Source: TM7 phylum sp. oral taxon 348 (lineage in GTDB: Bacteria > Patescibacteriota > Saccharimonadia > Saccharimonadales > Saccharimonadaceae). Taken from it: 64,000 nt of DNA. Each line of letters opens with the position of its first letter. The first letter of the stretch is position 1. Below are positions 1 through 64,000 of this stretch, one piece after another. The notes beneath the pieces are model-generated. The model was not told the origin of the DNA, ran no database searches, and saw nothing but the letters and a program-made list of their open reading frames with translations. Both the position numbers and the translations under genes were made by a program. The DNA is taken from positions 62,001 to 126,000 of the forward strand of contig SDRW01000002.1 in NCBI GenBank assembly GCA_007845485.1, written 5' to 3'.

Positions 1-9
1 TAATTAATA

Positions 10-35
10 TAGAATAGTTTTTGTGAACCTTAAAA
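10..35 (+). promoter_or_regulatory. Partial promoter and GAACCTT leader motif of orphan gene 1
   Basis: A -10-like TAGAAT (10-15) is followed 9 nt later by GAACCTTAAAA (25-35). The same 11-mer occurs at 1052-1062 and 2076-2086, each about 10 nt after a perfect -10 box. Any -35 box lies outside the window. Confidence 0.5.
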
Positions 36-68
36 GAGCGGCTTTTATATAGATAGAAAGGTAAGAAG

Positions 69-941
69 ATGCTTCCTTTAATGGGTTATTCAAAAGAACA
101 ACTTAAAGAAATTGCCATAGATGAGTATCGTTACTATGTAGATGGTAAAAAGAAGGCTACTAATTTATCTAATGATCATACTCTAACTGCCTATTGTAGT
201 GATTTAAAACGGTTTATTGATGAAGCTAGCCGTCTTTTGTGTGTTGATAGTTCTAATTATTATAAAAAAGAACTCCAAGACAAGCTAGATAACACTCTCC
301 AAAAGTTAGGTAAAAATGAGACGCGGGAGGATTTTCTAAGTAGTGTAAATTTACTGTATAGCCAATCCCTTCAGGCTGCTGATTTTGTAGCAGAAGTGAT
401 TTTACGGGATTTTGCTATCTCTGTTTTTGACGATTATTTTTTGGAGATGCAAAAGAATAATCTAAAAGGCGAGTACTATGGCATGTATAAATGTATTTTG
501 CTTTTGATGTTTATTTATGATCATCAGTACGATGCTTTACGGGAATTTGAAAACATGTGGTGGCGTAAGATTTCTGAAGATCATAGTAACCTTTCACATG
601 GAGTTGCTGAACGCGTGGCTAAGTTAGTTCAGCGAGCGGGGAGTTTTAAAACTAGCGATTGGGCGAATATCTTTGAGCAAATTAATCGCGATTTTGCTGA
701 TTATGAGATTGAGACTCTAAAAGATGAACAAGATTGCTTTGATTGGAAGAGTGCTCTAGAAGTAGGAAAGGATAAAAGCCGTACTGCAATAATTTTGCGA
801 GATATCGGAGCTAATATTAACTCTAATTTGATTTATCTGGTTAAGTTAGCCATTGATCTTAATAAGGTTATTTGCAAGGATATGAAGCATTATTCATATA
901 ACTGGCTACGCTTTATGGATATTATCATAGATAAAGCATAG
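69..941 (+). CDS. Hypothetical mostly helical protein, orphan gene 1
   Basis: A 290-residue protein of no family I recognise. It looks soluble and mostly helical, with many Lys/Glu/Asp residues and no signal peptide or clear membrane span. GAAAGG lies 7 nt before the ATG, which supports the start. It is the first of three consecutive, unrelated orphan genes that share the leader motif GAACCTTAAAA and end in AGCCG...CGGCT-type hairpins, so each looks like an independent transcription unit. They sit upstream of a DUF4868/KwaB-like gene and a helicase, so a defence role is possible but only by association. Confidence 0.65.
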   Translation: MLPLMGYSKEQLKEIAIDEYRYYVDGKKKATNLSNDHTLTAYCSDLKRFIDEASRLLCVDSSNYYKKELQDKLDNTLQKLGKNETREDFLSSVNLLYSQSLQAADFVAEVILRDFAISVFDDYFLEMQKNNLKGEYYGMYKCILLLMFIYDHQYDALREFENMWWRKISEDHSNLSHGVAERVAKLVQRAGSFKTSDWANIFEQINRDFADYEIETLKDEQDCFDWKSALEVGKDKSRTAIILRDIGANINSNLIYLVKLAIDLNKVICKDMKHYSYNWLRFMDIIIDKA

Positions 942-967
942 GTTGCTGTTGTGTGAAGGCTCTGTAT

Positions 968-1012
968 AGCCGTCCTATTGGGTTTATTATAATGCCAGGG
1001 GCGGCTCTTTTA
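968..1012 (+). terminator. Intrinsic terminator after orphan gene 1
   Basis: AGCCGTCCT pairs with GGGGCGGCT (9 bp with G-U pairs) around an A/T-rich loop and is followed by CTTTTATT. The next promoter begins directly after it. Confidence 0.65.
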
Positions 1013-1062
1013 TTGACAATACATTGATTATACTATATAATTAGCACCCGTGAACCTTAAAA
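1013..1062 (+). promoter_or_regulatory. Consensus promoter and GAACCTT leader motif of orphan gene 2
   Basis: TTGACA (1013-1018), a 17-nt spacer and TATAAT (1036-1041) form a perfect housekeeping promoter. GAACCTTAAAA follows at 1052-1062, close to the predicted transcript 5' end. AACCTT in this motif is complementary to AAGGTT in the Shine-Dalgarno region of the gene at about 1107. Confidence 0.8.
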
Positions 1063-1122
1063 AATAAGTATTTACCACTAATTCAACAAAGATCTACTCT
1101 AAGAAGAAAGGTTGTGAGGGTA

Positions 1123-1896
1123 ATGAACCCTAACAATGAAGCTATTTCGTCTCTGCACTCAGAAATGATTAAGGCTTTTGAATATGCACATTCCATGTTA
1201 CATATGTTTTGTGAACATGATGAATATGCGACATCTCAGGAAAAATTTGCATATCTTTATGAACTCGCTAGTATGAAAAAAGATATGATTGCTAGCTTGG
1301 ATAATATGTCTTATAAAGATATGAATAATCATAAAAAAGATATTGAGTTGACGATCGTTTCTATAAAGCGGCTTATTAGTTTTCATGTGCTATTCAAATT
1401 GGTTAGAACTATAGCATTCATTGATATGACTTTTGATATTCTGGAAAGAATTGCTAAACCAGATGATATACCTGATGCTTTTGAGCCTGAAATTAATGAG
1501 ATTGCTAATCAGCTTAATATTTTGTCTGCTTTGGATGCTGAGGATGTAAATTCTGATAATGGTCAATTTACATTACAACCAAGTCTTGCTACATTGTCTA
1601 AAATACTCTTTAAAGATACTGAGTCGCAAGATATAGAGCCAGTTGGCGAAGAAAATGTGGAGTTGACTAGTAGGGAAGAACTTATTAAGATGATATGCTG
1701 GATGCATGATGTCGATCGTGCAGAGTCTAGTTCTCAGAAGTGTGATAAATGGCATATTATTTATGATCCAAAAGAATGTAACTTTACGCTATATATTTAT
1801 AGTCGTAATCATAGCTATGATCTTAAGCGCGACTATACAAATGTATGGAGTACTGTTAACTATACTGCTCATCTTATTAGATATCCCTATAAATAA
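1123..1896 (+). CDS. Hypothetical helical protein, orphan gene 2
   Basis: Family not recognised. The chosen ATG gives 257 residues; a GTG three codons upstream (1114) is possible but sits only about 2 nt from the AAGAAAGG ribosome site. The N-terminal 115 residues look helical, the middle is acidic, and the C-terminal 60 residues are rich in Tyr, Trp and His with a beta-like pattern (KWHIIYD, FTLYIYS). No membrane span is seen. It is flanked by its own strong promoter and a terminator hairpin, so it is a single-gene unit in the same series as its neighbours. Function unknown. Confidence 0.6.
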   Translation: MNPNNEAISSLHSEMIKAFEYAHSMLHMFCEHDEYATSQEKFAYLYELASMKKDMIASLDNMSYKDMNNHKKDIELTIVSIKRLISFHVLFKLVRTIAFIDMTFDILERIAKPDDIPDAFEPEINEIANQLNILSALDAEDVNSDNGQFTLQPSLATLSKILFKDTESQDIEPVGEENVELTSREELIKMICWMHDVDRAESSSQKCDKWHIIYDPKECNFTLYIYSRNHSYDLKRDYTNVWSTVNYTAHLIRYPYK

Positions 1897-1931
1897 TCCA
1901 GTGTTGAGTTGCCTTAAATAATTAGCGCTTG

Positions 1932-2020
1932 CCGCTTTGTGGTTGTACTTATACTTGGGTTTGCCCATGCCGTTTGCTAGAATATATTTAAAATATTCAT
2001 GCAAGCGGTTCTTTTTTGTA
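1932..2020 (+). terminator. Long hairpin terminator after orphan gene 2
   Basis: CGCTTGC near 1935 pairs with GCAAGCG near 2001-2007 across a long A/T-rich loop and is followed by GTTCTTTTTT. It fills the spacer before the next promoter. Confidence 0.5.
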
Positions 2021-2035
2021 ATAAAATGTTTATAT

Positions 2036-2086
2036 TTGACAAAATATGAATTATACTTTATAATATAGCACTGCAGAACCTTAAAA
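2036..2086 (+). promoter_or_regulatory. Consensus promoter and GAACCTT leader motif of orphan gene 3
   Basis: TTGACA (2036-2041), 17-nt spacer, TATAAT (2059-2064), then GAACCTTAAAA at 2076-2086. The arrangement matches the promoter at 1013 almost exactly although the genes are unrelated. Confidence 0.8.
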
Positions 2087-2098
2087 TGAAATTGGTTA

Positions 2099-2159
2099 AT
2101 TTAAATGTAGCAGATTGTTTGTTTTATATATAAAAATAGACGTTCTGCTGCATTTAAAT
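2099..2159 (+). promoter_or_regulatory. 16-bp leader hairpin of orphan gene 3
   Basis: ATTTAAATGTAGCAGA (2099-2114) pairs with TCTGCTGCATTTAAAT (2144-2159) with one G-U pair. It lies in the roughly 145-nt untranslated leader between the promoter and the proposed ATG at 2217. Confidence 0.6.
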
Positions 2160-2216
2160 CTGAATGTAGTTAGTCTGGTAGATGATTGCATTTACCCTGA
2201 TCCGAAAGGAAGTTTT

Positions 2217-2831
2217 ATGTTAAAACCCGATTGCTTGAATAGCAGCGACAAAGCTCGTGTAGAGATTGACGCAACCTCTTTATTGGATGATGGGCGGCTT
2301 ATTACATTCAAACTGGCACCTTCAAATACATCGCTTCAGCTTTTTCATAATACTGTAGAGTATTTCAAAAGGCTTTCGGTAAACGCTGCAAGATATCTTG
2401 AAAAAGAGGAGCGTGAGCGGATAAAAGAGATGATTGAAGATATTGAGAGTGATTTTAATGGGGATATTGATGAAAATCAACTCCGACCAATGGAAGAAGT
2501 AGTCCAGCTTTTGGTGGATCTTCCACAGAGAGTCGATAGTCTTGCTCGCAAAGTTGAAGCTACTGCTAAAGAAGCGTTTATGAGGAAACTCAAACAATGC
2601 ATCGGAAGCCAAAGCTCCAAGAATATGCCTCGTTTGATTGTAAACCATTACTACATCAGTAGCCCTAAAGTTGAGGCCGTTTTTGCTGGTAGTGTGGGAA
2701 CTAAAATTAAACCAACTATTAGCAAATCTGCAAATGAGTTCGCTAAGATCTTAATGCGGAACGGTAATTCTGATTGCTTGAATAATATTAGCAAGCAGTT
2801 CGAAGAATATCTTAACCCCTGGGGTTGCTAA
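2217..2831 (+). CDS. Hypothetical protein, orphan gene 3
   Basis: Family not recognised. The ATG at 2217 is preferred because AAAGGAAG lies 6 nt upstream; it gives 204 residues. Reading upstream to a TTG at 2115 would run through the 16-bp leader hairpin. The protein has a beta-like N-terminus, a charged helical middle that may form a coiled coil (roughly residues 60-125, rich in Glu, Arg and Lys), and a C-terminal part that looks less regular. No membrane span or signal peptide. It ends in a 12-bp terminator hairpin and precedes the DUF4868 gene, which has a different promoter region. Confidence 0.55.
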   Translation: MLKPDCLNSSDKARVEIDATSLLDDGRLITFKLAPSNTSLQLFHNTVEYFKRLSVNAARYLEKEERERIKEMIEDIESDFNGDIDENQLRPMEEVVQLLVDLPQRVDSLARKVEATAKEAFMRKLKQCIGSQSSKNMPRLIVNHYYISSPKVEAVFAGSVGTKIKPTISKSANEFAKILMRNGNSDCLNNISKQFEEYLNPWGC

Positions 2832-2843
2832 CCAATTGCAGGT

Positions 2844-2885
2844 CTGCTTTAGCCGTTTGTTCAGTTTTATGAATAGGCGGCTTTT
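2844..2885 (+). terminator. Intrinsic terminator after orphan gene 3
   Basis: AGCCGTTTGTTC pairs with GAATAGGCGGCT (12 bp with G-U pairs) and is followed by TTTTTT. Confidence 0.75.
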
Positions 2886-2957
2886 TTCTTTATTTATTTT
2901 GGTGTTGAATGTGTCAATCTGTTAAAATAAATATAAAGATAATAAGGAAAGAGTGAT

Positions 2958-3953
2958 ATGCAAGATACAGAGCAAGCCCCCGAGCGTGAGCCAGCCGATA
3001 TATTTTTGTGGGCAAATAATGCTGACGCTTATAAAAATGAACTTGATGTTGAATTTTTTTTATTCAATAAAAATTACACACCTTATAGCACAGGGTTTGC
3101 TACCGAACTGAATGATCAAATTAAACCTTTATTTTTATATGATATTTTAGGCTTTGTCCAGATGGGGGCGGGTACTGGACTTAGTGTACGCGATTTTGAA
3201 CTTTCTGATGGAGAAGAAAATGTTTTGCTCAGAACTGATTTAGACAAGGTTGGCAGGGCAGAAACTTTGATCTATGTAATTGAGAATCAGCGCGAAGATA
3301 TCGTAGAATTTAGCGAAGAAGAACATGAATTTAAGCGTATAAAAGGTATTCTGGCGCGCTTCACATTAAAAAACGATCGTAGTAAAACTTTTTATGTAAT
3401 TAAATCAATTCAGCAGAGCAACGTACTTAAAGGCGCAACTGCTTGGGAATTTAAAGAGGGTAAGTTTGAAAGTTTTAAGGCAGAGGTAGGATTAAAGATA
3501 CCTGTTGATAACCAAGTTTTAATTATTGGAAAAGATATCTTTGTGTTTAATCAAAGTAAATTTGAAAAACTATTCCAATATGAATATAAAAAACAGGCGA
3601 TTGCCGATACGCGTGTTGCGGAAATTGAAAAGCAGTATAAACTTAGTTTCCCTGAAGGTATGACTTTGCATGATTTGGTGAAAGATCGTAAAAAAATCAT
3701 CAATAAACTGCAAAAATTAGAGGTTGGCGGCGTTACCCAGGAGCAGGCTATTGATTATGCCGATGAAATGCAGCTGGAATTAATGACGGACGATGCTGGC
3801 GCTATAATAATTATGGATGGTAGTGATTTAGATACATTTGTAAATTTGATAAATGAAGACTATATAACCAGCCAAATAACAGGGAAACGTTACGAGATAA
3901 AAAGCAAAAAACTCCTAGACGAACCAGAAGGTGAACCGCCACGCGGACTGTAG
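2958..3953 (+). CDS. DUF4868 (KwaB-like) protein, possible anti-phage component
   Basis: A 331-residue protein that I match to the DUF4868 family, which includes KwaB of the Kiwa anti-phage system. The evidence is its length and overall pattern: a beta-rich N-terminal region (residues about 1-200, with RFTL and YVIKSIQQ), then a helical C-terminal part ending in LINEDY...TGKRYEIKSKKLL, a tail I associate with this family. KwaB is usually paired with the membrane protein KwaA; no such gene is here. The next gene, a Pif1-like helicase, starts 3 nt after this stop, so the two are probably co-translated. AAGGAAAGAG lies before the ATG. The family call is from memory and needs a profile search. 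Confidence 0.6.
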   Translation: MQDTEQAPEREPADIFLWANNADAYKNELDVEFFLFNKNYTPYSTGFATELNDQIKPLFLYDILGFVQMGAGTGLSVRDFELSDGEENVLLRTDLDKVGRAETLIYVIENQREDIVEFSEEEHEFKRIKGILARFTLKNDRSKTFYVIKSIQQSNVLKGATAWEFKEGKFESFKAEVGLKIPVDNQVLIIGKDIFVFNQSKFEKLFQYEYKKQAIADTRVAEIEKQYKLSFPEGMTLHDLVKDRKKIINKLQKLEVGGVTQEQAIDYADEMQLELMTDDAGAIIIMDGSDLDTFVNLINEDYITSQITGKRYEIKSKKLLDEPEGEPPRGL

Positions 3954-3956
3954 CCG

Positions 3957-5474
3957 ATGAATCAAGAGCTGGCACTGAAGATATTATTAGCTGGGCATAG
4001 CGCTCTTTTGACCGGCCCAGCTGGATCTGGCAAAACCTATACCTTAAATAGGTTCATTGATTATGCTAAAGATGCTGGCAAAAAGGTTGCGGTAACTGCT
4101 ACCACTGGGCTTGCGGCAACTCATCTTGGCGGTAATACGATTCATTCATGGAGTGGCATCGGTGTTCATGATTATCTACCTGAAGGATTTATAGATAAAA
4201 TCCCCAAAACGCGCCGTGAAACGATTATCAAAACAGAAGTACTGATTATTGATGAAATCAGTATGATGCATGATTTTCGCTTGGATTTGGTGGATGAGAT
4301 TTGCCGTTTAGTGCGGGATAAGGATGAGCCTTTTGGTGGTATTCAGGTGGTTATGAGCGGTGATTTTTTTCAATTACCGCCGATTAACCGCCCTAATTCT
4401 TTAAACGGGGGATTTATCGTTAATTCGCAGGTCTGGCAGGAGCTTAACCCAGTTGTGTTGTATTTGGAAGAGCAATTTAGGCAGGATGACGGGGATTTAC
4501 TTGATATTCTAAATTCTTTGCGATCTAATAATATACGCAGACATCACGCCGAGACATTATTAAGCAGGATTGATATAGAACCGCCAGATGGAGATATTAC
4601 AGAACTTCACACTATGAATATAGATGTAGATAAAATAAATGAAAAAAGGCTAGCGGAGCTTGATAGTGAGGAATATATTTATGAGCAGGTTACTACAGGG
4701 GCGGCTAACTATGTGGAAACCCTAGTGCGATCAGTACTTGCACCACCGAAACTTATTTTAAAACTCGGAGCTTTAGTGATGGCTGTAAAAAACTCACCCA
4801 ATCGGCAATATGTTAACGGTAGTACTGGCGTAGTGGTTGATTTTGAGTCTGGCACTGATTATCCAATTGTAAAATTTAAAAATGGCCGCACAGTAACAAT
4901 GGTAATAGATAGTTGGGAGCTAAGAGATGGCGATAGAAAACGAGCCTCTATATCACAGATCCCGCTGCGTTTGGCTTATGCAATTACTGTACATAAAAGT
5001 CAAGGCATGACGCTTGATGCAGCTAAAATTGATCTTCGTAAGGCTTTTGTACCAGGCATGGGATATGTGGCGCTTAGCAGGGTGCGTAATCTTGATGGAT
5101 TATATCTTTATGGTATAAATAAAACCGCCTTACAGGTTAGTGATGATGCACTTATGATCAATGATAGCCTACTTGCTAAATCCCGTGCTGATGCTAAAAA
5201 ATTTGCCAGTCTAATGCAAGATAATGATGTTAATGAGCTCAACTCTCGAAGCGCCTCTACTGTTAAAAAACAATCTTGGGCGGAAAAGGTTGCTAAAATG
5301 CGTGAAACACATCCAAATGCATACAAACCTTGGAGTATAATTGATGATGATATGCTTAAACAATATTTTTATAATGGTGAGACCATCGCTGAAATGGCTA
5401 ATAAGTTAGGACGGCACGAAGGATCTATTAGAATAAGATTAAAGAAACTTTTTGGTGATGATTTTATTTCTTGA
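3957..5474 (+). CDS. Pif1/RecD-like superfamily 1 DNA helicase with C-terminal HTH
   Basis: A 505-residue SF1B-type helicase. Visible motifs: Walker A GPAGSGKT near residue 20, TTGLAA (Ia), DEISMM (Walker B/II), GDFFQLPPI (III), and the late motif ITVHKSQGMTLD with VALSRVR (V/VI). Such enzymes unwind DNA 5' to 3' and act in recombination and stalled-fork processing. The last 45 residues (from about WSIIDDD) look like a helix-turn-helix (ETIAEMANKLGRHEGSIR), a DNA-binding addition seen in CPR homologues. It is translationally coupled to the DUF4868 gene. A housekeeping helicase is the simpler reading; joint defence use is inference. Confidence 0.85.
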   Translation: MNQELALKILLAGHSALLTGPAGSGKTYTLNRFIDYAKDAGKKVAVTATTGLAATHLGGNTIHSWSGIGVHDYLPEGFIDKIPKTRRETIIKTEVLIIDEISMMHDFRLDLVDEICRLVRDKDEPFGGIQVVMSGDFFQLPPINRPNSLNGGFIVNSQVWQELNPVVLYLEEQFRQDDGDLLDILNSLRSNNIRRHHAETLLSRIDIEPPDGDITELHTMNIDVDKINEKRLAELDSEEYIYEQVTTGAANYVETLVRSVLAPPKLILKLGALVMAVKNSPNRQYVNGSTGVVVDFESGTDYPIVKFKNGRTVTMVIDSWELRDGDRKRASISQIPLRLAYAITVHKSQGMTLDAAKIDLRKAFVPGMGYVALSRVRNLDGLYLYGINKTALQVSDDALMINDSLLAKSRADAKKFASLMQDNDVNELNSRSASTVKKQSWAEKVAKMRETHPNAYKPWSIIDDDMLKQYFYNGETIAEMANKLGRHEGSIRIRLKKLFGDDFIS

Positions 5475-5545
5475 ATTATTTAATAAAATTCTAAAAGAAA
5501 TAGCCTTCATCGAAACAAAAGTCCGCGCAATGGAGTAGATTGGTA

Positions 5546-5560
5546 TATAATAAAGGTAAT
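5546..5560 (+). promoter_or_regulatory. -10 element placed for a leaderless glycosidase mRNA
   Basis: TATAAT at 5546-5551 lies 9 nt before the ATG at 5561, so transcription would start at or next to the start codon. AAAGG also lies in this gap, so use of a very short leader cannot be excluded. Confidence 0.5.
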
Positions 5561-6829
5561 ATGCAGAAGAATAAGAAACCAACATTCCCTAAAAGCTTCT
5601 TTTGGGGTGCGGCTGTTAGTGCACATCAAGTTGAGGGTGGTAATTATAATCAGTGGTCAGTTTGGGAGTTAGAAAACGCTAAAGTTTTAGCAACCCAGGC
5701 ACCGCATCGTTACAATTCATTACCAAAATGGGATGAAATAGAAGTAGAAGCAAAAAATCCAGATAATTACATATCTGGGCAGGCATCAGATCATTACAAC
5801 CGCCACGATGAGGACTTCGCCTTATTAGAAGAGCTAAATATGAATGCTTTTCGTTTTAGTATAGAATGGTCTAGGATAGAACCAGAAGAGGGTGCGTGGA
5901 ATGCTGCTGCAATTGATTATTATAAGAAATATATAAAAAATCTAAAAAGCCGGGGAATAGAGCCTATAGCAACCATGCTTCACTTTACTTTACCAGTTTG
6001 GTTTGCTAAAAAAGGTGGTTTTACTAAACGTAGTAATGTAGAATATTTTGTCCGCTTTGTGGAAAAAGTAATGTCAGAAATGGGCGCACATTTGCGATAT
6101 ATAATTACCATTAATGAGCCTTCCGTATATGCAAACGAGAGTTATCTTGAAGGCAACTGGCCGCCAAATGCAACTAGTAAGCTTGATTTTTGGCTAGTTT
6201 TAAACAATCTGGCTTATGCGCATAAAAAATCACGCCAAGTTATAAAACAAATACAGCGCCGTGCCCGCGTATCGGTAGCGCATAATTCATCCTATGTTTA
6301 TGCTGGTGATGACGCTTGGCTCTCACGTAAATTTGCTGCTTTAATGCAATGGTTTAAAGACGATTATTTTTTGCAAAAAGTTGCAAGGCATTGTGATTTT
6401 TTGGGTATTAACTATTATTTTAGTGATCGAGTTTATGGTTACCGTGTTCATAATCCAGAGAAAGAATTATCTGATTTAGGATGGGATGTCTCGCCAGAGA
6501 ACTTAGAATTTGCTTTAATTAGGTTATGGAATAAATATAAATTACCTATAATGATTACAGAAAATGGAATAGCAGACCGCGATGATGAGCTGCGCCAGGA
6601 ATGGATTTTAAAAACCATAAACGCCATGCAAAATGCAATAAATAAAGATGTAAAGTTATTAGGATACCTACACTGGAGCTTAATAGATAACTTTGAATGG
6701 GCTTATGGAAAATGGCCGCGATTTGGATTGGCAAGTGTGGACTATAATACTTTTAAAAGAGAGCTTAGACCAAGCGCCAAAGGCTTTGCTAAAGCAATAA
6801 AATATATAAGAGAAAATAAGAGCGAGTAG
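5561..6829 (+). CDS. Glycoside hydrolase family 1 beta-glycosidase
   Basis: A 422-residue GH1 enzyme that would hydrolyse beta-glucosides or related disaccharides in the cytoplasm. The N-terminal FFWGAAVSAHQVEG and NQW are typical. The acid/base Glu is in INEPS and the nucleophile Glu in MITENGI; the C-terminal HWSLIDNFEWAYG region forms the aglycone site. Length is close to the family norm (440-480). ATG 5561 is preferred over an in-frame TTG at 5540 because a -10 box overlaps that interval. No signal peptide. A terminator follows (6924). No sugar transporter is adjacent, so the substrate is unknown. Confidence 0.88.
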   Translation: MQKNKKPTFPKSFFWGAAVSAHQVEGGNYNQWSVWELENAKVLATQAPHRYNSLPKWDEIEVEAKNPDNYISGQASDHYNRHDEDFALLEELNMNAFRFSIEWSRIEPEEGAWNAAAIDYYKKYIKNLKSRGIEPIATMLHFTLPVWFAKKGGFTKRSNVEYFVRFVEKVMSEMGAHLRYIITINEPSVYANESYLEGNWPPNATSKLDFWLVLNNLAYAHKKSRQVIKQIQRRARVSVAHNSSYVYAGDDAWLSRKFAALMQWFKDDYFLQKVARHCDFLGINYYFSDRVYGYRVHNPEKELSDLGWDVSPENLEFALIRLWNKYKLPIMITENGIADRDDELRQEWILKTINAMQNAINKDVKLLGYLHWSLIDNFEWAYGKWPRFGLASVDYNTFKRELRPSAKGFAKAIKYIRENKSE

Positions 6830-6884
6830 TGTGCATCTGTGCTTTTGTGCGCTAGAATTTCACAAGAATTTAGAGTATTTTAAC

Positions 6885-6976
6885 TGTGGATAACTTTTAA
6901 AAAATAGGGTTTTTAGATAATAGAGCTACGCTATATATGGCGTAGCTTTTTATTTATCCACAGAAACTGTGGATAA
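6885..6976. promoter_or_regulatory. Cluster of three perfect DnaA boxes
   Basis: TTATCCACA or its complement occurs at 6885-6893 (reverse), 6954-6962 (forward) and 6968-6976 (reverse), all perfect 9-mers in 92 bp of AT-rich DNA just upstream of the division operon. Such a cluster could couple DnaA activity to this promoter or belong to a replication site. dnaA is not in the window. Confidence 0.7.
6924..6953 (+). terminator. Intrinsic terminator of the GH1 gene
   Basis: AGCTACGC (6924-6931) pairs with GCGTAGCT (6940-6947) around an 8-nt loop and is followed by a T run. It lies between two DnaA boxes. Confidence 0.7.
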
Positions 6977-7008
6977 CGTTAATTTAGGATGAAATAAGTA
7001 GTTAAAAA

Positions 7009-7052
7009 GTGGAAAAAAGGGGGTTGTAGTGGGTAATTGTGGGTGGTATTAT
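7009..7052 (+). promoter_or_regulatory. MraZ-type operator overlapping the mraZ promoter
   Basis: G-rich blocks recur with a 10-bp period: GTGGA (7009), GGGGG (7019), GTGGG (7029) and GTGGG (7039). MraZ is known to bind tandem TGGG-type repeats spaced about one helical turn apart upstream of its own gene. The repeats overlap a plausible promoter: TTGTAG (7024-7029), 17 nt, TATTAT (7047-7052). This predicts autorepression of the operon. Confidence 0.65.
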
Positions 7053-7118
7053 AAGGTCAGTGGCAAACAAATAGAATAAAAATAAACAAGACCACTAAAT
7101 AAATAGCCGAGGAAAGGC

Positions 7119-7481
7119 ATGGCAGTATCAATAGATTATTTTGAGCGTAAGCTAGACGAGAAGAGGCGATTGACTATCCCGTCCGAGTTACGCCAGGAAT
7201 TTTCTAGCGGTGTAGTCATAACTAAGGGCTTTGGAAATTATCTCCATATCTACTCGCAGGAAATTTGGGATAATGAAGTGGAGCCAGCTTTACAAGGAAG
7301 TATCCTTGATGAGCAAGTTGCCGACCTAAACGTGAAATTTAGGCGCGGTAAGACAGCCGATGAGCTTGATCAGAAGCAAGGGCGCGTTACAATAGGGCAG
7401 TATCTATTGGATTATGCTGGAATTGAGCGTGATGTCATTGCAACTAGAGCGGGCAAGTATTGGCGGCTTGAAAAAGCCTGA
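7119..7481 (+). CDS. mraZ: MraZ transcriptional regulator of the division/cell-wall operon
   Basis: A 120-residue MraZ with two AbrB/SpoVT-like swapped-hairpin repeats, the first near residues 7-50 (FERKLDEKRRLTIPSELR) and the second near 80-118 (DQKQGRVTIGQYLLDYAGI). MraZ forms a ring and represses its own dcw operon through tandem G-rich boxes, which are present upstream. It is a little shorter than typical MraZ (about 140). GAGGAAAGG precedes the ATG. Its place at the head of the operon is the canonical one. Confidence 0.9.
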   Translation: MAVSIDYFERKLDEKRRLTIPSELRQEFSSGVVITKGFGNYLHIYSQEIWDNEVEPALQGSILDEQVADLNVKFRRGKTADELDQKQGRVTIGQYLLDYAGIERDVIATRAGKYWRLEKA

Positions 7482-7757
7482 TTTGGTTATTTATAAATAA
7501 AGATCTTTAACAAGTTGAAAACCCTCGAGATAGCCAATCTGGCAGTGTGGCAACGAGAAATTCGAACTCGATTTAAAAACCGATGTACCTTTCTTAAAAC
7601 ACACCTCCCAAAACTCCACCTCACACACATAAGTCTCTCAAATTTTCTTCATGTACCGATCGCAAGCCGATCACACTAATTAGAAGAAACGACTTCATAA
7701 AACAAAAAACTTGCAAAAACAAACACACGCTATGCTGTCAGTTTGGTGATCTCGAGA
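7482..7757. other. Leader region between mraZ and rsmH
   Basis: About 275 bp with no convincing gene. It contains a short C/A-rich stretch (7590-7640) and a small inverted repeat CGAG...CTCG near 7552-7569 that resembles a tRNA T-arm superficially but has no other tRNA parts. A separate promoter for rsmH may lie here, but I could not pick one with confidence. Confidence 0.4.
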
Positions 7758-7777
7758 CCTCTAGTTTATACTAGAGG
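7758..7777 (+). promoter_or_regulatory. Hairpin that sequesters the rsmH ribosome site
   Basis: CCTCTAG (7758-7764) pairs perfectly with CTAGAGG (7771-7777) across a 6-nt loop. The 3' arm contains AGAGG, the Shine-Dalgarno sequence next to the ATG at 7779, so the hairpin would block initiation when folded. Confidence 0.6.
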
Positions 7778-7778
7778 A

Positions 7779-8693
7779 ATGAGTATTAAAGAACATCCAC
7801 CACAACTTCATACTAAACAGTATGATTTACATGTTCCTGTATTGTTAAGCGCATCGCTTGATCTACTTAAACCACAGCCTAAGGAAAGATATCTTGATTT
7901 GACTGCGGGGTATGGCGGTCATGCTGAAGCTTTTCTAAATAAAACTCAATCCTACAGTAGTGCTGTTTTGGTTGATCGTGATGAGAACGCGATTGCTGAA
8001 CTCGGACGATTTTCCGCTTTAGGCGCGACGCTTATTAATGCTGATTTTGTATCAGCGGCGAAGCAACTTGTTTCTGTAGGGGAGAAGTTTGATGTAATTA
8101 TGGTTGATTTGGGGGTGTCATCACCACAGCTCGACAACGGCGAGAGAGGGTTTTCTTTTATATATGATGGTCCGCTAGATATGCGTATGGATCAGCGCCA
8201 GAAGTTTTCTGCTGCAGATATCGTTAATTCATATCCAAAGCAAAAAATAATCGAAATACTTGTAAGGTATGGAGAAGAGAGGCTGAGCTTTGCAAAACGA
8301 ATTGCGGACGAAATATACAAGAGAAGACCGTTTACTAAAACTAGTGAACTTGCTGAAATGATTGTCGAAATACACCGTGGCGGCTGGCAAAAAATCCACC
8401 CCGCTACACGTACCTTTCAAGCATTGCGGATCGAAGTAAATCAGGAGCTCGCACAGATAGAGAGCTTATTACCGCTTTTACTACAGCTTCTAAATAGTGG
8501 CAGTAGGGTAGGGGTTATAAGTTTTCATAGTCTTGAAGATAGACTGGTTAAGAGGTTCTTTAAAGATAATTCAGGATTAAGTTTTGAAGCTGAACTTGAG
8601 CTTTTAAATAAGAAACCTCTCGATGGCGCAACTTACGACGCTTATAATCCGCGTTCACGTAGTGCTAAACTGCGCGGCGCATTGAAAAAATAA
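7779..8693 (+). CDS. rsmH: 16S rRNA m4C1402 methyltransferase RsmH (MraW)
   Basis: Methylates N4 of C1402 in 16S rRNA using S-adenosylmethionine. The 304-residue product begins DLHVPVLL, has the SAM loop DLTAGYGGHAEAF, the family signature DLGVSSPQLD...ERGFSF with DGPLDMRMD, and the C-terminal VISFHSLEDRLVKRFF. The ATG at 7779 is preferred over an upstream TTG (7743) because AGAGGA directly precedes it. It is the standard second gene of the dcw cluster, here separated from mraZ by an unusually long spacer. Confidence 0.93.
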   Translation: MSIKEHPPQLHTKQYDLHVPVLLSASLDLLKPQPKERYLDLTAGYGGHAEAFLNKTQSYSSAVLVDRDENAIAELGRFSALGATLINADFVSAAKQLVSVGEKFDVIMVDLGVSSPQLDNGERGFSFIYDGPLDMRMDQRQKFSAADIVNSYPKQKIIEILVRYGEERLSFAKRIADEIYKRRPFTKTSELAEMIVEIHRGGWQKIHPATRTFQALRIEVNQELAQIESLLPLLLQLLNSGSRVGVISFHSLEDRLVKRFFKDNSGLSFEAELELLNKKPLDGATYDAYNPRSRSAKLRGALKK

Positions 8694-8714
8694 AAACAGA
8701 AAGGAAAAGGTTAT

Positions 8715-8780
8715 ATGCCAATCCAAATCAAAGTACAAAATGTATCAGCAGAAGAAATCGTAGCTGTACACGTAAAGTAA
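8715..8780 (+). CDS. Possible 21-residue peptide between rsmH and ftsL
   Basis: An ATG with a good AAGGAAAAGG site opens a 21-codon frame (MPIQIKVQNVSAEEIVAVHVK) that ends before a strong hairpin. The peptide is not obviously a membrane peptide and I recognise no homologue. It may be a real small protein, a leader peptide, or chance. Confidence 0.35.
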   Translation: MPIQIKVQNVSAEEIVAVHVK

Positions 8781-8797
8781 TAGCCTTACTTAATTTA

Positions 8798-8834
8798 TGT
8801 AAAGAGTAGTGTAGATAATACGCTGCTCTTTACA
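8798..8834 (+). terminator. 12-bp hairpin upstream of ftsL
   Basis: TGTAAAGAGTAG (8798-8809) pairs with CTGCTCTTTACA (8823-8834) with one G-U pair. No T run follows, so it may be a processing or stability element rather than a terminator. Confidence 0.5.
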
Positions 8835-8873
8835 TGCAAAATACAAATATAAACTAAAACCAAAAGAGATAAA

Positions 8874-9218
8874 ATGTCATACCAACGAACTTATTATGTG
8901 ACTCGGCGGCAACAAAGCTGGGGACGAAATCAGAATACAACCAGGTTTATTTCTCGCGTTAAGCTTGGTCCAGTTATGCACACTATTATAGTTGCTCTTA
9001 TGATTTTAGTTATGGGTCTGGTATACTTAGCACAGGCAGCTGGTTCAGCTAATTATGATTACGCAGCTAGTGATTTTGATAAAAAGATTTCTGAACTTTC
9101 AACAAAAAAAGCCGACCTAGAGGTTGAAAATGCCCGCCTAAGTTCACTTGAATCTGTTAAGAATAGCAATGTTGCTAAAGCTATGTCAGCTCCAAGTAGT
9201 GTTGAACACGTACAATGA
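8874..9218 (+). CDS. ftsL: FtsL/DivIC-like cell division protein
   Basis: A 114-residue bitopic protein with a basic cytoplasmic N-terminus, one membrane span at about residues 34-56 (VMHTIIVALMILVMGLVYL) and a short extracytoplasmic coiled coil (ISELSTKKADLEVENARL). This topology and the position between rsmH and ftsI fit FtsL, which joins FtsQ and FtsB at the septum. Sequence conservation in the family is weak, so the call rests on topology and context. The gene overlaps ftsI by 4 nt. Confidence 0.75.
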   Translation: MSYQRTYYVTRRQQSWGRNQNTTRFISRVKLGPVMHTIIVALMILVMGLVYLAQAAGSANYDYAASDFDKKISELSTKKADLEVENARLSSLESVKNSNVAKAMSAPSSVEHVQ

Positions 9219-10966
9219 TTGGAATAAATTTTAAACAAATGAGTCGTTCGCAGTTTTTACTGTTCGTGCTTTTATGTACGATGGTTTTAATTGTGATGCG
9301 GCTTTTTTATTTGCAGATAATTAGGCACGATTACTACAAAAAACTTGCGCGTCAAGAGCAGGTTAAATCACATATTATACCCGCTGAGCGCGGGCGTATT
9401 TATGCTATGGATGGTAATAATCCAGTTGAATTGGTGATGAATCAACAGGTTTATACTGTTTTTGCGGATCCTACTGTAGTTAATAAGCCGCGTGAGATTG
9501 AAGAAACTATTCGCTCTATAGCGGGGGGCGAAATAGTAAAGGGCGATATTCAAGAACTTTTGAGGGACAAAAAATCACAATATAAAGTGTTGGCGCGTGG
9601 AATTAGTTTGCGCCAGGCGGAACTTATTAAAAATAAGAAATTTAAAGGCGTTGGTTTTCAAAAAAATTCACGCCGAACATATCCAGAAGGTTCACTTGCA
9701 GCACAGACCTTAGGTTTTGTTAATAATGAAAATAAGGGGCAGTACGGCATAGAAGAAATGCTAGATTCTCGTTTACGCGGTAAAGATGGTTTGCTTAAAT
9801 CTGTTACTGATGTGGCTAATGTCCCATTATCTATAGGGAATGAAAATATACGGCAAAATCCAGTACATGGTGATTCAATTGTTTTAACTCTTGATAGAAA
9901 TATTCAATCAAAAGCAGAAGAAGTATTAAGTGAAGGACTGCGCAGAACGGGTGCTTCAAATGGTAGCGTTTTGGTTATGAATCCTAAGAATGGACATGTG
10001 CTTGCGATGGCTAATTTGCCGACTTATAATCCAGCCGAATTTACTAAAGTGCAAAATCCTGCAGCATTTGTAAATGGCGTTACAATGTTACCCTATGAGC
10101 CAGGATCTGTATTGAAGACATTTACGATCGCCACTGGAATTGATAAAAAAGTGATAGATGCTCAGTCAACCTATTATAATACAGATAGAATTAAGGTTGA
10201 AGACCGTACGATTTCTAATGCGTTGAAAGGACTAACTGGAACAATATCCATGCAAACGGCGCTTAATAATTCTCTTAATACAGGAATGGTAACAATTGCA
10301 CAGCGGCTTGGTGATGGACATAATATTAACCTACAAGCGAGAGACACGCTATATGATTATTTTCATAATCGCTTTGGCTTAGGTGAACTTACTGGTATAG
10401 AAGTGGCAGGCGAGAGTAAGGGGACTGTAGTCTCTCCTAGTGACAAAAATAACCAAGGTAATGCAGTGCGTTACTCTAATATGTCATTTGGCCAGGGGCT
10501 TGATGTTACTATGATACAAGTTGCTGCTGGATTTTCAGCGATTATTAATGGCGGCACGTATTATCAGCCAACAGTTGTAGCTGGAACATACGGAAGAGAT
10601 GGTATAAAGTTAGATAATTCTAAAAACGTAAAGTCTAATGTGATTAGCCAATCAGCTTCGGCTCAGACGCGTGAAATGATCCATAATGCTCGGACTCAAT
10701 ATACAAAAGATGATACTCCTGGCTACTATATCGGTGGCAAAACTGGAACATCTCAAACTATTGGTGCAAGTGGACAGTATATAGATAGCCAGACAATTGG
10801 TACATATTTAGGATTTGGAGGTACCGATAGTGATACAAAATACGTTATAATGGTACAAGTATCGGGTAAAAATATGAATCTTGAAGGCAACAAACATGCA
10901 ATGCCGATTTTTACAGAGCTATCTAACTGGCTTATAGAATATTATCAACTGCAACCAAGGAAGTAA
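9215..10966 (+). CDS. ftsI: Septal peptidoglycan transpeptidase FtsI (PBP2b/PBP3 type)
   Basis: A 583-residue class B penicillin-binding protein that cross-links septal peptidoglycan. One N-terminal membrane anchor (about residues 12-30), a dimerisation/pedestal domain with the ERGRIYA motif, then the transpeptidase domain with the active-site SxxK (PGSVLKTF), the SxN motif (SLN) and KTGT (GGKTGTSQ). The start overlaps the ftsL stop in ATGA. Together with FtsW downstream it would form the septal synthase. Confidence 0.93.
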   Translation: MIGINFKQMSRSQFLLFVLLCTMVLIVMRLFYLQIIRHDYYKKLARQEQVKSHIIPAERGRIYAMDGNNPVELVMNQQVYTVFADPTVVNKPREIEETIRSIAGGEIVKGDIQELLRDKKSQYKVLARGISLRQAELIKNKKFKGVGFQKNSRRTYPEGSLAAQTLGFVNNENKGQYGIEEMLDSRLRGKDGLLKSVTDVANVPLSIGNENIRQNPVHGDSIVLTLDRNIQSKAEEVLSEGLRRTGASNGSVLVMNPKNGHVLAMANLPTYNPAEFTKVQNPAAFVNGVTMLPYEPGSVLKTFTIATGIDKKVIDAQSTYYNTDRIKVEDRTISNALKGLTGTISMQTALNNSLNTGMVTIAQRLGDGHNINLQARDTLYDYFHNRFGLGELTGIEVAGESKGTVVSPSDKNNQGNAVRYSNMSFGQGLDVTMIQVAAGFSAIINGGTYYQPTVVAGTYGRDGIKLDNSKNVKSNVISQSASAQTREMIHNARTQYTKDDTPGYYIGGKTGTSQTIGASGQYIDSQTIGTYLGFGGTDSDTKYVIMVQVSGKNMNLEGNKHAMPIFTELSNWLIEYYQLQPRK

Positions 10967-10968
10967 CA

Positions 10969-12006
10969 ATGAAACCAGAAGTTATTACAAATGAAATTAC
11001 ACAAATTTTGGTCTTAAGTGTGGCGGCGTTTATATTATCTATGATGCTCACACCTGTATATACATTTTTAGCGTATAGATATAAATTCTGGAAAAAACAA
11101 CGCGAAGAGAGTACGACGGGTGAAAAATTAAAAGTATTTTTACGCTTACACTCCGCTAAATTTAAGCGTAATATTCCAACTATGGCTGGTGCTATTGGTG
11201 TAATTTCTATAGCTGCGGTTACTTTTTCTTCTAATTTTGATCGTGGGCAAACTTTGTTACCCCTGGCTGGACTGCTTGGCGGCGCTGTAGTTGGATTGAT
11301 CGATGATATCATTAACTTACGAAGTGATGGGCATGGCGTGGCAGGTTTGCGCAGTAGTGTCAAATTCTTAATGATTAGCGTAATAGGGCTAGTTCTTGGC
11401 TGGTATTTTTTTGCGAAGTTAGGATACTCATCTGTACATATACCGTTCTTGGGCGATTTGGCGATTGGATGGATGATGGTGCCGTTATTCGGCTTTGCAG
11501 TTGTAGCAACTGGCAATGCTGTTAATATTAGCGATGGGTTAGATGGGCTTGCTGGCGGTTTACTTTCGATTAGTTTTGGATCCTTTGGTATAATTGCCCT
11601 TCTACAGGGGCACCTTGGGTTATCGGCATTTTGTTTTACGGTAGTTGGCGTATTACTTAGCTATGTTTGGTTTAATATTTATCCAGCACGATTCTTTATG
11701 GGAGACGTTGGTAGTTTTGCATTTGGTGTAAGTTTGGGCGTAGTTGCAATGCTAACTAATACTTTATTCTTACTTCCTGTGATCGGTATGATCTTTGTAA
11801 TTGAAGCTGGGTCTAGTTTAATTCAGATTTTAAGTAAAAAAATATTTAATAGGAAAGTCTTTCTTTCCGCACCAATTCATCATCACTTAGAGGCAAAAGG
11901 GTGGCCAGAAACTAAGATAACAATGCGCTTTTGGGTTATTTCGTGTGTAGTTGGATTTATAGGTATTTATTTGGCTTTGGCGGGAGGTCATATTCCAAAT
12001 GTCTAA
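10969..12006 (+). CDS. mraY: Phospho-MurNAc-pentapeptide transferase MraY
   Basis: An integral membrane enzyme of 345 residues that transfers phospho-MurNAc-pentapeptide to undecaprenyl phosphate to make lipid I. About ten membrane segments are visible. Catalytic motifs include GLIDDIINL, NAVNISDGLDGLAGG, FFMGDVGSFAFG, and the family's HHH loop (PIHHHLEAKGW). The GAAGTAAC before the ATG is a modest ribosome site. The gene overlaps ftsW by 8 nt. Confidence 0.95.
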   Translation: MKPEVITNEITQILVLSVAAFILSMMLTPVYTFLAYRYKFWKKQREESTTGEKLKVFLRLHSAKFKRNIPTMAGAIGVISIAAVTFSSNFDRGQTLLPLAGLLGGAVVGLIDDIINLRSDGHGVAGLRSSVKFLMISVIGLVLGWYFFAKLGYSSVHIPFLGDLAIGWMMVPLFGFAVVATGNAVNISDGLDGLAGGLLSISFGSFGIIALLQGHLGLSAFCFTVVGVLLSYVWFNIYPARFFMGDVGSFAFGVSLGVVAMLTNTLFLLPVIGMIFVIEAGSSLIQILSKKIFNRKVFLSAPIHHHLEAKGWPETKITMRFWVISCVVGFIGIYLALAGGHIPNV

Positions 12007-13297
12007 AGCCGTGCATAGAGTGCGACGTTTTGCTGCTGAAAGTAGGGAAAAGGGTGCGCGTCGACATAAGCCAGACTATAGCATAATCGTTTATACGGCA
12101 CTTTTAGTTATGATTGGACTGGTTATAATTTTTGCGATTGGTCCACAACGAGCCAATGTTCTTAATGAAGTTGGCGAGGGTAATTTTAGTGATTCACATT
12201 TTATTATTAAGCAATCTTTAGGTGTTTTTATTGCTGTGGCTGCATTTTTTGGTGCGGCGTTTTTGAAGGTGGATACTATATTACGCTATAAAAACTGGGT
12301 CTTATCAGCTGGAATTATCTCTGGAATATTGCTATATTTATTGGGTAATTTACTACACGTAGAACAAGTAACCCAATGCGCATTAGGGGCTTGCCGTTGG
12401 TTTGTTTTGCCTGGTATAGGTACTTTCCAGCCCGCTGAATTACTTAAGTTTGGTGTGTTGATTTTTACGGCTGGATTCTTAGCTTACCGTTACAAAAAAG
12501 GCTTGGTGAATAATATTGATAAAACGATTTTGCCTTTGATAGGTTTATTGGCTGTTTGTAGTTTTTTGGTGATTTTTTTACAAAGAGATTTAGGAACTGG
12601 TGTTGCGCTAGCTGTGATTATGGTAGCTATGGGAATTATTTCGGGGATTGATACTAGAATTGGTGTTAAAATATTGCTTATTTTGCTGGTAGCTGGTGTA
12701 TTAATGATTATGGTTGCACCACATCGTCTTGACCGTCTTGCTACCTTTTTACATGGAGACGAAACATCTACTAGTGATTCAAGTTCGTATCATATTACAC
12801 ATGCAAAGATTGCGATTGGATCTGGCGGTTTATTTGGCGTAGGAATAGGTAATAGTGTTCAGGCGGCGGGGTATTTACCAGAAGCGATTAACGACTCCGT
12901 TTTTGCTATTTTAGGCGAGACGTTCGGATTTGTGGGTTTGGTTGTGATACTCTTCTTGTTCTATGCGCTACTTAGACGTATACTTTTTATAGTCGATCGT
13001 TCGCAGAATCCAAACTATCGCTTTTTAGCGGCTGGTGTTTTTGGGTGGATTTCATCGCATGTTATTATCAATATTGCTGCAATGATCGGGCTGATTCCAT
13101 TAACTGGAATTACATTACCGTTCTTAAGCTTTGGTGGTACTAGTATGCTATTTATAGCAGCTGCACTTGGTTTTGTTTTCCAGATTTCACAATACACTGT
13201 TCATAAGTCGGAAATTAAGGAGGTAAAAGATGAGAGTCTTAGCAGTCGGAGGCGGATCGGGCGGACACGTTACGCCGGTCGCCGCAGTAATAAGTGA
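11999..13297 (+). CDS. ftsW: SEDS peptidoglycan polymerase FtsW
   Basis: A 432-residue SEDS-family glycosyltransferase with about ten membrane spans, preceded by a basic 25-residue N-terminus. The family features are LLKFGVLIF, QRDLGTG near the catalytic region, and the C-terminal PLTGITLPFLSFGGTSML block. It polymerises lipid II with FtsI. The 3' end overlaps murG by 68 nt, an unusually long overlap. RodA would be the alternative, but the dcw context favours FtsW. Confidence 0.92.
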   Translation: MSKAVHRVRRFAAESREKGARRHKPDYSIIVYTALLVMIGLVIIFAIGPQRANVLNEVGEGNFSDSHFIIKQSLGVFIAVAAFFGAAFLKVDTILRYKNWVLSAGIISGILLYLLGNLLHVEQVTQCALGACRWFVLPGIGTFQPAELLKFGVLIFTAGFLAYRYKKGLVNNIDKTILPLIGLLAVCSFLVIFLQRDLGTGVALAVIMVAMGIISGIDTRIGVKILLILLVAGVLMIMVAPHRLDRLATFLHGDETSTSDSSSYHITHAKIAIGSGGLFGVGIGNSVQAAGYLPEAINDSVFAILGETFGFVGLVVILFLFYALLRRILFIVDRSQNPNYRFLAAGVFGWISSHVIINIAAMIGLIPLTGITLPFLSFGGTSMLFIAAALGFVFQISQYTVHKSEIKEVKDESLSSRRRIGRTRYAGRRSNK

Positions 13298-14378
13298 GCT
13301 TAAAAAAAGCGGTGATGTGAGTGAAGTGCGTTTTTGGTGTGATAAAAAATTTGCACCACAAGCTAAAGGTATTATGGCTAAATATGATTCATCAATTCCT
13401 GTTAGTGTAATTATGGCAGGGAAATTGAGACGCTATCATCATTTAACTTTATGGCAGCATTTACTAATTCCTTCAGTAGTTTTCCCTAATATATTTGATA
13501 TTTGTAAGGTTCTTCTCGGACTGATCCAGTCGATTGTTAAACTGATTTTTTGGCGTCCAGATGTGATTTTCTTAAAGGGAGGATATGTTTGCTTACCTGT
13601 AGGTTGGGCTGCGCGCTTCTTGAAGATTCCATATATTATCCATGATAGTGATGCTCATCCAGGCTTAACAAATCGTCTATTAGCATCTAAGGCTAAATTC
13701 ATAGCGACTGGTGCTCCTTTAGAATACTACCCCTATGATAAAACTAAGAGTTATTATGTAGGTATCCCTGTTTCGGGTGATTTTACTTTACTTGAAGAGG
13801 GGAGGAAGGAAGCTACAAAGCGTAAATATGGGTTTAATCCTGGTAAGCCATTAATTGTCGTAACTGGCGGCGGTTTGGGTGCTAAGCGTATAAACGATGC
13901 TATTTTAAGGCTTAGAAAAGAGCTCAAAGAGCGTGCTTCTGTCTTACTAATTACTGGGGTAGGGCAGTATAATGATGTTCGCCATAGAACCGGTGGTGAT
14001 GATGCTGGCTTTAAATTGGTTAATTTCATATCGTCTGGGATGGCTCAACTTTTAGGCTCGGCAGATATAGTTATTGCACGCGCTGGTGCTACTTCAATTT
14101 TGGAATTAGCGGCAGTTGGAGCTCCGTCAATACTAGTCCCAAATGGGCGTTTAACGGCGGGGCATCAGCTTAAAAATGCAAAAGTTTATGCAGATGCTGG
14201 AGCTGTTTTAATCGCCGATGAAGAAAAATTTAAAGATGATGAAAATCTATTGCTTGATAAAATTGATGCTATTTTGAATAATGAAGACTTAAAGAAGAAT
14301 CTTAGCCAAAAAATTAATCAATTTGCCAAGCCAGATGCTGCCAAAGAAACTGCTAAACTGATTAAAAAAGCTGTATAA
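13230..14378 (+). CDS. murG: UDP-GlcNAc:lipid I transferase MurG
   Basis: A 382-residue GT-B glycosyltransferase that adds GlcNAc to lipid I to form lipid II at the inner face of the membrane. The N-terminal GGGSGGHVTP loop, the linker region KGGYVCLPVG, and the donor-site motifs TGGGLGAKR and ARAGATSILELAAVGAPSILVP are all present. AAGGAGGT 5 nt before the ATG fixes the start inside ftsW. No murC, murB or ddl follows, unlike many dcw clusters. Confidence 0.94.
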   Translation: MRVLAVGGGSGGHVTPVAAVISELKKSGDVSEVRFWCDKKFAPQAKGIMAKYDSSIPVSVIMAGKLRRYHHLTLWQHLLIPSVVFPNIFDICKVLLGLIQSIVKLIFWRPDVIFLKGGYVCLPVGWAARFLKIPYIIHDSDAHPGLTNRLLASKAKFIATGAPLEYYPYDKTKSYYVGIPVSGDFTLLEEGRKEATKRKYGFNPGKPLIVVTGGGLGAKRINDAILRLRKELKERASVLLITGVGQYNDVRHRTGGDDAGFKLVNFISSGMAQLLGSADIVIARAGATSILELAAVGAPSILVPNGRLTAGHQLKNAKVYADAGAVLIADEEKFKDDENLLLDKIDAILNNEDLKKNLSQKINQFAKPDAAKETAKLIKKAV

Positions 14379-14402
14379 GCTATCGCTTGAATTGTAAAAA
14401 CC

Positions 14403-14421
14403 TGATACAATCATAAGTATT
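14403..14421 (+). promoter_or_regulatory. Possible extended -10 promoter before ftsQ
   Basis: TGATACAAT (403-411 of this kilobase) forms an extended -10 box. The ATG follows after 10 nt, suggesting a nearly leaderless extra transcript for ftsQ. Confidence 0.4.
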
Positions 14422-15372
14422 ATGGGGTTGTTCTCTAAAGGAAAACAAGAGTCTAAAAAGGCTTTGCCTCCGCGGAGGCGTAATGTTGGTAATAGCGGCA
14501 CTCAACGTTATAACAATAACTCAGCTTTTAGAAGTGGACGCACTATGGCGGGTACTACGATGTATCGTCTTAATAACTCTGATAGAAGCGCCATTAAAAC
14601 TGCTACCCCTCGTGAAAAAATGCACCATCTAGAGCGTGTACGCAAAAGACTTGCCTGGATTTTTACTGGACTTATCGTTGCGTGTATAGGGCTTGCTTTG
14701 TTTTTGTGGCAGTTTATAGCTAGTGTAGTTATTGAATCTAATACTGCGGCTGTTATATCTCAGGATAGTCTTGATGTTTATAGTAAGTCTATTCAAAAGT
14801 ATTTAACTAACAATCCAACCGAACGATTAAGATTCAATCTTAATCATAATTCCCTAAATGAATATATTATAAAATTACATCCAGAGATTAGCTCAGTATC
14901 AAAAGGCGATTCAGCTGGTTTTACAAAAACTCGCTTTACCGTGAACTTTCGTAAACCTGTAGTTTTATGGCAGGTTGATTCTGTTAAGTATTTTGTTGAC
15001 GCTAATGGTGTTTCATTTACGAAGAATATTTATGAGAATCCAAAGGTCACTATTGTAGATAATAGTGGTGTTCGCTATACTCCAGGCACCGCCATCGCTA
15101 GTGCGCGCTTTTTAAGCTTTGTGGGACGTTCAATCGGTGTTATACAATCGCGTGGTATGTCAGTTAATAAGATTACGATACCAGCTGGTACATCTCGGCA
15201 AGTTGAAGTGTTAATTAATGATGTACCATACCCATTTATATTATCTATAGATCGCCTTCCAGGTGGTCAAGTGGAGGATATGCAGCGAGTAATAGAGTAT
15301 TTTGCGCGAGGCGGTAGATTGCCAAAATATGTTGACATTCGCGTAAAAGGAAAAGCATTCTACAGAGAGTAG
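14422..15372 (+). CDS. ftsQ: FtsQ/DivIB-like division protein
   Basis: A 316-residue bitopic protein: a long basic cytoplasmic tail of about 75 residues, one membrane span (IFTGLIVACIGLALFLW), then an extracytoplasmic part with a POTRA-like region (about residues 105-180) and a beta domain. VLWQVDSVKYFVDANGVSF is a typical FtsQ stretch, and the gene ends the dcw cluster as expected. The long basic tail is unusual in length. The partners FtsA and FtsZ are not in the window. Confidence 0.8.
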   Translation: MGLFSKGKQESKKALPPRRRNVGNSGTQRYNNNSAFRSGRTMAGTTMYRLNNSDRSAIKTATPREKMHHLERVRKRLAWIFTGLIVACIGLALFLWQFIASVVIESNTAAVISQDSLDVYSKSIQKYLTNNPTERLRFNLNHNSLNEYIIKLHPEISSVSKGDSAGFTKTRFTVNFRKPVVLWQVDSVKYFVDANGVSFTKNIYENPKVTIVDNSGVRYTPGTAIASARFLSFVGRSIGVIQSRGMSVNKITIPAGTSRQVEVLINDVPYPFILSIDRLPGGQVEDMQRVIEYFARGGRLPKYVDIRVKGKAFYRE

Positions 15373-15440
15373 AGGAGTAAGAGACTTCTTTTTTATAGGT
15401 TTTAATATTTTAGGGAGGGGTATGCATACCCCTCTACTCT
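15366..15440. terminator. Alternative palindromes after ftsQ
   Basis: GAGGGGTATGCATACCCCTC (15415-15434) is a perfect 20-bp palindrome. Its right side continues as CCTCTACTCT (15431-15440), which can instead pair with AGAGTAGAGG (15366-15375) at the ftsQ stop. The two folds exclude each other. The element is symmetric and could end transcription in both directions. Confidence 0.55.
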
Positions 15441-15442
15441 AT

Positions 15443-16367
15443 GTTCTATTTTTGTTCCTTTATTAGTAGTTAGTTAAGGTTATTATAAAAAACATATAAT
15501 TATATATATTATATAAAAAGTCAAATAATATGATACATAAGATAGAGTAGAGGGTAGTAATGATATGAAATATATAAAAAGTCAAATAATTAGAGCTAAA
15601 ATCTGTGGAAAACTTATAAAATATATATTTATAAACAAAATATTATAAAAGTCAAATAAATTATGTCTAAGTAAGCTGCTGAGACTCGTAAGATATAGAT
15701 ATGTATACAAAATATTTTCGGGAATGGCTGGTCGGATTTTCTTGTAAAGTAAATGATTAACTATAAATTAATTATAAATTATAATATGGTCAATAAATTG
15801 ATGAATAATTTAGGTATATTCTCCTGTTTTAGTAAAATATTCATTATATATTAAAATTACGCATCATATTACGATATATAATGAATCAAGATATTAATAA
15901 GTTATTAATATCGTAAAATCTACATTGTGCGACATTAAAACTATATTTAGAAAATGACTACTCATACCCTTTATATAATATTAAATTATTAAAATATTGA
16001 AATAAAAATTCCCAAGACTCTCAACAAGTTATAAGATATAAAATTTAGTCCCCTTGCGTGGGCTATGTATTGAAAAGCTCCAAAACCTTAAAATGATTAT
16101 AATTATAAATAATTTATAAATGGAATATCTAGTGATTTTATAAACTAAACTAATCATAATCCTTTGCATTAATTCTAATAAGTGTATGTAAAATTAGATT
16201 CTAAATACCAACGATTTATATTAATTATAATTATAATTAGTATAAATTAAGTTCTATTTTTGTTCTTAATTTAATCAGTATAAATAAATTTATTAAAGCG
16301 ATAATCTATTAAGTTTAGTAAAGCAATATAAAGCAATATTTAGCGTTGGGTATAGTATGTGATTTAA
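15443..16367. repeat. Gene-free AT-rich island with direct and inverted repeats
   Basis: About 0.9 kb without a credible gene, lying between convergent transcription blocks. It holds a 15-nt direct repeat GTTCTATTTTTGTTC at 15443-15457 and 16251-16265; three copies of TATAAA(A)AGTCAAATAA at 15512, 15573 and 15644; and a perfect 13-bp inverted repeat ATTCATTATATAT/ATATATAATGAAT (15839-15851 and 15874-15886) around a 22-nt centre. AACCTTAAAATGA at about 16083 repeats the leader motif seen near 2077. Its role is unknown; a replication-terminus or nucleoid-organising site is possible. Confidence 0.6.
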
Positions 16368-17282
16368 TTATCTGTTAAGTAATTGTTTAGCGTCATTAAT
16401 TCCGCCAAGATCATAGATATTTATATATCCTGCATCTATCAGCTGACGTGCTGCTTGGTAAGAACGATTTCCACTGCGGCAATACAGATATATCGGTGTG
16501 GACTTGCTGATAGATCTATCTTTAATAACATTTTGAATAAAACCGTCATCTAATGTTATATTTTTTGCACCTTTGATGTGATTTTCAGAAAACTCTTGAG
16601 GTGTTCTCACGTCTATTAATTCTGTACCTGGACTACTTAGTGATTTATCTGGATTTTCTGGTATCTTTGATAAATTCATAATTTTCTTAAGCTGTTGAAT
16701 AGCCCTGTCTCTGCGGTTGCCATCTCCCCCATTCCAGAATTCTTCAGGGCTGGAAATTTCTTCATCCTTATCAGCTTTTTCTTGTTTGAATCTGCCTACA
16801 ATTTTGCCTTGATGTACTGCGGTTATATCTGGGACGTATATTTTTGGTTCTCCAGATTCATTAGTTCTTAAATATGGGCGTAATCTATTAACAAGTTCTT
16901 CATAATTTTTATCATTACTTTGGCGTAAGTCATGTATATTTAGATAATATATTACTGGAGTGCGGGATTCTTTTGCTGCTTTATTGAGTATAGGCGCAAT
17001 TTGCTGGCACCAAGGGCAACTTGGGAATCCTAGGAAGACTATACCGCTACCCTTATCAAAAATATCTAAAATCTGACTTGCTGTGGAATATTTAAAACGG
17101 TTATTCTTTTCTACTAAATGGTATTCTTCGCTAAATTTTAAGGCATCGTTTTGGTTAGATGATTCATAAGGCGTATCACTATCTTTATTACTTTGGCTTT
17201 GATGATATGTTATGGTCCAAAATCCACCCAATACTAAAAAAGCTAATACAAAAAATATAATTACTCTACGATTCACTAACAT
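16368..17282 (-). CDS. Membrane-anchored thioredoxin-like and rhodanese fusion protein
   Basis: A 304-residue two-domain protein. After one N-terminal membrane anchor (VIIFFVLAFLVLGGFW) comes a thioredoxin-like domain with a CPWC redox motif (FPSCPWCQQ), then a C-terminal rhodanese domain with the catalytic loop CRSGNRSY. The pair suggests extracytoplasmic thiol or persulfide chemistry. The start is set at the ATG at 17282: TTGCAA (17321-17316), 17 nt and TATAAT (17298-17293) precede it by 10 nt, so it has its own near-leaderless promoter although it also follows the ABC transporter by a few nucleotides. Confidence 0.8.
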   Translation of the reverse strand: MLVNRRVIIFFVLAFLVLGGFWTITYHQSQSNKDSDTPYESSNQNDALKFSEEYHLVEKNNRFKYSTASQILDIFDKGSGIVFLGFPSCPWCQQIAPILNKAAKESRTPVIYYLNIHDLRQSNDKNYEELVNRLRPYLRTNESGEPKIYVPDITAVHQGKIVGRFKQEKADKDEEISSPEEFWNGGDGNRRDRAIQQLKKIMNLSKIPENPDKSLSSPGTELIDVRTPQEFSENHIKGAKNITLDDGFIQNVIKDRSISKSTPIYLYCRSGNRSYQAARQLIDAGYINIYDLGGINDAKQLLNR

Positions 17283-17326
17283 TATGTTAATGATTATATA
17301 AGACTGTATTAAATTTTGCAAAAATC

Positions 17327-18052
17327 TTATTTGCTTTTACTGAAGAATTGTCGAGCTCTTTCCGTCTTTGGATGATCCATAACTTGACTTGGTGTACCAT
17401 CCTCAATAATCTCACCTTTATGTAAAAATAATATGCGAGTAGCGACTTCGCGGGCAAATTTCATTTCGTGAGTAACTATTATCATAGTCATACCCTTGGC
17501 AGCGACTGACTTGATAACTTCCAGTACCTCTCCTATCATTTCTGGATCAAGCGCGCTAGTTGGCTCATCAAAAAGCATGATTTTTGGCTTCATAGCTAGA
17601 GCTCGTGCAATTGCCACGCGTTGCTTCTGTCCGCCAGAAAGGCTATTTGGTGAGGCATTTAATTTATCAATCAATCCAACATCAGATAATAGTTTTTTGG
17701 CATCTTTTGTGGCTTCTTTATCAGATATTTTAAGTACTTTCTTAGGTGAAAGTTTAATATTTTCAATGACGCTCATGTTTGGGAAAAGATTAAACGATTG
17801 AAATACCATCCCAACATCTGTACGTAATTTATTTAAATTAACTTTTGAATTAGTTATATCAATTCCATCAATTATAATTTTTCCACTTGTAGGTTCTTCT
17901 AGTAGGTTTAAACATCTTAAAAAAGTTGATTTACCAGATCCACTGGATCCCACGACTACAACTACTTCACCTTGTTCTATATCAACATCAATGTCGCGCA
18001 AAACGTGATTTTTTCCAAAGTATTTTTTTAAATTTTTTACGCTAATTATCAT
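17327..18052 (-). CDS. Amino-acid ABC transporter ATPase (GlnQ type)
   Basis: A 241-residue ATPase with Walker A GSSGSGKST, Q-loop VFQSFNLFP, signature LSGGQKQR and Walker B IMLFDEPTSALDPE, followed by the H-loop THEM. The FNLFPNMSVIENI stretch is typical of polar amino-acid importers. It overlaps the permease gene by 11 nt and completes a three-gene import operon. Auxotrophy for amino acids is common in this lineage, which fits. The precise substrate cannot be read from the sequence. Confidence 0.92.
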   Translation of the reverse strand: MIISVKNLKKYFGKNHVLRDIDVDIEQGEVVVVVGSSGSGKSTFLRCLNLLEEPTSGKIIIDGIDITNSKVNLNKLRTDVGMVFQSFNLFPNMSVIENIKLSPKKVLKISDKEATKDAKKLLSDVGLIDKLNASPNSLSGGQKQRVAIARALAMKPKIMLFDEPTSALDPEMIGEVLEVIKSVAAKGMTMIIVTHEMKFAREVATRILFLHKGEIIEDGTPSQVMDHPKTERARQFFSKSK

Positions 18053-18755
18053 CTTCTTTTAGTTTCCTTTCTACTCGGGTTGCTACCCTTGTGAATATAG
18101 CTGTAAGGGCGAGGTAAATTAAGGCCGCTGCAAATAATGACTCAAATGCCGTGGCAGTTTGAAAGCGAATATTATCGGCGCCGCGCATAATGTCGTTTAA
18201 TCCTATCCATCCAACAATTGAAGTCTCCTTTAGTAGGGCTATAAATTCACTAATTAAGGAAGGTAAAGAATTCTTAAGCGCTTGCGGTAATATCACTAGA
18301 CGCATAGCCTGCCAGCTACTTAAACCTAATGAACGCGCCGCCTCCATTTGACCATTATCTATACTCTCTATGCCACCACGTATGATTTCACCTATATAGG
18401 CGCCTGCGTTTATTCCAAAAGCAATTGCCGCCACAAATATTTTTGGCATGAAATTATAAGACCCAAATACTACGTAATACATAATTAATAGCTGGACTAA
18501 AAGCGGTGTGCCGCGTATGATGTCTACATAGATTTTCCCAAGAGATGCGAGTGGATTAAATTTACTTAATTTATCAAACTTTGTATTTTTGAAATGGTTA
18601 AACGGGCGAAAGTTTGAGGTTCGCATTAAGGCTATTATTATACCGATAATTACACCAAGTATCAGCGAAAAAACTGTTAAAACTAATGTAACCTGTAACC
18701 CATACCATAAGTATAAACATCGCCCGTCGCCAAAAATAACTTCCCAGAAATTCAC
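18042..18755 (-). CDS. Amino-acid ABC transporter permease (HisM/GlnP type)
   Basis: A 237-residue permease with about five membrane spans and the EAA loop (GQMEAARSLGLSSWQAMRLVILPQALKNSLP) that docks the ATPase. This layout is typical of the polar amino-acid uptake family. It starts in a 4-nt overlap with the solute-binding protein gene. A single permease gene suggests a homodimeric channel. Confidence 0.9.
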   Translation of the reverse strand: MNFWEVIFGDGRCLYLWYGLQVTLVLTVFSLILGVIIGIIIALMRTSNFRPFNHFKNTKFDKLSKFNPLASLGKIYVDIIRGTPLLVQLLIMYYVVFGSYNFMPKIFVAAIAFGINAGAYIGEIIRGGIESIDNGQMEAARSLGLSSWQAMRLVILPQALKNSLPSLISEFIALLKETSIVGWIGLNDIMRGADNIRFQTATAFESLFAAALIYLALTAIFTRVATRVERKLKEDDN

Positions 18756-19561
18756 TTTTCTTCCCCTTGTAACGATATTGTATCATTGCCAAAATATTTT
18801 TTAATTAATTTTTTGTAGCGACCATCTTGTTTCATTTCATCTATGACTTGATTTATCTGCTCTAATAATTTGTTATTTCCTAGCTTTATGGCAATGGCGT
18901 AATCTTCATTACTTAAACTGCCAGGTAGAACTATTAATTCCTTAAATCCAGTCGTGTATTGCTCTGCTGGTGCGTTATCTAAAATCGCAACATCTACACC
19001 GCCAGCGTTAAGCTCTGTAAGAACGCTTGGTGCAGTTGGAAATTGGGCAATATGAGCACCTTTAATTTTTGATGCTAGTGTATCGCCTGTTGTGCCGAGC
19101 TGAACCCCTATCTTTTTACCTTCTAGCTGGTATTTATTTTTAATACTGCTGCCTTTTTTTATTATCATTCGTTGAGCTGCTGAATAGTAGGATTTTGAAA
19201 AAAGAGCATTCTTTTCGCGTTCTGGTGTAACAGACATACCAGCGATTACCATATCTACTTGTCCAGAATTAAGGGCAGGTAAGAGTCCATCAAATGACAT
19301 ATCTTCAATTTTTAAGGTTTTATTTGTCTTTTTGGCTATTTCTTTGGCTATATCCACATCAAAGCCAACTATTTCATTACCGTTTTTATATTCAAATGGC
19401 TTAAATCCAGCATTAGTACCCATTACTATAATATCATCATATCGACCTATTGCTCCTTCGCGTTGTAGAATATCGTAAAGCATCCAGCTAATCATCGACA
19501 TAAATAGCAGCGCACCTATTATCCAAATTTTACCAAATAATGGTTTTGCTTTTGTTTTCAT
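18752..19561 (-). CDS. Amino-acid ABC transporter solute-binding protein
   Basis: A 269-residue family 3 solute-binding protein. It has an uncleaved-looking N-terminal membrane anchor (IWIIGALLFMSMISWML) without a lipobox Cys, then the binding domain beginning IIVMGTNAGFKPFEY and with the signature GFDVDIAKEIAKKTNK. AGMSVTPERE and the ligand-contact region are present. It is the first gene of the transporter operon. The anchor suggests the protein is tethered at the outer face of the single membrane. Confidence 0.9.
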   Translation of the reverse strand: MKTKAKPLFGKIWIIGALLFMSMISWMLYDILQREGAIGRYDDIIVMGTNAGFKPFEYKNGNEIVGFDVDIAKEIAKKTNKTLKIEDMSFDGLLPALNSGQVDMVIAGMSVTPEREKNALFSKSYYSAAQRMIIKKGSSIKNKYQLEGKKIGVQLGTTGDTLASKIKGAHIAQFPTAPSVLTELNAGGVDVAILDNAPAEQYTTGFKELIVLPGSLSNEDYAIAIKLGNNKLLEQINQVIDEMKQDGRYKKLIKKYFGNDTISLQGEEK

Positions 19562-19594
19562 AATAACAGTATAGCACTAATTATTAATAAAGCA

Positions 19595-20002
19595 TTAGCG
19601 AATAGATTGGCGAGCAATCGCCTCTAATGCCTCTATTGCTAGTATTAGAATAGATCTTTGTGATGTTTTTTCTGCTGATGGTAGTTTCTCTGGAGTTTTG
19701 ATTTTTTTCGGCTTTGGCTTTGGCTTTTTTTCATGGTTTTCTGCTATGATCGGTAAGACTTTTGGCTGAAGTTTCTTTTTATAACCAGCCGCTATAATAG
19801 TATTATCATCAGATATCAAATCATCAAGGTAGCTTTTACGATTTGGCGCTGGTATTTGCTCGGCCTGGGCTTTTTTTAATCTTAGAATTGGGCAATCTGG
19901 TGCCGCTATACAAGTTGCACAAGCAGCCTGACCTAACTGACCAGTGCAAGCAGCTGAAACTTTTTCTCCATTTATAACTTTTAATTCAAGATTTTTAATC
20001 AT
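19595..20002 (-). CDS. Small four-cysteine protein coupled to the FNR gene
   Basis: A 135-residue protein of no family I recognise. The N-terminal 40 residues hold four cysteines (positions 19, 28, 31, 37) in a C-x8-C-x2-C-x5-C pattern that could bind an iron-sulfur cluster or zinc. A Lys/Pro-rich linker (about residues 85-110) and a short helix follow. It overlaps the flavoprotein gene by 4 nt (ATGA). The position after FNR and NrdG/NrdD suggests an electron carrier for the anaerobic reductase; this is inference. Confidence 0.6.
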   Translation of the reverse strand: MIKNLELKVINGEKVSAACTGQLGQAACATCIAAPDCPILRLKKAQAEQIPAPNRKSYLDDLISDDNTIIAAGYKKKLQPKVLPIIAENHEKKPKPKPKKIKTPEKLPSAEKTSQRSILILAIEALEAIARQSIR

Positions 20003-20661
20003 CGTTCAAAAAATGTCTCCGTTGAAATATTTGATTCATCGACACCGGCGGCGGTGAGTTTTTGCCAAATATCGCGTACAAATGGCAAACTGCCGCAGAC
20101 TAAAAAGTGCGCGTCGTCCGGCGTTTCAGCGACAATCTTCGCCACCTCAAATCGCCCGTTATGCCAGCCGTCTGTTTCCTCAACCTGCTGGCGGGTACTA
20201 AACTTGTTGACCTGGATGGATGAAGCCGCCAACTCCTTTGAGAAAACCATATATTCTGGCGATTTTTGACTCAAATAGAGAAAAGTCGGCTGCTGGGCAT
20301 CCGCCAAAATACTCCAAATCGGGCTGAGTCCGCAGCCTGCTGCGATGCCAACCAACGGCCGCTCGGTTTGCGGATTGAAATCGCCGTATGCCCGGCTAAT
20401 GTGCAGTGTATCGCCAACGCGGCGCGAACACAAATAACTCGAGAATTCACCGCCAACATCCTTGATGGTAATTGACATCAATTCCTCGTGCGGGCGCGAG
20501 GAAATACTATATGCCTTGCCTTCACGCACCTGACTACCCTCGATAAACACCGTGATATATTGCCCCGCCATAAAGTCAAACGGCCGCACGAAATACAGCG
20601 TTGTCACCTCAGGATTTTCCTGGCGTACCCGCACAATTTCAACCGTTAGTGAATCACGCAT
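19999..20661 (-). CDS. Ferredoxin-NAD(P)H reductase-like flavoprotein
   Basis: A 220-residue FNR-fold oxidoreductase. The FAD-binding half has GQYITVFI and the RxYS-like motif KAYSISS; the nucleotide-binding half has GIAAGCGLSPI and ends LVCGSLPFVRDI with an aromatic tail (TFFER). There is no fused 2Fe-2S domain. It overlaps nrdG by 16 nt, so it probably moves electrons between NAD(P)H and an iron-sulfur partner to reduce the NrdG cluster. Base composition is visibly more GC-rich than the surrounding DNA. Confidence 0.82.
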   Translation of the reverse strand: MRDSLTVEIVRVRQENPEVTTLYFVRPFDFMAGQYITVFIEGSQVREGKAYSISSRPHEELMSITIKDVGGEFSSYLCSRRVGDTLHISRAYGDFNPQTERPLVGIAAGCGLSPIWSILADAQQPTFLYLSQKSPEYMVFSKELAASSIQVNKFSTRQQVEETDGWHNGRFEVAKIVAETPDDAHFLVCGSLPFVRDIWQKLTAAGVDESNISTETFFER

Positions 20662-21389
20662 TCGTCAACATACCTTTCCATTATTTTTTGAGCGGCTCTG
20701 AATTCCTCGTCAGTAAAAGTGTGATAATTGGCAAACTTCGGACTAATGGTGGTGCCAGTACGAAAATGCTGCAAAGCAAACCGTTTAGCGCCTTTGACCA
20801 ACTCGCCAATCTTTTCAAAATCCGCCACCTCCAGCTGCTCGCGGACGATGGTCGTTCGAAACTCATGACCAATTCCCGAATCAATCATCAGCCGCACATT
20901 AGCTTTGATTGCCATGAGATCAATCGGCCGCGCCGCAATCTCTACGTATTTTTCCAGCGGGCCCTTGACGTCCATGGCGATGAAGTCAATCGTCCCCTCC
21001 TCGACCATACCGCGCACTATATCTGGATGCGTACCGTTGGTATCCAGCTTGACATCAAAACCGAGGCTCTTGATCATCCGGCACAGTACCGGCAAATCCT
21101 CGTTGACTGTCGGTTCGCCGCCAGAAATCACCACGCCGTCTAGTCGACCAATGCGCGATTTTAGGAAAATCATCGCCTCCTCGACCGGGATGCTCGGCGC
21201 TAACCGCTCGGGTAGTACCAGCTCAGGATTATGGCAATAGCCGCAACGCATATTACAGCCCGAGAGAAACAGCGCTGCCGCCACATGCCCTGGATAGTCC
21301 ACCAGCGACAGCTTCTGAATCCCGCCGATCGCCACCTTAAGCTGGGACAGCGACGGCGTTGACTCGCTCATGCTCGGCGGCATCGTCAT
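20646..21389 (-). CDS. nrdG: Anaerobic ribonucleotide reductase activating enzyme NrdG
   Basis: A 247-residue radical-SAM protein that makes the glycyl radical on NrdD. The cluster-binding motif CNMRCGYC (CxxxCxxC) is near residue 45, preceded by SLVDYPGHVAAALFLSG. The region VVISGGEPTV matches the radical-SAM GGE motif. Its beginning overlaps the end of nrdD by about 50 nt; an internal Met (residue 7) would shorten the overlap. It sits between nrdD and the FNR gene in one operon. Confidence 0.9.
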   Translation of the reverse strand: MTMPPSMSESTPSLSQLKVAIGGIQKLSLVDYPGHVAAALFLSGCNMRCGYCHNPELVLPERLAPSIPVEEAMIFLKSRIGRLDGVVISGGEPTVNEDLPVLCRMIKSLGFDVKLDTNGTHPDIVRGMVEEGTIDFIAMDVKGPLEKYVEIAARPIDLMAIKANVRLMIDSGIGHEFRTTIVREQLEVADFEKIGELVKGAKRFALQHFRTGTTISPKFANYHTFTDEEFRAAQKIMERYVDECVIH

Positions 21390-23466
21390 AATGCTCCCTC
21401 ATGTCAAATTCAGCCTGCTTACCGTTATTCCACTGGGAAACTGGGCGCAAGAAACCAACCACCCGCGAGTAAACTTCAGTCGCTTCGCCGCAATTCGGGC
21501 AAGCTGGGTGCTCACCAACCAAGTAGCCATGATTTTTACAAATACTAAAGCTTGGCGTAAAGGTGAAGTATGGCAGTTTATAATTTTTACAAATCGTTTT
21601 GACTAGTTTTTTCAGCGTCTGCGGATCATCCATACGCTCGCCCAGGAAGAAGTGAATCACCGTACCGCCCGTATATTTGGTTTGTAAATTATCCTGCAAA
21701 TCCATTAGCTCAAACAAATCATCGGTGTAATTGACTGGCAAGTGGCTAGAATTGGTGTAGAACGGATGCTTAACCGCCGCACCGAGGCCATTGGCAAAGT
21801 GTGCTCGTTCGGGGAAGCTGGCTTTGTCAATCTGCGCCAAACGGTAGGTCGTGCCTTCAGCTGGCGTCGCTTCCAAATTGTAATTATTGCCAGTCTCTTT
21901 CTGATATTCAACCAGTCGGTCGCGCATGAAATCAAGGATTTTTTCAGCAAAAGTTTTACCCTTTTCCGTGCCGATGTCAACGCCCAATAAGTTCAACGCC
22001 GCTTCGTTAGTACCAATCAAACCGATGGTTGAGAAGTGATTCTTCCAGTATTGGTCAAAACGCTGCTTAATGTTGCGTAGGTAAAACTTGGTGTATGGGT
22101 AAAGGTTTGCCTCGGTTAATCGCTCCAGTACTTTACGCTTAGTTTCCAGGCTATCCTTTGCCATATCCATCAGCTCTGCCAAGCCTTTAAAGAATTCTTT
22201 CTCGTTCTTGGACTTTAGCGCCAGGCGCGGCAAGTTAATTGTCACCACACCAACCGAACCAGTCATTGGGTTTGAGCCAAACAGTCCACCACCACGGTAT
22301 TCCAGCTGGCGATTATCGATGCGCAGGCGACAGCACATTGAGCGGGCATCCTCTGGATCCATATCAGAATTGATGAAGTTTGAGAAGTATGGAATGCCGT
22401 ATTTAGCGCTGGCTTTCCACAGACTTTCGATCACTGGATTATCCCAGTTGAAATCTTTGGTGATATTAACCGTTGGAATCGGGAAGGTAAAGACGCGGCC
22501 TTTAGCATCACCCTCAGACAAGACCTCGAGTAGTGCCTTGTTGAGCATATTCATTTCTTCTTGATAATCACCATAAGTGGATTCCTGCATCTCACCACCG
22601 ATGATCACTGGGTTATCAGCCATGTGTTTTGGGCATTCCAAATCAAGCGTGATATTGGTAAACGGTGTTTGGAAACCAACCCTAGTTGGCACATTGACGT
22701 TAAAGACAAATTCTTGCAAAGCTTGCTTCACTTCATCGTAACTGAGGTTATCATGGCGGATAAACGGCGCTAAGAGTGTGTCAAAATCTGAAAATGCCTG
22801 CGCACCAGCAGCCTCACCCTGTAGGGTGTAGAAGAAGTTTACTACTTGACCCAGTGCCGAGCGGAAATGCTTGGCTGGCTTGGATGCTACCTTGCCGGCA
22901 ACACCAGTAAAACCTTCTTGCAGCAGATCAGTCAAATCCCAGCCGACACAATACACACTGAGGAGGTTCAGGTCGTGAATGTGCAAATCACCTTCTTTGT
23001 GTGCCTGACCAATCTCTGGAGTGTAAATTTTGTCCAACCAGTAGGTTTTGGTAACTTCGGTCGATACGTAATTATTTAAGCCCTGTAAACTATAACCCAT
23101 ATTGGAGTTTTCGTTGACTTTCCAGTCGAGATTGCCTAGATATTTATCAATCAAATCAACGTGTGCTGTCGAAGTAATTTCGCGAATTTTCTTATGCTGG
23201 TCGCGGTAAATGATGTAAGCTTTGGCGGTTTTCTTGTATTTGGAGTCAATCAATGCATCTTCGACGATGTCTTGGATATCTTCAACACTCGGTACGGTTT
23301 TAGCCTTACGTTGTTCTAGTTTTGTTAAAACCTTTTGTGTTAACTTTTTGGCTTCTTCGTGATTTAGTTCGTTTGTTGCTAATCCAGCTTTTTCAATCGC
23401 TTTGGTGATTTTTTCGGAGTTAAATTTCACCCTTCGACCATCGCGTTTTTTTATGGTTTTTTGCAT
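21337..23466 (-). CDS. nrdD: Anaerobic ribonucleoside-triphosphate reductase NrdD
   Basis: A 709-residue class III reductase that makes deoxyribonucleotides without oxygen. An ATP-cone occupies the first 90 residues (KRDGRRVKFNSEKI), the catalytic barrel follows, and a zinc site is near the C-terminus (CKNHGY...CPNCGEA). The glycyl-radical site is RVVGF with Gly at about residue 671. GAGGGGGC-type ribosome site precedes the ATG. Two NrdR-like boxes overlap its promoter. The operon is GC-richer than its neighbours, which may mean it was acquired. Confidence 0.95.
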   Translation of the reverse strand: MQKTIKKRDGRRVKFNSEKITKAIEKAGLATNELNHEEAKKLTQKVLTKLEQRKAKTVPSVEDIQDIVEDALIDSKYKKTAKAYIIYRDQHKKIREITSTAHVDLIDKYLGNLDWKVNENSNMGYSLQGLNNYVSTEVTKTYWLDKIYTPEIGQAHKEGDLHIHDLNLLSVYCVGWDLTDLLQEGFTGVAGKVASKPAKHFRSALGQVVNFFYTLQGEAAGAQAFSDFDTLLAPFIRHDNLSYDEVKQALQEFVFNVNVPTRVGFQTPFTNITLDLECPKHMADNPVIIGGEMQESTYGDYQEEMNMLNKALLEVLSEGDAKGRVFTFPIPTVNITKDFNWDNPVIESLWKASAKYGIPYFSNFINSDMDPEDARSMCCRLRIDNRQLEYRGGGLFGSNPMTGSVGVVTINLPRLALKSKNEKEFFKGLAELMDMAKDSLETKRKVLERLTEANLYPYTKFYLRNIKQRFDQYWKNHFSTIGLIGTNEAALNLLGVDIGTEKGKTFAEKILDFMRDRLVEYQKETGNNYNLEATPAEGTTYRLAQIDKASFPERAHFANGLGAAVKHPFYTNSSHLPVNYTDDLFELMDLQDNLQTKYTGGTVIHFFLGERMDDPQTLKKLVKTICKNYKLPYFTFTPSFSICKNHGYLVGEHPACPNCGEATEVYSRVVGFLRPVSQWNNGKQAEFDMREHYDDAAEHERVNAVAVPA

Positions 23467-23505
23467 TTGCCCCCTCCTGAGTCCATTTTTACGGTCAGAA
23501 AAACA

Positions 23506-23525
23506 GTTTCGGCTATTTGCCGAAA
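23506..23525 (-). promoter_or_regulatory. Small hairpin in the nrdD leader
   Basis: TTTCGGC and GCCGAAA form a 7-bp stem around a short loop in the untranslated leader of nrdD. Function unknown. Confidence 0.35.
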
Positions 23526-23568
23526 TAACTTGTTTTAGATACCGATTTATGTTGCTATATTGTTTGTA

Positions 23569-23624
23569 ACACTATATGTAGTGCCTATGTTTATACTTTA
23601 TACGCAATATATAGGGTATGTCAA
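23569..23624 (-). promoter_or_regulatory. nrdD promoter with two NrdR-like boxes
   Basis: On the minus strand TTGACA (23624-23619), a 16-nt spacer and TATAAA (23602-23597) form the promoter. ACGCAATATATAGGGT (23602-23617) lies between -35 and -10, and ACACTATATGTAGTGC (23569-23584) lies just downstream. Both resemble the NrdR consensus, and they are spaced about three helical turns apart, as is usual for NrdR pairs. Confidence 0.75.
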
Positions 23625-23667
23625 CAATAAATCATTGTAGAATTTACCTTCAAGAAGTTCGTATCTG

Positions 23668-26625
23668 TTATTGATCAGACGAAGTTTTTTGTTCTTTGGA
23701 TGAAGAAGATTCGGCTGTTGTATTTGGCTGATTTGGTTTACGCTTTCGGCGTCTGCGACGCTTTTTTGGCGCTGCCGTGTTGGGCTCTTTGACTAAATTA
23801 CTATCTTTTGTGTCTTGAGGTTGTTTATTTTTTATAGTCGTTTCTTGGGATTTATTTGAATTTGATATATTTTGTGATTCTACTGAATTTTTAGTATCAG
23901 CGGAAGTAGAATTAGCCTTAGCTATACTAGAATCAACTCCGCGGAGATTTAGGATAACCTCATCTTTCTTTTGGATTATTTGAACCCCGTCTTTATTTAC
24001 AGGTGGTTTTTTAGGGGGAGTTTTTATTTGGTGAATAGGATGTAGCTGGCCGTCATTTTTTATATCTGGTGCTTTTTTAGTATTATTAGATGCAGGACTT
24101 TCCTCGCGGACTATTCTTGGTTTGTTTGGTGTAGCTGTTGGTATAACAGGCATTTTTCTAGGATGAGTAGATTGCTGGGTCTTAGGTGATGGTGCTTTGG
24201 CGGGTTTTTTAAGAGTTTCTGGCGGTTGAATTATTTTATCTATAGCTTCTTCTACATCCTGACGATTACGTGCGTAAAATTGGCGTGAATTAGCTATAAT
24301 TGCCTCGGAATTATCAACTCCAGCTGGCGGCAGATTAAGAGTCGTAGCGCTAAATGCTGGTGCTTTTTCGCCTTTTATAACCATATTTATAATAAAATGG
24401 CGGTTATGCATTTGGAGCAGATCGCCAGGTTCAAACTGCGGTTCAAACTGCTGGGCCAAAATCTGTGCATCTTCTGCTGAGACACGAAATGAAATCATTG
24501 TACCAACATTTCCAAAAACAGCACCCCGCACAGTTTCGGTCATTTGTGATATATACTGATTTGCAACAGTTAAATTTAACCCATATTTGCGTGCTTCAGA
24601 TAAAATTGTTGCAAAGGAGTCTGTAGCAAAATTTTGGAATTCATCTACATACAAATAGAATGGACGACGATCTTTCACATCTGGTATATCTGATCGACTC
24701 ATGGCAGCTAGCTGAATCTTTGTAACCAAAAAACTTCCTAAAATACCAGCATTGTCTTCACCAATCAATCCCTTTGAAAGATTAACCACCAAAATTTTGC
24801 CTTCATCCATGATTTTACGAATATTAAATGTTGATTTAGGTTGACCTATGATATTGCGAATAACTGGATTGGCTGTAAAGGCACCAACTTTATTTAAGAC
24901 AGGGGCAATGGCTTCGTTGACTTGTTTATCCCCCCATTGTCCAAATTCTTGTTTCCAGAATTGTAAAACTACGGTATCTTTACAATATTCTAGGGTTTCT
25001 TTACGGAATTTTTTATCCGTCAGCATGCGCGCAATATCTAGCATAGTAGGTTCTGGTCTATCTAATAATGCTAGGATCGTGTAGCGTAAGATGTATTCTA
25101 GACGTGGACCCCAACTTTCGCCAAACATACGCTTTAGCACGCCAATAACCTCAGATGAGATGTTGCTCTTCATGTTCGGATCAGTTACTTCTAGAGGATT
25201 AAAACCAACTGGATAAGCTGTGTCGGCTGGATTAAAATAAACCACATCTTTAAGCCGGCTTGGTGGAATAAATTTCATATTGTTTATAGCGAAATCACCA
25301 TGTGGATCGATAATTGCATAGCCCTGATTATGGAAAATATCACTCAATGCAAACAACTCAAGTAAACCAGATTTACCAGCTCCAGTTTGACCTATAATAT
25401 AAACATGGCGTGAACGATCATATCGTAACATCCCAAATTGATGATTAATACCGCGAAAATTTGTGAGTCCAAAAGCGGAAATATTTTCATCGTTAGCCCG
25501 ATCCCCAGTAATGACTGGAAGTTTGGCTGGAGGCTCAGCTGTTTTAGTGCTTGCCCAGACTATGTTTGGAGTCTCCACATTTGTGTGTGGCAGATGGAAT
25601 ACAGAGGCAAGCTCTTCTATATTTAAGATAAATCCATCATCTGTAAATAAACGGCTGCGGTATGCATTAATTGATTCTTTGTCAAATGAAGAATTTGTTA
25701 CCGTAAATCCATTTAAATTTGTGCTATTAAATTGCTTAAAAGTTCCGACTATAGCTTGCATTCGCAGGCGGGCATTTGATTGGCTGTCGCCTAAATATGC
25801 TAGCCTAATTTTTATTTGATAACCTAATTTGGCTGCCTTCTTTTCTGCTTCGGCAATACGAGACTTATCGCGCTCAGATAATTCCTTTACAGAGCCACCC
25901 TCGCCTGGCTCTGGGACTTTCCATAATGCCTCAAAAATTGTAGCTAACCACTTAAAACCACCACCATCTAGCAAGCTAAAACCACCGCCATTTTTAACTT
26001 TTTCAATCCAGTTATAACTTTCTTTGTGCCAAGAATCGGCGACTGGACGTGTTAGGACCTGTACCCAGATTTCTTCATCGGTATCTTCTAACTTTGCCAA
26101 TGTTCCAGTTATTCCAGCTAACGGATCAACCTCAAAATTCTGAAATGTTTTAATGGGCAGATACTGACTGTCTGTCACGGTGATTTCTGCTGTATGGATA
26201 ACTTTGTGAGTACGCTCATTTGCTACGTAGTCTTCGCTTGCTTCATGGATTTGGACACTTGGATACTGGGCGTAAATTTGCCCCTCTACAAAGCTTTGCA
26301 AGGTTTTTGGCATCCAAACATAAAATCTGATTTGACCGCGTACAGATGCAATTTCGAAACTTAAATGTTCTTGTACACCGCCACTTTTGCGTAATTCATT
26401 TGAATCACGCAAAATACCATGGAGACTGGCAAATAACTGCTCGGCTGCTAATTCTGATTTGTCATTAGTTTTTGGTATTTCTAATACCAATAAAGTACTG
26501 TCAACTGAAAGGACTTCTTTTACGCGACGATTATTTTGCCATGTCATAAATCCTAAAATAATACAAACAGGCACCCAAACCCAGGGAGATAGCACTAATT
26601 GTATGAAATCAATAAAAAATGACAT
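23668..26625 (-). CDS. VirD4/TraG-like membrane ATPase with disordered tail
   Basis: A 985-residue protein. One N-terminal membrane span, a 350-residue domain, then a FtsK/TraD-type motor with Walker A GQTGAGKS, DPHGDF, and Walker B YLYVDEFQNF; the following motif TVANQYISQM fits type IV coupling ATPases. The last 230 residues are low-complexity, rich in Lys, Pro, Thr and Ser, ending with a basic KKRRRRRKRK cluster. Such proteins are common in CPR genomes and are thought to move DNA or protein across the membrane, perhaps with type IV pili or DNA uptake. No other secretion genes are adjacent. Confidence 0.82.
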   Translation of the reverse strand: MSFFIDFIQLVLSPWVWVPVCIILGFMTWQNNRRVKEVLSVDSTLLVLEIPKTNDKSELAAEQLFASLHGILRDSNELRKSGGVQEHLSFEIASVRGQIRFYVWMPKTLQSFVEGQIYAQYPSVQIHEASEDYVANERTHKVIHTAEITVTDSQYLPIKTFQNFEVDPLAGITGTLAKLEDTDEEIWVQVLTRPVADSWHKESYNWIEKVKNGGGFSLLDGGGFKWLATIFEALWKVPEPGEGGSVKELSERDKSRIAEAEKKAAKLGYQIKIRLAYLGDSQSNARLRMQAIVGTFKQFNSTNLNGFTVTNSSFDKESINAYRSRLFTDDGFILNIEELASVFHLPHTNVETPNIVWASTKTAEPPAKLPVITGDRANDENISAFGLTNFRGINHQFGMLRYDRSRHVYIIGQTGAGKSGLLELFALSDIFHNQGYAIIDPHGDFAINNMKFIPPSRLKDVVYFNPADTAYPVGFNPLEVTDPNMKSNISSEVIGVLKRMFGESWGPRLEYILRYTILALLDRPEPTMLDIARMLTDKKFRKETLEYCKDTVVLQFWKQEFGQWGDKQVNEAIAPVLNKVGAFTANPVIRNIIGQPKSTFNIRKIMDEGKILVVNLSKGLIGEDNAGILGSFLVTKIQLAAMSRSDIPDVKDRRPFYLYVDEFQNFATDSFATILSEARKYGLNLTVANQYISQMTETVRGAVFGNVGTMISFRVSAEDAQILAQQFEPQFEPGDLLQMHNRHFIINMVIKGEKAPAFSATTLNLPPAGVDNSEAIIANSRQFYARNRQDVEEAIDKIIQPPETLKKPAKAPSPKTQQSTHPRKMPVIPTATPNKPRIVREESPASNNTKKAPDIKNDGQLHPIHQIKTPPKKPPVNKDGVQIIQKKDEVILNLRGVDSSIAKANSTSADTKNSVESQNISNSNKSQETTIKNKQPQDTKDSNLVKEPNTAAPKKRRRRRKRKPNQPNTTAESSSSKEQKTSSDQ

Positions 26626-26680
26626 ACTACCCTTCTATAATATCACTTATAAATAGTCGCTAAAAGCTAATGCTAGACTA

Positions 26681-27739
26681 TTATTTTTTAACATCATCTA
26701 CGAGCGCATAAGTTGCTTTAGCAACACGCTTAAATTGGGGTTTACTTTGTAAATTTAGCAAAATTGTAGTTTCTTTAACTTGGCGACTTTCCAATACTCG
26801 TCTTACAATTTCTTCGCGATGCAATGGCTCACCAGCTTTTTCTAAAACCTCTTTAATTGCATCTGTAACTGTACCCTTACTGTAACCCCAAGAATCAAGT
26901 GCGTAAATTCCGCGCCCAATCAATATAAACCTCTTATCTTTAATAAGCTCATTATGAATTGCTTGCTTCGTTACGTCTTTGCGGTTAAAATCACTTTCTC
27001 TGATCGCCTCAGCTATTTCGCTGAAATGTAATGGTTTGCCAGATTCGCTTAAGATTACAAAAATTTTATCACGTATATTTTTTGGATTAACTGTTGGCCA
27101 TTTTGCTAGTCCCCAAACATCTTTTAAATGAGCCAAATGTTTAGAAATTTGGGCTAAAGCTTGTACGTGATTTGGATGTTCGTAGTTAAGTTTTTCGTGG
27201 AGCTCTTCAATAGTGAGAGGTTTTTTATTAGTTTTAATTGTTTTGATGATTTCTTCAATCTGTTTTTTAATTTTCTTTTCGTCGCCGTATTCAGCAATTG
27301 CTACGCCATTTTCGTAGTTATCAGTTTCATTAATAACAGTTAAATTTGGTGAAAGCTCGGCTATAAATGCGATATGTGCTCGTTCGCGAGAGTTGCTTTT
27401 TTTGCCTAATAGTTTATCGGTTAGTTCATGTAATTTTGCAACCCTACCCATATCGCTTAAAGTCCGTATAATAACTTTTTCACAAGATGTTATATCAGGC
27501 AATTCACCGCGCTCGGCTACCATTTTGATGCGTATTAAAATAGCCTTTTCTAGCTGTCGTACGCGCTCGCGAGTAATACCCAGTAACTCCCCTATTTGTT
27601 CAAGAGTTTCTTTACGCTCGTATAGCCCAAAGCGGCGTTTAATAATTTCGCGCTCGCGCTCTTGGTCTATCGATTCAATAATTGCTTTAACAGAAGCTTT
27701 TATATCAATTATTTGTTCTTTTTTTGGAGCTTCGCTCAT
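26681..27739 (-). CDS. Sigma-70 region 4 protein fused to HARE-HTH domains
   Basis: A 352-residue regulator. Residues about 25-75 match sigma-70 region 4 (RFGLYERKETLEQIGELLGITRERVRQLEK). After a helical linker there are probably HARE-HTH winged helices (about 155-215, 220-285 and 288-345; for example KPLHFSEIAEAI and EPLHREEIVRRV), the fold of the RNA polymerase delta subunit. Sigma region 2 is missing, so it cannot act as a full sigma factor. It may bind polymerase near -35 elements. AGAGAGGA precedes the ATG, and a perfect promoter lies upstream. Confidence 0.75.
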   Translation of the reverse strand: MSEAPKKEQIIDIKASVKAIIESIDQEREREIIKRRFGLYERKETLEQIGELLGITRERVRQLEKAILIRIKMVAERGELPDITSCEKVIIRTLSDMGRVAKLHELTDKLLGKKSNSRERAHIAFIAELSPNLTVINETDNYENGVAIAEYGDEKKIKKQIEEIIKTIKTNKKPLTIEELHEKLNYEHPNHVQALAQISKHLAHLKDVWGLAKWPTVNPKNIRDKIFVILSESGKPLHFSEIAEAIRESDFNRKDVTKQAIHNELIKDKRFILIGRGIYALDSWGYSKGTVTDAIKEVLEKAGEPLHREEIVRRVLESRQVKETTILLNLQSKPQFKRVAKATYALVDDVKK

Positions 27740-27811
27740 GAGTGTCCTCTCTGCCTAACACAGATTAAAATGTTAAAAATGTCACTTATCCTGATATATT
27801 TTAATTACGCA

Positions 27812-27840
27812 ATTATACAATATAGTATACTCTATGTCAA
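27812..27840 (-). promoter_or_regulatory. Consensus promoter of the sigma-4/HARE gene
   Basis: TTGACA (27840-27835), a 17-nt spacer and TATAAT (27817-27812) on the minus strand. The transcript would have a leader of about 65 nt with a normal Shine-Dalgarno site. Confidence 0.8.
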
Positions 27841-27996
27841 ACATATATCATAATTTATATTATTATAGCATGTTTTTTACGATTTTTGTAAACAATGTTA
27901 TAAGACTTTTTATAAATTAATATTATATGCTTATGCTTGTATATTTTTATCTTTAGTGTATAAATATATAACTATTTTAAGGCAATTTTAAGACTT

Positions 27997-30300
27997 TTAT
28001 TTCGTTTTTTTAGCGCGGCCTCTTCTCTTTGGTGTTGGAGCTTCCGCTAACATCTCATCAGCCTTTATACGGTCGATTTTTTTAGGATCGATATCTTTAG
28101 GAATTTTTACATTTTTAGTGCCGTTTGTGATATATGGCCCATACCGCCCATTCAAGACTTTAATGCCATCGCCCAAATCAGCAATATTTTTAGCCTTTTC
28201 AGCTTCTAGTTTGTTAGTGTAGAGTTCACGGGCTTTTTCAAGCGTTATTGTGTGGGGGTCTTCGGGTTTGATACTAACAAATAGTTTACCAATTTGGATG
28301 TATGGGCCAAATCTACCGATATTGGCTTTAATATCTTGTCCGTCTTCGGTTTGACCAACTAGCCTTGGTAATTCAAACATTTTAAGGGCTTGCTCAAGAG
28401 TTACTGTTTCGATTTTTGCGTTTTTTGGCATAGGTGCAAAAATAGGCTTGTCGTTTGAGTCGGTAGAGCCGAGTTGAAGCATTGGTCCGAATCGTCCAAA
28501 CCGTGCTAGAATTGGCTTGCCAGATTTAGGATCAATACCAACTTCACGCTGTGCTCCAACTTTTGTGCGATCAATATTGCTAGATTGTTCAATTAATTTA
28601 TGAAATGGCGTATAAAAATTACGCAGCATAGCATTACGAGCTAGCTTATCGCTTGCGATTGCATCAAACTCTTCCTCTACGTTGGCAGTAAAATCATAAT
28701 CTACAATTTGCGAAAAGTGTTCGGTCAGAAAATCAGCGATTAACTCGCCACTAGGTGTAGGAACAAGCTTGCCTTTATCTGCGCCAGTTTTTTCTTGGAC
28801 TATATTTTTAGAGATTTTATCATTTTCTAATGAAAGTACGATTGCGTCCCTTTCGATACCTTCACTCTCACCTTTTTTGACATATCCACGAGTTTGTACT
28901 GTATCTATAATTGTGGCATAGGTTGATGGTCTTCCGATACCTAAATCTTCGAGTTTTTTAACAAGCGAGCCTTCGGTGTAACGTGCTGGCGGTCTATCAA
29001 AAGTTTGCTTGGCAGTTGCTTGATTAAGGTTTAGTTCGTCGCCAGATTTTATATTAGGTAGGATTTCGCTATCTTTTTGATTATTATAAACCCTCAAGAA
29101 TCCGTCAAATAGAATCACTTCACCTTTGGCTTCAAAATGAAAGTTACTTTTATCAGATACTTGTATAGTTACTATGGTTTTTTCCAACTCGGCAGGAGCC
29201 ATTTGGCTTGCTATCGTTCGTTTACGTATGAGGTCATATAATTTTTGATCGTAATCGTTTGAGGAACCTTTTACTTCATTAATATTAGTTGGTCGGATAG
29301 CTTCATGTGCCTCTTGCGCGTTACTTGATTTGGTCTTAAATTTACGGATTTTAGAATATTTTTCGCCAAACTCTGACTTAATGAAGTTTGCCGTTGCTGC
29401 TATAGCTTGGTCGCTTAAATTAACGCTATCAGTTCGCATGTAGGTAATTTTTCCAGCTTGGTAGAGTTTTTGTGCGGCTGCCATCGTTGCCTTGCTACCA
29501 AAACCTAATTTTGCATTTGCTTCTTGCTGTAAAGTACTGGTTGTAAATGGTGCAGCTGGATTTCGTTTGCCTGGCGTGGTTTTGATATCGCTTACAGTGA
29601 ATTTTGCGCCGATCAAGCTCTCTAGAAATCCGTTGGCTTCTTCTTCTGTGTCGAAACGGTTTGGAAGCTCTGCTTTAATTTCATTTTCATTATGTGTAAA
29701 TATTGCAGTAACTTTAAATTTACTTTTGCCATTAAAATCTGCAATCTCACGTTCACGTTCAACTAAAAGCCGCACAGCTGGGCTTTGCACACGCCCTGCA
29801 CTTTTTCCGCCTGGGACTTTTTGCCAAACTACAGGGCTTAGTTCAAAGCCAACTAGCCTATCTAAAATTTGGCGCGCTTGCTGGGCTTTTACTAAATTCA
29901 TATCTATATGATGAGCATTTTTAATTGCTTCTTCTACTGCTTGTTTTGAGATTTCATGATAAGTTATGCGTTTAGTCTCAGCGGGGTTTAGTTTTAAAAC
30001 TTCACATAAATGCCAGGAAATAGCTTCGCCTTCGCGATCTGGGTCGGTTGCTAGATAGATTGTTTTTGCGGACTTGGCGGCTTTTTTTAATTCAGCGACA
30101 ACCTTCTTTTTTTCTGGATCTACTTCGTAATGGGTTTTAAAGTCATTATTAACATCAATTGGCGGAGTGCCATCTTTAGTTTTTTTAACTATAGAACGAA
30201 TATGTCCTACGCTAGATAGAACGGTGAAATCTTTTCCAAGATACTTTTCAATAGTCTTTGCTTTTGCCGGACTTTCTACAATTACTAGATTTTTTACCAT
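27997..30300 (-). CDS. topA: DNA topoisomerase I
   Basis: A 767-residue type IA topoisomerase that relaxes negative supercoils. The Toprim domain starts VESPAKAKTIEKYLG and has DPDREGEAISWHL; the active-site Tyr is in ITYMRTDSVNLS; the PARYTEGSLVKKLE and GIGRPSTYATI motifs follow. The C-terminal part has about three repeats of a G-R-F/Y-G-P motif (FGRFGPMLQLG, IGRFGPYIQIG, NGRYGPYIT) in place of Cys zinc ribbons, followed by a short Arg/Lys tail. -10-like TACAGT lies 8 nt before the ATG. Confidence 0.96.
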   Translation of the reverse strand: MVKNLVIVESPAKAKTIEKYLGKDFTVLSSVGHIRSIVKKTKDGTPPIDVNNDFKTHYEVDPEKKKVVAELKKAAKSAKTIYLATDPDREGEAISWHLCEVLKLNPAETKRITYHEISKQAVEEAIKNAHHIDMNLVKAQQARQILDRLVGFELSPVVWQKVPGGKSAGRVQSPAVRLLVEREREIADFNGKSKFKVTAIFTHNENEIKAELPNRFDTEEEANGFLESLIGAKFTVSDIKTTPGKRNPAAPFTTSTLQQEANAKLGFGSKATMAAAQKLYQAGKITYMRTDSVNLSDQAIAATANFIKSEFGEKYSKIRKFKTKSSNAQEAHEAIRPTNINEVKGSSNDYDQKLYDLIRKRTIASQMAPAELEKTIVTIQVSDKSNFHFEAKGEVILFDGFLRVYNNQKDSEILPNIKSGDELNLNQATAKQTFDRPPARYTEGSLVKKLEDLGIGRPSTYATIIDTVQTRGYVKKGESEGIERDAIVLSLENDKISKNIVQEKTGADKGKLVPTPSGELIADFLTEHFSQIVDYDFTANVEEEFDAIASDKLARNAMLRNFYTPFHKLIEQSSNIDRTKVGAQREVGIDPKSGKPILARFGRFGPMLQLGSTDSNDKPIFAPMPKNAKIETVTLEQALKMFELPRLVGQTEDGQDIKANIGRFGPYIQIGKLFVSIKPEDPHTITLEKARELYTNKLEAEKAKNIADLGDGIKVLNGRYGPYITNGTKNVKIPKDIDPKKIDRIKADEMLAEAPTPKRRGRAKKTK

Positions 30301-30381
30301 ATACTATTTTACTGTACTTAAAAAATAAATAAGTTACAAGTATGTAAAATATCATAGATTGAATTAATTGGCAAGATAAAA

Positions 30382-30400
30382 GCCCCGCATAAAACGGGGC
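30382..30400 (-). terminator. Terminator of the small membrane-protein transcript
   Basis: GCCCCG (30382-30387) and CGGGGC (30395-30400) form a stem followed, on the minus strand, by TTTTAT. Confidence 0.65.
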
Positions 30401-30437
30401 CTTAAGTGGAGCCTTAGCTGAATAACAGCTTTAATCT

Positions 30438-30530
30438 CTACTTAATGTCATTTACATTAATAAATGACAGCATTGTTATTGATGCAAAAATCACAAGAGT
30501 AGCAAGGATAATTGCAATATCGCTAAGCAT
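30438..30530 (-). CDS. 30-residue single-span membrane peptide
   Basis: A small frame (MLSDIAIILATLVIFASITM then LSFINVNDIK) that is almost entirely one membrane span with a short polar tail. AAAAGGAGGTG precedes the ATG by about 11 nt. The leader before it resembles that of the next small gene upstream (TCTACTTA...AGGTG), and a terminator follows. It could be a small transport subunit, a type I toxin-like peptide, or a membrane regulator. I recognise no homologue. Confidence 0.6.
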   Translation of the reverse strand: MLSDIAIILATLVIFASITMLSFINVNDIK

Positions 30531-30590
30531 TATGGCATTCACCTCCTTTTACTAAGTAGAAGTATCAAGTTTTGTGAGAATTTAAAATTC

Positions 30591-30713
30591 TCAGTAACTA
30601 TCATCATCGTCGTCGTTAGAGAAGAATCGATCGGCATACATTATATACCAGTAACTACCCAATACAATTAAGATAAAGATGATACAGCAAAATAGGTCTA
30701 TCAATTTATCCAA
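30591..30713 (-). CDS. 40-residue membrane peptide with acidic tail
   Basis: Starting at a TTG, the frame encodes one membrane span (about residues 5-25: IDLFCCIIFILIVLGSYWYI) and an acidic C-terminus containing DDDDD. AGCAGGTG lies 9 nt before the start. It is followed by the 30-residue gene on the same strand; both appear to form one transcript. The two are flanked by a 12-bp inverted repeat AATCTCTACTTA (30433-30444) and TAAGTAGAGATT (30735-30746). Function unknown. Confidence 0.55.
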   Translation of the reverse strand: MDKLIDLFCCIIFILIVLGSYWYIMYADRFFSNDDDDDSY

Positions 30714-30746
30714 AAGTTTTCACCTGCTTTCTAATAAGTAGAGATT

Positions 30747-30847
30747 TATAGATGTTAAAGTGTCTTAGGCTCGACACTTGCATGCGGATTACAGATTATA
30801 TTATCTGTATCACACAACGTATTATATACTAGTACATAGTAAATAAT
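30747..30847. promoter_or_regulatory. Divergent promoter region with hairpins
   Basis: AAGTGTC/GACACTT and ACAGAT/ATCTGT form small stems. On the minus strand TTGACA near 30858 and TAGTAT 17 nt on could drive the small membrane genes. On the plus strand TATACT-like boxes near 30822 could drive the membrane gene at 30848. Confidence 0.35.
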
Positions 30848-31552
30848 ATGTCAAATAATCTAGTAAGATCGATTGGCAAATTATGGGGCGTGATTTATAA
30901 TTTGTATATGAAAAAAGAGCTAGTTTTGCGGTTTTATAAACGCAATCAATTGCAGGTGCTTTGCGCTCTTTATATAATGAGTTTGTTTTGCGGCGTGGCG
31001 CTATCTATGTTGCTTTCCGATGACCCCCGATGGACAGGCTGGAGCTTAAGCCGTTTGGGTGAGGCTAGTGTTAATAGAATTTCAGCGATATTTTTTAATT
31101 CAGGAGTTTTTATGGCTGGATTAATACTAATGGCTATAGGTGCTACAGTAAGGCATAATTGCCTGCAGATTAATCAATGCTCTGCCGCTAAAATAGCAAC
31201 CACTCTGATGGTTATATTGATGCCTATTTGTATGTTTGGAGTGGCGCTTTGCCCTAATGATACTATGCATGGGGCTCATTTTGTATTTTCGCGTGGTATA
31301 GTTTTTGGAATGGTAATATTGATGGTACTTTTCCCGCTTAGTCTTCAACATATAAATCGGCGTGAACGGGTGATATCTTTTAGTTTCCCAATTTTTGCTA
31401 CGATTTTGGCGGCGCAAGGTTATATTTTAAAGAATTCTTGGTTTGTTATTATAGAAATCATACTTGGATTTGCGGCAACGGCATGGTTATTTGTTATGTG
31501 CCGACATTTCGATATGCAATTGCGCAATCACAAGTTACGAGTTAAGAAGTAG
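30848..31552 (+). CDS. Six-span membrane protein, DUF998-like
   Basis: A 234-residue integral membrane protein with about six predicted spans, first near residues 39-57 and last near 202-220. The loop CPNDTMHGAHFVFSR resembles the FPND...H motif of DUF998 proteins, whose function is unknown. The start is uncertain: ATG 30848 has no clear ribosome site and an internal ATG at 30908 (MKKELVLRFY) is also plausible. It runs divergently from the two tiny membrane-protein genes. Confidence 0.6.
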   Translation: MSNNLVRSIGKLWGVIYNLYMKKELVLRFYKRNQLQVLCALYIMSLFCGVALSMLLSDDPRWTGWSLSRLGEASVNRISAIFFNSGVFMAGLILMAIGATVRHNCLQINQCSAAKIATTLMVILMPICMFGVALCPNDTMHGAHFVFSRGIVFGMVILMVLFPLSLQHINRRERVISFSFPIFATILAAQGYILKNSWFVIIEIILGFAATAWLFVMCRHFDMQLRNHKLRVKK

Positions 31553-31562
31553 CTGTTATATT

Positions 31563-32432
31563 TTAACGCAAGCACCATTTGTTAGCGCCAAGAGGTTTAA
31601 TTATACCGTTAATTTCTAGCATAGTAAGAGCTGTATTAAAATCACTAATTTCAGCCTTTGCTTGCTTTTGCAGTTCATCTCCATCGCGCACCCCTTGGTT
31701 TAATAATTCGATTATTGCATTCTCTAGTGGAGTATCACCTACTGGTAGAGATATTTGTGAGGGGTTTTGATTTTCTTGATTTTGCAGATTTATAACCTCA
31801 AGAATATCTTCTACCGACGTAGCGGGAATAGCACCCTGTTTTAGTAACGCATTACAACCAGCACTGAGTGGACTGGTTATATTTCCAGGCACAGCAAACA
31901 CATCCTTACCCTGATTTAGTGCATGAGTTGCCGTATTAAGGGTGCCACTTCGGCTGGCTGCTTCTATAATAATTACAGCATCTGCTAAGCCGCTTATAAT
32001 TCTATTACGCTTTAAAAAATTAAAAGGCAGAGGCTCTATTCCTTCTTGAAACTCAGATATAATGCTACCGCCTTTATCTATAATGTCCTCGCCTAATTTT
32101 CGGTTTGTGCTTGGGTAGATTTTATGTAAACCATTACCGAGAACTGCTATAGTTGTACCACCTGCATCTAGGCATGCTCTATGACCAATGGCATCTATTC
32201 CTAAAGCTAAACCGCTTATGATTATTACTCCCCGTTTGGCTAAATCATAAGCAAATTTATAAGCCACCTCCTTACCATAGGCTGTAGGTTTTCGTGTTCC
32301 GACAATCGCTATCGTGGGTTGACGTTTTGGTGGTAATGTTCCAATATAATATAGCTTTTCTGGAGGTTTATTAACAGAGGTCAAAATGTTTATGTATTTA
32401 TTATCATCTGTTGATATACTATTGATTTTCAT
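31563..32432 (-). CDS. dprA: DNA processing protein DprA
   Basis: A 289-residue protein that binds incoming single-stranded DNA and loads RecA during natural transformation. The Rossmann-like core has IVGTRKPTAYG, SGLALGIDAIGHRACL, IAVLGNGL, YPSTNRKL, FLKRNRIISGLAD and SGTLNTATHALNQGKDVFAVPG. A C-terminal winged helix of about 60 residues follows. There is no N-terminal SAM domain. Saccharibacteria are known to be competent, which fits. Confidence 0.94.
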   Translation of the reverse strand: MKINSISTDDNKYINILTSVNKPPEKLYYIGTLPPKRQPTIAIVGTRKPTAYGKEVAYKFAYDLAKRGVIIISGLALGIDAIGHRACLDAGGTTIAVLGNGLHKIYPSTNRKLGEDIIDKGGSIISEFQEGIEPLPFNFLKRNRIISGLADAVIIIEAASRSGTLNTATHALNQGKDVFAVPGNITSPLSAGCNALLKQGAIPATSVEDILEVINLQNQENQNPSQISLPVGDTPLENAIIELLNQGVRDGDELQKQAKAEISDFNTALTMLEINGIIKPLGANKWCLR

Positions 32433-32451
32433 AGGAAATATTTAAAAAGTG

Positions 32452-32480
32452 TTGACAATATACAATATAAATGCTATATT
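32452..32480 (+). promoter_or_regulatory. Strong promoter of a probable ncRNA
   Basis: TTGACA (32452-32457), 17 nt and TATATT (32475-32480). No protein gene of any size with a ribosome site follows on this strand before a terminator. Confidence 0.75.
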
Positions 32481-32487
32481 TGTAAGT

Positions 32488-32820
32488 AATTGGCGAAAGC
32501 AAGTAGTCAAACGCACCTTCATACCCCCTATTTTAACAGTGATATGCATTTGATTGCAAATCACTCTTTTTGTTAGGTTGTGTGCAATGTGTCCAAAGTA
32601 ATCTACCCTCCGCTTTCGGACATTAAGTGCATTGCATGCATACTAACCCCTTTAACTAACCATTTAAGAGCTTAGTTAGCGAGTACTCAAATATCGGTCT
32701 TTATGACCGGGCGCGCACCTTTGTGGAGTTTTGGTCGCAGCGCTTCGCTTATTTACTCCGCGGGTGGGTTGAAGGGTAAAACGGCGCTAGGTGATGCCCA
32801 CCCTTACCTAGCGCTTTTTT
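32488..32820 (+). ncRNA. Probable structured non-coding RNA, about 330 nt
   Basis: Bounded by a strong promoter and the terminator GCGCTAGGT (32784-32792)/ACCTAGCGC (32806-32814) plus six T. Helices visible inside include GTGAT...ATCAC (with a T run that may end a short 90-nt form), GCAATG...CATTGC enclosing TGTCC...GGACA, TAACTAA...TTAGTTA, CGGTC...GACCG and GGAGT...ACTCC. GGGTGGG (32762-32768) can pair with CCCACCC (32797-32803) inside the terminator loop, giving a pseudoknot or a competing fold. I see no tmRNA, RNase P or SRP signature. It could be a divergent housekeeping RNA or new. Confidence 0.55.
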
Positions 32821-32858
32821 ATTTGCATAAAGCGTTAAACTTAAAAATAAAAGGAAAA

Positions 32859-32881
32859 CCCCGCTGTATTTTACAGCGGGG
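32859..32881 (-). terminator. Terminator of the minus-strand gene at 32888
   Basis: CCCCGCTGTA and TACAGCGGGG pair perfectly (10 bp) and are followed on the minus strand by TTTTCCTTTTA. Confidence 0.85.
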
Positions 32882-32887
32882 CATGTG

Positions 32888-33331
32888 TTAGCGCGAAGAG
32901 TGCAACGGCACGTACCCGCCACTCAGTTGGTTAATGAATGTTTGCATAGTATTCTTGAGATACTTTGCTTCTTCTGAACTCATACTGCTAAGGTGGCTTT
33001 CTGACAGCTCATCACATACATCATCGTGAGTGTACTTACTCTTTGTGCACTCGAAAATACGAGGCAGATGACAATTGCCATCTGGAATTGACAAATAGTA
33101 AGAGGTATCGTTACGCGGTACATCGTCATTGCTGCTAGAAAATTCTGGCAACTTAATGCCAAGAATATCTTCGTCTGCGCCAGGGATTTTCTCCAGTTCT
33201 GGCTGAAGATTACTAGCATTCCCCCATGCGATACTTGCCTCGTAGGCGAACTGAGAAATTTCCAACGCTTGGGTGGAATTCTCTGGAAGAAGATCACGGC
33301 TTGCACGATTGCTAACAGGTGCTTGACTCAT
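32888..33331 (-). CDS. Hypothetical soluble protein
   Basis: A 147-residue protein from the ATG at 33331, chosen because AGAAAGGAAAG precedes it; an upstream start would add 17 residues that look like leader sequence. Ser/Asn/Glu-rich, with no membrane span. Two Cys residues lie near the middle (DGNCHLP and FECTKSK) and a third follows in DVCDELS. No family recognised. It is a single-gene unit with its own terminator. Confidence 0.6.
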   Translation of the reverse strand: MSQAPVSNRASRDLLPENSTQALEISQFAYEASIAWGNASNLQPELEKIPGADEDILGIKLPEFSSSNDDVPRNDTSYYLSIPDGNCHLPRIFECTKSKYTHDDVCDELSESHLSSMSSEEAKYLKNTMQTFINQLSGGYVPLHSSR

Positions 33332-33463
33332 TTTGCTTTCCTTTCTGTAGTTGGAAAATGAGCACAAATGTAATATTAACATATATTTTGTATAATTACA
33401 ATACTTTTTATGATATTTTTGGTTTTTAACAATTATATATTTAGTATCTGTGTATTATTTTGT

Positions 33464-33475
33464 TATACTGGCTAG
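33464..33475 (+). promoter_or_regulatory. Extended -10 box of the leaderless DUF475 gene
   Basis: TGTTATACT (33461-33469) ends 6 nt before the GTG start at 33476, placing the transcript start on the start codon. Confidence 0.6.
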
Positions 33476-34528
33476 GTGAAAAGAAAACAAAATAACTTAT
33501 TAGGTATCTTTAGATTTTCTATATTTTTAACCGTTATTTTGGCGGGAGTTACTTTCTGGCAACTTAGCTGGCAAGGTCTATGGCTATTCTTTGTGTTATT
33601 GATTTTGGAAGTTACATTTAGTTTTGATAACGCTGTAGTAAATAGTCGTACTCTTGCTTCTATGAGTTTGATTTGGCAGAGAATATTTTTAACTGTGGGA
33701 ATTTTTATAGCGGTTTTTGCTGTGAGATTTTTACTGCCTATTGTAATAGTTATATTTGCGAGCGGGCTTAATTTTGGTGAGGTTGTAAGTATGGCGCTTA
33801 ACAATCCTGAGCGTTATAGTCATGTTTTGCATAATGCCTCGCCTATGATTAACGCTTTTGGCGGTATCTTTCTATTAATGATAGGTTTAAGCTATTTTGT
33901 TGATTACAATAAACAAATTCATTGGGTTCGCGGTGTTGAACCTTGGCTGGCACGTGCTGGCAAATTTGAAAATTTTAGAGCTTGTTTAATTCTTCTTGTA
34001 ATGGTGGTTTTATATTTTACAGTTGAAGAAAAATATAAAGCGATGATTTTAATATCAAGCGTTTTAGGTACTTTGCTGCATATTGGGCTTGAATTATTTG
34101 GATCATTATTTGGTAGTCATTCATCTAAAGATATTAAATTAAAAACTGGCTGGGCTGCTTTTGCTGCATTTTTGTATTTGGAAGTACTCGATGCTAGCTT
34201 TAGTTTTGATGGCGTAATAGGTGCTTTTGCAATTACTAGTAGCGTTATTTTGATTACGTCTGGATTAAGCGCAGGTGCTATTTGGGTTCGTTCTTTAACT
34301 ATTTATCTGATGCGCTCTGGTACACTTAGTAAATATAGATATTTAGAACATGGTGCGCATTGGGCTATTGTGGCACTTGGTATAATGATGCTCTTTAAAC
34401 TATTTCATGTTGAACTTCCAGAATGGATCACTGGTAGTCTTGGCTTGGCATTCATTATTTTAGCAATTGGTAGCAGTGTTATAGAGGCGCGTCACTCTAA
34501 AAATACTAAGAATTTACAATCAAGCTAA
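33476..34528 (+). CDS. DUF475/TerC-like integral membrane protein
   Basis: A 350-residue membrane protein with about nine spans. The repeated acidic motifs LEVTFSFDNAVVN (first half) and LEVLDASFSFDGVIGAF (second half) are the hallmark of DUF475, a relative of TerC, which includes tellurite-resistance and metal-ion (manganese) exporters. The repeats suggest internal duplication with paired Asp/Glu sites in the membrane. The GTG start lies 6 nt after a TATACT box, so it is probably leaderless. Metal export is inferred from the superfamily. Confidence 0.85.
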   Translation: MKRKQNNLLGIFRFSIFLTVILAGVTFWQLSWQGLWLFFVLLILEVTFSFDNAVVNSRTLASMSLIWQRIFLTVGIFIAVFAVRFLLPIVIVIFASGLNFGEVVSMALNNPERYSHVLHNASPMINAFGGIFLLMIGLSYFVDYNKQIHWVRGVEPWLARAGKFENFRACLILLVMVVLYFTVEEKYKAMILISSVLGTLLHIGLELFGSLFGSHSSKDIKLKTGWAAFAAFLYLEVLDASFSFDGVIGAFAITSSVILITSGLSAGAIWVRSLTIYLMRSGTLSKYRYLEHGAHWAIVALGIMMLFKLFHVELPEWITGSLGLAFIILAIGSSVIEARHSKNTKNLQSS

Positions 34529-34951
34529 ATCGGTCTTGGCTTGGCATTTAGCACAAATTCCATATAATTCTACGGTATGTTGTTTTAGAATGTAACCTTT
34601 TTGGTTAGATATTTCCTGTAGACTTTCTTCAATTTTATGACTGTTAATTAATTCTGACTTTTTACAAACCATACATGTTATATGATGATGGTGGGGCTGA
34701 AACTTATCAGAAAGTTCTACTAATGGAGTCCAGCCTCGTAAAATTATATTTGTAATATGTAGTTCGTTAAAAAGATTTAAAGTACGGTAGATACTTGCTC
34801 TATTAGCCTTTTTGCGGCGCTTGGATATTTCTGCAGCTCTTAAGGGCTTTTTGGCGTTTAATAGAATCATAAATACTTCAAGCCGAGGCTCCGTTAAACT
34901 AAGCTTTGCTTCCTTTAAAATATTTTTAAACAAGATTATTTCATTATTCAC
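34520..34951 (-). CDS. Fur-family metalloregulator
   Basis: A 143-residue regulator. The N-terminal winged helix has LTEPRLEVFMILLNAKKPLRAAEI and the recognition helix RASIYRTLNLF. The C-terminal part has HHHHITC, CMVC and CAKC, which give a structural zinc site and a regulatory metal site. The GTG at 34951 is chosen because TTGCGA, 18 nt and TATAAT end 6 nt before it, so the mRNA is probably leaderless. It converges on the DUF475 gene with a 9-nt overlap. Which metal it senses (iron, zinc, manganese or peroxide) cannot be told. Confidence 0.88.
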   Translation of the reverse strand: MNNEIILFKNILKEAKLSLTEPRLEVFMILLNAKKPLRAAEISKRRKKANRASIYRTLNLFNELHITNIILRGWTPLVELSDKFQPHHHHITCMVCKKSELINSHKIEESLQEISNQKGYILKQHTVELYGICAKCQAKTDLA

Positions 34952-35032
34952 TGATTTATTATAGTATATTTTGCAATTTTGTCGCAAAAATTATTAAAAA
35001 TGCAACTAATTTGTAAAAAATAACTATGTCAC

Positions 35033-35046
35033 TATAATTAACAAAT
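35033..35046 (+). promoter_or_regulatory. -10 box of the CooC-like ATPase gene
   Basis: TTGTAA (35011-35016), 16 nt and TATAAT (35033-35038); the ATG follows after 8 nt, so the leader is one or two nucleotides at most. Confidence 0.6.
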
Positions 35047-36000
35047 ATGAAAATTGCTTTTGTTGGTAAAGGTGGTGCAGGAAAGACTACAGTTGCAAGT
35101 CTTTTTTGCCTATATTATAGTAAGAAAAAATCAGTTTTAGCTATTGATGCTGATATAAATATGCATATGGCAGAGCTTTTGGGATTAAATGCAACTTCGC
35201 CAGATCTGCTTCTTTCTGAGAAGTATCCTAGCGACAAAATCCGTACTTGGCTACGTGGTGATAATTCTAGAATAAAAAATAATGCTGAATTTAAGAAGTC
35301 TACTCCCCCAGGAAGAGGCTCTAGAATTATTGATATCACAGATAATAATTGGTTTGTTAATAACTATACTCGCCCAATTAGTAAAAACTTGCATCTTGCG
35401 ACGGTTGGCTCTTATTCTGAAAATGGATTGGCGTCGAGCTGCTATCATAATAATTTAGCTATTTTGGAGAATATTCTTTCGCATACAAATGATTCTGGCG
35501 TAGTGGCTGTAGATATGGTTGCTGGTACTGATGCATTTGCTTCAACGCTATATGCGCAGTTTGATATGTTGGTTTTCGCAGTTGAGCCTACTGTGCGTGG
35601 ACTTAAAGTTTTAGATGATTATCTACGTTTGGCTGAGGCTGGCGGCGTTGCTGATCGCGTGGTTGTAGTTGCGAACAAAGTCGATGATAAAGACGATGAA
35701 GAGTTTGTTAGAAAATATGCAGGTAAGCGTTTTATGGGCTCAATTTATCGTTCGCAACATTTGCATAATATTGATAAAGGTCTTGAGTCGTTAGATTTTG
35801 ATAAACTAGAGAATATTTCAAAAGATGTTTTTATGGAATTATCTAGACGATTGGAATCTATAGCTATTCCTGCGCAGGATCGTTTACCAAAACTCTGGGA
35901 AATCCATAAAATTTATATTGGCCAAGACTATGTTAAAAAACGATTTGGTGATCTAACTGATCAGATTGATGATGAATTTAAATATGACGATGCAAAATAA
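35047..36000 (+). CDS. CooC/MinD-like P-loop ATPase
   Basis: A 317-residue protein of the SIMIBI class. The Walker A loop GKGGAGKTT starts at residue 7, followed by DADINMHMAELLG, as in CooC (nickel insertion) and related metal-cofactor ATPases. Switch II reads VVAVDMVAGTDAFAS and the late part has EPTVRGLKVLDDY and VVANKVDD. The 3' end overlaps the next gene by about 25-35 nt. Linked to a CysK-rhodanese gene and near Fur, it may help metal or Fe-S cofactor assembly; that is inference. Confidence 0.8.
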   Translation: MKIAFVGKGGAGKTTVASLFCLYYSKKKSVLAIDADINMHMAELLGLNATSPDLLLSEKYPSDKIRTWLRGDNSRIKNNAEFKKSTPPGRGSRIIDITDNNWFVNNYTRPISKNLHLATVGSYSENGLASSCYHNNLAILENILSHTNDSGVVAVDMVAGTDAFASTLYAQFDMLVFAVEPTVRGLKVLDDYLRLAEAGGVADRVVVVANKVDDKDDEEFVRKYAGKRFMGSIYRSQHLHNIDKGLESLDFDKLENISKDVFMELSRRLESIAIPAQDRLPKLWEIHKIYIGQDYVKKRFGDLTDQIDDEFKYDDAK

Positions 36001-37405
36001 TAGGGCATATTTAGGCGCGGACGGATTAAAAAACTACCTAAAGCCTAAAGCTGATGAATATATACCATTGGTTGAGCTGCCATCAGAGCTAAATCCTTTT
36101 TTAGAATCTCATGATATTCACATATCTGCAAAACTTATGAATACACTACCACTTGGTAATGTCAAATCGCTACCAGCTTATTATTTGCTTAATTCTGTTG
36201 ATGCGATTAGTAAAAATGTAGTTGAATCGTCTTCAGGAAATACCGTGTTTAGCATGGGGCTTTTTGCTAAAAGTTTGGGAATAAAAAGCGTGAAAGCTGT
36301 AAAGTCAAATACTGTCACGCGTGGTAAATTACAGCTTTTGAGACTTGCTGGTATAGATGTTTTATTGGTTGATGGTCCGATTTGTCCTGATGCTCATGAT
36401 CCGAATAGCTCAATTTCAATTGCACGCAGACTTGGTAATGAGTCTGGAAATTGTAATCCTGGACAATATGATAATTTTGCTAATCCGCAAGCTCATCGCG
36501 ATGTAACTGGTCCACAAATCTTTGATCAGCTTGGTGAAAACTTGGGTATGTTTGTGGCTGGATTAGGAACGACTGGCACGTTAGTAGGTACTGCTGGATA
36601 TCTTAAAGAAGTTTTGCCTGAACTTAGAGTTGGAGGTGTGGTACGTGTACCTAATAATCAAGTTCCTGGCGTCCGTACATCTAATCATTTGCGTGAAATA
36701 GACTTTAACTGGAAAGATATCCTAACCGAGGACTTAGTTGCTATTGATGAAGTTGATGCTTATAAATCTAGCCTAGATATGATTAGGCAGGGTCTTTTGG
36801 TCGGTCCAAGTAGCGGATTTGCTTATGCTGGGGCTTGTACTATGATAGAAAATATCATAAATAGTGGAAATGGTGATATGTTACGCGGTAAGCATGTAGT
36901 GTTTGTTTGCCCAGATAGTTGTTTCCCTTATGTTGAAGAATATTTTGAAATTTTAGGAGAATCTAGTTTTCCAGAAATAGACAATCAATCATCTGGCCCT
37001 ATTCCTGGGTTTGAAGGTAATAATTACAATAATAAGCCAGCTAGAATTGATGACATTTCTCCAGAGGAACTATATGAAGATATTAAAAAAACAAATCCAA
37101 AATTTAAAATAATTGATGTTCGCGAACCTAGAGAATTTGTCGACCACCACATTAAAGGTAGTAAACAAGTTAGCTATTATAATATTGAGGACTGGGTGAC
37201 ACAATTAAAAGATACAGAATTGACCGATAGCTATGTTTTTGTGTGTTCGCGTACAGGGCGTAGTTTACGCGCTGCTAGTATTGCCAAAAAATTAGGTATA
37301 GAAAATGTTTTTGTGCTCGCAGGTGGTACTGCTGCGTGGTCGGCAAAAGGATTTGATAGAGTACTTCCTAATTCGTGCTTGCCAAACAACAAGCCTATTT
37401 TATAA
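35966..37405 (+). CDS. Cysteine synthase-like PLP enzyme fused to rhodanese
   Basis: A fusion of about 470 residues. The N-terminal 330 residues are a CysK/CBS-like fold: the PLP lysine is in GNVKSLPAYYLL, the phosphate/Asn loop is SSSGNTVFSMG, and GLGTTGTLVGT and GPSSGFAYAG follow. The C-terminal 115 residues are a rhodanese with IIDVREPREFVDHHI and the active loop CSRTGRS. It may release or transfer sulfur. Several in-frame ATGs exist at the start (35966, 35984, 35990); the one at 35990 gives the tidiest N-terminus. The gene is co-transcribed with the CooC-like ATPase. Confidence 0.82.
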   Translation: MMMNLNMTMQNNRAYLGADGLKNYLKPKADEYIPLVELPSELNPFLESHDIHISAKLMNTLPLGNVKSLPAYYLLNSVDAISKNVVESSSGNTVFSMGLFAKSLGIKSVKAVKSNTVTRGKLQLLRLAGIDVLLVDGPICPDAHDPNSSISIARRLGNESGNCNPGQYDNFANPQAHRDVTGPQIFDQLGENLGMFVAGLGTTGTLVGTAGYLKEVLPELRVGGVVRVPNNQVPGVRTSNHLREIDFNWKDILTEDLVAIDEVDAYKSSLDMIRQGLLVGPSSGFAYAGACTMIENIINSGNGDMLRGKHVVFVCPDSCFPYVEEYFEILGESSFPEIDNQSSGPIPGFEGNNYNNKPARIDDISPEELYEDIKKTNPKFKIIDVREPREFVDHHIKGSKQVSYYNIEDWVTQLKDTELTDSYVFVCSRTGRSLRAASIAKKLGIENVFVLAGGTAAWSAKGFDRVLPNSCLPNNKPIL

Positions 37406-37963
37406 AGCACTCCAGCTAGTCGGCTCTAAATTATCATTAATAAAGTCGTGAATTATTTCGATTGATTGCGGGATGATCTTCTCTTCAATGAGTTGAATTT
37501 CATCTTTTGTAAATTTTTTTAGTACGAAATCTTTATCGTGGATTTTGTTACGTAAAATAGTATAAATACCGATTCTTAGGCGCACAAAATCTTTCCCTAG
37601 ATATGCGTTTAGTGATTTTACACCATTATTGCCAGCATCTCTTCCACTCAATCTTATACGTAACTTACCAAAATCTATCATTAAATCGTCATGTAAAACT
37701 AGAATGTCTTTTGTGCTCATTTTATAAAAATCAATTAGTGCTCGTGCTGATACTCCAGTATCGTTATAGAATGTAAGGGGCTTTACTAGAAGTATTTTTT
37801 CACCATTTAAGCTACTTTCGGCAATAGAGGCTGAGAATTTAGGTTTATGTATAAAATCGGCATCTAGCTGCTTTGCGAGTTTATCAATAATCATCCAGCC
37901 AATATTATGGCGAGTCTTTTCGTATTGGTTACCAGGATTACCTTGTGCGAAGATAATTTTCAT
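37400..37963 (-). CDS. pth: Peptidyl-tRNA hydrolase
   Basis: A 187-residue enzyme that recycles tRNA from stalled peptidyl-tRNA. It has the family pattern GNPGNQYEKTRHNIGW with catalytic His20, KPLTFYNDTGVSARALIDFY, HDDLMIDFGKLRIRLSGRDAGNNGVKS with the conserved Asp and Asn, and RLRIGI. TATACT lies 10 nt before the ATG, so the mRNA may start almost at the start codon. It overlaps the end of the convergent CysK-rhodanese gene by 6 nt. Confidence 0.94.
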   Translation of the reverse strand: MKIIFAQGNPGNQYEKTRHNIGWMIIDKLAKQLDADFIHKPKFSASIAESSLNGEKILLVKPLTFYNDTGVSARALIDFYKMSTKDILVLHDDLMIDFGKLRIRLSGRDAGNNGVKSLNAYLGKDFVRLRIGIYTILRNKIHDKDFVLKKFTKDEIQLIEEKIIPQSIEIIHDFINDNLEPTSWSAL

Positions 37964-37980
37964 TTTACAACTTAGTATAA

Positions 37981-39402
37981 TTAACGATTATTGTGTGGAT
38001 TTAATAACTTTTCGGCATTTTTAGCTTGTTTGTAGGCTTTTGTGACGGGCTCTTTTCCTTGACTTATACGTTTTTTGTTTGATTTTATTTGTTTTTCATC
38101 TCTAAAGCTAAGTTTAATAGGGGTGCCATTATAATTGTATGTATCACGGATAAGACTTTCTAAATAGCGTTTATAACTCCAGTGGATGAATTTAAGATTA
38201 CTTCCATAAATTACAAACCACGGCGGAGTTGTATCTGTTTGAACTATGTAGCGTAATTTGGGGTGCGTATTTTTTAATCCAGCGGGCGGATGCTTTTGGA
38301 CTGCTTTTTGCAGTAAATCATTTAGGGTGCGAGTTTTGGTCTCTTGGTTGCGCCTTTTGTTGATATCTAAAACTAAATCAAATAGTTTAGTAATATTTTG
38401 ACCCGTTATAGATGAGGTGAATATCAGAGGTGCCCATGGTACAAATTTTAGATGATAACTAATTTTAGGTGCTAAGGCGTCACGAGTGAAGGCATCCTTA
38501 CCTTCAACACTATCCCACTTACTTACTACAACGATTAGACCTTTTCCAGCGTCATTAATTATGCCCGCCAGACGTTGATCTAGCGCTACATTAAGTTCAT
38601 TAACGTCAAGTAATAGAAGGCAAATATCAGACTCTTCTATTGCCTGAAGAGTGCGTAAAACACTAAACTTTTCTATACCAGTTTCTTGTTTACCTTGACG
38701 GCGAATTCCAGCTGTATCCAAAAGCTCAATCGTATTTTGATTATATCGAACTTGAACCCTATTAATATCCCGAGTTGTTCCAGCTATGTTTGCCACTAAG
38801 GCCTGCTGTTTACCTGCCAGAGCATTAAATAGAGTACTTTTACCTACGTTTGGTCGCCCAATGAGTGCTACTCGTAAAATATCATTTTGTTGACGCTCAA
38901 TTTTGGCTGGTATTTTTTCGGTTACCATATCTAACAGATTAGCTATTCCTCGATTATGTTCAGCACTAGTTTGGATAACAGTTTTGATTCCTAGGCGTTT
39001 AAATTCATCAACTGGTAGACTGCCCTTTAAATCGGTTTTATTTAAAACGAGAATTACGGGTTTTTTACTTTTGAGAGCTTTTTTAGCTACGATCTTGTCT
39101 TGATCAGATGGATACATAATGCTATCAACAACCACTAAAATAACATCTGCTGATTCAGAAGCTTCTGTAATTTGATCTTGGATTGTTGCTTCAAAATCAT
39201 CATTAGGATCTTTTAACCCAGCGGTGTCGACTAACCAGAATTGATGTTTTTTGTATTCAACTTTCCCTATAACACTGTCGCGTGTCGTACCAGCTTCGCG
39301 GGCGACAATTGCCTGTTGAGCTCTAACCATACGATTAAAAAGCGAACTTTTACCAACATTCGCCTGCCCTATTAGCGCAACAGTAGGAAGTTTACTTGCC
39401 AT
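37981..39402 (-). CDS. der: Ribosome assembly GTPase Der (EngA)
   Basis: A 473-residue protein with two tandem GTPase domains and a C-terminal KH-like domain, needed for 50S assembly. Domain 1 has GQANVGKSSLFN, DTAGL and NKTD; domain 2 has GRPNVGKSTLFN, DTAGIRRQG and SKWD. The KH-like region near residues 365-450 has TDTTPPWFVIYGS and YNGTPIKLSFRD. TATAAT lies 9 nt before the ATG. Confidence 0.96.
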   Translation of the reverse strand: MASKLPTVALIGQANVGKSSLFNRMVRAQQAIVAREAGTTRDSVIGKVEYKKHQFWLVDTAGLKDPNDDFEATIQDQITEASESADVILVVVDSIMYPSDQDKIVAKKALKSKKPVILVLNKTDLKGSLPVDEFKRLGIKTVIQTSAEHNRGIANLLDMVTEKIPAKIERQQNDILRVALIGRPNVGKSTLFNALAGKQQALVANIAGTTRDINRVQVRYNQNTIELLDTAGIRRQGKQETGIEKFSVLRTLQAIEESDICLLLLDVNELNVALDQRLAGIINDAGKGLIVVVSKWDSVEGKDAFTRDALAPKISYHLKFVPWAPLIFTSSITGQNITKLFDLVLDINKRRNQETKTRTLNDLLQKAVQKHPPAGLKNTHPKLRYIVQTDTTPPWFVIYGSNLKFIHWSYKRYLESLIRDTYNYNGTPIKLSFRDEKQIKSNKKRISQGKEPVTKAYKQAKNAEKLLNPHNNR

Positions 39403-39468
39403 AACCCATTAATTATACCATGAATTAGGCGGCTCTGCGATATCGGATCAAAACTGGCAAGATAATAT

Positions 39469-40182
39469 TTACGGGTTGATTACTATATAATCCCCCGCAC
39501 CAAGCGTACCAAGTTCGTATGTGCCAAAATGAGTACGATGTAATTTTATTACCGTGTAGCCAAGAGCGGCAAAAGTGCGTCGGATCTGTCGATTGCGACC
39601 CTCGCTCATGGTAACGATCCAAGTGTAGCGATCTTGGTCGCTTTGGCGGCTTAGTCCAAGCTTGCTAAGTCCATCATTTAATTGTATACCAAAATCAGCA
39701 ATCATTTGTTGGTGGAGCGGCGCCAGTTCTTTATCTAGCGTGACATTATATTGTTTGTTTTTTTTAAATTTTGGATGGGTCATGCGAAATGCAAAATCAC
39801 CATCATTAGTGAGCAAAAGTAACCCCGAACTATTAGCATCAAGTCTACCTACTGGCTTTAGATTATGAAATTTATCTGGTAAAAGAGAATAAATAGTAGG
39901 AGTTTTACCTTGTTGTTTACGAGAGCAAACATAATTAATCGGCTTATTTAACATTAAATAAGTATAGCTACTACGTCCGCCCACTATGTGATTATTGATA
40001 GTTATAGTGTCGCTCTCGCCAATTCGTGCACCTAGTTGGGCTGGCTGATTGTTAATATATACTTTCTGTTTAGCAATCAGATCATCAGCTTGCCTCCGTG
40101 AAACTCCAAGTTGGAAGGCTAAAAATTTATTTAGCCTTCCAATCTTTTCTGTTCGGTTTGGTTGACTTGTTGAATTGGGCAT
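39469..40182 (-). CDS. Pseudouridine synthase of the RsuA/RluB/RluF family
   Basis: A 237-residue rRNA modification enzyme. An S4 RNA-binding domain (LNKFLAFQLGVSRRQADDLI) occupies the first 60 residues. The catalytic domain has LMLNKPINYVCS, GRLDANSSGLLLLTNDG with the catalytic Asp, and EGRNRQIRRTFAALGYTV. Which uridine it modifies (16S U516 or a 23S site) cannot be decided. It lies between der and the response regulator in the same direction. Confidence 0.92.
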   Translation of the reverse strand: MPNSTSQPNRTEKIGRLNKFLAFQLGVSRRQADDLIAKQKVYINNQPAQLGARIGESDTITINNHIVGGRSSYTYLMLNKPINYVCSRKQQGKTPTIYSLLPDKFHNLKPVGRLDANSSGLLLLTNDGDFAFRMTHPKFKKNKQYNVTLDKELAPLHQQMIADFGIQLNDGLSKLGLSRQSDQDRYTWIVTMSEGRNRQIRRTFAALGYTVIKLHRTHFGTYELGTLGAGDYIVINP

Positions 40183-40216
40183 ATAATATTAAGTCTACCT
40201 TGTATAACCCCAACTA

Positions 40217-41506
40217 TTATTGCTGGATTGGAGGAATATCATTGATCTCTTGAGCTAATCTATCGGCGACATTATTAATTTCCTCTCGTACATCGCCGTT
40301 TAGGGGTTGAATCACCCTCTCTCCGCCAGTTTTCTGCTGAGTTTGAGGCTGAGGTATCTGCGACGTTGTTGGCTGCTGTATGTTTTGCTGTGTCTGGTAT
40401 ACCTGTGGCTGTTCTTGTAGCTGAGGATTTTGCAAAGAAGTGTAATTATATTCTGGTTGCATTTGCTGTTGAGTAATGTTCTGCTGAGGTTGCTTAAAAG
40501 CTTGCGCATTCTCTAGAACTTGAGTTTGTGGGTTTGATTGAACTGGCTGCGTCGCCGACTGGTATCGATTTTCTAAATTAGGCATCTGCATAGGTTGAAC
40601 TGTCTGCTGTTGGGTGTGCAAATTATTTTGTTGCAGGTGAACTGGCTGCTGTACTGGATGATGTGGCTGTGAAAATTGAGGAGGTCTCTCGTCAAGAGTT
40701 GAATAAACGCCAGTAGGTTGAATCGGAACAGTTGCTCTTTCTGGTTTTTGGTGATTTGGCTGTTGTGCTGGGGTGCGCATTAAATCCTCGGGTGGAATCA
40801 CTGGATGACCTTGTTCAGGCGCAAATTCTAATCTTGGATCCTGCTGAGGAAATTGTTGGGCTTGATCCTGTGGCTGAATTTGCTGTTGGCTTACTGGTTC
40901 TCTATATTCTGGTAGATTTTCACTTGGCTGATCAATACTGTTATTTGTATCCACTAGATTTTCATTACTGCTGGAACTAGTTTCACGTGATGGTTCAGTC
41001 TCTTCGTAGCTTAAATTTTGAGTATCATTAGAATTGTCAGTATTGTCTGAATATGTGTCGTTTTCTGATATTCTATCCTCTTCCTGTGATTGTTGATTTG
41101 AATTATCATCAGTATCATCTGGCTGAGTTGACTGAGGCTGGTCCCCTAATACTTCATGTACGGCTCTTACGACATCTTCAATTCCAACCTGTGATTTTAC
41201 TAAATAACGTGCAGCCCCAAGCTGCTCGCCTCTTTGACGCTGATCTTCTCCGCTGAGAGCTGTCATCATAATGACTTTTATATCTTTTGTTTCTGTAGTA
41301 GATTGCAAAATATCAAGCATATCAAAACCACTAATCTTTGGCATCATCACATCACTTACAATCAAGGACGGACGCTCTTTTATTGCCATTGCTAGAGCTT
41401 CTTCGCCATCCCCTGCCGAAACAATATCGTAGCCTTCGGCAAGTAGGCGTACACCATAAATTTCTCGCAAGTTTTTATCATCTTCTACTAATAAAATTTT
41501 TGTCAT
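40217..41506 (-). CDS. Response regulator with a 300-residue Gln-rich tail
   Basis: A 429-residue protein. The first 120 residues are a receiver domain: acidic pair VEDD at the start, phosphoacceptor Asp in LIVSDVMMPK, Thr in MMTALS, and Lys in LVKSQ. No DNA-binding or enzymatic output domain follows. Instead about 280 residues are rich in Gln, Pro, Asn and Ser, ending in a short charged helix (DVREEINNVADRLAQEI). The tail looks disordered. It follows the histidine kinase by 67 nt and is surely its partner. TATAAT lies 10 nt before the ATG. Confidence 0.85.
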   Translation of the reverse strand: MTKILLVEDDKNLREIYGVRLLAEGYDIVSAGDGEEALAMAIKERPSLIVSDVMMPKISGFDMLDILQSTTETKDIKVIMMTALSGEDQRQRGEQLGAARYLVKSQVGIEDVVRAVHEVLGDQPQSTQPDDTDDNSNQQSQEEDRISENDTYSDNTDNSNDTQNLSYEETEPSRETSSSSNENLVDTNNSIDQPSENLPEYREPVSQQQIQPQDQAQQFPQQDPRLEFAPEQGHPVIPPEDLMRTPAQQPNHQKPERATVPIQPTGVYSTLDERPPQFSQPHHPVQQPVHLQQNNLHTQQQTVQPMQMPNLENRYQSATQPVQSNPQTQVLENAQAFKQPQQNITQQQMQPEYNYTSLQNPQLQEQPQVYQTQQNIQQPTTSQIPQPQTQQKTGGERVIQPLNGDVREEINNVADRLAQEINDIPPIQQ

Positions 41507-41573
41507 AATTACCCTTATTATACTTAAGCTTTTTGAAAAAATCCAGAAATTCGATCGTTATTTAATGTTGTAA

Positions 41574-43829
41574 TTACCGCCTTGATATATATTCTGTTGG
41601 ATTACGTTCTATGCTGGATAATGGTGTATTTGGGCGTGGTGACAAGTTTGTACGAGCATTGACTGGCGGTTGCTTAGAAGTTGGCTCTACTGGCTCTGGT
41701 GCGCGCGGATATTTTTCTGCTGCCGTGGATTGGATCGTTTGAGGATTTGGACGGTTAACTATGCTTCTAAGTAGCTTCTCTTCTGGTATAGGTATAGGTA
41801 TAGGTTTTGGACGAACTCTTGCGGAGCTTCCAATTTGATAATTTGGCTGGCTTGATCTATGCTGAATTTCTTGAATGCGCGAAGATCTGGTTGCGGCTTT
41901 AGGTGTGCTAGGATAGGTATTTGGATCCATTTTACTAACTGGATTTACTTGAGTCTCTTTTTGAGATTGGGGTTGTACCTTATTATCTACAGGCTTTTTG
42001 GGTGTATTATTTGGATTTACTGCTTCAGATACTACTGTCTTAACTTTTGGTAAAGGGGGTATTTCTGGATTTGAGTTATTAATTTCTACGTCTGTAAATT
42101 CGGCAGCTTGAGTATCTGAACTATTATTATCGTTATTGTCATCTATAATCTCACTCTGTTCTTTGATAATTCTGAGTTGTTCTGCTATATCAGCTGCGCG
42201 TCTGTTCTCCTCTTCAATTATGGCGGTAGCTTGAGCATTTCTGATGCGTGGTAAATCTATATAAAACGTACTGCCCTTATTGCGCGTGCTAGTTGCGCCA
42301 ATCCTGCCGTTCATACTCTCTACCATTCGCCTTGTTAAATAGAGCCCTAAACCACTACCGTTAATTTCGCGTGTATCGCTGTTATCTACACGGTAGAACT
42401 TCTGGAACAAATGCGGAATATCTTCTGGTGGTATTCCAATCCCTGTATCGCTTACGCTAAAACGTATATATTCATTGGAAGCATTTACATCAACTGCAAT
42501 TTGTCCGCTGGGCGTGTATTTAATAGCGTTTTCTATTAGATTAGAGAGACATTCTTGCAAACGGTCTTTATCTGCTCTTACGTATAAAACCGGTGATATA
42601 GTTACGTCTCCAGATTTAGATCGCCCTCCGGTTGGTTTATATAACAAATTTAAGCCTTTTTCGCGGGCTTTTTTAATTAGATCTTCGGTAGCTTTGCGAC
42701 TGATATCAATTGCATTTACAGCGGTAATACGGTTTTTTAGCCTTCCGTCTTCTGCTCTACTAATCTCTAGTAAATCACGTAATAAACGCCCTAAATATTG
42801 TGCTGATTCATGCGCCTTACTTATATACTCATAAGCTTTGGCATCTATTTTAGATACTTTAGGATTAAGCGCCAATCCTAAATAACCCTCTATTGAAGCT
42901 ACTGGAGTGCGCATCTCATGGCTGGCTGTGCTTATGAATTCTGCTTGTTCGCGTTCCTCGGCGCGTTCTTTTGTTGTATCTCTAAAGACCACAATAACAC
43001 CACCTTCATCAAGCGGTGTTATCATTAAAGATGCACTAAATCTTTTATCTGACTTGGTGATGATAACTAGATTATTCTTTTGCGTTTTTTTATTTGCTAG
43101 TGATACTACCGCTGGATGTGCTGTATCACTAATGGGATTGCCTTTTTCATCTTCAAACTTAAGAACGGAATTAATATGTAATCCTAGTGCGTCTGCTGCA
43201 CTCCAGCCTATCATTCTTTGAGCTGCGGGGTTAATTAGTAGAATTTGACCAGAATCTTTTGTCATAATTACGCCATCGCTAATTGAACGTATTATTGTGC
43301 TTGACTTTTCTGATTCTGATTTTAAAGATTCGCTTAATCTATTTCGTTTTTTTGATCCAGTATTAAACAAAGCAACGTTGCCGTGCCAAATCATGTAACT
43401 TAACAATATCGGTAAATTTAAAATTGAAAAACTGCTAATTACATCTAACCTAGATAAATTACCCTCCATAACTCCCCAGATTAAAAATCCATTAACCAAA
43501 ATAAATAAGCTAAAGATTCCACCCCATCCAAAGAGCCCAATAAAAGACCCGATCATGAGCCAAAATATAAGTAAGGGACTACTTATACCGCCACTACTAA
43601 CTATAATCCATCCAAACAGTAAGATCGTAAGCAGGTATAAAATAGTTCCCGCTTGCTGTACAAAGCGTTCTGGAGTGCGTTTGTAGGCGACTACTCCTAT
43701 TAATATAAAAACAAAACTTACTATGGCTACTATTCTAGAGGCGCCTAAAGTTGCAATTGTTGGGTCATTTGGAAAAATATTAGATAAAGCAAAAATTCCA
43801 ATTCCAAGGCATGAAATCAAAAACATCAC
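41574..43829 (-). CDS. Membrane PAS-containing sensor histidine kinase with long tail
   Basis: A 751-residue kinase. Six or seven membrane spans fill the first 160 residues, followed by a PAS domain (IRSISDGVIMTKDSGQILLINPAAQRMIGWS). The HisKA box is FISTASHEMRTPVASIEGY with the phospho-His, and the ATPase has NLIENAIKYTP, DTGIGIPPEDIP, FYRVD and GSGLGLYLTRRMVE. The last 220 residues are Pro/Ser/Asn-rich and look disordered. The membrane part suggests it senses a lipid or membrane-soluble signal, or membrane state. Confidence 0.9.
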   Translation of the reverse strand: MMFLISCLGIGIFALSNIFPNDPTIATLGASRIVAIVSFVFILIGVVAYKRTPERFVQQAGTILYLLTILLFGWIIVSSGGISSPLLIFWLMIGSFIGLFGWGGIFSLFILVNGFLIWGVMEGNLSRLDVISSFSILNLPILLSYMIWHGNVALFNTGSKKRNRLSESLKSESEKSSTIIRSISDGVIMTKDSGQILLINPAAQRMIGWSAADALGLHINSVLKFEDEKGNPISDTAHPAVVSLANKKTQKNNLVIITKSDKRFSASLMITPLDEGGVIVVFRDTTKERAEEREQAEFISTASHEMRTPVASIEGYLGLALNPKVSKIDAKAYEYISKAHESAQYLGRLLRDLLEISRAEDGRLKNRITAVNAIDISRKATEDLIKKAREKGLNLLYKPTGGRSKSGDVTISPVLYVRADKDRLQECLSNLIENAIKYTPSGQIAVDVNASNEYIRFSVSDTGIGIPPEDIPHLFQKFYRVDNSDTREINGSGLGLYLTRRMVESMNGRIGATSTRNKGSTFYIDLPRIRNAQATAIIEEENRRAADIAEQLRIIKEQSEIIDDNNDNNSSDTQAAEFTDVEINNSNPEIPPLPKVKTVVSEAVNPNNTPKKPVDNKVQPQSQKETQVNPVSKMDPNTYPSTPKAATRSSRIQEIQHRSSQPNYQIGSSARVRPKPIPIPIPEEKLLRSIVNRPNPQTIQSTAAEKYPRAPEPVEPTSKQPPVNARTNLSPRPNTPLSSIERNPTEYISRR

Positions 43830-43934
43830 CTCACAAAGGTGTTTATACCAAAATGGTGTTAGGTTGTGTGATTGAATTTTTGCCCCCTAGTTAATAAACA
43901 TTACAATTATACCAAACCCAAATATTACTAGCAA

Positions 43935-44531
43935 CTAACTTAAATTTCCTGCCAAATAATCCCTCACCATAGCAAATCCATCAACCGCCTCAATTGCCGC
44001 CAAGTACTCTTTCCACTCCTCATCATTCAATTCTGCCAAACTACGGCCAGGAAAGCTCGGATGTCCATAAATATATAGTAATTCCGTCCAGCCATGGAGA
44101 TTATCGCCACGTGGCTCATCAATAATAAATCCCTCTTCATCGGCTACGAAAATATGGTCTTCTTTACCGTCAAAATAGCCAACCGTAAAAGAAAAGATAG
44201 CTCTACGATCAGTTTCATCTTGTATTAACTTGATGATACCGGGATAGCTAAAACTATCCAGCAACAATTTAACGAAAGGCCCGGGAAAGCCTTTCAATGC
44301 TGGGATGAAAAAGCCGCGATCATCAACGATCAGGCGCTTGTTTGGAAAAGCTTTTTTAGCTTGTGCTAGTTTACTTTTGGCAATCGTTTGAATATCCAGC
44401 CCCCGCCCCTCGTCAAAATCATAGTGGAGCTGATGCAGATCAATACCGAGCGGGTGAAGGAGTTTTTGGAGGCTGGCGAACTTTTGGTGATTGGAGGTGA
44501 TGAAGTGAATTGGGTGGGACTGATTTTTCAT
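43935..44531 (-). CDS. RdgB/Ham1-family nucleoside triphosphate pyrophosphatase
   Basis: A 198-residue member of the inosine triphosphatase family, which removes non-canonical purine nucleotides. It begins HFITSNHQKFASLQKLL (the SNxxK substrate loop), has VDDRGFFIPALKGFPGPFVKLLL in place of the usual D-S-G-L block, and ends with FPGRSLAELNDEEWKEY. The DDRG replaces DSGL, so specificity may differ. A second, frameshifted Ham1 gene lies at 46719-47271. Confidence 0.82.
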   Translation of the reverse strand: MKNQSHPIHFITSNHQKFASLQKLLHPLGIDLHQLHYDFDEGRGLDIQTIAKSKLAQAKKAFPNKRLIVDDRGFFIPALKGFPGPFVKLLLDSFSYPGIIKLIQDETDRRAIFSFTVGYFDGKEDHIFVADEEGFIIDEPRGDNLHGWTELLYIYGHPSFPGRSLAELNDEEWKEYLAAIEAVDGFAMVRDYLAGNLS

Positions 44532-44571
44532 AATTATATAATATCAAATATGTAATAAATCATAGATCGTG

Positions 44572-44583
44572 TATTATAAATGT
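44572..44583 (+). promoter_or_regulatory. -10 box of the leaderless Nudix gene
   Basis: TATTAT at 44572-44577 ends 6 nt before the ATG at 44584, placing transcription start on the start codon. Confidence 0.55.
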
Positions 44584-45039
44584 ATGATAACTAGACTTAC
44601 TGTGCGAGGTATAATTTATAATCCGCAAACTGATAGTGTGTTTGTTCAGAAATTGAAGAAATTACAAGGTAATAATTGGTATTTACCAGGCGGAAAAGTT
44701 GAGAATAAAGAATCTCTTATTTCGGCATTAAAAAGAGAGATATTTGAAGAGTGCGGAATTGAAGCGCAGGTTGGCAGACTAGTTTGTATTAATCAGTTTT
44801 TTGATAGTAAAAATGATACGAATGTAGTTGCTTTCTTGTTTTTAATCACTAACTACGCAGATTTCATGTACATAGATTTATCTAAAACATCACATGGCGT
44901 GGCGGAAATCGCAGAATTTAAATTTATTTCGCGAGAAAATGAATCTATAATTCCAAAATGGGTGTCTAGTGTAGATAAAAATATTCTTACTGATAATAAT
45001 TCTAAACCATGTGGCGTAGACTTTTATGATGAGTTTTGA
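44584..45039 (+). CDS. Nudix hydrolase
   Basis: A 151-residue Nudix protein. The Nudix box is complete: GGKVENKESLISALKREIFEECGI matches G-x5-E-x7-R-E-U-x-E-E-x-G-U. These enzymes hydrolyse nucleoside diphosphate derivatives. The ATG at 44584 is preferred over a GTG at 44569 because a TATTAT box lies exactly 6 nt upstream. The substrate cannot be predicted. Confidence 0.85.
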   Translation: MITRLTVRGIIYNPQTDSVFVQKLKKLQGNNWYLPGGKVENKESLISALKREIFEECGIEAQVGRLVCINQFFDSKNDTNVVAFLFLITNYADFMYIDLSKTSHGVAEIAEFKFISRENESIIPKWVSSVDKNILTDNNSKPCGVDFYDEF

Positions 45040-45140
45040 TGTTGATATCATCTCCCAATAAACGACTCAAATCATAGTAGCTTGATTGATACCCCAATCC
45101 AGCGCGACGGTAATGAATTTATCGCAAAATACTACTATTA

Positions 45141-45626
45141 TTATTTGCCATCACTATACGCCCCTAAAATCTCCCTCAAACTCACGCTATGCCGGAAGTT
45201 TATGTCGTCAATCTTATTCAGATCAACCCACTCTGGCGTGCCGTTGGTGTAAGTTTTTTCGCTGTCGGTTATGTTGTCGTTATTGATTTGCCCGTGCAGC
45301 TGGCTATGCGTGAAGTACAGCTGAATCGACTGGTTAGCTTGCGCCTCAGAGTTGCGCTTAAAAAAAGTAGTTGCCTGGTGAATGATTTTATCCGGCGTGA
45401 TGGTTAGTCCAGTTTCTTCCTTAACTTCGCGGATAATTGATTCCTCAACCGTTTCGCCTTTCTCGACACCGCCGCCAATCAAGCTGTAACCGTCCCATTG
45501 TCTAGTCAAAAGAATCTTATTGTCCTCAATAATAACTGCGTACACGCCGACGCGAATATTTAGTTCGTCAACGGGAACGGTGTATTGATTACCGAAGACG
45601 TCTTTGCAGATGATGGTTTTAGTAAT
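45141..45626 (-). CDS. Nudix hydrolase with probable ATT start
   Basis: A Nudix protein whose box GGGVEKGETVEESIIREVKEETGL is complete. A GTG at 45545 would give 134 residues, but the frame stays open upstream with coding-like sequence (TIICKDVFGNQYTVPVDELN) back to an AAGGAG site at about 45632. The codon at the right distance is ATT (45626-45624); starting there gives 161 residues, closer to the usual size. Either ATT is a rare start or an ATG was lost. RIVGVY-like strand one of the Nudix fold lies upstream of the GTG, supporting the longer form. Confidence 0.7.
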   Translation of the reverse strand: MTKTIICKDVFGNQYTVPVDELNIRVGVYAVIIEDNKILLTRQWDGYSLIGGGVEKGETVEESIIREVKEETGLTITPDKIIHQATTFFKRNSEAQANQSIQLYFTHSQLHGQINNDNITDSEKTYTNGTPEWVDLNKIDDINFRHSVSLREILGAYSDGK

Positions 45627-45662
45627 CTTTGCTCCTTATTGCAGTAACTTTCTAAAATTGTA

Positions 45663-45935
45663 CTAATCAACCCGTTTGGCAAGCGACATCACTTGATAGT
45701 CGTATTGATCAATATCTTCTTGTTTCCAAAAATCGATTTCTTTCGTGCGTAAAACTTCGCCGACTACATGACGGACTTTGCGGCCAGTTGGTGTTCCGTC
45801 ATAATTTACCTCAATCTGCTCCAGAATGTCGCCGGGTTGGACGTCAAAATCAGCCACTCTCATATCAAATGTTTTCTCGCCTGTCATAACTTTTTCAAAT
45901 AAATCTGGGTAAGATTTTTTGGTGATGATTTTCAT
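45663..45935 (-). CDS. ASCH/DUF3850-like PUA-fold protein
   Basis: A 90-residue protein beginning MKIITKKSYPDLFEKVMTGEKTF. The pattern F-x-x-V-x-x-G-x-K-T-x-D-x-R followed by VQPGDILEQIE is typical of ASCH/DUF3850 domains, PUA-like folds thought to bind RNA. The ATG at 45935 is preferred; its ribosome site GAGGGAGA lies in the end of the preceding gene. It ends a three-gene operon with DUF5674 and a helical protein. Confidence 0.65.
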   Translation of the reverse strand: MKIITKKSYPDLFEKVMTGEKTFDMRVADFDVQPGDILEQIEVNYDGTPTGRKVRHVVGEVLRTKEIDFWKQEDIDQYDYQVMSLAKRVD

Positions 45936-45943
45936 ACGTTTTA

Positions 45944-46249
45944 TTATCTCCCTCGCCGCGCTGCCAGTGCAAACCACATAAAGTAACCCTCCAACGATTC
46001 GTCTTCCATGCCGGCGAATAGTTCGCGGGCGCGTAGGACTTCGCGGAGTTTTGGCGATTTTTGGCGGGCAAGCTGTTCGGCGGTGGCGTCCAATAAGTCC
46101 AAGCCGCGCCGCCAGGCGCCAGTCATTGCCGCCGTATCGCCGCGGCGCCGGGCGGCAAAGGCTCGCCCGACTTCCGAGCCGATGTTGCCCATTTGCTCAA
46201 ATATCGTTAAACTCTGCCACTTCTCTCGGTCAAAGACATGTTCACTCAC
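45944..46249 (-). CDS. Conserved helical protein of the DUF5674 operon
   Basis: A 101-residue helical protein from a GTG at 46249 that overlaps the DUF5674 stop by 8 nt. The phrase LTIFEQMGNIGSEVGRAF and the C-terminal GYFMWFALAARRGR belong to a small family I have seen in CPR genomes, function unknown. The helices and charge pattern suggest a nucleotidyltransferase-associated or RNA-linked bundle, but this is speculation. Base composition is GC-rich. Confidence 0.6.
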   Translation of the reverse strand: MSEHVFDREKWQSLTIFEQMGNIGSEVGRAFAARRRGDTAAMTGAWRRGLDLLDATAEQLARQKSPKLREVLRARELFAGMEDESLEGYFMWFALAARRGR

Positions 46250-46583
46250 GGACAACTCCGGCGATGATATCGATAATTTGCTGGCGTACTGCTGGGTCAA
46301 GCACATCACGCGACGGATTGTTTTGCCGCGGACGGATGTTTATCATGCTGTCAAACTCGATAAACTCATCGGTGCCAAACTTATCCGGATATAGGTTAAT
46401 CCCCCACAGATCTGTTTGCCGCGATCCACGTTCTAACAAATACGCCTCGCCATCAGCATGCATATCCATGTCGATTACCACAATTTTCTTAGCAACATCG
46501 ACATCCGCCTTGACCATCGTCCCGTACATTCTCTCGGCCATCGGGCGAAGCTCGGCGAGGGTTATCGTACCAACAATCTTCAT
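46242..46583 (-). CDS. DUF5674 family protein
   Basis: A 113-residue protein that matches DUF5674: ITLAELRPMAERMYGTMVKADVD at the start, DMDMHADGEAYLLERGS in the middle, DLWGINLYPD and IEFDSMINIRP before a helical end. The family is of unknown function and common in CPR bacteria and some others. It is the first gene of a three-gene minus-strand operon. Confidence 0.8.
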   Translation of the reverse strand: MKIVGTITLAELRPMAERMYGTMVKADVDVAKKIVVIDMDMHADGEAYLLERGSRQTDLWGINLYPDKFGTDEFIEFDSMINIRPRQNNPSRDVLDPAVRQQIIDIIAGVVRE

Positions 46584-46718
46584 GATTTAATTGTAGCACA
46601 GACGGCTGGCGCTTTAGCAGGATATGCTTTTAGCGGTGGATATGTCGTATGGGGTGGCAGGAGCTGGGGTTTTGTTTGATAGTAAGTAGTGCTTCTCCGC
46701 TTATTAAATATATAAGTC

Positions 46719-47271
46719 TTATTTGCTGCTTTTTTGCAGCCACGCCGCCAACTTTTTCCAAACTTCCGCAGTCAATTCCACTTTCTCTTCATCAGTCATT
46801 TCAGCTAGCGTTTTATTTCTACCGTCTGGCAAGAAATATTTGTCGTAATTGCGCCCGTTGTTGCCGCGCGGTTCTTTTAATAACGCGCCGTGCAGTTTTA
46901 AGGTAAAGGTTTGCGGTTTGTCACCGTCAAAGTAAGTAATCGTGCGCTGCGTGTACGCCCGAGCGGCGCCGCCGAGCAGCTGAATTATCCTGTCAATACC
47001 GATAGTGTCGCACGTATTTGGTATAAATGCCGGGAAAGCCGCCCAACTCGTCGATGAACAGACCTGAATCCATCACCACCAGCGGACGCTTAAGTAGATC
47101 GTAATATTTTATCGCTTTATCGACAGAGACGACTTGTTGATCGTCGGACTGGATTTCTGGTACGTCAGGCAAGGTTTTGTCTGGCGCGATCAAGTTGATG
47201 TCCGTTCCTGCCAGCGCCTGCTTAGCTCCAGCAAATTTGTGTTTATTAGTCGTCGCATAAATTAATTCCAT
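46719..47271 (-). pseudogene. Frameshifted RdgB/Ham1 pyrophosphatase
   Basis: The first 92 codons read as a normal Ham1 N-terminus (ATTNKHKFAGAKQAL, then MDSGLFIDELGGFPGIYTKYV) with the canonical DSGL. After TKYV near 47010 the frame breaks. Reading on in another frame restores DTIGIDRIIQLLGGAAR, then KLHGALLKEPRGNNGRN and AEMTDEEKVELTAEVWKKL down to a stop at 46719. One small insertion or deletion thus split the gene. It may be a recent mutation or a sequencing error. An intact relative is at 43935. Confidence 0.8.
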
Positions 47272-47292
47272 GGACTAATAATACATTTTACT

Positions 47293-47340
47293 GCGATTTT
47301 CGTAAAATCGCTTGACAAAGGATTCCAGTATTGATATATA
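47293..47340 (+). promoter_or_regulatory. Cassette A promoter with upstream inverted repeat
   Basis: TTGACA (47312-47317), 17 nt, TATATA (47335-47340). Directly upstream is GCGATTTT/AAAATCGC (47293-47300 and 47304-47311), a perfect 8-bp inverted repeat that is a likely operator. The same layout occurs at 61265-61312. Confidence 0.7.
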
Positions 47341-47345
47341 TATCA

Positions 47346-47452
47346 GCCTTTGCAACCGCAAGGGTCGGCGTTTCGCCCGAGTCAATCGGGCTTGAGACGC
47401 CCCACTTCGCAGAGAATTACGATTCTCTGCCCGACTCCAGAAGGAGTACAAA
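47346..47452 (+). promoter_or_regulatory. Conserved structured leader RNA, copy A
   Basis: Three stems are visible: GGCGTTTC/GAGACGCC (47367-47374, 47394-47401) continued by GCCCGA/TCGGGC; GCAGAGAAT/ATTCTCTGC (47409-47417, 47422-47430); and ACTCC-AGAA-GGAGT (47434-47447), whose 3' arm is the ribosome site of the gene at 47453. Copy B at 61316 keeps the folds with compensating base changes. It could be a riboswitch, thermosensor or protein-binding leader. Confidence 0.7.
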
Positions 47453-47704
47453 ATGGAAACCACCGGATGGTTTGACGGGAAACCGGCAAAGATTCGGCGC
47501 TCCGGCGGAACTACTGAGATCTTCTATGGTGGCGCTTGGGGTAACATCCCTGGCGATGGTCACGGACACGTGAAGGCGCAGGGAGGCTCTCTCGGCGAGT
47601 TCATTGTCTACTGGCGACTGCCTGAGAGCGAGGGCGGTGCTACTGTCATCGACAACTGGGCCAGCTCTGAGCGTCTCTCAGATCACATGTCTGGTCTCTG
47701 GTAG
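47453..47704 (+). CDS. Small Gly/Trp-rich protein under the conserved leader
   Basis: An 83-residue protein with many Gly, Trp and Ser residues (GGAWGNIPGDGHGHVKAQGG) and no Cys or membrane span. It looks like a small beta-rich domain. I recognise no family. The ribosome site is inside the leader's last hairpin. Its GC content is higher than that of the surrounding DNA. It shares its promoter and leader with the unrelated Cys-rich gene at 61427, so the regulatory block appears to be used with exchangeable small genes. Confidence 0.65.
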   Translation: METTGWFDGKPAKIRRSGGTTEIFYGGAWGNIPGDGHGHVKAQGGSLGEFIVYWRLPESEGGATVIDNWASSERLSDHMSGLW

Positions 47705-47717
47705 AGTTCCTAGACCT

Positions 47718-47739
47718 GGACAAGTCACAAAACTGTCCA
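47718..47739 (+). repeat. GGAC...GTCC hairpin element, copy A
   Basis: TGGAC-A-AGT pairs with ACT-GTCCA around CACAAA, an 8-bp stem with one bulge. Copies at 51281-51302 and 61637-61658 are in the same position between leader-driven unit and leaderless gene. It may end the upstream transcript. Confidence 0.65.
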
Positions 47740-47772
47740 TTTTCCCACTTAAAATAGTACAATTATAGAGAC

Positions 47773-48156
47773 ATGAAAAATAGCATCAATATCGCAATAC
47801 CAGACTTTATCACCCAAGCCTTTCCTATACTTAAAGAGGCAACGTACGTCCGTGAGTTTGCTTCTTTCATCACACTATATCCAGACGCAGTCTATTATTT
47901 GTTTCAGACAACATCCAATCAGTCGCTCATACTTGTAGCAATTGATTATCCTGACCCCATCGACGAGAGCCGGCAGGTAAAGAGTTTGTCTGGCGGGTTT
48001 GAGTTTGAATTTATACACCTCATCAAGCCGTACGCCAACGACCAGCATATTGAGATCCGTCCGAATGACAACATGGATGAAATGTTTTCTGTTCCAGACC
48101 CAGATAGCTATTTCCACTATTATTTAGCGGCAGCGAAACAGAAACTGGATTGGTGA
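47773..48156 (+). CDS. Hypothetical protein, cassette-associated
   Basis: A 127-residue protein, family unknown, with alternating hydrophobic strands (YLFQTTSNQSLILVAIDYP, GFEFEFIHLI) and a PDPDS...YYL end. TACAAT at 47758-47763 lies 9 nt before the ATG, so the mRNA is leaderless or nearly so. A decayed paralogue is at 53218-53379 (KFKFEFTYLI and FIPDSNNYY), which shows the family has been duplicated here. A 9-bp GC hairpin follows the gene. Confidence 0.6.
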   Translation: MKNSINIAIPDFITQAFPILKEATYVREFASFITLYPDAVYYLFQTTSNQSLILVAIDYPDPIDESRQVKSLSGGFEFEFIHLIKPYANDQHIEIRPNDNMDEMFSVPDPDSYFHYYLAAAKQKLDW

Positions 48157-48195
48157 TTTTATCCTAGCTAAGAGCTTCTGAGTTCGAGAAGACCT

Positions 48196-48228
48196 CGCCC
48201 TGGCAGTACAATCTGTTGGGGCGGGGTA
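48196..48228 (+). terminator. GC-rich hairpin after the gene at 47773
   Basis: ACCTCGCCC pairs with GGGCGGGGT (one G-U). It is followed by the promoter of the next gene. Confidence 0.5.
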
Positions 48229-48238
48229 CTCACTCTGT

Positions 48239-48250
48239 TACAATGAACCT
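48239..48250 (+). promoter_or_regulatory. -10 box of leaderless HxxEH gene 1
   Basis: TACAAT at 48239-48244 ends exactly 6 nt before the ATG at 48251. Confidence 0.6.
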
Positions 48251-49153
48251 ATGATCCACAAACTATATTCCGCTTACGATCTGCCAGCCGACCATGATAT
48301 CTGCCATTTGTTTGAGCATTTGGTTATTCGGCGGTTCTTGCGAATGGTAGAAAAATCCGGCAATGAGCGCGCTTTCATTGGTGAATTACACGGCACAACA
48401 TCCGAATCAAGCGTGTTTTTTGACGTCGCATTCTTTGCTCGTGAATCAATCACGCTATTTGAAAAAGTCATCGCTGACGTAAAGCCGTTTGATCTATCCA
48501 TGATTCGCGAATCCGTCGCCCATATAGAGGCTGAGATGAAATCAAGTATTATTATTTGGGATGAAAAAGAATTACGCAAACAACTGGCGCGCTGCCAAAA
48601 AGATTTCGCAGATCGCCGCTCTATCAAGCCTAAAAAAGCTATCAAAGCTATTAAATCAACCAAAAACCCACCGCTAGAAATTGACTACCAGCCAGAAGAC
48701 TTCATAGATTTTACACTGACAATTGAAATTTCCGATGCCAGCGACCAAGCAACTGCCGCCTTTTTCTGTATGTACCCGATATTGCTTGATTTGGTGTGCA
48801 GCGCCTGCTTTGACCTAGCGCCAGTCTATCCATCCACCCGCGACGAATTTACTGCCTATCATGACGGCAATTCGGTCAGCCAAACCTACACCGTGAAAAA
48901 ATCCTTTGATTGGCAAAATGCAGGCAAAGCAGCGCAAAACTATTTACGAACATTTGACCCTGCACCGCACGCCAGCCGCCTAAATGATCTCGCCGAGGCG
49001 TTCACGACCGACCCATTCTACAATTCCGCGCCAATTTATTTTTACCAGAAAACTGCTACGCCATTTACTAAAGAAGACTTAGCAAAAAGCATTACTGTAG
49101 CGAATCTGCAGGTAATATTGCAGCAGGTTGTGGTTAATGTTTCTGCGAAATAA
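48251..49153 (+). CDS. HxxEH protein 1, M16 metallopeptidase-like
   Basis: A 300-residue cytoplasmic protein. Residues 19-23 read HLFEH, the inverted zinc motif HxxEH of M16 (pitrilysin/insulinase) peptidases, in a matching hydrophobic setting. A possible third ligand lies about 70 residues on in SVAHIEAEMKSS (Glu93 or Glu95), close to the M16 spacing. A Lys/Ile-rich linker near 118-135 separates two halves. At this size it is much smaller than two-lobe M16 enzymes and probably would need to pair. Similar proteins are at 62199 and 63114, and a deleted copy at 51333. Proteolysis is inferred from motif only. Confidence 0.5.
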   Translation: MIHKLYSAYDLPADHDICHLFEHLVIRRFLRMVEKSGNERAFIGELHGTTSESSVFFDVAFFARESITLFEKVIADVKPFDLSMIRESVAHIEAEMKSSIIIWDEKELRKQLARCQKDFADRRSIKPKKAIKAIKSTKNPPLEIDYQPEDFIDFTLTIEISDASDQATAAFFCMYPILLDLVCSACFDLAPVYPSTRDEFTAYHDGNSVSQTYTVKKSFDWQNAGKAAQNYLRTFDPAPHASRLNDLAEAFTTDPFYNSAPIYFYQKTATPFTKEDLAKSITVANLQVILQQVVVNVSAK

Positions 49154-49196
49154 TTTACATTACCAACCGCAAGCTTATTGATGGGTACTAGGATTA

Positions 49197-49225
49197 TTGT
49201 ACGAATTAACACGTTTTCTTATACT
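49197..49225 (+). promoter_or_regulatory. Promoter of the leaderless gene at 49232
   Basis: TTGTAC (49197-49202), 17 nt and TATACT (49220-49225); the ATG follows after 6 nt. Confidence 0.7.
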
Positions 49226-49231
49226 TAATTT

Positions 49232-49663
49232 ATGAATATTACCCGTTACCTCGCCGCTGCCATTCGCGCCAACGACCTGCCAGCCTACCAGCGCGAGCGC
49301 TACCCCGCTATCCCAGACGGCGAGATTGTTTGGTTTGTGAATGAGGACTTTTCTGGTGTTGATTTTGATCAGTTTGTCATGGGATTTTTCGCGTTTGAAA
49401 ATTGCAATCTGGATTATGCAAAGCATATTTACGGGCAGCCGATTTATTTTACCAATTCGTCGGTTCGGGATGTGGATTTTCGCGGTGTCAAAGCTATTAT
49501 TGAGGCAGAGGATTGCGACTTTCGCGGCATGAAATATGATAAGGAAACACAATTTGTCTATGGTAGCGGTGAATTGGCAGTGCGATCGCGCTTTATGAAT
49601 TGCAGGTTGGATGATGAGGCGCAAAAGTTTTTAATGCGGCAGGGTGTGGATATTAGTCTCTAA
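49232..49663 (+). CDS. Pentapeptide-repeat-like hypothetical protein
   Basis: A 143-residue protein. Its N-terminal part (AAAIRANDLPAYQRERYPAI) is conserved in the truncated copy at 62007. The C-terminal half has spaced hydrophobic/aromatic units (SVRDVDFRGVK, CDFRGMKY, RFMNCRLDD) reminiscent of short pentapeptide-type beta-helix repeats. Function unknown. It is leaderless and part of the cassette group, after the HxxEH gene. Confidence 0.55.
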   Translation: MNITRYLAAAIRANDLPAYQRERYPAIPDGEIVWFVNEDFSGVDFDQFVMGFFAFENCNLDYAKHIYGQPIYFTNSSVRDVDFRGVKAIIEAEDCDFRGMKYDKETQFVYGSGELAVRSRFMNCRLDDEAQKFLMRQGVDISL

Positions 49664-50427
49664 CCTCTTTTTATTTCATGAACCATTATCAGCGTAGCAA
49701 TTGAGCTGCTCATATTCTCTGCTCCTGCCACTTTGTGCAGCTCCTGAATAAACGCTACCTCTTTCTTGGGCCACTCGTGGTAAGGCAAGGCTTCCCTCGC
49801 GTAGAAGCGTATTGCCGCATCACCATAGGGATATGTTGCAAGTTCATTTGTATAATCTGCAACAGTTGCCCGTGCAGTCCAGCTTCCGACTCTATGTATT
49901 TTCATAAGCTCATCTAATAGATCTGGCGCTTGAATCTTCTCCAACATATCGGCGTGTTCTAAGATAAATCGTGCTGCGTTCTTAAGCACATCTTTCTTGA
50001 AGCTCATTCCCATCCGCTGATATGTACTATCGGGAGTTTCCAAAACCTTCTGTGGACTAGGAAATAGATGGTAGTGTATACCACTTGTTAAGATGACCCT
50101 TTCCCCTACATATTCTGAAAAGATGCGATACATATTCTTTGCTTGACTAGCTCGTATTACCTGACGAATAATATTAGTGCCAATACAGTCCCATAAATTT
50201 GGGCACTGTATACGATAGATGTACGCCGCAGAAGGGCTATCTACAAGCTTATCATTCTTTTTAAATTCCATGTAGGATGCGTTACCCTCTAGTAAGGTAT
50301 GCTTGTCTTGAGATAGCACGGAGTATACTAATCCGTCAGCGGTTTCATGTGCACATATAAACGTTCCAGTTTCTGTCTTCACCCACGAATAGTGGTCGGT
50401 TAGATAGTACTTGCTGCTGTCTTTCAT
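49660..50427 (-). CDS. HhH-GPD DNA glycosylase, AlkA-like
   Basis: A 255-residue base-excision repair enzyme. The helix-hairpin-helix is LMKIHRVGSWTARATVADY and the catalytic Asp lies in YPYGDAAIRFYARE, as in AlkA/3-methyladenine glycosylases. No Cys cluster follows, so it is not an EndoIII-type protein. The N-terminal 90 residues resemble the AlkA beta domain. It converges on the previous gene with a 4-nt overlap. Confidence 0.8.
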   Translation of the reverse strand: MKDSSKYYLTDHYSWVKTETGTFICAHETADGLVYSVLSQDKHTLLEGNASYMEFKKNDKLVDSPSAAYIYRIQCPNLWDCIGTNIIRQVIRASQAKNMYRIFSEYVGERVILTSGIHYHLFPSPQKVLETPDSTYQRMGMSFKKDVLKNAARFILEHADMLEKIQAPDLLDELMKIHRVGSWTARATVADYTNELATYPYGDAAIRFYAREALPYHEWPKKEVAFIQELHKVAGAENMSSSIATLIMVHEIKRG

Positions 50428-50489
50428 GCTAAGCTTTTGTTGTATTTATATTTTTTAGATAATTTACCGCGTTATTTAGTCTGCCATGA

Positions 50490-51062
50490 TTAATTAATGA
50501 TACTTAAATTTCTAATACTCGTATCATAAGGAATCGTCCATAATTTACCATCAATATTTAGATTTTTGAGGAATGTATGCATTTGTCGCTGGATATCACC
50601 AGCGTTTGCGTCGTCTTCTGCCAGGACTTCCAATTCAATAAACAGCCCAAGCTTAGTTACTTCATCAATGCAAATCGTGTAATCTTTGGTTTTTGATTCA
50701 AGGCGGATTTTATCAACCGTAACGATTTCTTTCCAGCCTAGTACTGTGAGCATTTGGCGTGCCGCATTGCCATCGCTAACAGTAAACTCGTATTCATCAG
50801 ACACTAGTTTTGTCTGCCCCTCGACCTTCAGAGTCATCAAGCTTTGTTGCAGCTCACCAGTTTCCGGATTAAGAACATCGCGCACTCGCATAATCTTTGA
50901 GCCGGGAATGATAGGCGCGTCAACCTGTTCGGGAAGAAGGAATATAGTGTCGATCTGGTGTTTGCTTGAGATGGGTGCGATGAATTGGCTTTTTAGTATG
51001 GCGATGAGACTATCGCGAGTAATGTCAGATGATAGTTTGAATTTGGATTCGATTTCAATCAT
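50490..51062 (-). CDS. CYTH domain protein
   Basis: A 190-residue CYTH-fold enzyme (class IV adenylate cyclase / thiamine triphosphatase / triphosphate tunnel family). The start MIEIESKFKL holds the ExExK motif, and MRVRD, SLMTLKVEG, DEYEF, DKIRLES and ICIDEVTKLGLFIELEVL line the expected tunnel. These enzymes act on triphosphates such as thiamine triphosphate or inorganic triphosphate; which one is unknown. Confidence 0.85.
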   Translation of the reverse strand: MIEIESKFKLSSDITRDSLIAILKSQFIAPISSKHQIDTIFLLPEQVDAPIIPGSKIMRVRDVLNPETGELQQSLMTLKVEGQTKLVSDEYEFTVSDGNAARQMLTVLGWKEIVTVDKIRLESKTKDYTICIDEVTKLGLFIELEVLAEDDANAGDIQRQMHTFLKNLNIDGKLWTIPYDTSIRNLSIIN

Positions 51063-51139
51063 AAGTTATTGTTATTTGAGAATTAATTATATTTTAGCAG
51101 ATTTACATAATTAAGTAAGTCGCTAAATAGGTATTGATT

Positions 51140-51302
51140 CTGTAAATTAGCTTGATATAGAATTATACATGTTTTTCCCGAATCTATTGGGTTTGAAGCG
51201 TTTCATCTCGAAGACTGCAAATAACATATTAATAATGGTCGTGTCATAGGGTAACGGCATATGACGTCAATCTTCCAACTTGGAGAAGTCGATAAACTGT
51301 CC
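51140..51302 (+). repeat. Decayed third copy of cassette promoter, leader and GGAC hairpin
   Basis: GTAAATTAGCTTGAT near 51143 matches the promoter block of copy B. The piece TTGGGTTTGAAGCG near 51187 matches its leader. GGAGAAGTCGATAAACTGTCC at 51282-51302 matches the hairpin with one arm mutated. No small gene remains between them. This shows the block was present at least three times. Confidence 0.6.
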
Positions 51303-51332
51303 ATATTCTCTGTGATAATATAATAGATGACG

Positions 51333-51659
51333 ATGCAACGAATCCTTATCTGTAAACAAGCTGCTTCGCCTATTGAGGCGCATATCTATGAGCATCTAGC
51401 GATGACTAAATTAAAGCAGACCATGCAACAATCTGGATTATTACGGCAAACGTCCTAAACCGTTTCTCTGATTATATCTCGTCGCTATCCTACACGAATA
51501 ATCCATGCGCGACGCCAGACAGTTGCCAGATTGCGCGAGAATTCGGAATAATCATCGGCGCGGCAGGTTGGGAGAAACTTGCTACCACAGAAAATATAGC
51601 AAAAGCTTTGAAGGCAACGCATATCACTCTCCTTTATAAAAACAATATAACTAATTCTA
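51333..51659 (+). pseudogene. Deleted copy of an HxxEH gene
   Basis: The first 40 codons are nearly identical to those of the gene at 62199 (RILICKQAASPIEAHIYEH). After GLLRQ the sequence jumps to a C-terminal part of another paralogue (FSDYISSLSYTNNPCATPDS and REFGIIIGAAGWEKLA), in another frame. The C-terminal piece resembles the end of the gene at 63114. A recombination between tandem copies is the simplest cause. TATAAT lies at 51319-51324, as for a leaderless gene. Confidence 0.8.
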
Positions 51660-51845
51660 TTAGTTGTCATATAAATTAGGTTTATAGGTTTAGTTATTTG
51701 TACTTCAAGCTGTCTAGTAGAATGAGTTATAATCAAAGTAGTAAAATTTTTACAAAGAATTACATTGATAAATATTTACTCCCAGTATGAAGGAGGTATT
51801 CACTACAATTTCCCTGTGCCCCTTGATATTCCCGTGAATGACAAT

Positions 51846-53099
51846 TTAATTTTTATTTGAGTTGTTGTACTTACTAATTGTTTGTATATATATATCTATA
51901 TAAGATTTAGCGGTTGCTTGGGGTGATAATTCACTAAAGACACTTTTTGTGCCAGTAGCGAGTTTTTTATGGAAATGTGGCTTGGCGATCTGTGTCATAC
52001 CTTCTGCAAGACCAGTAATACTAGGATCTACTAGCAAACTATTAGAATTATTCAATCCAACATCAAGTCGGTCATCGCAATATATAATTGGTAGTCCAAC
52101 TACAAGTGACTCTGGTATGACTATCGGTTGATTATCGAATCTATATGACGCCAGAACAAATATATCAGCATCGCGTAGGAGTTGAACTATCTCTTTTCTA
52201 TTACTAATATGACCAGTAAATATAATATTAGGCGAATTTTCAGCAAGATGTATTAATCTTTTATATTCTGCTCCATCGCCAACTATATACAATTCGCTAT
52301 TTGGAATAGTGGCTTGTTTAAAGGCTTTGATTATAACGTCTAAGCGTTTTTCTTTAACGAGTCTACTAATACTAATAAAACGAATTTTGTTATCAGAGCG
52401 TTGGCGTTTTATAGCTTTAGTGTAAGCTTCAAAAGTGCGATTATAGCCTGTCGGTATAATAGCTCCAGGAAGATCAATATTTGCGCATACCTCCCTTATG
52501 TAGTTGAACATGTAGTGGGATGGTGTTGTTGAATAATTTACTGCGCGGGCGATTATGGCTTGAGTGTGCCAATCAAACCGCCCAATTCGGCTTTCTTTGG
52601 AAAGCTGCATAGATGCTTTATGGTGTGTGATATTTAAATACCTTTTATGAATATGTGCAATAATCAGTGCATAAATTCGAAATCCAATACTAGCGAAGAA
52701 GGTTGACACTATCATGGTGTGCGACCCAGCTATATTAGTATGGAACGTGTGTATGTGCGGAATGTTTTGGATTTTAGATATTTTTGCGGCGAGCAATAGT
52801 GCTCCAGTGTCGGTTTGACTGTGAACTATATCAAAAGAGTGCTTTCGGCTAATATCTTTAGCTGATTTCCATGAAGCACATAAAATTCGCGTATGGAGTG
52901 GTAATCCTGGAAATTTTATTGATTTTACTGGAATAATCCGGATATTACTTGGTGCTTCAAGGTCTGTACGTGGTGCTATTAGGGTAATATTATGACCGAT
53001 CTTTGATAATTCTTCTATTTGAGTCTGAACTGATCTACTTACGCCACTTGAAGAGGGAAATTTATCATCTAAAACGATAGCTATAGATAGAGATCTCAT
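51846..53099 (-). CDS. Family 4 glycosyltransferase
   Basis: A 417-residue GT-B glycosyltransferase with N-terminal acceptor domain (SSGVSRSVQTQIEEL, HSQTDTGALLLA, HIHTFHTN) and C-terminal donor domain (ISISRLVKEKRLDVIIKAFK, VGDGAEYKRL, and the EX7E region IVIPESLVVGLPII). It would add a sugar to a lipid or surface polysaccharide. The ATG at 53099 is chosen because TATACT ends 7 nt before it; a start 8 codons upstream would lie inside that promoter. Confidence 0.85.
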   Translation of the reverse strand: MRSLSIAIVLDDKFPSSSGVSRSVQTQIEELSKIGHNITLIAPRTDLEAPSNIRIIPVKSIKFPGLPLHTRILCASWKSAKDISRKHSFDIVHSQTDTGALLLAAKISKIQNIPHIHTFHTNIAGSHTMIVSTFFASIGFRIYALIIAHIHKRYLNITHHKASMQLSKESRIGRFDWHTQAIIARAVNYSTTPSHYMFNYIREVCANIDLPGAIIPTGYNRTFEAYTKAIKRQRSDNKIRFISISRLVKEKRLDVIIKAFKQATIPNSELYIVGDGAEYKRLIHLAENSPNIIFTGHISNRKEIVQLLRDADIFVLASYRFDNQPIVIPESLVVGLPIIYCDDRLDVGLNNSNSLLVDPSITGLAEGMTQIAKPHFHKKLATGTKSVFSELSPQATAKSYIDIYIQTISKYNNSNKN

Positions 53100-53217
53100 G
53101 GGTACAAGTATACCAGATGTCAATAATAATTTCCTAGGATTATGAATGTGTTATTATTATTTTATACTAGCGATGATGGATTATTTTGATCCAATAAATT
53201 AGAGTGAAGAATTAAAA

Positions 53218-53379
53218 TGGATTTCTTGTAAATTTAAATTTGAATTTACATATCTAATTAAGCAATAATATAATAACCATTATCTAGAGTTTTGCTTTAG
53301 CGAGGATGTAGATGACGTTTTCTTCATACCAGACTCAAATAATTATTATAAGATACTATTTAGTCGTGACGGGATATAA
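53218..53379 (+). pseudogene. Relic of a paralogue of the gene at 47773
   Basis: A 53-codon frame with one internal stop reads KFKFEFTYLIKQ*YNNHYLEF and then EDVDDVFFIPDSNNYY. This aligns with GFEFEFIHLIKPYANDQHIEI and NMDEMFSVPDPDSYF of the 127-residue protein at 47773. No start or ribosome site remains. It marks another decayed cassette member between 53.1 and 53.4 kb. Confidence 0.65.
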
Positions 53380-53418
53380 GTTTAATTAGTATCTTTGTAG
53401 CCACCTAGATAAGACCTT

Positions 53419-53736
53419 ATGAAAGATAAAATTACAAATTTTGAATTTATAACAAAATTTAGCAATGATTTAGGTGTAGATTTTTTCGCAAAATATCTAC
53501 CTCTGCTTATGCTGGACTGGGCGCTAAATATAGACGAAATACAGCTTGAAAATGTTCGAGAAGAACATTCAAAAACCAAGCGTAAAATAGATAATGTGAT
53601 ATATTATATAAATTATTCATTATCTAAAATCAAGTCCGGTCTTGGTAGACCAGCAAATGATGACTTAGAAGAATATTCTCTATTTGTTGAGAGGAATTTT
53701 ATAGATGAAAAAGATAAATCAACCCGAAAGGCATAA
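53419..53736 (+). CDS. Small hypothetical helical protein
   Basis: A 105-residue protein with long amphipathic helices (LENVREEHSKTKRKIDNVIYYI). No family recognised. Its 3' end overlaps the start of a broken hydrolase-like gene by about 30 nt, so the two were probably an operon. A real but possibly decaying gene. Confidence 0.5.
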   Translation: MKDKITNFEFITKFSNDLGVDFFAKYLPLLMLDWALNIDEIQLENVREEHSKTKRKIDNVIYYINYSLSKIKSGLGRPANDDLEEYSLFVERNFIDEKDKSTRKA

Positions 53737-54393
53737 ATATAACTATTTGTTTCTTCCTGGATTACCAGGGAAGATTAAGAGATTTAGTTTTTTGATGATA
53801 TTACAGACACAGGGGGTAAAATATATTGGTTACAATATTCTGGAACATATAATAATATTGGGATTGACAAGTTCACTATAGATTCTAGTATCCATGATAT
53901 AAAGGAGTCTTTAGATCGGCTTTCAAAGGAAGGTCTTCCTATACTAGTAATTGCTTACTCCTAATTCTACATATTTAGTAAATCTAGTAGATTTCAGTGA
54001 CTATCCGCTAGTATTCGGTATGTCTCTATTCTCTCCTATACACGGTCTATCTAGTGGATATATAAGGGAAGACTTTATAAAAACCATTAAACAATTAGTA
54101 GATGATAATAAAATCGATAGCGATCTTTCTTATTGGGAATATTATATAGAAAACACAATACCTACCAACTTTAATGACAATTTTAGACGCCTGTCTAATT
54201 ACAACTTTCCTGTTATGATAGCTTATACACAAAGTGATACGGTCATAAAGGCGGAAGTTTTATACAGGGAATTAGACCGATTTTGCGAAGGTGCCAATAG
54301 CAATAAATTACTAATTTTTGTCAACCTTTTGGGTGTCATCGCATAGATAATTATTATAGCGATAACATAAGTGTATTCTTTAAATCTCTCTAG
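53705..54393 (+). pseudogene. Multiply frameshifted alpha/beta hydrolase-like gene
   Basis: Pieces in changing frames join into one plausible hydrolase: YLFLPGLPGKIKRF, then WLQYSGTYNNIGIDKF, then GLPILVIAYS (possible nucleophile elbow), then TYLVNLVDFSDYPLVFG, and a C-terminal CHRIDNYY that could carry the catalytic His. Breaks lie in a T-run near 53790, near 53960 and near 54320. No single frame gives a full product. The family call is tentative. Confidence 0.5.
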
Positions 54394-54690
54394 TACTTTA
54401 TCAAGTTAATCATTTATCGCAAAGTAGCTAATAATATTACTACTTAGTTTATCTATATTGCAAGGAAGATTACTGGTAAATACATACTTTGCCGAAATGT
54501 CTGGTAATAAAATAGCTATATACGATGATATATTTGTCGTTTTTGTGGGTGATAATAAAACTCTCCCTACTACTTAGCACTATGCTAGTGCAAACGCACT
54601 CGCCTGAGGATAAAAAGACAAAAATCAGTAACGTGGTTATAGATGGTATTTCTATTCACACACACGAATATACCCCCTAGAAATAATAAG
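54394..54690 (+). other. Decayed coding-like sequence before the OLD gene
   Basis: Short frames such as LLVNTYFAEMSGNKIAIYDD and TKISNVVIDGISIH look like protein but are broken by stops and frameshifts and lack starts. I cannot name the source gene. Confidence 0.3.
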
Positions 54691-54711
54691 ATACCCTATT
54701 GCTTATAATTG

Positions 54712-56580
54712 TTAATGCGTCGAATCACCATCTTTATTTGCAATTAAACCTATGATTTTACAAATTTCTTTCGCTTTCTCGTCATCGCTGTTTAGAAAAT
54801 TGTCCATCTCATTTTCACAAAAATCAATTACATGATCAATTCCTTTTTCCTTTCCAGTATACTGTTCGATGGCTCCTTTCTTTAGGTAAAACTCGTCGGA
54901 TGAATATCTTAACTCTATTTGCTCATCTAGGTCAGGGCGGTCTCTTCTATATCTGATAATTCCTGCTTCTCCACTATTTCTGAATGATACGGCATTTCTG
55001 CGTCCATAAAAATCTTCCCCTGTAGCATCTAAATCCTTAATTACATATACCTTTAGCCCAAAAGATTTAAAGAAGGACTTAAATGAGGATATGCTGTCTT
55101 TTCCGCGTACCCCATATACAGTAATATTTTGACTGAGATCTGGTTGTAGTTTCTTTATGGCAACTCTAAAAAAATACTCATCATCCTGACCTTCAACCAG
55201 CAATACTCTATCCAGAAATAGTACTCGAGCTGCCCAAGTATTGTTTAGGATTTCTATCAGCTTTTTTTGATCTTCCCTAATATCGGGAGTACACACCACG
55301 GAATTACGCTCTTCGTTTAGTGAGAATCGTTTGACATGTCCTATTGTCTTGTTGCTTATAAATCCTTCCGAATGAGTTACGATGATATATTGTACACCCT
55401 GCTCCTTCGCTAGTTTTTCGAGTATTTTAAGATATTCAAATTGAAATTGGTAGTGTAAATGAATCTCTGGCTCATCAATAATAATAAGACCACCATTTAC
55501 ATCATCTCGACCGTACGCCTCAAATATCAAGTGTATAATCGATTTTTGTCCAGCACTAAGACTGTTAATATCTCCTAGGTCTCGGTTATTTTTTGTATCG
55601 TAAAACCTAAATTCGTATGACCAAGTTCTTAAGTCCGTGAGTTCTATATAGAATTTTAAATTCAATAATTCAAGCTTGTCATTTATGTCATCAACCATCT
55701 CCAATCTATTTACGGCATCTTTGGCTTCATCAATATCCTTTTTGCCTTTTAAAAAATTAAGATATTCCTCGCCAAGCTTGAGCTTTACAATATTGAATAT
55801 AGCTGGCTCACTACCAGATTGATCATGATTACTGCGATAAGAAGAATCGCGCCTAATTGCTCGCAATTGACTTACTGGATTGGACTGCAAAGAGGTTTGT
55901 AGAGAGAAAGTATTATAATTACGAAAAGCAGACAACATAGAAAATGTACTTCCAAGAGGTTTTACATGGTCGGCATGTTTATTATTATGTATCGCTATAG
56001 CTTCGTTGATAGCCTGGTAGTATTCTAGATAAAATTGTACGGAATCTGGCGTGGAATCAGTATATTTTACATCGTATGTGCTTTTTTCATAATTAAAGAT
56101 AATATCTATAACAATTTTTATATCGCCATTTATAGGCCTAAAATCTATGGGAAATTTTATATAAGAATACTCCTCAAATATATTTTTTATATGAGTGTAA
56201 TTATTTGCTATATGGCTCATGTTAGCGTTATCAATATCATCAAGTGTAAATGATATTCTTATTCTCTGTATTTCCGATTCCGAATTCCAATTAGGCTGGA
56301 GCCGAAGACCTGAAATATTATTAGATCGATCATCTATTATGAGGGAGCCTCTTCGAGCTTCACCTAGCAACGAAAAATTATAATCCCTAACCTCACAATA
56401 CTTAAATAGGACTCTTGTGAATACAAAATTCATAGCCTCTAAAGCTGTTGACTTGCCCGATCCGTTCCCTCCAATAATAATATTAAGATTTGGGTCAAAT
56501 TCAATCTTAAAGGCGTTATTTATGTCCTCCTCATATTTGAAGCTTAGGATGTTCGATAATTGTAAATAATTAACTCTCAT
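54712..56580 (-). CDS. OLD-family ATPase/TOPRIM nuclease
   Basis: A 622-residue protein. The N-terminal ABC-type ATPase has GGNGSGKSTALEA, signature LSAGQKSII, and Walker B GLIIIDEPEIHLH followed by the His switch VTHSEGF. The C-terminal TOPRIM domain has VLLVEGQDDEYFF and VIKDLDATGED. This is the class 1 OLD nuclease layout, also seen in GajA of the Gabija defence system. No GajB-type helicase is adjacent, so it may act alone. The codons are AT-rich and the gene has decayed neighbours, fitting a mobile defence gene. Confidence 0.85.
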   Translation of the reverse strand: MRVNYLQLSNILSFKYEEDINNAFKIEFDPNLNIIIGGNGSGKSTALEAMNFVFTRVLFKYCEVRDYNFSLLGEARRGSLIIDDRSNNISGLRLQPNWNSESEIQRIRISFTLDDIDNANMSHIANNYTHIKNIFEEYSYIKFPIDFRPINGDIKIVIDIIFNYEKSTYDVKYTDSTPDSVQFYLEYYQAINEAIAIHNNKHADHVKPLGSTFSMLSAFRNYNTFSLQTSLQSNPVSQLRAIRRDSSYRSNHDQSGSEPAIFNIVKLKLGEEYLNFLKGKKDIDEAKDAVNRLEMVDDINDKLELLNLKFYIELTDLRTWSYEFRFYDTKNNRDLGDINSLSAGQKSIIHLIFEAYGRDDVNGGLIIIDEPEIHLHYQFQFEYLKILEKLAKEQGVQYIIVTHSEGFISNKTIGHVKRFSLNEERNSVVCTPDIREDQKKLIEILNNTWAARVLFLDRVLLVEGQDDEYFFRVAIKKLQPDLSQNITVYGVRGKDSISSFKSFFKSFGLKVYVIKDLDATGEDFYGRRNAVSFRNSGEAGIIRYRRDRPDLDEQIELRYSSDEFYLKKGAIEQYTGKEKGIDHVIDFCENEMDNFLNSDDEKAKEICKIIGLIANKDGDSTH

Positions 56581-56682
56581 ATGCTAATTATTATACACTT
56601 ACCAATCCTGCTTTGGATTCGGAGCTATAAAATATAGCTCTTTCGAGCTATATTAAAAATGTGTATTTTTTGGAAGCTATTT

Positions 56683-57312
56683 TTATGCTTTCAGTTTCTT
56701 ATCCTTCAGCTTCAACACCACATCCGCCTCTTTAGCCAGCTGTTTGCTGTGAGTTACGACGATGACGCATTTGTCGTTTTCGTGGGCGGCTTGGCGCAGG
56801 ATATCGATGATGTCGGCAGCGGTAGTTTCGTCCAGATTACCGGTCGGCTCGTCCGCCAAGATAATCGGTGCATGCGAGACGAGGGCTCGGCCGATCGCCA
56901 CGCGCTGCTGCTGTCCGCCGGAAAGTTTCATGACATTACGGTGAATGTGATCGTCATCCAGACCCATGGAGTGCAGCGTTTCGTTGGTGGCCTTGGCATT
57001 AACCAATTTCAAGTTTTCCAGCGGCGTCAGATAATCAATTAGATTATAATTCTGAAACACTAGCGAGATATTGTGCTTGCGATGGTGCGAATAACCCTGC
57101 TCGGCGATGTCTTCGTCGTCGAACAAAATCTGCCCGCCAGTCGGCGTGTCTAGTCCCGCTAGCAGCCCCAGCAGGGTTGATTTACCAGCGCCAGAACTAC
57201 CGACGATGGCGTAGAACTTGCCCTTTTCAAATTGATAATTGATGCCGTTCAGCACATTGCTGGTGCCATCGGCGTATGAGTAGATAATATCGCGTAAAGT
57301 AAGTATTGACAT
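56683..57312 (-). CDS. ABC exporter ATPase, LolD/MacB type
   Basis: A 209-residue ATPase with Walker [12 protein letters not shown], signature [16 protein letters not shown], and Walker [12 protein letters not shown]. This signature belongs to mechanotransmission ABC systems that pair with FtsX-type permeases. It is the last gene of a minus-strand operon with two such permeases. The operon is visibly richer in G+C than the OLD gene next to it. Confidence 0.92.
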
Positions 57313-57320
57313 AATAACTC

Positions 57321-58562
57321 CTAACTTAATTTTGCTAAAATTTGCTTTGGTGATTGGCGCATGATTGGCGCGGTGGCAGCGATGGCTGATAGTAGAACGA
57401 CCATGTAGCCGAAGGCTAAAGCCTGCAGATAGGTCGCCGGTGGCGCGGCCTGCACCACAGTCTTTTCTAGGCGCTGGCTTTGATCGGTTTGTGCTGTGAG
57501 GGCGGTAGAAATCTGCGACGAGGCGACCGAACCGACACCGAGCGCGAACACCGAACTGACTGCGGCGATGATAGCTAATTCCGCCAAGAATTGCCCGATA
57601 ATCTGCCGCTTTGACGTGCCGATAGATAGCAAGATGCCAATTTCATGCAAGCGGCCGCGCACCCAGAACACCAGCACCAGCGACAGCACCGCCAGCCCCG
57701 CCGCGGCTGCGCCAATGGTGGCAATCGTCAAAATGTTTTGAATGCCAGCGATGTTTTGGAGAACCCCAGCAAATACCGCCCCGTTGTCAGTTAGGCTGAA
57801 TTTTTGCCAATCGACGTTTGGTAGGCTTTTGACGCGGTCTGTTAGCGACTTCAGCTGATGCGGATTTTCGGCGAAATATGTCGCCCGCGTCAACTGCTGG
57901 CTACCCGTCAGCTGCTGCGCCGCAGCCAAGTTGGTAATGAGATGATTCTCCGCCATGTCGGACTGCAAGACCGCTGGCTTTTCACCTTTGCCGCTGAAGA
58001 TGCCCATGATAGTCACCGTCACCCGCCGCCCGTCTTTGGTGATGTCCAGCTTGTCGCCTGGCTTGATGTTATTTTTCTCGGCGAACGTTTTGTGAATCAG
58101 GGCCGCGTTTTGATCGTTCGCCGTTAGGTGCTTGCCCTGCTCCAGCTGGTAAAATTTACCGGTGAACTCGCCGAGCAGATTACTCTCTGTCGCGCCCGTC
58201 ACTTTTGCCTCGCCAGCGATTCCAGAGTCCAGCTGCACGCCGCTACCCGCTACGTCAACCAATTGTTTGCCTGGCAGTCCCGCGGTGGTTTCTGCCTGGA
58301 AATTGTGTGCTTTGACCTTGTCCAGGCGCTGCACCCGCTGCGCGATGTCCATCGGCACCTCGCCCGATGGCTGCTTGCTAGCGATACTAAAGCCAGCGCG
58401 GATGTTACGCTCGACCGATTGCTTCAGCTGCGCCATCGTCTGCTGCACCGTCAGCGTGCCGATGAGCAGCGTGAAAATCAGCGTCATGATCAGGGCGATG
58501 GTCAGGCTGCGACGCCGCCGCCGCGCCACAGCCGTCCAGGCTCGTTTGATAATCGTCATCAT
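57321..58562 (-). CDS. FtsX/MacB-type ABC permease
   Basis: A 413-residue permease: one N-terminal membrane span (SLTIALIMTLIFTLLIGTL), a 230-residue extracytoplasmic domain, then three C-terminal spans beginning LTIATIGAAAAGLAVLSLVLVFWV. The loop RGRLHEIGILLSIGTSKRQII is the coupling motif of this family. A second, related permease follows upstream, so the exporter is probably a heterodimer. The substrate may be a peptide or lipid. Confidence 0.88.
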   Translation of the reverse strand: MMTIIKRAWTAVARRRRRSLTIALIMTLIFTLLIGTLTVQQTMAQLKQSVERNIRAGFSIASKQPSGEVPMDIAQRVQRLDKVKAHNFQAETTAGLPGKQLVDVAGSGVQLDSGIAGEAKVTGATESNLLGEFTGKFYQLEQGKHLTANDQNAALIHKTFAEKNNIKPGDKLDITKDGRRVTVTIMGIFSGKGEKPAVLQSDMAENHLITNLAAAQQLTGSQQLTRATYFAENPHQLKSLTDRVKSLPNVDWQKFSLTDNGAVFAGVLQNIAGIQNILTIATIGAAAAGLAVLSLVLVFWVRGRLHEIGILLSIGTSKRQIIGQFLAELAIIAAVSSVFALGVGSVASSQISTALTAQTDQSQRLEKTVVQAAPPATYLQALAFGYMVVLLSAIAATAPIMRQSPKQILAKLS

Positions 58563-58568
58563 TCGCCC

Positions 58569-59951
58569 CTAGTCCACTTCAGTTAGTAATTCTTTTGGCG
58601 TTGACTGAGTAATTGGTCGAGAAGCCAGCAGCACCGCAATGATAATCACCGCCAGTCCGGCGCCCCACACCGCTAGCAGATCTGTCGGTTGCACACCAAC
58701 CGTCACCTTGTCGAGCGTCCGCGATGCCGTCACCGAGTCAGCATCAGCACCGAGCGACGCACCGTTCAGCGAACTGCCAGCCTGACGTGTAGCATTCTGC
58801 GCCGCCTGCGACACTACGTGATCGCCCATTTGTTGGGCAATCAGCCCGGCGGTAAAGTACGACGCACCGAAACTCAACACCGCGATCATCACCAGCTCAG
58901 CGATATATTGCAGCACAATCTTGGACTGCGGCACGCCCGTCGCCAAGAGTACGCCCGCCTCGCGCTTGCGTTCATTCATCCACAAGTACAGCACCATGCC
59001 GATCACTGCCACACTGACTAGCGCCGTCGCCCACAACATGCCGTCGATCAGGCCGTACACGCCGTTCACCGCGCCAGTCACGCCAGCCAGTTCCTGGCTA
59101 TTCTTATTCAATTGATACTTTTGCCAATTGACCGGCAATTTATTCGCCCGCGCCATCACCTCGTCCAGCTGCTTGGTGCCTTTGGTGAAGAACGTGGCGT
59201 CCTGGTAAATCTCATTTTGCGCGGTATATGCATTCAGCTGACGAGTTGTCGTGAGATCGGTCAAGAACAAATTCTCGAACAGCTCCACCTGATACGTCGC
59301 CTGCTTTGGGTTTTTGCCATTAAATATACCGACGATTTCCACCTCGACCTCGTCCTTGGACGGATGCTCATTATCGGTATCGTATTGATTAGCCTTCAGT
59401 TTAATTTTACTGCCAAGCTTCAGGTTGTTAGCCTTGGCGAAATCTTCGTGCACCAAAATCTTGTGCGAATCGTTCTCGGTGATGTGCCGGCCAGCGATGA
59501 GCTTGAGCGACTCGGCGCGGAACTTCTTCTCGGACTCAGATTTGTTGACGCCGATGATAGTCGCGGCATTGCCAAACTGTTTATCTTTCTCGGCATCATA
59601 GCCGCTGCCGCCGCTTGGTAGTGGCACAAGCTTGGTATTGATAAAATCGACCGTGGCGTTCTGGCGCTTGACGTAATCCGTCACACCTTCCAGATTTTTC
59701 ACCGCGTCGATGTCTTTGTTCGACACCGTTCCCGAACCGCGGGCCGTTCCCGGATTGGTACGCGGATTATTGCCCAGCGTAAAGCCGGCCTTGAGCGTTT
59801 TGTCTAGCGACTGCGCTGCCGCGTCGGTCGAATGCTTGATGGCAAATCCGCTCAGCATAATCGTCGACATACACAGCAAAATCGCCAGCAAAATTAGCGT
59901 TTTGAGTTTTTTCCTGGTGATATACAACCAGGCACGTTGCAAAAATGACAT
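58569..59951 (-). CDS. FtsX/MacB-type ABC permease
   Basis: A 460-residue permease related to the next gene, with one N-terminal span (LKTLILLAILLCMSTIML), a large outer domain and three C-terminal spans. The coupling loop MNERKREAGVLLATGVPQSKI is clear. AAAGGAG precedes the ATG, so this transcript has a true leader. The promoter lies under an 11-bp tandem repeat. It is the first gene of the three-gene exporter operon. Confidence 0.88.
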   Translation of the reverse strand: MSFLQRAWLYITRKKLKTLILLAILLCMSTIMLSGFAIKHSTDAAAQSLDKTLKAGFTLGNNPRTNPGTARGSGTVSNKDIDAVKNLEGVTDYVKRQNATVDFINTKLVPLPSGGSGYDAEKDKQFGNAATIIGVNKSESEKKFRAESLKLIAGRHITENDSHKILVHEDFAKANNLKLGSKIKLKANQYDTDNEHPSKDEVEVEIVGIFNGKNPKQATYQVELFENLFLTDLTTTRQLNAYTAQNEIYQDATFFTKGTKQLDEVMARANKLPVNWQKYQLNKNSQELAGVTGAVNGVYGLIDGMLWATALVSVAVIGMVLYLWMNERKREAGVLLATGVPQSKIVLQYIAELVMIAVLSFGASYFTAGLIAQQMGDHVVSQAAQNATRQAGSSLNGASLGADADSVTASRTLDKVTVGVQPTDLLAVWGAGLAVIIIAVLLASRPITQSTPKELLTEVD

Positions 59952-59976
59952 AGATCTCCTTTCTTGGTTCTATGTC

Positions 59977-60008
59977 AGTGTAGCAAGGGTATGTGAAGGG
60001 AATGTGAA
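59977..60008 (-). promoter_or_regulatory. 11-bp tandem operator at the exporter promoter
   Basis: GGGTATGTGAA (59987-59997) and GGGAATGTGAA (59998-60008) are adjacent 11-bp direct repeats, one difference. On the minus strand TACACT (59982-59977) is the likely -10, so the repeats cover the -35 position, which is poor. OmpR-family regulators bind such 11-bp tandem sites, so activation is likely. Confidence 0.65.
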
Positions 60009-60042
60009 ATGGGTAGGAATCTTATTTAGCTATAATTTCTGG

Positions 60043-60381
60043 CTATATCAATTCAAATTCAATCCCAATAACCCCATTTTGCTTTTGATCGTGGAGAGAA
60101 TAGAATTCGTTGATTTGATTCTCCAGCCATTCAACACTCTCGCCGCCAAATTTCCGTGGATTATTATGAGAGAATAAATCATGAAACGTTGCGTAGCGTA
60201 GTAAACCAATTACTTTAACAGTGGCAGTTTGGCTGGGGTTGTCTCGATTGGTAAAAATTATTTGGTCGCCGATTTGAATTTTCTGGCGCTTTTCATCGTA
60301 TAGTCGTGACTCGATGGTTTTATTGTCAGAGGTGATGGCGTTAAAGGGTTCGGTGGCTAAGGTTAATTGATGTGTCATCAT
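60043..60381 (-). CDS. ASCH domain protein
   Basis: A 112-residue ASCH protein. The pattern L-x-x-EPFNAITSDNKTIESRLYDEKRQKIQIGDQIIF is typical of the family, with the conserved Lys, Glu, Arg and Asp around the presumed ligand cleft, followed by beta strands VKVIGLLRY and GVIGIEFELI. ASCH domains have a PUA-like fold and bind RNA or modified nucleosides; some hydrolyse N4-acetylcytidine. Which applies here is unknown. Confidence 0.85.
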   Translation of the reverse strand: MMTHQLTLATEPFNAITSDNKTIESRLYDEKRQKIQIGDQIIFTNRDNPSQTATVKVIGLLRYATFHDLFSHNNPRKFGGESVEWLENQINEFYSLHDQKQNGVIGIEFELI

Positions 60382-60478
60382 AGTAGGTTATTATAACAGA
60401 ATTAAATGGCACGCAACTAGTGAGGGCGCGAAGCATTCATCGCCCCGCGCCCTAGCCTATCCATTATTCCTGGACGAC

Positions 60479-60903
60479 CTACGCCCCCGGTTTTGGTGTC
60501 GGCGTATCTTTCTTCGGCTCGGCGGCCTTTTCGAATTTGGCGTTCTTGATTTCTTTTTCTAGGACGCTGCCTGCCACGAAGCGGACTTTGGCCTCTTCAA
60601 TGATACTAGGATTGACGTCTTTTTCCTCAAGGACGCCTTTGGATTTGAGCGTAACGTGGAAATAACCAAGCTCGCCCAGGTGCACGCTATGACCTTTGGC
60701 AAGCAGCGATGCCAATTCCTCGCCCAAAATCGTCAAAACTCCTGGATATCCGTCTTGCTAACAGTGGTAGAATGACGGGCAATATTATCGGAGAGTTCGG
60801 GCAAGTCGATGCGGCCAGCTTCCGATTCACGGGCATAATACTTTGGCGGATCGGCTGGTTTGGCTGGATTTTTCATCTTAACGACTTTATATTTCAATGT
60901 CAT
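60479..60903 (-). pseudogene. Frameshifted HU-like DNA-binding protein
   Basis: From an ATG at 60903, with GGAAAGGAT before it, the frame reads MTLKYKVVKMKNPAKPADPPKYYA and TTVSKTDIQEF then stops. One frame over, the sequence goes on as TILGEELASLLAKGHSVHLGELGYFHVTLKSKGV. Together they make an HU-like protein of the type with a YKVVKxKNP start. The break lies near 60735. It is either inactivated or needs a frameshift or sequence correction. A Lys/Pro-rich tail ends it. Confidence 0.75.
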
Positions 60904-61264
60904 TTGACTATCCTTTCCGTTGATTAATCAACACATTGTAGTAGAGCTTTGAGACTACCACGGTACTTTTTCTAAACTACCATGGTACTTTTCGAAAAGT
61001 ACCACGTTGGTTTTCACTGAGCGAGTGTTGCCTCTTAAAAACAGGGGTGACAGTCGATAAATTGGAGTCTGGAGGCTATCAAAACACCGCTTAATGAATT
61101 ATCTTTTCGCGAGTTACATCACCGCCCCACCTCCTTTCGGATTACAGCCACCGCCGCCGCAAGCCGCGATGCTGGTTGTGCTTTTAGTATAGCATGGATG
61201 GGGCGGAAAGGCGAAAAGCTGGCTGATTTTGTATTTGTGCGGTTGTAGCATGGTGGAATTGACG
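60904..61264. other. Spacer with 20-bp palindrome and GC-rich patch
   Basis: GGTACTTTTCGAAAAGTACC (60984-61003) is a perfect 20-bp palindrome; a partial copy CGGTACTTTTT lies at 60961. On the minus strand a short Gly/Cys-rich reading frame (AACGGGGCNPKGGGAVM) ends at 61114; it has TATACT upstream but no normal start codon. No certain gene is seen. Confidence 0.45.
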
Positions 61265-61312
61265 GTGATTTCCGTAAAATTGCTTGATTTCGGGCTCTAG
61301 TATTGATATACT
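61265..61312 (+). promoter_or_regulatory. Cassette B promoter with upstream inverted repeat
   Basis: TTGATT (61284-61289), 17 nt, TATACT (61307-61312). GTGATTT/AAAATTGC (61265-61271, 61276-61283) is the slightly imperfect counterpart of the repeat before cassette A. Confidence 0.65.
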
Positions 61313-61315
61313 GCT

Positions 61316-61426
61316 ATCCAGCCTTTGCAGTTGCAGAGGTTAGCGTTTCACCTAAAGCCATTGGGTTTGAGACACTCCAATTTGCGGAGAGCTACAATTC
61401 TCCGCCCGACTCCAGAAGGAGTTATT
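61316..61426 (+). promoter_or_regulatory. Conserved structured leader RNA, copy B
   Basis: Aligns with copy A over its whole length. The stem GCGGAGA/TCTCCGC (61384-61390, 61399-61405) has a G-C pair where copy A has A-T, a compensating change. The AGCGTTTC/GAGACACT stem is kept with one mismatch, and ACTCC-AGAA-GGAGT (61409-61422) again buries the ribosome site. Confidence 0.7.
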
Positions 61427-61624
61427 ATGGCACGTGGCAGTAAGTGTCCCGACACTGGATTAAAGCGCAAGTATTGCTTCTGTTCCAAGTGTATTACGAT
61501 ACAGAACAACGCCATCCAACGCAGTGGTAACCTGCGGAGAGACCGCAAGAGTACCAACCGTAGGGAGCACGACACTAAGGGTCGTAACTACCACGGTCGT
61601 AGCGATAATTGCAAGTGGTGCTAG
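61427..61624 (+). CDS. Small basic Cys-rich protein under the conserved leader
   Basis: A 65-residue protein, highly basic (many Arg and Lys), with six cysteines: Cys7, a CFCSKC group at 17-22, and CKWC at the end (62-65). The pairs suggest a zinc-binding fold. No family is recognised. The start lies 4 nt after the hairpin-held GGAGT. It occupies the same place as the unrelated 83-residue gene of cassette A. Confidence 0.6.
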   Translation: MARGSKCPDTGLKRKYCFCSKCITIQNNAIQRSGNLRRDRKSTNRREHDTKGRNYHGRSDNCKWC

Positions 61625-61636
61625 CCATTCTGACCC

Positions 61637-61658
61637 GGACAAGTCGATAAACTGTCCA
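61637..61658 (+). repeat. GGAC...GTCC hairpin element, copy B
   Basis: GGAC-A-AGT [CGATAA] ACT-GTCC, same design as copy A, ending just before the promoter of the gene at 61682. Confidence 0.65.
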
Positions 61659-61681
61659 CTTATCCTTGATAAAATAATCCT

Positions 61682-61951
61682 ATGTATAAACAACGAGACG
61701 AATATACTGCAGCACGAGAAATTATTGATTTATATTACGATACACCTGATTCTGCCGATATTATAGAGTCTCTCAGTTGTATCTGTTTTTCGTTGGCGCG
61801 AACTTTCGAACAAGATGGTAAAAGAACTATATGGGATGATATGTTTGATTATTTTGATCAAGATTATATGGCAATTGAAAAGAAACTAGAGCGCCCAAAT
61901 CGTCAGATAATTGATGACTTGTATCGCGAGGTTATCAATCATATACACTAG
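61682..61951 (+). CDS. Small acidic hypothetical protein
   Basis: An 89-residue helical protein rich in Asp, Glu and Tyr (RTIWDDMFDYFDQDYM). TAAAAT (61670-61675) ends exactly 6 nt before the ATG, so it is probably leaderless. It takes the place of the 127-residue gene in cassette A but is not similar. Family unknown. Confidence 0.55.
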   Translation: MYKQRDEYTAAREIIDLYYDTPDSADIIESLSCICFSLARTFEQDGKRTIWDDMFDYFDQDYMAIEKKLERPNRQIIDDLYREVINHIH

Positions 61952-62006
61952 CACACACCTACCCTCGCCCTTGACATAAAACAAAAAACTGCTCTATCCT
62001 TGAACT

Positions 62007-62189
62007 ATGAAGAAAGCTAATAACCACAAAATAGCTGCCGCCATCCGCGCGGGCAACCTTCCCGCTTACCAGCGCCAGCGCTACCCCGCTATTCCAGACG
62101 GCGAGATTGTGCGGTTTACCAGCGAAGATTTTTCTAATGTGGATTTTGATAAGTTCGCGAGGCTGAAAACTGTGATTTTCGCGGCATGA
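62007..62189 (+). pseudogene. Internally deleted copy of the gene at 49232
   Basis: The first 45 codons match the pentapeptide-like protein (AAAIRAGNLPAYQRQRYPAI, then DGEIVRF and FSNVDFDKF). A deletion then joins FDKFAR to a late segment equal to GGCATGAAGTATGA, and the frame ends. TTGACA (61971-61976), 18 nt and TATCCT place the ATG 6 nt after the -10. The HxxEH gene starts 10 nt downstream and depends on this promoter. Confidence 0.75.
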
Positions 62190-62198
62190 AGTATGACG

Positions 62199-63104
62199 AT
62201 GCAACGAATTCTTATCTGTAAACAAGCTGCTTCGCCCATTGAGGCGCATATTTATGAGCATCTAGCGATGACTAAATTAAAGCAGACCATGCAACAATCT
62301 GGATTATTACGGCAAATTGATTATTTTGCACTCGGTACGCACTATTCGGGTACAGGATTTATCACTATTGATATTGATTTATATACGGAAGAAGCAGTTA
62401 ATCTGGCGCATGATTTGCGGCAACTTCAAGCACTTACAGATAACGAATCTTTGAACTTAGCCATGAGTCAAATCGCCGCAGGAAATGATTGTACGATTAT
62501 TTGCAATAATCTTGATAAACTCCAATATGACATAGCTAAATTAAACAAAAACGATTGGCAACCAATTGAAAAAATCGACCAGCCACTCATTATTAGTCAG
62601 CTTGCCGAACACAAATTCCTGTACGAGACCGACGATCCTATTACGTCGATTAGCCACATCTCTTGCGCCCTTAAGCAACCGCTAAATAGCGACATGATGC
62701 TGTTAGCTTTATTTTATTATCTGGCTTTTGCCATTCATGGTACAGTATCCGACATAGCCAATGTTCGTTTGGGATATTATAATCTTAGTGAACATGCTGA
62801 ACGAATTAATAAAAGTACGTCTTGTATTTGCGAATTTGCCGCACTTAGCAATTTAGCAGACAGAGCCAAACTACTAGACATATACCATGAAGTTATCGGA
62901 AAAATGCTAGAAAAAACGGCTCTAGCGCGCATTTCTCGCCGCATTAAATCCTTTTCGTACAACGACGGGAAAATGAACGTTCCAAATATCGATATGTATA
63001 TTTCAGAAATCGGCATTGTTGCTGGTGAAAAAACTTGGCAGAAATTAGCAAAAGAAAAAACAATTGCTAATTTGATAAATAAAATAATCCTTGAAATAGT
63101 GTAA
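62199..63104 (+). CDS. HxxEH protein 2, M16-like but ligand-poor
   Basis: A protein of 301 residues from the second ATG (62199), the start shared with the deleted copy at 51333. HIYEH occurs at about residue 17-21 in the same place as in the other family members. The downstream segment that carries Glu in the others (SVAHIEAEM, ALSHIIAEE) here reads AMSQIAAGND, so the third zinc ligand may be lost. The end reads SEIGIVAGEKTWQKLAK, similar to the other copies. It may be a non-catalytic partner subunit. Confidence 0.5.
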   Translation: MQRILICKQAASPIEAHIYEHLAMTKLKQTMQQSGLLRQIDYFALGTHYSGTGFITIDIDLYTEEAVNLAHDLRQLQALTDNESLNLAMSQIAAGNDCTIICNNLDKLQYDIAKLNKNDWQPIEKIDQPLIISQLAEHKFLYETDDPITSISHISCALKQPLNSDMMLLALFYYLAFAIHGTVSDIANVRLGYYNLSEHAERINKSTSCICEFAALSNLADRAKLLDIYHEVIGKMLEKTALARISRRIKSFSYNDGKMNVPNIDMYISEIGIVAGEKTWQKLAKEKTIANLINKIILEIV

Positions 63105-63113
63105 AATCACTTT
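63102..63113 (+). promoter_or_regulatory. -10 box of leaderless HxxEH gene 3
   Basis: TAAAAT (63102-63107) ends exactly 6 nt before the ATG at 63114. Confidence 0.5.
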
Positions 63114-64000
63114 ATGAAGCACTTCACTCTCGTCAAATACCATCCCTGCACACAGCTCGCTCATCTTTACGAGCATTTGTTTGTTACCACGGTCGCCTTA
63201 CCTTTACCGCCACGGGCAATACAAGCTGTTGGATTACGCGCTCAATGGTGCTACTTATGATTCTGGCGTGATCATTATCTCTGCGGAATGTTACGCCAAA
63301 ACGTCAGCAAAATTACTTCAAGAGTTAGCTATGATGAAGACTGATTTTGGCGAAGCTCCTTTTTACTTGCCGATTTCACGAGCTTTATCACATATTATCG
63401 CCGAAGAGCCAGAGGTGATTTTTATTGGTGATGTCGATACGATAATCGGCGAATTGAGATTGCTTGATGACCAGCCTTGGCAAGATTTAGATTCGGTTGA
63501 ATTGTTGCCAAAAGATGTGCACGGAGATAAAAAGTTGCTTGATCTGATGTATACTACCGATCAGCCAGCTGTCAAGCCACGTAAGATCAAGCTGCAATTA
63601 CAGTTTAGTGATCCATCAATTGAGCTGCGTATGTTGTGGCGCGAATTGGTGCGCTTTTTGAATTTATCAATCGGGCAAAAAGTTTGCCAAGAGTTCGGTA
63701 CTTACTTTACTGATGAATCTGTCAAAGATAGCGCAAATTCAACGACAGTAGTTAGTATATTTTTGGTCAATTCTCACATACTGCCGGCAACAAAAATAGA
63801 GGAAATCGCCGCAAGCGTTAAACACACTCTAGAAACGATCACTATGCCAGAAGTTCTACAACGTTTTGCGAATTATCTATCACTAGCTTCTTATTCTGCC
63901 AATCCGCATGCCGCCCCAGACGAGGATCGTCTACTTAGGGAATTTGGAGCCATCTTAGGCTCTGCTGGCTGGAAGAAGATTGCTAGCGTAGAGAATTTGA
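63114..64000 (+). pseudogene. HxxEH gene 3, frameshifted and cut by the window end
   Basis: It opens MKHFTLVKYHPCTQLAHLYEHLF with the HxxEH motif, but the frame stops after about 48 codons. Another frame continues with YRHGQYKLLDYALNGATYDS, ALSHIIAEEPEVIF and REFGAILGSAGWKKIAS to the end of the window. The break lies near 63195. HIIAEE supplies a candidate third ligand. It is either a new pseudogene or a sequencing error. Confidence 0.65.

Follow-up and report, generated by a model that had tools for sequence, protein, structure and literature searches.

The window analyzed here is a 64,000-nucleotide stretch (G000:C7:62001-126000) of an 890-kb genome assembled in 19 contigs. A search with CAYNTNTWYGARCAY, an HxxEH pattern with a central aromatic residue, returned four sites in the window against 0.08 expected, at 48305 (gene A), 51381 (a gene remnant), 62247 (gene B) and 63162 (gene C), confirming the three HxxEH genes and one deleted copy of the original prediction. 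Two further pattern sites, L010:7198 and L004:10017, are on the strand opposite genes read as ATP synthase b subunit and histidine kinase, and were dismissed as chance. Gene A (48251-49153, + strand) encodes a 300-aa predicted compact M16-fold zinc peptidase, as judged by its open reading frame, relatives and AlphaFold2 model. Its HLFEH codons (48305-48319, +; residues 19-23), located by the pattern search, would supply two zinc-binding His residues and the catalytic Glu, and the codon of Glu95 (48533-48535, +), separated from the motif by 71 residues, is predicted to supply the third zinc ligand based on conservation and on hhalign alignment to the M16 distal Glu. Gene B (62193-63104, +; 303 aa) carries HIYEH at residues 19-23 and is assigned the same fold by AlphaFold2, Foldseek and alignment; in the alignment, Gly97 replaces the third-ligand Glu. 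Gene C (63114 to the window end at 64000, +) carries HLYEH at 63162-63176 and keeps the distal Glu. It is frameshifted near 63.2 kb, with a second frame running from 63181 past the window end to C7:126068, and is 41-43% identical to an intact relative in genome G132; whether by true decay or by mis-assembly, its frame is broken in the assembly. A fourth full copy, the intact gene D with HLLEH, lies on contig C18 and adjoins the gene of a 567-aa protein. Pairwise identity among A, B, C and D is ~13-22% over the alignable parts. The features ascribed to individual members hold: A and C keep the distal Glu ~70 residues on, B lacks the third ligand, and at ~300 residues the chains are smaller than classical M16 proteins (400-440 aa for M16B subunits).

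The remnant at 51 kb is composed of two pieces. The first (51327-51450, +) is a 124-nt copy of the 5' end of B including HIYEH, 98% identical to 62193-62316, and the second (51449-51679, +), fused to the B piece in a different frame, consists of ~76 codons from the 3' terminus of a C-type gene and is 50% identical to C over 70 aa. This arrangement indicates that B and C genes formerly stood in tandem at 51 kb also, and the 51-kb copy is decaying. The B remnant is the only recent duplicate among the copies. Two collinear, diverged blocks at window positions 47287-51450 and 61259-62316 share repeat families D1-D6 at 67-98% identity and go back to a segmental duplication of old date, since reduced by deletions; in it, the pentapeptide gene preceding B is shortened. 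A 43-nt repeat (family D4) occurs upstream of the gene at 47773 (47714-47756, +), upstream of the B remnant (51278-51320, +), and upstream of the gene at 61682 and B (61633-61675, +). It carries the inverted repeat GGACA-N11-TGTCC (three sites versus 0 expected) and is a probable shared promoter or operator. A site resembling this repeat precedes the A-type operon in G132 (L127).

With B as the query, 18 of 198 genomes from the window's taxonomic family yielded relatives, and a profile search found them in 32 of 394 sampled genomes of that family; a wider profile also reached families f26 and f31 of the order. A phylum-wide search yielded only two weak, short matches outside the order, which were attributed either to chance or to the motif of genuine M16 proteins. 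No relatives were found with A as sole query against genome contigs and viral contigs, with query A2 against viral contigs, or with B against plasmids. Relatives in named records are Saccharibacteria, which are tiny symbiotic bacteria, including TM7 oral taxon 352 and Microsaccharimonas; the small size and the gene set of the genome analyzed here fit this group. Many genomes carry a single copy. Pfam, NCBIfam, PHROGs and PADLOC gave no above-threshold match for copies A-D, a PDB sequence search gave no usable match for the family, and only one of 33 members touched PF05193 when PF00675 and PF05193 were searched (E 0.015, below the cut-off). The literature searched likewise held no account of such a compact M16-fold family. 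The family is previously unnamed and undescribed, restricted to one order and patchy in Saccharibacteria. It is separate from the universal ~430-aa M16 protein of Saccharibacteria, which was found in 41 of 41 relatives.

In a tree built by a quick method with SH-aLRT as the sole support measure, A groups with members from G148, G080, G128 and G165 (SH-aLRT 100), B with G120 (99), C with G132 and G148 (100), and D with G085 (96). Since the four copies fall in separate clades with relatives from other genera, they are old lineages and not a fresh local expansion. The proposed expansion at this locus is thus mostly wrong, and stands only for the B remnant as a recent duplicate. Relatives of the A type are 43-56% identical. 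G148 and G132 are close relatives that differ in which copy is broken: the C-type gene is split in G148 (L121) and intact in G132, and the A-type gene contains a stop in G132 (L127) and is intact in G148. In G104 (C1:32002-32844; L024, L123), the open frame of a member enters a long stretch of Ns, which accounts for an apparent 10,957-aa open frame.

Within the family, the H, E and H of HxxEH are kept in 41, 41 and 42 of 43 scorable members and the distal Glu in 44 of 46. These catalytic residues are near-invariant while identity between members is only 10-40%. In a set of 248 unrelated ORFs of 200 aa or more taken from these loci, N-terminal HxxEH was absent throughout. The spacing from the second His to the distal Glu is 68-77 residues, mostly 71-73; in MPP-beta the His-to-Glu spacing is ~76 (PMC9291397). 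Purifying selection acts in two subfamilies, with dN/dS of 0.11 and 0.16 in two closer pairs, the first of which has dS near saturation. In many members the HxxEH begins at residue 17-20, which leaves no room for a signal peptide.

A link to M16 was also recovered at the profile level. When the wider family alignment (A6) was compared by hhalign with a local universal-M16 alignment, the match reached a probability of 80% (E 1.3e-5, 117 columns), pairing HLFEH with HIMEH and Glu95 with the distal Glu of M16, versus at most 3.6% in 21 controls (20 column-shuffled and one reversed). Masking HxxEH weakened the match to E 0.087 with the register kept, indicating that most of the local signal is the motif; in global mode the E value was 4.6e-7. 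The wider alignment was used, as the narrower alignment A1 aligned over the HxxEH stretch alone.

AlphaFold2 models of A (pLDDT 76, pTM 0.59) and B (pLDDT 88.6, pTM 0.89), each built on a 10-sequence alignment, were compared with known structures by Foldseek. For both models, all of the best 50 PDB matches listed were M16 proteins, with best E values of 1.5e-7 for A and 4e-7 for B and match probabilities of 0.98-1.00. The matches listed include processing peptidases, bc1 core proteins, TTHA1265, YmfF/YmfH, an AlbEF homologue, PqqL, FusC, PqqF and IDE. Nine matches at E ≤ 0.001 were obtained in a viral structure library, and the eight of these that are named are all M16/insulinase-type or zinc proteases. 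Together with the hhalign alignment of the three ligand positions to genuine M16, these matches indicate that the original prediction was right at the level of fold and active site; no unrelated fold stood among the best 50 PDB matches listed for either model. The description of the protein as a single unit does not survive, as the models show two consecutive M16-type domains. The order of elements in the models is b-a-bb-aa-b-a followed by b-a-bb-aaaaa-b, which appears close to a shortened version of the M16 D1/D2 pattern given in a review (PMC12731061). The modelled chain would thereby comprise two M16 domains of minimal size and correspond to a single M16B half in shrunken form, and from this topology His19, His23 and Glu95 of A should meet in space.

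Over both domains, TM-scores of A and B to their Foldseek matches were 0.26-0.36 with an rmsd of ~15 Å, which means that the chain as a whole fails to superpose on a known M16 half. Either the domains are placed differently from those of M16 or the modelled orientation is off. Because the B model is confident (pTM 0.89) yet has a TM-score of ~0.3 to its M16 matches, the two domains of the 300-residue chain may be arranged unlike those of any solved M16 half, such that a single chain or small homodimer would be a complete peptidase with no need of a four-domain clamshell; we hold this arrangement to be possible, if doubtful.

Taken together, the data make it probable that A is a member of an undescribed family of compact zinc metalloendopeptidases with the M16 fold, confined to a single order. 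The constrained HxxEH and Glu, the M16 fold, the lack of room for a signal peptide, the patchy spread and the frequent decay all suggest an accessory zinc endopeptidase that acts on small peptides in the cytosol. For A, we infer a first domain in which HxxEH and the distal Glu would bind zinc and the Glu of HxxEH would activate the attacking water for proteolysis, and a second domain that would serve as a motif-less companion, as does the second domain of an M16B subunit. A would act in the cytosol on short peptides, and M16 enzymes typically take short polypeptides (PMC12731061). It is probably a dimer forming a small clamshell. Alongside the universal 430-aa M16, it would be an accessory enzyme that can be dispensed with and diverges quickly. 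B, in contrast to A, is a derived copy without the third ligand and probably has an inactive or a regulatory role.

Loss of ligands in some members raises two other readings, which the conservation and distribution data address. The original prediction had suggested active/inactive heteromers, in which a catalytic member and a ligand-deficient one such as B would form a two-chain clamshell like MPP or AlbF/AlbE. Such M16B pairs are known (PMC12731061), and the placement of several copies agrees with it: B, without its third ligand, adjoins C, the two probably also stood in tandem at 51 kb, and an active-type member in G015 has a divergent, motif-less member next to it. However, the closest relatives of B (in G120) and of C (in G132 and G148) are without the other type alongside, many genomes hold a single copy, and 44 of 46 members keep the Glu, and we consider pairing of this kind rather unlikely. 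A less likely reading again is that the M16 fold is kept for a non-proteolytic job in binding or as a scaffold, as in the bc1 core proteins. A ligand or the motif is gone in B and in two more members, and the Arg of the R/Y pair of the M16 second domain is not conserved in the family: a Tyr stands at the helix-strand loop in 30 of 45 members with no conserved Arg shortly before it. This pair is absent in both MPP and the core proteins. The near-invariance of the catalytic Glu and ligands at 10-20% identity argues for catalysis.

The genes around A, B and C encode Nudix, HAM1, DUF3850/ASCH, CYTH, pentapeptide and small unknown proteins. Directly upstream of A lies the gene of a 127-aa protein of unknown function (47773-48156, +; phmmer E 1e-69 to L127:6837-7217), which precedes the A-type gene in G132 also; the search for conserved neighbours found no partner beyond this gene in G132. 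Several of these surrounding genes are also found close to the A-type genes of G132 and G148, in changed order, suggesting a shared accessory island. In G080, G128 and G165, the A-type gene adjoins apparent L7/L12 or L10 ribosomal protein genes, as well as a gene whose product begins MSELPEKQ. The region L004:6673-9357 (C7:126673-129357) together with window positions 61682-61951 encodes a GHGH coiled-coil protein, a protein with three ~95-aa repeats and several ~90-aa paralogues, and looks like an effector/immunity-type island.

The small neighbouring proteins had also been taken to fit peptide natural-product processing, in which the enzymes would trim precursor peptides like AlbE/AlbF. M16 proteins do such processing elsewhere (PMC12731061), a small YcaO gene is present in the genome (C7:188284-189087), and subfamily A occurs in three of the four genomes that have this YcaO type. 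The neighbourhood given above does not agree with this proposal, as no RiPP cluster adjoins, none of the genes next to A, B or C was recognised as a maturation gene, and none of the three lies in a peptide natural-product gene cluster. The YcaO gene is ~77 kb from A and is not adjacent to the A-type gene in G128 or G148. It is also 96-99% identical across three genera versus 43-56% for the relatives of A, a far greater uniformity that indicates a separate and recent spread of YcaO. Being unlinked and very different in divergence, the co-occurrence of YcaO with subfamily A was set aside as a functional tie, and we regard natural-product processing as highly improbable here. The 268-aa YcaO protein, encoded behind a 171-aa protein starting VITMGGINCGGGGGG at G000:C7:187701-189090 (L178:7701-9090), is found at L183:7208-8591 and L184:7648-9031 as well; the 96-99% identity is among G000, G128 and G148, and falls to 37% in G144. 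YcaO and the 171-aa protein are a possible peptide-modifying cassette.

The family represents a novel, compact form of the M16 fold, and would add a compact, lineage-specific M16 branch that is missed by current family models; its carriers live on other bacteria and have largely unannotated genomes. The family provides a small natural test of how much M16 clamshell peptidase action needs, and B is an intact natural ligand-loss variant that can be compared with active relatives.

The nearest comparison within the same bacterial order is the universal ~430-aa M16 (G000:C7, L001, HIMEH), whose ligands align with those of the compact family by profile. The universal protein is matched by PF00675/PF05193, whereas the compact family is patchy and unmatched. 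LuxS has an HTLEH-type motif and the same fold class, with a single domain and a Cys ligand; it was not among the PDB Foldseek matches listed for A and B. M16B subunits (MPP, TTHA1264/1265, SPH2681/2682 and BHP) share with the compact family the HxxEH and distal Glu, the position of the motif in the first domain, and two consecutive similar domains, and the Foldseek matches of the family include MPP, TTHA1265 and a Sphingomonas M16B subunit. In contrast to these subunits of 400-440 aa, the ~300-aa compact proteins are missing the N-terminal strands and several helices, have a Glu spacing of 68-77 versus about 76, have no Pfam match, and superpose poorly over the whole chain. AlbE/AlbF are an M16B pair that acts on the subtilosin precursor (PMC12731061), and a 347-residue AlbEF homologue chain is among the Foldseek matches of A; no AlbE/AlbF-like cluster is found at the compact-family loci here. 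The Giardia processing peptidase, which derives from mitochondrial MPP and for which no sequence closeness to the compact family was found, is a lone beta-MPP subunit that underwent reductive evolution and functions as a monomer (PMC2597178), and thus provides a precedent for a lone M16 half working alone.
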